Source of the DNA: a virus
IMG/VR virus record: IMGVR_UViG_3300043172_000480
Span: 1-20,994 of that record
Strand: one strand, 5' to 3'
Length of the DNA stretch: 20,994 nt
How positions within the stretch are numbered: the first letter of the stretch is position 1; each line of letters opens with the position of its first letter. This document shows positions 1 through 20,994 of this stretch, in pieces. Under the pieces are notes generated by a model that was not told the DNA's origin, searched no databases, and was given only the letters and a program-made list of their open reading frames with translations. The translations under genes and the position numbers were made by a program.

Positions 1-958
1 TAATATTTCTAGTTACATCTTCACCCCCGAACCCATCCGGGGCGATGTCCGCTATAGTCTGTGACGAATAAGAAATATTGTTAAACGTACCGAAAGCGAT
101 TTTATCAGAACGCACATAAGTTTCAAGGTCGTAAAGATAGCCTTTTTTATCGACTGCGTCCTGCCCCTCTGGGATACTGTCACCGAGACCTACACCTATA
201 AGTTTCGAGTTTACATATGTGCTATCAACAAAATCAATCCGTACCTTTTTTATTGTTGATGTTATATCACTAGGGTCTGGTGTATAATCTGGCATCTGCT
301 CGTTTGCCGCGCCACTCCTTATTATTTCAGAATGCACACCGGTGCTGCTTGTAAAGTCTGACCCATCGTCAACATTTGATATATAGTCAACCACACCGGC
401 AAGCCCACTATTTGAGCTTATCAGTAATAAACTATCTTCTGTGTTAACATTAGAAAGTGCACCGTATGACTCAACCCCTGCCAGTGATACACCCATACTA
501 TAAAGGTTATTATTGAATGGTACGCCATTTTGCTCAAATGTAATCCCAGTCGGGGAAGTGGTTAATTTGAAATTAAGAACATCACCGGCAACACCTGTAA
601 AATTACCCGATGTATTGCCAATTTGTACACCGGCACTCGTAAACCATCTAGAATATATAAAGCCTGTTTCTATCCATGCCTCAACTATTACCTGGCTGCT
701 GGCTTTAGACTGCTTAACATTTAACAACTTTAAAAAGTCCGTTATGTTTTCCGTGAGCTTATATTGAAACTCCCAAACGGTTGTCTTTGTTGATAAATCA
801 ACCGGTGTTAAATCATCCGTTTCAACTCTCGATGTTATCACATTTACTGGAGCCCTGAGTATTGTTGTTCCATATGTTGAAAAATTACATAGAAACCCTA
901 TGACACTATTTAAGTGTACCGCTATTGTATCTATACAATGAGATATTCCCATCCTCAT
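1..958 (-). CDS. Partial tail protein with SGNH/GDSL hydrolase signature
   Basis: The reading frame is open from the ATG at 958 to the window edge, giving 319 codons without a stop; the C-terminus lies outside the window. Residues about 253-265 read LIGVGLGDSIPEG. This matches block I of SGNH/GDSL hydrolases, with Ser261 as the presumed nucleophile. The remaining blocks (Gly, Asn and the Asp-x-x-His pair) would lie downstream and cannot be checked. The preceding roughly 250 residues are rich in Thr, Ser, Val and Gly and look like beta-sandwich or lectin-like tail material; no coiled coil or membrane segment is visible. SGNH domains in phage tail proteins often remove O-acetyl groups from surface polysaccharides, so an esterase role beside the tailspike is a reasonable inference. 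The start is 3 bases after the stop of the upstream gene, with a GGTGGGGG purine run just ahead; a second ATG at 952 is possible. Confidence 0.72.
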   Translation of the reverse strand, partial: MRMGISHCIDTIAVHLNSVIGFLCNFSTYGTTILRAPVNVITSRVETDDLTPVDLSTKTTVWEFQYKLTENITDFLKLLNVKQSKASSQVIVEAWIETGFIYSRWFTSAGVQIGNTSGNFTGVAGDVLNFKLTTSPTGITFEQNGVPFNNNLYSMGVSLAGVESYGALSNVNTEDSLLLISSNSGLAGVVDYISNVDDGSDFTSSTGVHSEIIRSGAANEQMPDYTPDPSDITSTIKKVRIDFVDSTYVNSKLIGVGLGDSIPEGQDAVDKKGYLYDLETYVRSDKIAFGTFNNISYSSQTIADIAPDGFGGEDVTRNI

Positions 959-961
959 AAG

Positions 962-1294
962 TTACCCCCACCAGATCTCACCGACCGCTGCAGTGGTGTC
1001 AATGGTTACATCATACAGCGCCAAAGGTCTGGCACCCACTCCAACCGGATGACTCGACCAGTCTGGCACAAATCCTGCTTTCCTAAGTTCTTTAGCTGCA
1101 GCGCACTGCTTTCCAGATACCAGAGCTGTACCCTCTGATATTGTGATGCTCGACACAATCACACCTTTTGGCAGCGCAGGTATTGCGCTATTATTAAACG
1201 GGTAACTACCTTTTTTACCCATTGACTCAGAGAGCATCTCATCTGAACCTCTCACATTACCCTCAAAATTTGCTTTTCCTATTGACTTTACCAT
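962..1294 (-). CDS. Small protein of unknown function in the tail-fibre region
   Basis: This is a 110-residue protein I do not recognise. It starts at an ATG preceded by a strong AAAGGAG ribosome site about 7 bases upstream. It has no signal peptide or membrane helix. The N-terminal third is polar (GKANFEGNVRGSDE). The second half alternates short hydrophobic strands with Gly and Ala and ends in the aromatic tail EIWWG, suggesting a compact beta-rich fold. It lies 22 bases after the tailspike and 3 bases before the SGNH-type tail gene, so it is almost certainly co-translated with host-recognition proteins. A small virion adaptor, a chaperone for the neighbouring tail protein, or a capsule-binding accessory protein are all possible. 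None is shown by the sequence. Confidence 0.72.
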   Translation of the reverse strand: MVKSIGKANFEGNVRGSDEMLSESMGKKGSYPFNNSAIPALPKGVIVSSITISEGTALVSGKQCAAAKELRKAGFVPDWSSHPVGVGARPLALYDVTIDTTAAVGEIWWG

Positions 1295-1316
1295 TGCTCT
1301 ACTCCTTTAAATTTAT

Positions 1317-4049
1317 TTATGCTCTCTGAATTCTTTTAACAAAATCAAATGATACACCCGTATCTGTTATTACTTTTACCACGTCTTTTGAGTTACCATC
1401 TAGCCCTATTAGCAGCTGTACATCGGTCGAAGAAATAGAGGGTATATTGTTAGATATCAAATACAAATCCTTATTGAAAGAATCATCGACCACTAATTGC
1501 ATAGCTATTAGTAATTTCCCCCCGTTCTGGATATTTGGCGCGTCATCTAGTACAGAGTATAACAATATATCATAGACTGCTTTATCTTCTGGTATCGGCC
1601 CTGTTATCTCTAACGTTTCAAGCGGCCCCATAAGTTTTGTTTCAATATCGCCCTCATTTTTATCAATCTGCCTCCACACTGAAAGCACTCTCTCAAATTC
1701 ATAGACTGTTTTTTCGTTCATTTTAATATCATTCAATGATGTCATACTGAAAGAGTCGTTTCCTCCATCTCTGTGCTTTAACGTCATATTTGATGAGTCG
1801 GTTGAAAGCCTCACCCTATCGCCATCTTTCCCACCGGTCATTAATTTTTTAACGGTTCCCCCATTAATATCAATAAATGATTTTCCCAGGACATCTATTG
1901 TATCACCTGTTTCATTATCATACGCCCTATACAATTCAACATATGATGTTTGCATGAGTGTGAACGGTATTTTTAATGAAAAGTTTTTTATGTAGTAATT
2001 TACATCGGGGTCACTTATAACAAAAAAGATTCCATGATCATCCTCGTTAGTAAATGCACCTGCTCCTGAGTCATAGTAATCTCTCGCTAATGAAAACCCA
2101 TTTTTATTATATTTGTTCGCGTTTATCGTCAATCCAGAGTGAGGCTGATTATAGTTTGGATGTGAATTCGAGGCACTGTCACACTTTACGAAAAAATCTG
2201 TATTTGCGTCGCGAAGATGGAAAATATTATTTTCAAGCGTACCCCTTGGCACATATGAAAATATTATATGATCCAAGAAAAAACCATCCAAATTACTATT
2301 TCTTATTTTTACCGTTGGGGTATATGCCCCCACCCCATCACCTTCATAAATATTACCAGCATATATCGCGTAGGACGCCCCATTAGCATCGTTTACAACA
2401 TTTAGCCCATCACTCGATATATCTTTTTTTGCATATACCGCTGCCTTACCTCTGCCAGCATTTGAAACGCCATAGTTTCTGAAAGTTGTGGTTGCTGAGT
2501 TGTCGTCAATAAGTATGCCATGGTGTAACACACTTGATGCGTATACTCTCTCAATATCACATGCAAACGAATTAACCAGGCTGAGCCCCGCCCCTCCGTA
2601 CGCGTTTAAATTAAGGTTTGAAAGTTTTGTTTTAATTAGTGAATTTACACCGTTTGGCATGCCTGCATTAAATTTGAATTCAATAGCATTGCCGCAGGCG
2701 CTACTCAATGACCCATCACCTTTTATTGCAAAGTTTTTAAGGGTTAACTTTTCATAGTTGTAATTTTCACTCGCTGTTAAAACTGGCTTGCATGTTCTAA
2801 AAAATATTGTTCCAGATGGGTTACTCGTTGGGAACGTTGGAAAATCCAGTTTACGACCTATTTTAAATGTATCATCGTCCACATAGGCTATGTTGTCCCA
2901 AAACCCGTTATACTCTGGAGTATTGCACCCATAGATAAATACCTGCTCTCCACCGGTTAACCCGTGCGCGGTGGCATTTATTGTCTGTTCAGCTGGGCCG
3001 CCATTGATTGAGCTGATAGATTTCTCAGTACCGGAAAAATTTGTCATTGTTGTTATACCGGAGGTTTTACTATTAACCCCCTCAATGGTTTTACCGGCTG
3101 GATTTTGTGGCAGTGTTAACGTATTTGATGTATAATACATTCGATCAAAAAGTGTAATATCTGATGAATTAAAGGCGTGTTGGATTTCTGCACTAGCATC
3201 TGTAAAAGGACTCGCAAGCGCTCCATACATTCCTGGAGTTACCTTTGTGTTTTGTATTGATCTCTCACTACCATTGCCATCATATAAGATACCATTCTCA
3301 AAGTCAGTATCCCCAGGCGTTCCGGTTGACCCTGTTTTTTTCCAGGACGCCCCACCAAAATTACTCAATGAGTAATATGATTGTGTTGTGATCAAGTTAT
3401 CAAGTCTACCGGTTCTGGTAAGTAGTGATTCTGTTGACATTGAATCAACGTTTTCCGTTCCACCCTCTAAGTCAGCCACTTTTGACTCAAGCACATCGAG
3501 CCTGGCCAGTATTGCAGTAATCGTGCTTTCTGATTCAGCAAAGGTGATCCAGCGCCCCAGGGCCGGTGCGGTTGATGGTTGCAATACAGTATCATCGTTA
3601 TCCGCGGCTGAACTTGTTGCGTCATAAAAATATATTCGGTTTTCGCTTCCTCCAGATGTAATGTCTCCAGGGCATACAATCAAAGCATTTTCATTGCCTT
3701 CAACCTCAACCAGCCTGATCTCTGCTCTGGTGTCAACCCTGATCAGGTTAATACTACCAGCACCGGACACACCGTCTGCATTCCAATGTTGTACATCGAA
3801 TTTATCTTTTATTACAACATCATAAGCTCCATTTTTAAACCACACCATTCCTGGTGATCTACCTGCAGCATCGAGCGTTATGGGATTTGGATGAGGAACC
3901 GTTCCAGCTGGATCAGTAAAAATATCTTTAAGATCCAATGTCCCAGCTGCATAGTAATACATTTTGCCGTTTTCCAGCGGTGTTGTCGGGTCTAAGCTAT
4001 CCCAGTATCTCGGTGTTATCCATGGTTGTAATGATGTTGCAACTGCCAT
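1317..4049 (-). CDS. Tailspike / tail fibre with head-binding N-terminal domain
   Basis: This 910-residue receptor-binding protein probably attaches to the virion vertex and binds, and possibly cleaves, surface polysaccharide. Residues about 26-80 contain NGKMYYYAAGT, a TDPAGT turn and NPITLDAAGR. This is the recurrent head-binding/adaptor pattern at the N-terminus of many podoviral tailspikes. Residues about 174-197 form a short heptad-like helix (ILARLDVLESKVADLE), a likely trimeric stem. From about residue 274 (PGMYGAL, then FTDASAEIQ) the sequence becomes the Gly/Asn/Ser-rich strand-turn pattern of a right-handed beta-helix of the pectate-lyase type. The last 180 or so residues look like a separate beta-sandwich cap. 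P22 gp9 is 667 residues, so this protein is much longer. The start ATG is one base after the upstream stop, with AAAGGGA as ribosome site. Enzymatic specificity cannot be read from the sequence. Confidence 0.85.
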   Translation of the reverse strand: MAVATSLQPWITPRYWDSLDPTTPLENGKMYYYAAGTLDLKDIFTDPAGTVPHPNPITLDAAGRSPGMVWFKNGAYDVVIKDKFDVQHWNADGVSGAGSINLIRVDTRAEIRLVEVEGNENALIVCPGDITSGGSENRIYFYDATSSAADNDDTVLQPSTAPALGRWITFAESESTITAILARLDVLESKVADLEGGTENVDSMSTESLLTRTGRLDNLITTQSYYSLSNFGGASWKKTGSTGTPGDTDFENGILYDGNGSERSIQNTKVTPGMYGALASPFTDASAEIQHAFNSSDITLFDRMYYTSNTLTLPQNPAGKTIEGVNSKTSGITTMTNFSGTEKSISSINGGPAEQTINATAHGLTGGEQVFIYGCNTPEYNGFWDNIAYVDDDTFKIGRKLDFPTFPTSNPSGTIFFRTCKPVLTASENYNYEKLTLKNFAIKGDGSLSSACGNAIEFKFNAGMPNGVNSLIKTKLSNLNLNAYGGAGLSLVNSFACDIERVYASSVLHHGILIDDNSATTTFRNYGVSNAGRGKAAVYAKKDISSDGLNVVNDANGASYAIYAGNIYEGDGVGAYTPTVKIRNSNLDGFFLDHIIFSYVPRGTLENNIFHLRDANTDFFVKCDSASNSHPNYNQPHSGLTINANKYNKNGFSLARDYYDSGAGAFTNEDDHGIFFVISDPDVNYYIKNFSLKIPFTLMQTSYVELYRAYDNETGDTIDVLGKSFIDINGGTVKKLMTGGKDGDRVRLSTDSSNMTLKHRDGGNDSFSMTSLNDIKMNEKTVYEFERVLSVWRQIDKNEGDIETKLMGPLETLEITGPIPEDKAVYDILLYSVLDDAPNIQNGGKLLIAMQLVVDDSFNKDLYLISNNIPSISSTDVQLLIGLDGNSKDVVKVITDTGVSFDFVKRIQRA

Positions 4050-4050
4050 T

Positions 4051-6594
4051 TTATTGTTCCCTTTGATAAATATTACTTATTGCTGGATGTGCGAATTGTC
4101 TCGCTGCGGTTACACCCTTCTGTACTGCAGGTGTCGCCTTATTCATTAATCCATGTGCTACCGCTGCACCCTTTGGCCCCAGTGTAAGTGCACCGGCAAA
4201 CTTTAAAGGAGTCTCTTTGAAAAGAGTGGTTGCCATTGTCCTGGCTCCGGTTCTCATATCGTTCAGTACCGGTAAATTATCCGCATACTCTGACGCCATT
4301 TTAAGGAGGTTTGCTTTCTCTTTAATCTTAACACCCATCAATCTCTCAAGTTTACTGACAAATATATTACGCGAAATTTTATTTTTGTTAGCTAGTGATA
4401 GTAAAAAACGCTCATACCGCTCAGCGCCTCCCCAATCGGTATTACTATTCATGAGATCCATCAGCTGCTCTTTAGCTTCCAGCTTATCATTGAGTTCTCT
4501 CATTGCCGGTATATACGCTTTATTCCCTGATCTTATTGATGCATTTTCTAAATCAACTTTCATCATATGCCTGAGGCGCTTATTTATTGCGTTCATGCTC
4601 CCGTACTCAGTTACATTGTGTTTTACCTCCTCATCCAGTGCATTCCTCAAATCAACCATTTGTATTGGGTGCATTAATTCATCTTTTGACGTTCTTGCTG
4701 ATCCATCCAGCAAAACATTGTTGAGTACTTCAATTTTTGACTTGTCGCCTAAATTAGTGTTTTGGTTTACCAGGTTGTTAACTCTCTCCACCGGCCAGTA
4801 ATCAGCCTTTTTATCAATACTCTCTTTTTTCCTAAATGCTTTATTTACTAAATCCGGTGGTAAGTCATCACCTGCAGTTATTGCCATTCTGAGGAGCCTC
4901 TGAGCCTCCTCCTGTTCTAATGTTCCATTAGCAGGGCCAAACTGTAAAACCAGCTCATCAATCTTTCTATTGTATGAATCAATTTTTTGATCTCCAAATT
5001 TATGGCCAAATGGCACACCTCCATCCTCATACCTATCTTTCCAACCTTCCGGTATTTTCTTTTTGGCTACTAAATTATTTTTTACAACCTTTACATCAAT
5101 AAGGTCATTTGCTTCAATGAGTCCAGCTGGTGACACTGTATTCATTATTAGACCATCAATCCTCTCTAATTTTTTATCCAGTCCAGGTATACCAAACCGG
5201 TACCCTATCGGTATCTTACCACCAGCAAATTCCCCCTTTCCCTCCTCGATGTACCACTTCATATTTGCTGGAGCTAACCGGCTTTTTTCAGAGTACATCT
5301 GATCCCTGAGCGGTTTGATGTTTATTAGATCCAAATCCTGCAAAGCCTCATACGCTCTATTACCTGGATCGGCCAAATGCAACTCATGAAAATTATCCAA
5401 TTGGTGTAACATCTCATCGGTCATATCTTTTGACTGTTTACCAAAATCTCTGAGTGTATTTAATTTAGATGACTTATACCCTTTTATGGAGCCTTTGCCC
5501 AGGTACTTACTCGCTCCCTCTTTGAGCTCCTCAAGCTGTACAAAATCAAGCATATCGCCTGATCTATCGCTCACATTTTGGAAGAAAGTTTTTGCTAGTG
5601 ATTTACCGGCCTTGAGTGCCTGCCTCCCTAGTAGCTCAGTTGCAGGATCGAGCACCGCACCTGCAGCAACCTCCAGCCCTGCCTCACCCATATCAAACTC
5701 ACCGGTTTGAGAGTAGTCTGCCGCCTGAGTTGTGAGCGCTGATGGAACTGATGATATTGCCCCCCTCGTTGCCATGGGTGCTATCCTCTGGCCAATAGAT
5801 GCCTCAATGCCAGGCGTTACGATTCCGCTTTTTCCCATGAATGGTAATTTACTCGCGCCTTTACTGATAACATCAGCAAGTGGCTGCAGCGGTGTTTTAC
5901 TTAAGATGTTACTTACTGCTGGTATGTTTTTAAGTGCTGGAGCCGCGGCCTTTATACCCTGGCCCAGTATTCCACCAACTGCCAGGCTCTCAACTGTTCC
6001 AGGAGCGCTCAGTGTTTTTGTGACTATATTTTCTCTGTCAATATCAGCAATGTTCTCTCCCAGAGATCTGCCTGATGTTGCCCCTGTAAGTGTATTGAGT
6101 AGTAAATCAGTTCCAGACTCAGCAAGTCCAACCGCTGCTCTACCCAGTCCACTCGACACATCAGCATAAGCCCCAGCCCCTACACGTTCATCGCTGGCAC
6201 CTTTTTTGGTTGCCCTGGACGCATAGGGAAAGACTGTTTCAAATGCGCTTGCAAGTGGTGCAGGCATCGGCATCCCTAGTATATTGTACCTATCACCTGG
6301 ATCTAATTTGTCTGCAGAGATTAAAGAAGCGCCCTCTCTGATTTGCTGCTTTTGCTCATCCGTATATGATGGATGCATTGCTCTTAGTGTTTCGATTATC
6401 TCAGGAGGGCTACCATCTTTTATAGCCATTCTAATCGCTTTCTCCAGATTTAGTGTACTTGGTGATTTCTCACCACTGTATTTTTTTACATACCTCTTTA
6501 CAGTCGCCTCAATCTTTGACCACTCAACCTTATCGGTTTTCATTTTTTTAATCATGCCATCGAGTATTTTTTGTCTTGATTTACTAAGAGCCAT
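4051..6594 (-). CDS. Large ejection (internal virion) protein, P22 gp16-like by position
   Basis: This 847-residue protein is the third of three consecutive genes in the P22 gp7-gp20-gp16 slot. Proteins in that slot are packed in the head and ejected into the host envelope to help DNA cross it. Residues 1-60 are strongly basic and helical. Residues about 140-330 hold several Gly/Ala-rich amphipathic or hydrophobic stretches (for example SLAVGGILGQGIKAAAPAL), suited to membrane insertion. The central part, about 340-760, is charged and helical. The last 60 residues return to a Gly/Ala-rich hydrophobic pattern. P22 gp16 is 609 residues, so this one is larger. No lysozyme or transglycosylase motif was recognised. 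Its ATG directly follows the TAG of the previous gene, with AAAAGG about 9 bases upstream. The role is inferred mainly from order and composition. Confidence 0.72.
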   Translation of the reverse strand: MALSKSRQKILDGMIKKMKTDKVEWSKIEATVKRYVKKYSGEKSPSTLNLEKAIRMAIKDGSPPEIIETLRAMHPSYTDEQKQQIREGASLISADKLDPGDRYNILGMPMPAPLASAFETVFPYASRATKKGASDERVGAGAYADVSSGLGRAAVGLAESGTDLLLNTLTGATSGRSLGENIADIDRENIVTKTLSAPGTVESLAVGGILGQGIKAAAPALKNIPAVSNILSKTPLQPLADVISKGASKLPFMGKSGIVTPGIEASIGQRIAPMATRGAISSVPSALTTQAADYSQTGEFDMGEAGLEVAAGAVLDPATELLGRQALKAGKSLAKTFFQNVSDRSGDMLDFVQLEELKEGASKYLGKGSIKGYKSSKLNTLRDFGKQSKDMTDEMLHQLDNFHELHLADPGNRAYEALQDLDLINIKPLRDQMYSEKSRLAPANMKWYIEEGKGEFAGGKIPIGYRFGIPGLDKKLERIDGLIMNTVSPAGLIEANDLIDVKVVKNNLVAKKKIPEGWKDRYEDGGVPFGHKFGDQKIDSYNRKIDELVLQFGPANGTLEQEEAQRLLRMAITAGDDLPPDLVNKAFRKKESIDKKADYWPVERVNNLVNQNTNLGDKSKIEVLNNVLLDGSARTSKDELMHPIQMVDLRNALDEEVKHNVTEYGSMNAINKRLRHMMKVDLENASIRSGNKAYIPAMRELNDKLEAKEQLMDLMNSNTDWGGAERYERFLLSLANKNKISRNIFVSKLERLMGVKIKEKANLLKMASEYADNLPVLNDMRTGARTMATTLFKETPLKFAGALTLGPKGAAVAHGLMNKATPAVQKGVTAARQFAHPAISNIYQREQ

Positions 6595-8061
6595 CTATTT
6601 GTACCTTTTTAAAAGTTCTTCTGCTTCTGCATCAGTGTCATTTTCAGCACCAAACTCATTAACTTTTTTCTTACCGGTTCCAATTGTTGACGTGTCGTAT
6701 TCTTTTAATATTTTTTTCGGGCTTGCTCCTTTGAATCCCATAGCATTCATCTTAGTTTCAAACTTATCGCCAACATACGCTTTTACGTTTTTAAGTCTTG
6801 CAAACTGCCCAGTTTCGCTAAAGTTCGCGATACTTGTAGGGTCACCGGTCATACTGAGTAAGAAATCCATATCACCACCGTTGAGCACTCCGAGCTGTAA
6901 AAGCGCATCGCCTTTGAGTTGAGCCTGCAGTGTTGTCATTAGTGATGCCATATCTGCTTGCACCTCTCCTGGCATTCTTTGAAATCCATGCACATTAAAC
7001 AAGTCCTCTATTTTTTCAATCGTATTTATTGCATGAGGAACCACATCAACTAAATCCATTACATCATTGTATGCTTTCTGAGGTATATGCTGCTCTTTGC
7101 CAACATGTAGATCTTTCAAATACTTTGGAAGCGCATTCCTATACTTCTCCCTTGAAAACTCTACATTTGCCGCGGTTCTCTCCTCGATCCGCATGTTTTT
7201 CTCAAGCATTGCATTTGTACGTCTTATTTGTTCATCGAGCTGCTTTTGCTTCATTGCATCAACCTCTCTATCTCTTTCTTCTTTAAGCCTGGCTAGTCTA
7301 TCCCTGATCTCATTGCCTCTCTTAGTTTCAATGATCCTCATTGCTTTTTCTGAGTCACCTATTGATGATAATAAAAGAGCGTCCTTAGTCTCAGGACTAT
7401 ACTGCTCTGGCCACATCGCGGTGTCAAGGCCGCGCGCGGTTGCCATTTTTCTGACCTGATCATATCCAGTCTGATCACCGATAAGGTGCATCTGGTTTGC
7501 AGCCTGGCTATCAATCATTCCTTTAAGTCCTGGGCCAACTGATCCATCAGCTGCTTTTGTCTCACCGGTTTCCTTATTATAAAGTTTATCTTTACCCAGG
7601 CTCACCCATGGCATTGACTTCTTTTCTTCGCCCACCATAGCTCTGTACATATCAGGGCTTACCTGTTGTCTGAACTGCTCATTCACATCATCCCAGTTCA
7701 TTGCGTTTGTTGCCTGGGGAAGTACCATTTTTGATAGTTCTGGATTGTATTTGCTTAGCTGATCGAATAAACCTTTTTTATCTAACTGGCCATCCTTCAT
7801 ATATTGCGGAGTCATCTGCTGCACAACATTCCCATGTTTAACATGGAACGGTTTGAGAGCTGCATCATAATCAATGCTTTTATCAATATTTTCCTGTACT
7901 ATATTTTTGTACAGATTTTTAGCGTCAGTGTTTTCCCTTCTGCTTTTTTCAGTCCATTTTGCTTTTGCATATCTGTCCAGGAGGTCTCTCATTGATGACG
8001 CCCCCTGGAGTATACCTGGGCCGCTAAACCCCTGCATTACCGGTTGAGCTGATATTGCCAT
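6595..8061 (-). CDS. Ejection (internal virion) protein, P22 gp20-like by position
   Basis: This 488-residue, helix-rich protein is the middle member of the ejection cassette. The chosen ATG at 8061 follows the TAG of the upstream gene by one base and has AGGGGG 8 bases upstream. An alternative TTG at 8103 would add 14 residues and overlap the previous gene by 41 bases, and is less likely. Residues about 235-305 are a dense charged helix with heptad character (RDRLARLKEERDREVDAMK), a probable coiled coil. Near residues 385-425 there is an LQLGVLNGGDMDFLLSMTGDP stretch, a pattern I associate with internal virion proteins of several podoviruses. No signal peptide or transmembrane helix is present. 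P22 gp20 is 471 residues, close in length. The function is inferred from length, composition and gene order rather than clear similarity. Confidence 0.7.
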   Translation of the reverse strand: MAISAQPVMQGFSGPGILQGASSMRDLLDRYAKAKWTEKSRRENTDAKNLYKNIVQENIDKSIDYDAALKPFHVKHGNVVQQMTPQYMKDGQLDKKGLFDQLSKYNPELSKMVLPQATNAMNWDDVNEQFRQQVSPDMYRAMVGEEKKSMPWVSLGKDKLYNKETGETKAADGSVGPGLKGMIDSQAANQMHLIGDQTGYDQVRKMATARGLDTAMWPEQYSPETKDALLLSSIGDSEKAMRIIETKRGNEIRDRLARLKEERDREVDAMKQKQLDEQIRRTNAMLEKNMRIEERTAANVEFSREKYRNALPKYLKDLHVGKEQHIPQKAYNDVMDLVDVVPHAINTIEKIEDLFNVHGFQRMPGEVQADMASLMTTLQAQLKGDALLQLGVLNGGDMDFLLSMTGDPTSIANFSETGQFARLKNVKAYVGDKFETKMNAMGFKGASPKKILKEYDTSTIGTGKKKVNEFGAENDTDAEAEELLKRYK

Positions 8062-8062
8062 A

Positions 8063-8968
8063 CTACGCGCCCCCTGCTGAAAGTAATGATTTTCCCTGCT
8101 CAAACAGAGCGCCCATCAGCTCCTTATTTTCCTGACCTTCCTGGGCTGTTATTCCAGCTCTAGCACTTGCAAGATCAGTCTCAAGACCTGCAATATCTCT
8201 ACCATACCCACCATAAATATTTGAAAGGGCACCAGCCGCCTGCATTCCTGGAGCCGCTTGATCCTGCATCATTCCGTATTGATCCATCAGACCTTGGCGA
8301 CCCATTTGGTAATCTTGCACATTTCTGCCCTGCATGAGTTGATTTTCCCCCATGCCTCTCTGGTAATTGATATTACCGGCATTAATCTGGTTTTGCCAAT
8401 CCTGCTGCAGATTTCCCATGTTCGCCTGTTGGATATCTCTTTGTAGTTGATCCTGCCTGGCATACTCACCGGCTGCTAAATTCTGACCATGTTGCATGAG
8501 CTGCTCAGTTGCAGCGGTTCCGCTGTACCCTCCTGGTATCCTGCCAGCTGCAGCCATCCTATCAATCGCCTCCTGGCCCTGCTCCATCTGTACCTGGTAA
8601 GCTGGGCTTTTTTGAAAGTCCTCATAACTCAATTGGTTCAACTGTTGAGATTGTGGAGCCCCACTTACTCTCTGACCGGCAAATGAGCTTATATCTCCTG
8701 ACTGAAAATCTGGCTGATCGTAAAGGCCACCCATTACACCCTTGGCCTGCTGCTGGTATGCATCCATTCCAGTTTTGTAGTATGGTTGCATATATCCTGC
8801 AGAGGTGTCTCTACCCTCTGTAAGTGCGGTTCTCCCTCTATCTGCACCCTCCATTAGAAGGTTGCCAGCTTTATCATATGAGTTTTCCCCAAATAACCCA
8901 CCTAGTACCGGAATATCAGAAGCAAAATCCTTTGCTGCTGTGCCTGCTCTTTCATACCATTTTGACAT
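8063..8968 (-). CDS. Ejection / DNA transfer protein, P22 gp7-like
   Basis: This 301-residue protein is unusually rich in Gln, Gly, Met and Ala. It opens with a basic/hydrophobic segment (residues 1-30). At about residues 139-170 it has AAAGRIPGGYSGTAATEQL followed by LAAGEYARQ. This Gly/Ser-rich loop, then an AxEY helix, recurs in internal virion and DNA-transfer proteins of podoviruses. The long Gln-rich helical middle (about 170-235) lacks hydrophobic transmembrane segments. P22 gp7 is 229 residues and is cleaved at its N-terminus; whether that happens here cannot be seen. The start ATG follows AAAGGAAT by 3 bases and lies 9 bases after the upstream stop. It is the first of three probable ejection proteins and the next ATG follows its stop by one base. 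It is predicted to be packaged in the head and released with the genome. Confidence 0.75.
   Translation of the reverse strand: MSKWYERAGTAAKDFASDIPVLGGLFGENSYDKAGNLLMEGADRGRTALTEGRDTSAGYMQPYYKTGMDAYQQQAKGVMGGLYDQPDFQSGDISSFAGQRVSGAPQSQQLNQLSYEDFQKSPAYQVQMEQGQEAIDRMAAAGRIPGGYSGTAATEQLMQHGQNLAAGEYARQDQLQRDIQQANMGNLQQDWQNQINAGNINYQRGMGENQLMQGRNVQDYQMGRQGLMDQYGMMQDQAAPGMQAAGALSNIYGGYGRDIAGLETDLASARAGITAQEGQENKELMGALFEQGKSLLSAGGA
8070..8075 (-). promoter_or_regulatory. Ribosome binding site fixing the gp20-like start
   Basis: AGGGGG lies 8 bases before the ATG at 8061, inside the end of the upstream gene. It supports the 488-residue form over the longer TTG-initiated form. Confidence 0.7.
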
Positions 8969-8977
8969 AATATTCCT

Positions 8978-9403
8978 TTACCCTTCTTTAGCTAAATAAA
9001 CCATATTTACTGTTAACTCATTCTCACCGGTTATCTCTGGGAACTCCATCAATAAACCGTTAATTTTTACCGTTCCCTGCTGGATACCTGATTGATTATA
9101 AATATACCCAATCACCTGGTTAATTGATTCCTTTGGCATTGTCATTGTCGACCCTGCAGCCATCACAACCGGTGCACTTTTAAATTTTATTGATACTGCG
9201 GTAATGCCATTTACGGTACTGTAATCCAGAACCTTAGTCACTGCAGTGATACCGGACGTTACCGGTGCCTCGTTTTTTCTTCTGTAAAAGTTGTCAATAC
9301 TGAGCATTGTGGTCATTGACAAAAAGAAGTCATTCCACTCTTTTGCTATCCTGCCAGCCGCACCGAGCAACATGGCCTTTGTTGGTAATGGTGATAAATT
9401 CAT
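8978..9403 (-). CDS. Structural protein of unknown function at the tail-needle position
   Basis: This 141-residue protein sits between the gp10-like gene and the ejection genes, where P22 encodes the needle gp26 and the assembly factor gp14. Residues about 4-30 (SPLPTKAM, then AGRIAKEWNDFFLSM) resemble the N-terminal segment found in assorted phage virion proteins, where a proline-rich start leads into a 'W-x-x-F/Y' helix. The rest, about 45-141, is a series of short beta strands with Val, Ile and Thr, resembling a small beta-sandwich or C1q-like tip. I see no long coiled coil, so it is not a classical gp26 needle. The start ATG abuts the upstream stop and has GGAGG 8 bases upstream, so it is well translated. 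It could be a short needle replacement, a tail accessory protein or a head decoration protein. Confidence 0.7.
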   Translation of the reverse strand: MNLSPLPTKAMLLGAAGRIAKEWNDFFLSMTTMLSIDNFYRRKNEAPVTSGITAVTKVLDYSTVNGITAVSIKFKSAPVVMAAGSTMTMPKESINQVIGYIYNQSGIQQGTVKINGLLMEFPEITGENELTVNMVYLAKEG

Positions 9404-10849
9404 TTATAATACCTCCGCATATATTCCAAATATTTCAATTGGCACCCTGCCTGCATAGTAAAACTCTGGCACTATATCTCTGGCTTGGCCTATTCTCGGC
9501 CATTTCAACTGGCCCCTGTATACACCTTTTGCACCGATCTCCTGTGTATCATATGCTAAAAATGTTGCCGCTCCATCCTTACTAATTCTAAGCCTTATAG
9601 ATGGGTTTGTTTCCGGTACCGTTCCATTTGTTTCACCGGCACCCTTTTGTACATCCATCATTATCGCACCGATTCTGACTCTATCGGTACCACTAAAAAT
9701 ATGTTGCAATCTGAGCAGTCTGCCTATTGTTTTCCCGTTATCAGTTCCAAATGATCTTGAGTACTCATGCAGTTCATTGCTTGAGATATCTGCAATGTAC
9801 TGTTTATTATTAAAGAATATAGTATGACTGATTTTTTCTCTGCCCAGCTCTCCAGATGGCAGTAACACACCGCGTTCATGCCATTTGTGTCTATCAATAT
9901 CAAAAGCTATGGTTTTATTAAATGCTGGTATTGTCAGTATGTAGAACTTATTTCCACCATGTTGATCCTCGGCCCCAAAGCTATCGGTTAAAAAGGCCGC
10001 GTCCTGATTTCTGACTGTGATGTCATCAGTGCTGATCTCTCTCTCCCTGTACTCATCTATCCTGTAAACAGATCCAAACCCTACACGGCCACCACCTAAA
10101 AAGAATACCGATCCAGCAATCTCCTGGACTGATTCCGGTGCTCCGCATCCTATCTGTATAGTCGCTGTTCTGTTTCTTTCATACGGGAACGCTGGGTTCC
10201 CTGAGTTGTACCAAAATTCGATGTTTTCAGTTCCAAAAAATATGATATCATTACCGCGTCTTACTGCAGTAATAATTATATCAGCTGCTTTATCAGCGCG
10301 GCCTCTGTCTCCATTTGTACAATCTGCAGCATCAAAAGCATTGTTATTTGATATGTAAAAGAAGTCGGTACCATCAGCGCACCATATGAAATATGTATCA
10401 TCATATATCACTGTTCTGCAGGTTTTGGGGAATTGCGGATCTGATATTATCTCAAAGGCATTTGAACTGAGTGTTAAGAAATAACCCTCAGTTCCATCGA
10501 GTACATTTACAACCAGCTGGTTTGATGCAATTGTCACATACCCACTAAAAGTTTCAAGGGTTCCCAGTTTTGTAAATGTTCCAGATTGATCAATCTCAAA
10601 TAATCCATTACCATACACCATGAAAGTACGACCCTTTGCAGTCGTGTGCTTTCCTCGGCACCCACCACCTAAATCAGGGTTTGCCACTGCAAAAAGGTTT
10701 TTACCTGGCGTACTGTAAAGCACTCCCTGGGTTTTACCTTTTGAGCCTCTGGGTGTATGAGGGTATAGATTTACACACCGGTTTGCTGAGAACTGGAAGG
10801 CATCGGGATAATAAGAACCGAGTAAGTGATTGAGTTGCATCTGGGGCAT
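9404..10849 (-). CDS. Packaged-DNA stabilisation / tail accessory protein, P22 gp10-like
   Basis: This 481-residue protein is close to the 472 residues of P22 gp10. That protein joins gp4 below the portal, closes the filled head and helps anchor the tailspikes. The N-terminus (about 10-50: a YYPDAFQF stretch, then CVNLYPHTP and LYSTPGK) matches the gp10 plan, in which an early 'VNMxxxP' segment is followed by 'SFPGI'. The body is a run of beta strands with regularly spaced Gly and aromatic residues, as in a beta-propeller-like fold (for example FFGTENIEFWYNSGN near 205-220, then FFLGGGRVGFGSVY). The C-terminus (LKWPRIGQARDIV) corresponds to the 'WKRVGRIRK' region of gp10. The gene lies between the gp4-like gene (2-base gap) and a gene directly abutting its stop. 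The position in the operon agrees with the P22 order. Confidence 0.82.
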   Translation of the reverse strand: MPQMQLNHLLGSYYPDAFQFSANRCVNLYPHTPRGSKGKTQGVLYSTPGKNLFAVANPDLGGGCRGKHTTAKGRTFMVYGNGLFEIDQSGTFTKLGTLETFSGYVTIASNQLVVNVLDGTEGYFLTLSSNAFEIISDPQFPKTCRTVIYDDTYFIWCADGTDFFYISNNNAFDAADCTNGDRGRADKAADIIITAVRRGNDIIFFGTENIEFWYNSGNPAFPYERNRTATIQIGCGAPESVQEIAGSVFFLGGGRVGFGSVYRIDEYREREISTDDITVRNQDAAFLTDSFGAEDQHGGNKFYILTIPAFNKTIAFDIDRHKWHERGVLLPSGELGREKISHTIFFNNKQYIADISSNELHEYSRSFGTDNGKTIGRLLRLQHIFSGTDRVRIGAIMMDVQKGAGETNGTVPETNPSIRLRISKDGAATFLAYDTQEIGAKGVYRGQLKWPRIGQARDIVPEFYYAGRVPIEIFGIYAEVL

Positions 10850-10851
10850 TA

Positions 10852-11583
10852 TTAGCCCCCACGGGTAGGGATGTAAGTTACAAATCCATCATACACCGGC
10901 CCTGGTGCCATATCGCTGTATATCCTTGAAGGTAGACCCTCTGGGCTGTTATTGATAATAGTCTGCTCTATCATTGCCAGATCAGTCACGTCCTCTGGTG
11001 CCATGTTTACACCATAGCTGGAAGCTGATTTTTTAGTCAGTTTTAATAAGAAATATTCTGCAAAGCCAGGAGGGAACTCAAGATAATCATTTGGGTTCAT
11101 GTACTCTGTAAATGTTGATTTGTAGGTAACATTTAGTTTATAGCTGCTGCTGGATGGTGCAGGGTACAGGAAAATCTCACCATCGGTGAATCCTGGGTTA
11201 TAAAAGTATTTTGTTGGTATGCTTTGATTTGTTGATTTGAGTGAGTATTTGCTGTACTCTTTTTGGCTCATGAATGTTACCGGATAGGTTACATCATCAT
11301 TACCAATCTCTACATTTACCGCTGTTATGGCAATTGGTCTATCTAGAGGATCAGGTAAAGAGCTGGGGCCAATTAAATACTTTGGCTCTCCAGCTATTAG
11401 AGGTATAGTTTTGGTTACATATGAGAAACAGCCGCTCAATTGATCAGCGTTTAAACTATCAACAACAAAAAGCAAAGTTGTCATTCCATCACTGATAGCT
11501 TTAGCATTCGGAGTTTCTTGTTCCCCGATCACATTCAGCTTTAAGAGGGCATTGCGGATGTATTGAGCGCCTGTTAATTTCAT
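10852..11583 (-). CDS. Head-completion / tail adaptor protein, P22 gp4-like
   Basis: This 243-residue protein lies directly before the gp10-like gene. P22 gp4 has the same position and attaches to the portal after packaging as the first tail adaptor ring. The N-terminal helices (AQYIRNALLKLNVIGEQETPN, then DGMTTLLFVVDSLNAD) fit the 'helix, short loop, helix ending in WxxxG or equivalent' plan common to gp4-type and gp6-type connector adaptors. The middle (about 85-165) is beta-rich with FLYPAP, a phrase typical of these adaptors. The C-terminal third is helical (EYFLLKLTKKSASSYG). P22 gp4 is 166 residues, so this copy has extra sequence in the beta region and C-terminus. P22 gp4 has been reported to have muramidase activity; I do not see clear catalytic residues here. 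AAAGG lies about 6 bases before the ATG. Confidence 0.75.
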   Translation of the reverse strand: MKLTGAQYIRNALLKLNVIGEQETPNAKAISDGMTTLLFVVDSLNADQLSGCFSYVTKTIPLIAGEPKYLIGPSSLPDPLDRPIAITAVNVEIGNDDVTYPVTFMSQKEYSKYSLKSTNQSIPTKYFYNPGFTDGEIFLYPAPSSSSYKLNVTYKSTFTEYMNPNDYLEFPPGFAEYFLLKLTKKSASSYGVNMAPEDVTDLAMIEQTIINNSPEGLPSRIYSDMAPGPVYDGFVTYIPTRGG

Positions 11584-11592
11584 ATATTACCT

Positions 11593-12258
11593 TTATTCTG
11601 CTGTTTCTGCTGCTGCCAGTATCTCAGCTGGTGTCAGTTCTTTTTCTGGTTCATCACCTTTGGAATCATCACCTTTGGGTTCATCACCTTTGGGTTCATC
11701 ACCTTTGGGTTCATCGCCTTTGGGTTCATCACCTTTGGGTTCATCGCCTTTGGGTTCATCACCTTTGGAATTTGCCGGTGCTTTTGGCTTTGTTTTTGGC
11801 TTTGTTTTTGGCTTTGCCTTTGGCTTTGCCGGTTCAATTCTGCCTTGCTTCACATCATCGAGCATTTTATAGGCCGCCTTAAGATCTGATTGAGCGCCTG
11901 CCAGATTTAGAGCTGCTGCATTTGTTTCTTTTTCATCAGATGCATCAGATACATCCTGGTGAGCTTTTACAACCGCTGCCTTTGCCTTTGCAACTGCATC
12001 AATCTCGATCTGAAATTGTACCGGTACTCTCTTCGCTGCTGCTTTTTTGCCCAGGGGAGTTACTACACCACCGTTGACAATCTTTTCAGTTGCTTTGATA
12101 GCCATTGCAATTTTTAAGCGCTCAGGCTTCTCAATGTCATCAGCTGGTTTGGTGAGATTAAATACTTTTACAACCTGACTTAACTGCTGCTCATTTTTCA
12201 CTAGTGTATAGTGTCCAGTTGCAGAGTGCAGAAAACACGGTGTTATAAATTTTTTCAT
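11593..12258 (-). CDS. Protein of unknown function with basic and acidic tandem repeats
   Basis: The ATG at 12258 (MKKFITPC) is preceded by AAGG about 6 bases upstream and gives 221 residues. A GTG farther upstream at 12288 lies inside a hairpin and is rejected as the start. Residues 1-75 form a small basic domain. Residues about 88-140 form an Ala/Lys/Asp-rich helix. Residues about 144-161 are four KPKA/KPKT tetrads. Residues about 166-204 are eight pentads of the type GDEPK (two degenerate), and a short acidic helix ends the protein. The function is unknown. The gene lies between coat and gp4, a place where phages often put capsid accessory, decoration or head-fibre proteins, so a virion role is an inference. 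The neighbouring positive and negative low-complexity tracts suggest a flexible, possibly self-interacting or DNA- or capsid-binding tail. Confidence 0.78.
   Translation of the reverse strand: MKKFITPCFLHSATGHYTLVKNEQQLSQVVKVFNLTKPADDIEKPERLKIAMAIKATEKIVNGGVVTPLGKKAAAKRVPVQFQIEIDAVAKAKAAVVKAHQDVSDASDEKETNAAALNLAGAQSDLKAAYKMLDDVKQGRIEPAKPKAKPKTKPKTKPKAPANSKGDEPKGDEPKGDEPKGDEPKGDEPKGDEPKGDDSKGDEPEKELTPAEILAAAETAE
11648..11767 (-). repeat. Eight tandem 15-bp units encoding GDEPK-type pentads
   Basis: Eight head-to-tail 15-bp units, plus-strand form GGTTCATCACCTTTG, lie fully in frame within the gene at 11593-12258. Two copies carry GCC in place of ACC, a synonymous change. The unit at 11663 begins GAA, and this gives the DDSK pentad. 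The near-identity at DNA level, including third positions, suggests recent expansion by slippage or unequal exchange rather than old repeats kept only by protein selection. Copy number is a likely hotspot for strain variation. Confidence 0.95.
11783..11830 (-). repeat. Four tandem 12-bp units encoding Lys-Pro repeats
   Basis: Four 12-bp units of TTTGGCTTTG followed by TT or CC (plus-strand form) encode the KPKT/KPKA tetrads just before the acidic pentads of the same protein. The first two units end in TT and the last two in CC, so the array looks like two pairwise duplications. Confidence 0.9.
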
Positions 12259-12275
12259 GTGTGCCTTGATTTGTA

Positions 12276-12302
12276 TTAAGCGGCCCACTGTGAGCCGCTT
12301 AA
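12276..12302 (-). terminator. Stem-loop just after the coat gene
   Basis: A 12-bp stem around a 3-base loop (arms TTAAGCGGC... and ...GCCGCTTAA, with one G-U pair in the minus-strand transcript) begins 22 bases beyond the coat stop codon. There is no long U run after the stem, only TTAATAC, so termination would be partial at best. Strong hairpins after highly expressed coat genes can also protect the mRNA 3' end. The structure is clear; its function is inferred. Confidence 0.5.
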
Positions 12303-12323
12303 GATTTAGTTAATGGTTAACTA

Positions 12324-13589
12324 TTAAAGAGCACCATTAATACGAGTTGCGTGAGGTGTCCAGTATGCACCGAGACCGTGAGCCATATCAAAACGAGTGA
12401 TTGCAGTCATTGTGTCAATGTCTCCATCAGTTGTGCATTTCATTCTAATCTTAGACTCTTCATCATAGATCTGAGCTTCCTGGCCTGAGTTCTTTTGGTA
12501 GATGTTACCGAGTGCGGTACAACCCCAAAGGAATGCATGTTTATGGAGTGCAATGTTCTGCATTGAAACCTCATCACTTGCACCATCAAAAGTCACCGCA
12601 CCGCCCACAAGTGGCAATTGAGAGATATTTTGAAAAGAGTTTGTTTGAAGTGCTTCAAATTTCTCCAAAAATGTTACAACCATATCACCTGATCCATCAG
12701 CTACACCATCAATAGACTCAACAACAAAACCCTGCTGCTCCCAGCGGTTCTCATAAGTGAGTGGATTAACACGGTTTACATCTTCAAAATAGAGAATCTG
12801 ACCTTCTGTCAAATCATCACCAGGTGTAAAACCTGTAAGGGTCATTGATGTTTCGCCCTCAAGTGGAGCCACTGCAATAGTGATAGTCCCAGAGAATGTA
12901 CCATTCACCTGTACAGCAAGTCTGTCAGTCTCCCAGAATGTGAAATTCTGAGTTTTTCTGATCATACCATCTCTGTACTGCTTTGTTACTTCATCAGTCG
13001 GGTTAAAGAAACCACTTACAGCGGTTGTGTACTCAGTTACACCGTTATCACTTATGATACAGTGTCGATCACCTTTCTGAGCCTCGTATTTGTTCAGCTG
13101 AGCTTTAGCCTGGCCAAAGATACCAGCGTCACTCAGAGCGGAACCAAAGGTGCCAACAGAGTTGCTGATAGCATTTTTCATTAATGGAAGTAATTTCCCA
13201 TCAACCAGAGCACCCATTGTCTCCATTGCAGGTTTCATATACAAATCTGAGAACATTTTGAGGTTTTCTTTGCTGACAACTACATCATCAGAAAGCTCCA
13301 AAATATTCAATTCAACGTCAACACCAGCAATCTCAACTCTAGCCAGTGGAGCCTTACGCTCTACAATTGCCTCGCTTGTTCTTGTCAGTGAGTTTCTACC
13401 GCGAAAGCGGATAGGTTTAACAAATTCCATAGTATCACCGGCTTTTGTAGCCTCAAATACACGGGTTTGTCCTTTGGTTTTCTGATCCTCTGTTCTATCG
13501 CACACATTCGGTGCAATAGTTTTAGACTGAATCAGTCTTACAGCTTCCTTGGAGACTGCACTAAATTTCTGAATTTCATTAGTTCCCAT
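12324..13589 (-). CDS. Major capsid (coat) protein, P22 gp5-like
   Basis: This 421-residue protein is close to the 430 of P22 gp5 and forms the icosahedral shell with an HK97-type fold. The N-terminal 60 residues are an N-arm. The segment around residues 60-85 (TMEFVKPIRFRGRN) and the following extended stretch (VDVELNILELSDDVVVSKENL) fit the E-loop and the start of the spine. Residues about 95-160 are helical (spine helix and P-domain). The part near 215-330 is a beta-rich insertion with TGFTPGDDLTEGQILYFEDV, matching the place of the P22 I-domain. The C-terminus (DMAHGLGAYWTPHATRINGA) parallels the P22 end, which reads 'RIALWYGVNATRPEAIGV'. The ATG has AAAGGGA 6 bases upstream and follows the scaffold gene by 18 bases. 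Similarity is by layout and landmarks rather than strong identity. Confidence 0.87.
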   Translation of the reverse strand: MGTNEIQKFSAVSKEAVRLIQSKTIAPNVCDRTEDQKTKGQTRVFEATKAGDTMEFVKPIRFRGRNSLTRTSEAIVERKAPLARVEIAGVDVELNILELSDDVVVSKENLKMFSDLYMKPAMETMGALVDGKLLPLMKNAISNSVGTFGSALSDAGIFGQAKAQLNKYEAQKGDRHCIISDNGVTEYTTAVSGFFNPTDEVTKQYRDGMIRKTQNFTFWETDRLAVQVNGTFSGTITIAVAPLEGETSMTLTGFTPGDDLTEGQILYFEDVNRVNPLTYENRWEQQGFVVESIDGVADGSGDMVVTFLEKFEALQTNSFQNISQLPLVGGAVTFDGASDEVSMQNIALHKHAFLWGCTALGNIYQKNSGQEAQIYDEESKIRMKCTTDGDIDTMTAITRFDMAHGLGAYWTPHATRINGAL

Positions 13590-13607
13590 GATATTCCCTT
13601 TATACGT

Positions 13608-14612
13608 TTATGAGTTCATTTCTTTTTCATAGTCAACATTGCTCATCTCTAAAAGTGATGATACACCGACTTTTACACTTCTATTACCGTTACTTCTGCG
13701 CTTTTGCCCTTTTGGCTTTTTATTCTTAGACACCTTCGCGCCTCCGACATTTCTCTCAAGTGATGCAAACGATTGAGCCAGCTGGACACCGGTTTGATTT
13801 TTAAGCGCAAGGGCTAGCTCTGGATTGAGAGCTAACTTATGCAAAATCTTAACACCGTGTTTACTGTTCACAATATGTGCATCAACCTCAGGGCCAACAG
13901 AGTCAATGATTACTGAGTTTGCTAAATAAGCATTTTTGAAACCTTCATTTTTATCCATCTCGGCCTTTGCATTAATGCGAAAGGTCATCTTATCAACATC
14001 AGTGTATGCGCTTGGGTTCACCTTTGCTGCATTCATCTGAGTAATTGCTGGATTTACATTTGCCGGTACTTGTTGCTTTATTAGTGTATCATAGGTCGTT
14101 AACGCTGCTAAATACTCTGCGTATGTTCCATAGTTTGTCTCGCTTGGCTCAGCAATTATTTGTCCATTTACTATGAGCGGTTGTGGTACCGCTCCTGGTA
14201 ATTGCTGGTTTTGATTCAATGGTGCTGCAGGTGTTGCCTGGGCTTGAAAGCCCTGACTTTTTTCATGCGTTAATTGGTCTATAATTGATTTTTGTCTTTT
14301 TAACTCGTCAGCATATCCTTTGAATCGACGCTCTGTACGGTTTTTACTTTTTTCTTTTTTCTTTGCAACCTTATCAGCCGCTTGATCAACCTCATTCACT
14401 TCATCCGGTTTATCACCTTCATCCGATTCATCGCCTTCATCTAGCTCATCACCTTCACCTGGTTCATCGCCTTCATCTAGCTCATCACCTTCATCTGGTT
14501 CATCGCCTTCATCATTCTCATCATTATCGATGGTTGTATTTTCCTCAATAGATTCTGAGTCATCTAACATGTCATCAAAACTATCGGGTACATTTGTATT
14601 AATCTGTGTCAT
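13608..14612 (-). CDS. Scaffolding protein, P22 gp8-like
   Basis: This 334-residue, highly charged protein lies between portal and coat as in P22 (gp8 is 303 residues), and would direct procapsid assembly and then leave. Residues about 15-75 are extremely acidic and contain tandem DEGDE(P/L/S) hexads. Residues 80-125 switch to a basic helical segment (KVAKKKEKSKNRTERRFKG). The middle is Gln/Pro/Ala-rich and probably flexible. The last 45 residues are again basic (KVSKNKKPKGQKRR) and end in a short helix, the place where gp8 carries its coat-binding helix-turn-helix. This mixture of disordered, charged and helical parts is typical of scaffolds. The ATG is preceded by AAGGA about 9 bases upstream. 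The assignment rests on position, length and charge pattern. Confidence 0.8.
   Translation of the reverse strand: MTQINTNVPDSFDDMLDDSESIEENTTIDNDENDEGDEPDEGDELDEGDEPGEGDELDEGDESDEGDKPDEVNEVDQAADKVAKKKEKSKNRTERRFKGYADELKRQKSIIDQLTHEKSQGFQAQATPAAPLNQNQQLPGAVPQPLIVNGQIIAEPSETNYGTYAEYLAALTTYDTLIKQQVPANVNPAITQMNAAKVNPSAYTDVDKMTFRINAKAEMDKNEGFKNAYLANSVIIDSVGPEVDAHIVNSKHGVKILHKLALNPELALALKNQTGVQLAQSFASLERNVGGAKVSKNKKPKGQKRRSNGNRSVKVGVSSLLEMSNVDYEKEMNS
14404..14519 (-). repeat. Acidic hexad repeat with a 36-bp higher-order period
   Basis: Roughly six or seven 18-bp units encode DEGDE(P/L/S/K) hexads in the scaffold gene. Units alternate, so a 36-bp period is visible with copies beginning at 14427, 14463 and 14499. 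The first two full 36-mers differ by a single base, which indicates recent duplication. Confidence 0.85.
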
Positions 14613-14648
14613 TCGGTTAATCCTTCTTTACTCGCATTTTACCGCGGT

Positions 14649-16877
14649 TTATGATTGTGGTTGCATACTTTCTAGCTGGGTGGATATGCCTTCCATCCCT
14701 GCCGATACTTTACCCATGGTGGCTGTCATTGCAGCCATTTGGGTAAATAAGATTTCATTGAGAGCGGCCTGGCTTTTCATATCCTGCAGCTCTACTGTAT
14801 TTTGATTCTTGAGTACTGTGTTTTTGGTTGCAGTGGAATTATCCATGTTTGCCAATCTCAGAGCTCTATCTGTTTTTAAATTCTCAACTTTGATGGCTCG
14901 ATCAGTTTTTTCCTGCTCTGTTTTGACCTCAGTCATTACGAGTTCACGTAAACCATCATTTTCCTGGGTAATCTTCTGCATTTTACTCTCTAGCTGCTGC
15001 ATCATCTGCTGCATCATCTCAGGGCTTTTCTCTTCACCATTATCATAGAGCTCAGGGCCTATCTGCTTTTTCAGTACAGAGGAGATCTCGTTTGCATTTT
15101 TCCAGTCACTACCATCAACGGCAAAAGGTGCAATGGTTGCAGCCAGCTGGGGAGGGAGTGCACCCATGAGTGCAAATAATCCAGCATTTTCCTCTTTTCT
15201 CTGAGTCGCAAAAGCTGGCCCTGTATCAGGGTAAACATGTATTTTCAGATCTGCAATGTTGATCCCACCATCGGCATTGATACGCTCGATAGATTCTTTT
15301 CCATCCTCACCGAGTATTCTGACCATGCGCTCCATCTCATAATATACCGGTATAACCTCGGTAAGGATCTTAGCCTCAACATGTAGAGAATAGATCCGAG
15401 CATCATAAAAAGGCTCTGCAGTGTCCATGCTCTCATTGGATCTGGCAATTACAGCGGCACCGCTTTTAGAGTTTTGCCCATCTTCTGCACCGAGTGCACC
15501 AGGCTGAATACCACTAGTATCATCTTTATCTTTTGCAAGTGTCTGCATACCCATCAACCAACCATCTGGAACCTTTGCCCCTGATATTGGTGTCGGAGGA
15601 GCGCCATCAATGAGCTCCCCTGTTTTTTTGTTATAGATATTATTGAAAGGTAGATGACTAAATTTGTCCTTGTGAGAGTTTGCCCAAAATCCAACCAGGC
15701 CGGCAAATTTCTCCTTTGCCCCCATCCATTTGGTTTTTGGTGATGTGCTCACCTCCTCTGCCATGCTTGAGAGAAAATAATCATAAGCCTGATCTAGATC
15801 TTTATTCCATCTGATACAACTGGCATGTTTGTCCTGATTTGCAGGTCTATAGTCCTCACCGAGCATGGTAACAATCGGTATAGTTTGACCTCCCCACTTC
15901 TGCTTTTCAGTGATTATCTTATCACCAGATACCTCCCAGTAAGACACAACTGGGATATCAATATCTCTCTCATTGGTGATTCTGTTATCATTTCCCTCAT
16001 CTTCAATTACTTGCATGAGGTCTCTGTAAAGGGCTTTATCTTTTGATTTCCTGATTACAATCTCAGTGCCAAAGGTAGGGTTTGGGAGTTCCTGGCCATC
16101 CTCTTTAATGGTCTCCCTCCAGTCAATTGCGGCAACTAGCCGATCTTCTTCAAATTCTCTCTCATAGTGGCGATAACATAAAACAGAATCATCATCAACA
16201 GTGATATGATCATCATGATAGATACTCTTTGGTTTGATGCCCAGGTCGTCACCTTCAATCTTTTTGTAATCCTCTTTGCTCATCTCAAAGTAAAAACCAC
16301 CATACATGGCATCTGACCTATCCAGCTCGATGGCATCAGCATCATATACCAGGTGAGCCCATGATTTTATTGGCCGTTGTTTGATTTCTAGATTAAATCC
16401 GTATTCGCCACTTTGACTATCATCAAAATCAACATCAATGTAGTACCCACCCTGGCCCGTTGATAACATTTGACCAAATGCTTTGTTTTTCACAAATTGG
16501 GCCATTGAATTCCGGTCGATATAGTTTCCCATACCCTGCAGTATTCGTGCAATGTCCTTATCTTTATTTTCAACAGCATGAAATTTAAGAGTAGCTTCTC
16601 TCTTTTTCCAGAATTTCTCAATCTTACGTTTTTTGATAGGCGCATCATTCTTAATGATATTTACTCGGTCTTTGCGCTCTTTGTTGATTTTCGGGCTGAA
16701 ATGGTCACCGCCAATGTGCTTCTCACAATCCCTGGCCTCATTTCTTTGCTCAGAGGTTTTATCCATGCAGGATTTTAAGATTTTATCTATCCGGTCGAGC
16801 GTTTTTTGATCTTTCTGTTCTTCGCTTAAACCTGTGTCGTCATCATCGTCAATATCGGTGTCGTAATCGTAAGCCAT
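14649..16877 (-). CDS. Portal protein, P22 gp1-like
   Basis: This 742-residue protein (P22 gp1 is 725) forms the dodecameric channel through which TerL pumps DNA and on which tail factors assemble. The start is the ATG at 16877 (MAYDYD), with AGAGGG about 7 bases upstream. A TTG seven codons earlier also lies in frame but has no good ribosome site. The N-terminus is very acidic. Residues about 60-130 carry the basic helix-rich part (KFWKKREATLKFHAVENKD) seen in gp1-type portals, and the middle is mixed alpha/beta. The last 140 residues contain long Gln/Glu/Lys-rich helices (MMQQMMQQLESKMQKI) expected for the barrel that extends into the capsid in P22. The gene is separated from TerL by a 182-bp leader with inverted repeats and followed 36 bases later by the scaffold gene. 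Confidence 0.87.
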   Translation of the reverse strand: MAYDYDTDIDDDDDTGLSEEQKDQKTLDRIDKILKSCMDKTSEQRNEARDCEKHIGGDHFSPKINKERKDRVNIIKNDAPIKKRKIEKFWKKREATLKFHAVENKDKDIARILQGMGNYIDRNSMAQFVKNKAFGQMLSTGQGGYYIDVDFDDSQSGEYGFNLEIKQRPIKSWAHLVYDADAIELDRSDAMYGGFYFEMSKEDYKKIEGDDLGIKPKSIYHDDHITVDDDSVLCYRHYEREFEEDRLVAAIDWRETIKEDGQELPNPTFGTEIVIRKSKDKALYRDLMQVIEDEGNDNRITNERDIDIPVVSYWEVSGDKIITEKQKWGGQTIPIVTMLGEDYRPANQDKHASCIRWNKDLDQAYDYFLSSMAEEVSTSPKTKWMGAKEKFAGLVGFWANSHKDKFSHLPFNNIYNKKTGELIDGAPPTPISGAKVPDGWLMGMQTLAKDKDDTSGIQPGALGAEDGQNSKSGAAVIARSNESMDTAEPFYDARIYSLHVEAKILTEVIPVYYEMERMVRILGEDGKESIERINADGGINIADLKIHVYPDTGPAFATQRKEENAGLFALMGALPPQLAATIAPFAVDGSDWKNANEISSVLKKQIGPELYDNGEEKSPEMMQQMMQQLESKMQKITQENDGLRELVMTEVKTEQEKTDRAIKVENLKTDRALRLANMDNSTATKNTVLKNQNTVELQDMKSQAALNEILFTQMAAMTATMGKVSAGMEGISTQLESMQPQS

Positions 16878-16944
16878 CAATGTCCCTCTTTTTCTCAAAG
16901 CTATCCTATCTTAATTTATTTGTGTATAGGTTTTTTACATTCTT

Positions 16945-16961
16945 TTCTTACATGGTAAGAA
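16945..16961. promoter_or_regulatory. Perfect 17-bp inverted repeat upstream of the portal gene
   Basis: TTCTTAC-ATG-GTAAGAA is a perfect 7-bp inverted repeat around a 3-bp spacer, 67 bases before the portal start in the AT-rich terminase-portal gap. It has the size and symmetry of a dimeric repressor or activator operator. A TATACA element is just downstream on the minus strand (near 16925-16932), but I see no good -35 at the right distance. It could instead form a small RNA hairpin. The repeat itself is certain; its function is not. Confidence 0.4.
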
Positions 16962-17038
16962 TAAGAGCGTTTAAGTAGTGCACAGATGTATATATTGATT
17001 GTTATTTGTTTTGATATTAAACGGGTTATGATGGCTTA

Positions 17039-17056
17039 CACGGGCTTACACCCGTG
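17039..17056 (-). terminator. Short GC-rich hairpin after the large terminase gene
   Basis: CACGGG and CCCGTG form a 6-bp stem with a 6-base loop three bases beyond the TerL stop. The TTACACGGGC motif is also partly repeated alongside (GGCTTACAC occurs twice). The following minus-strand sequence (TAAGCCATC) has no U run, so intrinsic termination is doubtful; attenuation or RNA processing between packaging and head genes is possible. Confidence 0.35.
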
Positions 17057-17059
17057 CAA

Positions 17060-18556
17060 TTACCATGATGTAGTTGCCATTACTGGTAAATCACTTACAT
17101 CATCCTCATCATCCCTGTTTTCTAGCTTCTCTTTCTCCTCCATTGGAGTGATTGCAAGGGGTAGACCTGATCTGATTAGATATCTTAGAGCATCGAGCAA
17201 GTGGTCATTTGACTTGACAATTTTGCCATTTTTGTCTCTTCTGTAAAGTCTATACTCATCTTTGAGGCCACCACATGTACTGAATATCTTGAGTTTCCCA
17301 TGTTTGAGCATTTGATAGATCTCAGATATCCCGTGCTCAACTGCATTATCTGCAGGTGTGAGCTCACAACCAGCCTCCTCGTATTGATCCAGGATGGTTT
17401 TACCCCTATCTTGAGATCTGCCTTGTGATGCTGGGTCAACTACTCCAGGAGTAACTCCGCGGCTTTTAATGGTAATTGCATGCTCTGCAGGTGTTTTCTC
17501 ACCCTCTTTGGTTTCACCATAAACATAAACAATATCATTGTCTCTATCCCAGGCAGCCCATACCATTGCTGTATTGTTCCAACCAACATCGAGGCCATAC
17601 ACACGGGGCCAGTGTTTTGGTATTGCGATCGGATCAATAAATACTTTATCAACCGATGTTTTATAGATACTCCCTGAGCCCAGCTGGGGTATACCTTTGG
17701 ATCTGGCATCCCTTTGATACTCTGGGATCAGATCCAGCATCTCAACCTTTACATCTTCTGATAAATGTGGCGCATCATCCCATGTGGCAACCGTTACACC
17801 CACCTTACCTTTTTCTTTTTCCAGAATATTCAGAAGCATAGGGGTCATACCCTGCAGAGGTGTCATTGTGAGGTATACACATCCTCCGGTTGTCATTGTT
17901 CTAAGTACACATGACACATAGATATCCTGAGGACACTCCTCATCCAGGTGAATCAAATCAACTGATTCAGCCTCAAAAGCCAGTAAACCCTCTTTGTAGG
18001 ATTTAAATTTGATTTCACTGGTGCCATCATTTTCACCATCTGTGTAATGTTTGATTTTTACAGTGTCCAGGGCTTTTGATACCCCTGCCTTTTTGGTACC
18101 TGCTGCACCATTTGGCTGCTTTATGATGTAATCTTTTGGGATCATTCCGGTACCGAAATCATCCATTTTTCCAATAAGCTCCTCCTGGAGTGATGTCCTG
18201 GTTTTATCTCCAGTAATACCACAAATCCAAGCCTCAATTGGTCTATCGAAGCGCTTACCCTGCCAGTCACAATCTAATTTGTCATAATCACCAGTGAGGT
18301 GCAGAGTGCTCTCATAGTTCCCAGATAGGCTTTTGCCAACTCGGTTGGCAGCAATAAAGGCCCTGACTCTTTTGAGTCGGCCCTGTGCAAAAAACCTCAT
18401 ATGTTTTGCATATTCGTGCCGGTTTAACTCTCCCTCATTTTTGAAAAACCTTTCAATTTTCGTGTATTTTATTCGCTTGAGTTCTTTTTCAATAGCTGCC
18501 TGGGATGGTAGCTGGCCGGCTGGCATTGAGTTTATGACATCTCTGATGGTTCCCAT
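17060..18556 (-). CDS. terL: Terminase large subunit (ATPase-nuclease packaging motor)
   Basis: This 498-residue protein (P22 gp2 is 499) pumps DNA into the prohead and cuts it. Residues 69-79 (AANRVGKSLSG) are the P-loop, a variant in which the first Gly of the classical Walker A is Ala. Residues 199-207 (VDLIHLDEE) are Walker B with the catalytic Glu. The YLTMTP segment at 229-234 fits the coupling motif. The C-terminal RNase H-like nuclease shows Asp323 (YGLDVGW), Asp374 (GVVDP) and the SNDHLLDALRY box at 449-459, giving the expected acidic metal-binding set. The gene starts 4 bases after TerS stops. Both enzymatic domains look intact. The P22-type gene order suggests headful packaging, which is an inference. 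Confidence 0.93.
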   Translation of the reverse strand: MGTIRDVINSMPAGQLPSQAAIEKELKRIKYTKIERFFKNEGELNRHEYAKHMRFFAQGRLKRVRAFIAANRVGKSLSGNYESTLHLTGDYDKLDCDWQGKRFDRPIEAWICGITGDKTRTSLQEELIGKMDDFGTGMIPKDYIIKQPNGAAGTKKAGVSKALDTVKIKHYTDGENDGTSEIKFKSYKEGLLAFEAESVDLIHLDEECPQDIYVSCVLRTMTTGGCVYLTMTPLQGMTPMLLNILEKEKGKVGVTVATWDDAPHLSEDVKVEMLDLIPEYQRDARSKGIPQLGSGSIYKTSVDKVFIDPIAIPKHWPRVYGLDVGWNNTAMVWAAWDRDNDIVYVYGETKEGEKTPAEHAITIKSRGVTPGVVDPASQGRSQDRGKTILDQYEEAGCELTPADNAVEHGISEIYQMLKHGKLKIFSTCGGLKDEYRLYRRDKNGKIVKSNDHLLDALRYLIRSGLPLAITPMEEKEKLENRDDEDDVSDLPVMATTSW

Positions 18557-18560
18557 TACA

Positions 18561-19196
18561 CTATTCCGCTTTTTCGTCCGGTTTTGGTACTGATTTGTAC
18601 GCTTTTAAAAGTAGTTGTAGTGTACCCTCTGGAAGTGCCTGGGCTAGTGCATCATCTACTCTTAACTTGTGATCATGTTCATGTTCATGTTTTGTCTCAG
18701 TCTCAATGGCTCCACCATCTGAGCCAGTTATCTCATGCCTGGTATTGAGCATTGCTCTCTCATCATCATCGGCCAGTAACCTGAAAGCTGCCAGGCGTTC
18801 ACCTGCATTGTTACTGTTTTCCATACCATGTTGTAATTTGATTTTCCTGGCTACTCTGATCTGCCTGAGCAGTGAGTATATGTCTGGATCTTTCTGGAGT
18901 TTATACCCATAGAGCAGCTGCCTACTTACACCCAGGGCATCAGCAACCTGACTGATGTTGTAATACTTTCCACCAATGAGCTCATCGGTTTTTACTTTCT
19001 TTTGGGGGTAATTGCCGGCATCATCAGGCGCGGCATCTGTGTCATCAACCAATCTATCAACAAATACCCTGCTCTTTTTGAGGAGTCTCATGATCTTTGT
19101 TTTGTACTTTTTTGCTGCTTTAAGTCTTATCTGATCGGCTGGGTGTTCTGGATTGAAGCACTCAAACGGTACCTCAAATACATCTTTTTCGTCCAC
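18561..19196 (-). CDS. terS: Terminase small subunit
   Basis: This 211-residue protein lies directly before TerL. It would recognise the packaging start site and regulate the motor. The start is GTG at 19196, preceded by AGAGAG about 5 bases upstream; no in-frame ATG gives the full N-terminus. Residues about 80-100 (NISQVADALGVSRQLLYGY) form a helix-turn-helix of the kind used by many small terminases. Residues about 151-165 contain HEITGSDGGAIE, a phrase common in small terminases just after the oligomerisation region. A His/Glu-rich run (KHEHEHDHK, 169-177) follows. The C-terminal helix may contact TerL. It is not obviously similar to the P22 gp3 sequence, so a different small-terminase family is likely. 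Confidence 0.85.
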   Translation of the reverse strand: MDEKDVFEVPFECFNPEHPADQIRLKAAKKYKTKIMRLLKKSRVFVDRLVDDTDAAPDDAGNYPQKKVKTDELIGGKYYNISQVADALGVSRQLLYGYKLQKDPDIYSLLRQIRVARKIKLQHGMENSNNAGERLAAFRLLADDDERAMLNTRHEITGSDGGAIETETKHEHEHDHKLRVDDALAQALPEGTLQLLLKAYKSVPKPDEKAE

Positions 19197-19258
19197 TTTG
19201 TCTCTCTTCTCGCATACTCAGTGTTGGATTAATTGGCTGAGTTTGTCGGTTATGCAAA

Positions 19259-19286
19259 GACCTGCAGTACATAAATACTGCAGGTC
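19259..19286 (-). terminator. Perfect 11-bp hairpin upstream of TerS
   Basis: GACCTGCAGTA and TACTGCAGGTC are exact inverted copies around a 6-base loop. In the minus-strand transcript the stem is followed by TTTGC, a weak U run, so termination could be partial. The structure lies 63 bases before the TerS start and overlaps the possible -10 region described separately, so an operator, an attenuator or a packaging-site element are alternatives. Confidence 0.45.
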
Positions 19287-19303
19287 ATCGCTCTGTATGT
19301 CAA
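19275..19303 (-). promoter_or_regulatory. Possible sigma70-type promoter for the terminase operon
   Basis: On the minus strand a consensus TTGACA (19303-19298) is followed after 17 bases by CAGTAT (19280-19275), a poor -10. The spacing and the perfect -35 are suggestive, but the -10 matches only three positions and lies inside the hairpin. It may need an activator or may not be used. Confidence 0.3.
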
Positions 19304-19451
19304 GCCCATCGGGGCCTTATTTTTTTCGTTTTACTTTTGCGTTTTTCACCGGCTCTGAGACCAGTGTTTATATGGGTTTGTGCTTTTGTTTTACCAGTCT
19401 AATTACTTTTTCAATACCGGACCGAATTTCAGCCCTTATTCTATAAGGATT

Positions 19452-19916
19452 TTATTTTTTCTGGCAGCAGCTGTGTGGATCCAATTCACCGGCACAAACC
19501 GGTTTGAATCCAGGAAGCCAACCATGGTTATTTTTCATGTATTCGTCCAGGCGCTCGATCTTTCTTACCAGTACTTTACCCACATCTTTGATGTTCTGAT
19601 TTGTCACATCAGGAGGTGAATATCTTGCTATTACTTTTACAATCGCCTCAACATGTAACATTGTATCAACATTATCATAGCCTTTGATTATATATCTTTT
19701 GACGTCATCCACAAAGCCCAGCTGGATGTATAAAACAGCAACATCAGCAACCTCCTCAATCTGGTTGTTTGGATCCTTGTTAGAGATTGCGGTGAGCAGC
19801 TCACCCTCCTCCTCTATGAGCTTTTTACGCTGATGGTCGAACCCATAGAACTGTACTGCTTTTTTACAGATCTGTTTTATACGGGCATCGGCCTCAATCA
19901 TTTTGAATGCATTCAT
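19452..19916 (-). CDS. MazG-like nucleotide pyrophosphohydrolase
   Basis: This 154-residue all-helical protein carries the MazG-family metal-binding pattern: E35-E36-x-x-E39 (LIEEEGELL), then E55-x-x-D58 (IEEVADVAVLY). Family members hydrolyse (d)NTPs to monophosphates with Mg2+. Phage versions are thought to clean or adjust nucleotide pools, or lower alarmone levels, during infection. The substrate cannot be read here. The C-terminal 50 residues are a basic helix plus a tail with Cys146, Cys151 and Cys152, outside the usual core. The ATG abuts the TAA of the upstream gene and no strong ribosome site of its own is visible, so translation is probably coupled. It is isolated from TerS by a 255-bp gap. 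Confidence 0.8.
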   Translation of the reverse strand: MNAFKMIEADARIKQICKKAVQFYGFDHQRKKLIEEEGELLTAISNKDPNNQIEEVADVAVLYIQLGFVDDVKRYIIKGYDNVDTMLHVEAIVKVIARYSPPDVTNQNIKDVGKVLVRKIERLDEYMKNNHGWLPGFKPVCAGELDPHSCCQKK

Positions 19917-20237
19917 TTATTTAAGATCCGCGTCAATCTGATTAGGATGATGAGATACAACACCCTCTTTACTTGATCCATCGCCTGCAGTGTCTTTATA
20001 CACTTTGGTTGATGCAAGCTTGATCTCATCAGGTATTTTAATCTTTACCTTTGGAGTCACATCTGTGACCTCTCTGGCCGAATCTGGGTTATACTCCAGG
20101 GTGATGATCATATATCGCTTTCTACCAATTGGGTAGTTATCATCATCAATGTTGGCCATGATCTGCTTTTGAGCAACATCAAACTGATGGTTAAGATCTG
20201 GCGATAGGTTTGCAAGTGTGATTTTTTCTACTGACAT
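19917..20237 (-). CDS. Small phage protein, 'replication terminator'-like family
   Basis: This 106-residue protein opens with ITLANLSPDLNHQFDVAQKQ, followed by a short helix with NIDDDNYPIGRKR, then paired beta strands (YMIITLEYNPDSAREVTDV and PKVKIKIPDE). This order of landmarks ('INLANL', an ANIxDPN-like turn, 'ITLxxxPDxxR' and a second strand) is what I recall from a widespread phage family often labelled 'replication terminator protein', whose real function is not established. The C-terminal 25 residues are polar and probably disordered. AGGAG lies 8 bases before the ATG. It is the first gene after the terminator at 20277-20304 and is coupled to the MazG-like gene. The family link is from memory of pattern, so treat it as tentative. 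Confidence 0.6.
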   Translation of the reverse strand: MSVEKITLANLSPDLNHQFDVAQKQIMANIDDDNYPIGRKRYMIITLEYNPDSAREVTDVTPKVKIKIPDEIKLASTKVYKDTAGDGSSKEGVVSHHPNQIDADLK

Positions 20238-20276
20238 TATTGTACTCCTGTGTCTTTATCTGGTAAAAACATAAAC

Positions 20277-20304
20277 AAAAAAGCCACTCTTTTGAAAGAG
20301 TGGC
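20277..20304 (-). terminator. Rho-independent terminator
   Basis: In the minus-strand transcript GCCACTCTTT and AAAGAGTGGC form a perfect stem (9-10 bp with a tight loop) followed immediately by TTTTTTG. It lies 46 bases after the stop of the Cys-rich gene and 39 bases before the next start. It would end transcription of the upstream small-gene cluster and separate it from the following genes. Confidence 0.88.
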
Positions 20305-20350
20305 CTTACATTAATTGTATGTACGGTAAAAGTATTGTAGTTTATTTTAG

Positions 20351-20593
20351 TTATTTCATACGCTCTCTCCCTGTTTCGTTTCCTTCATCGTCAATTTTTC
20401 GATCTTTAACAATATACATATTTTCATCATGATTGTAGCTAATTGGTGAATCAGGGCAAATGCATAGTTCAATATTTAACCCACACTCATCATGAGTCAT
20501 CTCACTAAAGCAGAGGCACTCACCCAGTTCAGTGCACTCCTCTGGATGCCTGCATATCTCTGGATCCACGAACTCCCCACTATTCTGATACAC
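20351..20593 (-). CDS. Small cysteine-rich protein of unknown function
   Basis: The GTG at 20593 has AGGAGG 5 bases upstream and gives 80 residues. Another GTG six bases earlier overlaps the ribosome site and is less likely. The N-terminal half has seven Cys within about 35 residues (pattern C-x5-C-x5-C-x-C-x8-C-x6-C-x-C) plus His, which suggests a bound metal ion such as zinc. The second half is polar and charged and ends in a basic tail. There is no signal peptide, so disulfide-based export is unlikely. I do not recognise a family. It overlaps the upstream gene by 14 bases and is followed by a strong terminator. Confidence 0.7.
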   Translation of the reverse strand: MYQNSGEFVDPEICRHPEECTELGECLCFSEMTHDECGLNIELCICPDSPISYNHDENMYIVKDRKIDDEGNETGRERMK

Positions 20594-20804
20594 TGACACC
20601 TCCTGGCCCGTATCTCATTGGCTCCTCATCCGTTAACTCGATCTCAAAATGAGTGGTGCATGTAGTGCCTCTGACACATGTATATATTGCCAAATTATTT
20701 GGCATAAATTTAACGCTTATCACCATCATCCTGGAGTACTCTGGCTCACCGGTTAGAAGAAATACAATATTTCCTATGTCATATGTGCTCTCAAATATCG
20801 CCAT
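20580..20804 (-). CDS. Small beta-rich hypothetical protein
   Basis: This 74-residue protein has the layout YDIGNIVFLLTGEPEYSRMMV, then a second strand pair ending in THFEIELTDEE. That is the arrangement of a small SH3-like barrel found in many uncharacterised phage and plasmid proteins, in which 'IGDxVYLxTDPE' is followed by a strand with 'xxHxxxELxE'. No enzyme motif is visible. The ATG lies 7 bases after the upstream stop with only a weak AGGTAG ahead of it, so coupling is likely. Its 3' end overlaps the Cys-rich gene. Confidence 0.68.
   Translation of the reverse strand: MAIFESTYDIGNIVFLLTGEPEYSRMMVISVKFMPNNLAIYTCVRGTTCTTHFEIELTDEEPMRYGPGGVSVSE
20599..20604 (-). promoter_or_regulatory. 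Ribosome binding site fixing the GTG start of the Cys-rich gene
   Basis: A perfect AGGAGG lies 5 bases before the GTG at 20593. The earlier GTG at 20599 overlaps this site and so cannot use it. Confidence 0.7.
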
Positions 20805-20811
20805 TACATTA

Positions 20812-20994
20812 CTACCTATCTGCCTTTTTGATATACTTTGATTTGTGATAGTTCACTTTCCAAATTATCCACTTGCCCTGTTTTATAGGGAACACTTTTT
20901 TACTTACATGCCTAAACTCATTATAGTTTAGATTGCAAAATCCTAGTGCACCGGTGTAAGCTGTAAATGTGTTGAACCTTTTTGATGATGTTAT
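20812..20994 (-). CDS. C-terminal fragment of an unrecognised gene (runs in from the right edge)
   Basis: The minus strand is open from the window edge to TAG at 20812-20814, giving 60 residues without a visible start. The sequence is basic and aromatic (FRHVSKKVFPIK, then GKWIIWKVNYHKSKYIKK), with no hydrophobic membrane segment. Its position 7 bases before the next ATG and the absence of stops support a real coding end. The full gene lies outside the window, so no function can be given. Confidence 0.55.
   Translation of the reverse strand: MTSSKRFNTFTAYTGALGFCNLNYNEFRHVSKKVFPIKQGKWIIWKVNYHKSKYIKKADR

Follow-up and report, generated by a model that had tools for sequence, protein, structure and literature searches.

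Among the structural proteins of podoviruses, gp4/tubeA has been treated by Hardies et al. (PMC10386132), and in the LUZ24 lineage three small genes of unknown function descend with those for the portal, scaffold, coat and tubeA (PMC10386132). No report describing the protein encoded by the small gene found immediately before the adaptor gene in many related phages was found in the literature. Genes of this kind adjoin the adaptor gene in Vibrio phage VvAW1 (VvAW1_00009c), Pseudomonas phage PAE2 (PAE2_6) and Thalassomonas phage BA3 (BA3_0011), where they are described as hypothetical. The window analysed here, a stretch of viral DNA of 20,994 nucleotides (IMG/VR virus record IMGVR_UViG_3300043172_000480, positions 1 to 20,994), has a gene in the same place, referred to below as X. 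A comparison with related loci suggests, with a probability of about 0.4, that X encodes a minor, fast-evolving virion-assembly accessory in an adaptor-coupled position of a P22-like podovirus, with a spacer that has grown by slippage.

The phage is a P22-like podovirus with a P22-type portal, coat and scaffold, an adaptor of the gp4/SU10 type and a head closure protein of the gp10 type, and the order of the P22-like structural module (portal, coat, adaptor, gp10-type head closure) is found in the window. No close relative was detected by DNA search or by a terminase scan of genome contigs; the terminase relatives are about 45–52% identical at best (the nearest, in locus L072, is 52% identical), and the coat proteins of relatives are only about 25% identical. 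X belongs to the late operon and is coding: residues 1–144 score +0.42 bits/codon in frame, whereas scores in the remaining five frames run from -0.30 to -0.79, the in-frame codon usage is like that of the phage's other structural genes, and AAGG lies 5 nt upstream of the ATG. The positions of X, its parts and the neighbouring features are given in Table 1.

Table 1. Features of gene X and of its surroundings in the window
Feature	Position	Strand	Details	Basis
Head-tail adaptor gene (gp4/SU10-adaptor type)	10852..11583	(-)	9 nt after X	
Gene X	11593..12258	(-)	221 aa; ATG at 12258, stop 11593-11595	ORF and translation, codon usage
X, last 15 residues (ELTPAEILAAAETAE)	11596..11640	(-)	predicted short helix 210-219	single-sequence AlphaFold2
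X, eight GDEPK-type pentads, each starting KGD	11647..11766	(-)	15-nt period; residues 165-204	TRF
X, four (A/T)KPK units	11782..11829	(-)	12-nt period; residues 144-159	TRF
X, residues 80-137	11848..12021	(-)	predicted helical hairpin, block pLDDT ~79-90	single-sequence AlphaFold2
X, residues 1-45	12124..12258	(-)	predicted beta-hairpin 8-11/17-20 and helix 23-32, low confidence	single-sequence AlphaFold2
12-bp RNA hairpin	12276..12302	(-)	between coat stop and X start	z -4.7
P22-type coat protein gene	12324..13589	(-)		family searches
Scaffolding gene	13608-14612	(-)		
EGDE(P/L/S)D 18-nt repeat in scaffolding gene	14403..14510	(-)		TRF
MazG/PRA-PH-like nucleotide pyrophosphohydrolase gene	19452-19916	(-)	upstream of terminase genes	borderline scores

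A survey was made of 233 related loci, collected by terminase and coat alignments. In these, the interval between the coat and adaptor genes was examined, and the small gene abutting the adaptor start is called the slot gene here. Most related loci have a small gene immediately before the adaptor gene. In 59 loci, the median distance from the slot gene stop to the adaptor start is -2 nt, a value that follows partly by construction from the choice of candidates within 60 nt. When all ORFs of the loci were scanned with a slot profile, 47 of the 49 matches in loci with an adaptor abutted the adaptor start, a count that is not fully independent, given that the profile was trained on adaptor-abutting genes. 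At least one other ORF of at least 60 aa is present between the coat and slot genes in 27 of the 59 loci. As the matches abut the adaptor and other ORFs often intervene after the coat, the slot gene goes with the adaptor and not with the capsid. The preliminary description had presented X as a neighbour of the capsid, a tie that is not supported: in related loci the slot gene abuts the adaptor, and other genes often stand between it and the coat. A role near head/tail assembly is consistent with the position of X. The slot gene is usual rather than universal, with about 20 table entries lacking a detected one. In the P22-coat phages, it is thus a usually present, fast-evolving and unnamed gene, linked to the adaptor and not to the capsid. 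A role in head completion could thus be tested in isolated phages such as VvAW1 and PAE2.

Slot proteins range in length from 45 to about 220 residues. Two N-terminal motifs are common, IYLRHPxHGTKVAxxExEAxxDEKNGW and YPKWxYHxxxxxxVVxxxEExxLGxGWxxSPA, and the proteins combine a beta-beta-alpha N-domain with a disordered linker and an end that is either Lys/Arg-rich or similar to helix-extension-helix (HeH)/LEM. A Lys/Arg-rich tract (at least 5 K/R in 12 residues) is present in 56% of 62 slot proteins versus 18% of the 415 remaining small ORFs of these loci (Fisher P 4e-10), and other slot proteins end in an HeH-like segment. In a slot representative from locus L161, AlphaFold2 on 12 sequences predicted a beta-beta-alpha-alpha arrangement (E6-17 E20-27 H30-38 H45-52), a disordered stretch at residues 54-78 and two helices; the terminal part resembles a LEM domain weakly (Z 3.9 over 38 residues). 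HI1506 of Haemophilus influenzae is a two-domain protein with a context that we take to be a Mu-like prophage. It is the top PDB match (2OUT) of the L161 protein, not of X, and the two proteins are alike in having an N domain, a linker and a small C domain, although the match is not significant (Foldseek E 0.11, Z 2.3) and nothing connects X itself with HI1506.

The linkers of slot proteins are of several kinds. One slot protein has a (PNV)4 linker and a KKRRRR end (L123, 15609-15929), another has a coiled-coil-like stretch followed by a KPES-type repeat (L186, 15022-15531), and a third has a coiled-coil-like stretch, 13 Asp and a KGRRK basic end (L055, 5755-6420); these low-complexity linkers, each in a protein from the slot position, are of independent kinds. 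A tendency of slot genes towards tandem repeats was considered but did not reach significance, such repeats being found in four of 63 slot proteins versus nine of 415 other small ORFs (P 0.08). In L023, L025, L038, L043, L075 and other loci, a gene of about 130–165 aa, often starting with MALPNGAGG, lies directly after the coat gene; genes of this size between the coat and slot genes are candidates for cement proteins by size and place.

X has the place of a slot gene, with a stop codon abutting the adaptor gene across a 9-nt gap. The N-terminal motif of slot proteins (YPKW..Y or IYLRHP.HG.KV, then G-W) is absent from X. The possibility that X is a diverged member of the slot family was not supported by three sequence tests (hhalign, PSSM and HMM), all of which gave background values: the PSSM score of X is 8.2, versus background means of 8.2–8.6 and 14.8–59 for slot members, the HMM p value is 0.17–0.30, p values across the HMM and PSSM scores span 0.17 to 0.53, and the hhalign probability is at most 1%. 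The predicted order of elements in X (E8-11 E17-20 H23-32 H44-61, nearly all with pLDDT <50) is compatible with that of the L161 protein, and the KPKT tract has 6 K/R in 12 residues; this tract is not terminal, and X ends in a single short helix with no HeH. X shares with the slot proteins only its place, a low-confidence similarity in element order and a basic tract and, because it shares neither their sequence nor the HeH end, it is treated as a positional counterpart and not filed as a member. The slot genes of VvAW1, PAE2 and BA3 are like X in abutting the adaptor gene; the order of beta-hairpin, helix and linker is compatible, and many have a Lys/Arg-rich tract. X differs from their products in having no sequence similarity to them, in being longer than nearly all, in its helical hairpin and in its lack of the G-W motif and of an HeH end.

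No orthologue of X turned up when X, coat, adaptor and portal were each used for single-protein scans, no match was present in the 233 related loci, and nothing above cut-off was obtained in Pfam, PHROGs, NCBIfam or PDB sequences. Six IMG/VR matches and a match in Klebsiella phage P19 were considered as homologues and rejected, because only the charged repeat tract aligns and the proteins are otherwise different. Because it has no homologue in these loci, X could be an unrelated insertion, a newly acquired accessory gene (a moron or a host-acting gene) between coat and adaptor with no part in the virion. X does not fit the slot-family profile, and many relatives have unrelated genes inserted between coat and adaptor; however, X occupies the usual slot position, the window lacks any other slot gene, and both the basic tract and the order of elements predicted for X could fit a slot protein, making a recent insertion of this kind unlikely.

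It is equally improbable that X is a capsid decoration protein (cement or head fibre), the N-terminal part of which would bind the coat lattice, leaving a protruding repeat tail free to drift in length. Decoration genes often adjoin coat genes, X is the next gene after the coat in the window, and a long, charged, disordered tail would fit an exposed bristle. Ralstonia phage GP4, with gp1 beside gp2, provides an example of decoration next to coat (PMC9698820). However, the slot gene of related loci goes with the adaptor, the genes of about 130–165 aa right after the coat are better cement candidates, and X matches no decoration family.

The only confident part of the predicted structure of X, a single-sequence AlphaFold2 model, is the helical hairpin, and almost all of residues 1–84 have a pLDDT <50. 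A folded N-terminal part had been claimed for this protein; the model supports the claim only in part, for residues 80–137. Residues 138–209 are predicted to be disordered. A Foldseek search with the low-confidence model, which yielded no match below E 0.04, was set aside as meaningless. The tandem repeats lie within the disordered region, and both of those announced in the preliminary description, four (A/T)KPK and eight GDEPK-type units, are present: the 15-nt array has a TRF score of 214 and the 12-nt array a score of 81, whereas none of 60 dinucleotide shuffles of the window scored above 73. Six of the eight pentads are exact (KGDEP with K as the next residue), another reads KGDDS, and the final one is KGDEP with E as the next residue. 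The opposite net charges of the two tracts were also borne out, with +8 across 19 residues for the basic tract and -8 across 42 residues for the GDEPK tract, whereas the term "acidic" was too strong for the latter: each GDEPK unit has a net charge of -1, so the 42-residue tract is a mixed-charge polyampholyte rather than strongly acidic.

The history of the array can be read from its codons. Six of the eight 15-nt units show at most one site of difference, CCC encodes six of the seven pentad prolines but makes up 7% of the Pro codons in structural genes of this phage, and the codon uniformity of the pentads has a P of ~5e-5 in a simulation with the phage's own codon usage. Rare CCC and uniform codons would not be expected from selection on the peptide alone, and it was therefore the DNA itself that was copied, recently, as the proposal of a recent expansion had it. 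Among the IMG/VR contigs searched, none has three GDEPK units, whichever codons are used. As a slippage product in a disordered linker, the repeat is ordinary, and its copy number is probably near-neutral.

These data bear on two further explanations. The charge-patterned repeats might be active in themselves, with X self-associating or undergoing phase separation with the acidic scaffold or DNA during assembly. The opposite net charges side by side and the acidic repeat of the neighbouring scaffold point in this direction, but this reading is very unlikely, given that GDEPK is a mixed-charge unit, that the pair of repeats is conserved in no relative, and that the codon record indicates recent DNA copying rather than long selection on the peptide. 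That the exact repeat number is an artefact of the assembly of a metagenomic contig is highly improbable: assemblers can collapse or expand near-identical arrays, and the window is an IMG/VR virus record, but the array, at 120 bases, is below common short-read length, its interspersed variants (GGC in units 2 and 4, GATTCC in unit 7) would not be expected from a simple duplication error, and the X ORF stays open across it.

If X is a virion-assembly accessory, as preferred here, its N-terminal part would dock in the neck/adaptor region during head completion, and the helical hairpin (residues ~80–137) would anchor or oligomerise the protein. The Lys-Pro tract might then touch DNA or an acidic surface through non-specific electrostatic contacts. 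The GDEPK tract would act as a soluble, flexible polyampholyte spacer, the length of which could change through slipped-strand replication, since steps of 15 nt keep the reading frame and would be tolerated. That the basic tract binds DNA is plausible only by analogy with the positional counterparts of X, in which Lys/Arg-rich tracts are enriched as described above (56% versus 18%). As related viruses encode another small protein at this location, X appears to be an unusual variant of a viral component that has received little study, and not a new system. A broader proposal, which must be considered doubtful, is that P22-coat phages share an overlooked class of adaptor-coupled neck proteins, each with a docking domain, a disordered tether that evolves freely and an exchangeable tip that binds nucleic acid. 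Such proteins would hold on to, or sense, the end of the DNA as the head is completed; X would be an extreme member, with a tether growing by slippage. The tip variants of this proposal, which are just as doubtful, would be an AT-hook-like Lys/Arg tail, an HeH/LEM domain or, in X, the Lys-Pro repeat.

Similar repeats occur in scaffolding proteins. The array in the scaffolding gene of the window, at a distance of about 2.6 kb from the X array, has the 13-mer AAGGCGATGAACC in common with it. It differs from the X array in its 18-nt period, its more strongly acidic character, its location near the N-terminus and its more diverged units. A shared origin of the two arrays is not claimed, because similar peptides and codon preference could give the 13-mer. 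The T7-type scaffolding protein of Klebsiella phage P19 (L011, 2710-3693) has an (EGDEP)n tandem repeat that, like the array of X, lies in a charged linker; the P19 gene is one of head assembly. In relatives of P19 that are 88–90% identical, the scaffold linker is acidic but not repetitive. The gene and protein are different from X, and the repeat is convergent.

Two plus-strand ORFs, 11631-11882 (+) and 11660-11872 (+), overlap X and read the antisense of the repeat array. Codon usage speaks against their being genes, and they are by-products of the array, because a repeat period that is a multiple of three keeps these frames open. No Rfam family or tRNA was detected in the window. The RNA hairpin between the coat stop and the X start looks like a general feature of these operons: of 119 loci, 42% have a hairpin with z < -3 in the 70 nt that follow the coat stop, versus 2.5% of within-coat stretches. 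It perhaps sets the ratio of coat to downstream protein, or acts as an mRNA-end element.
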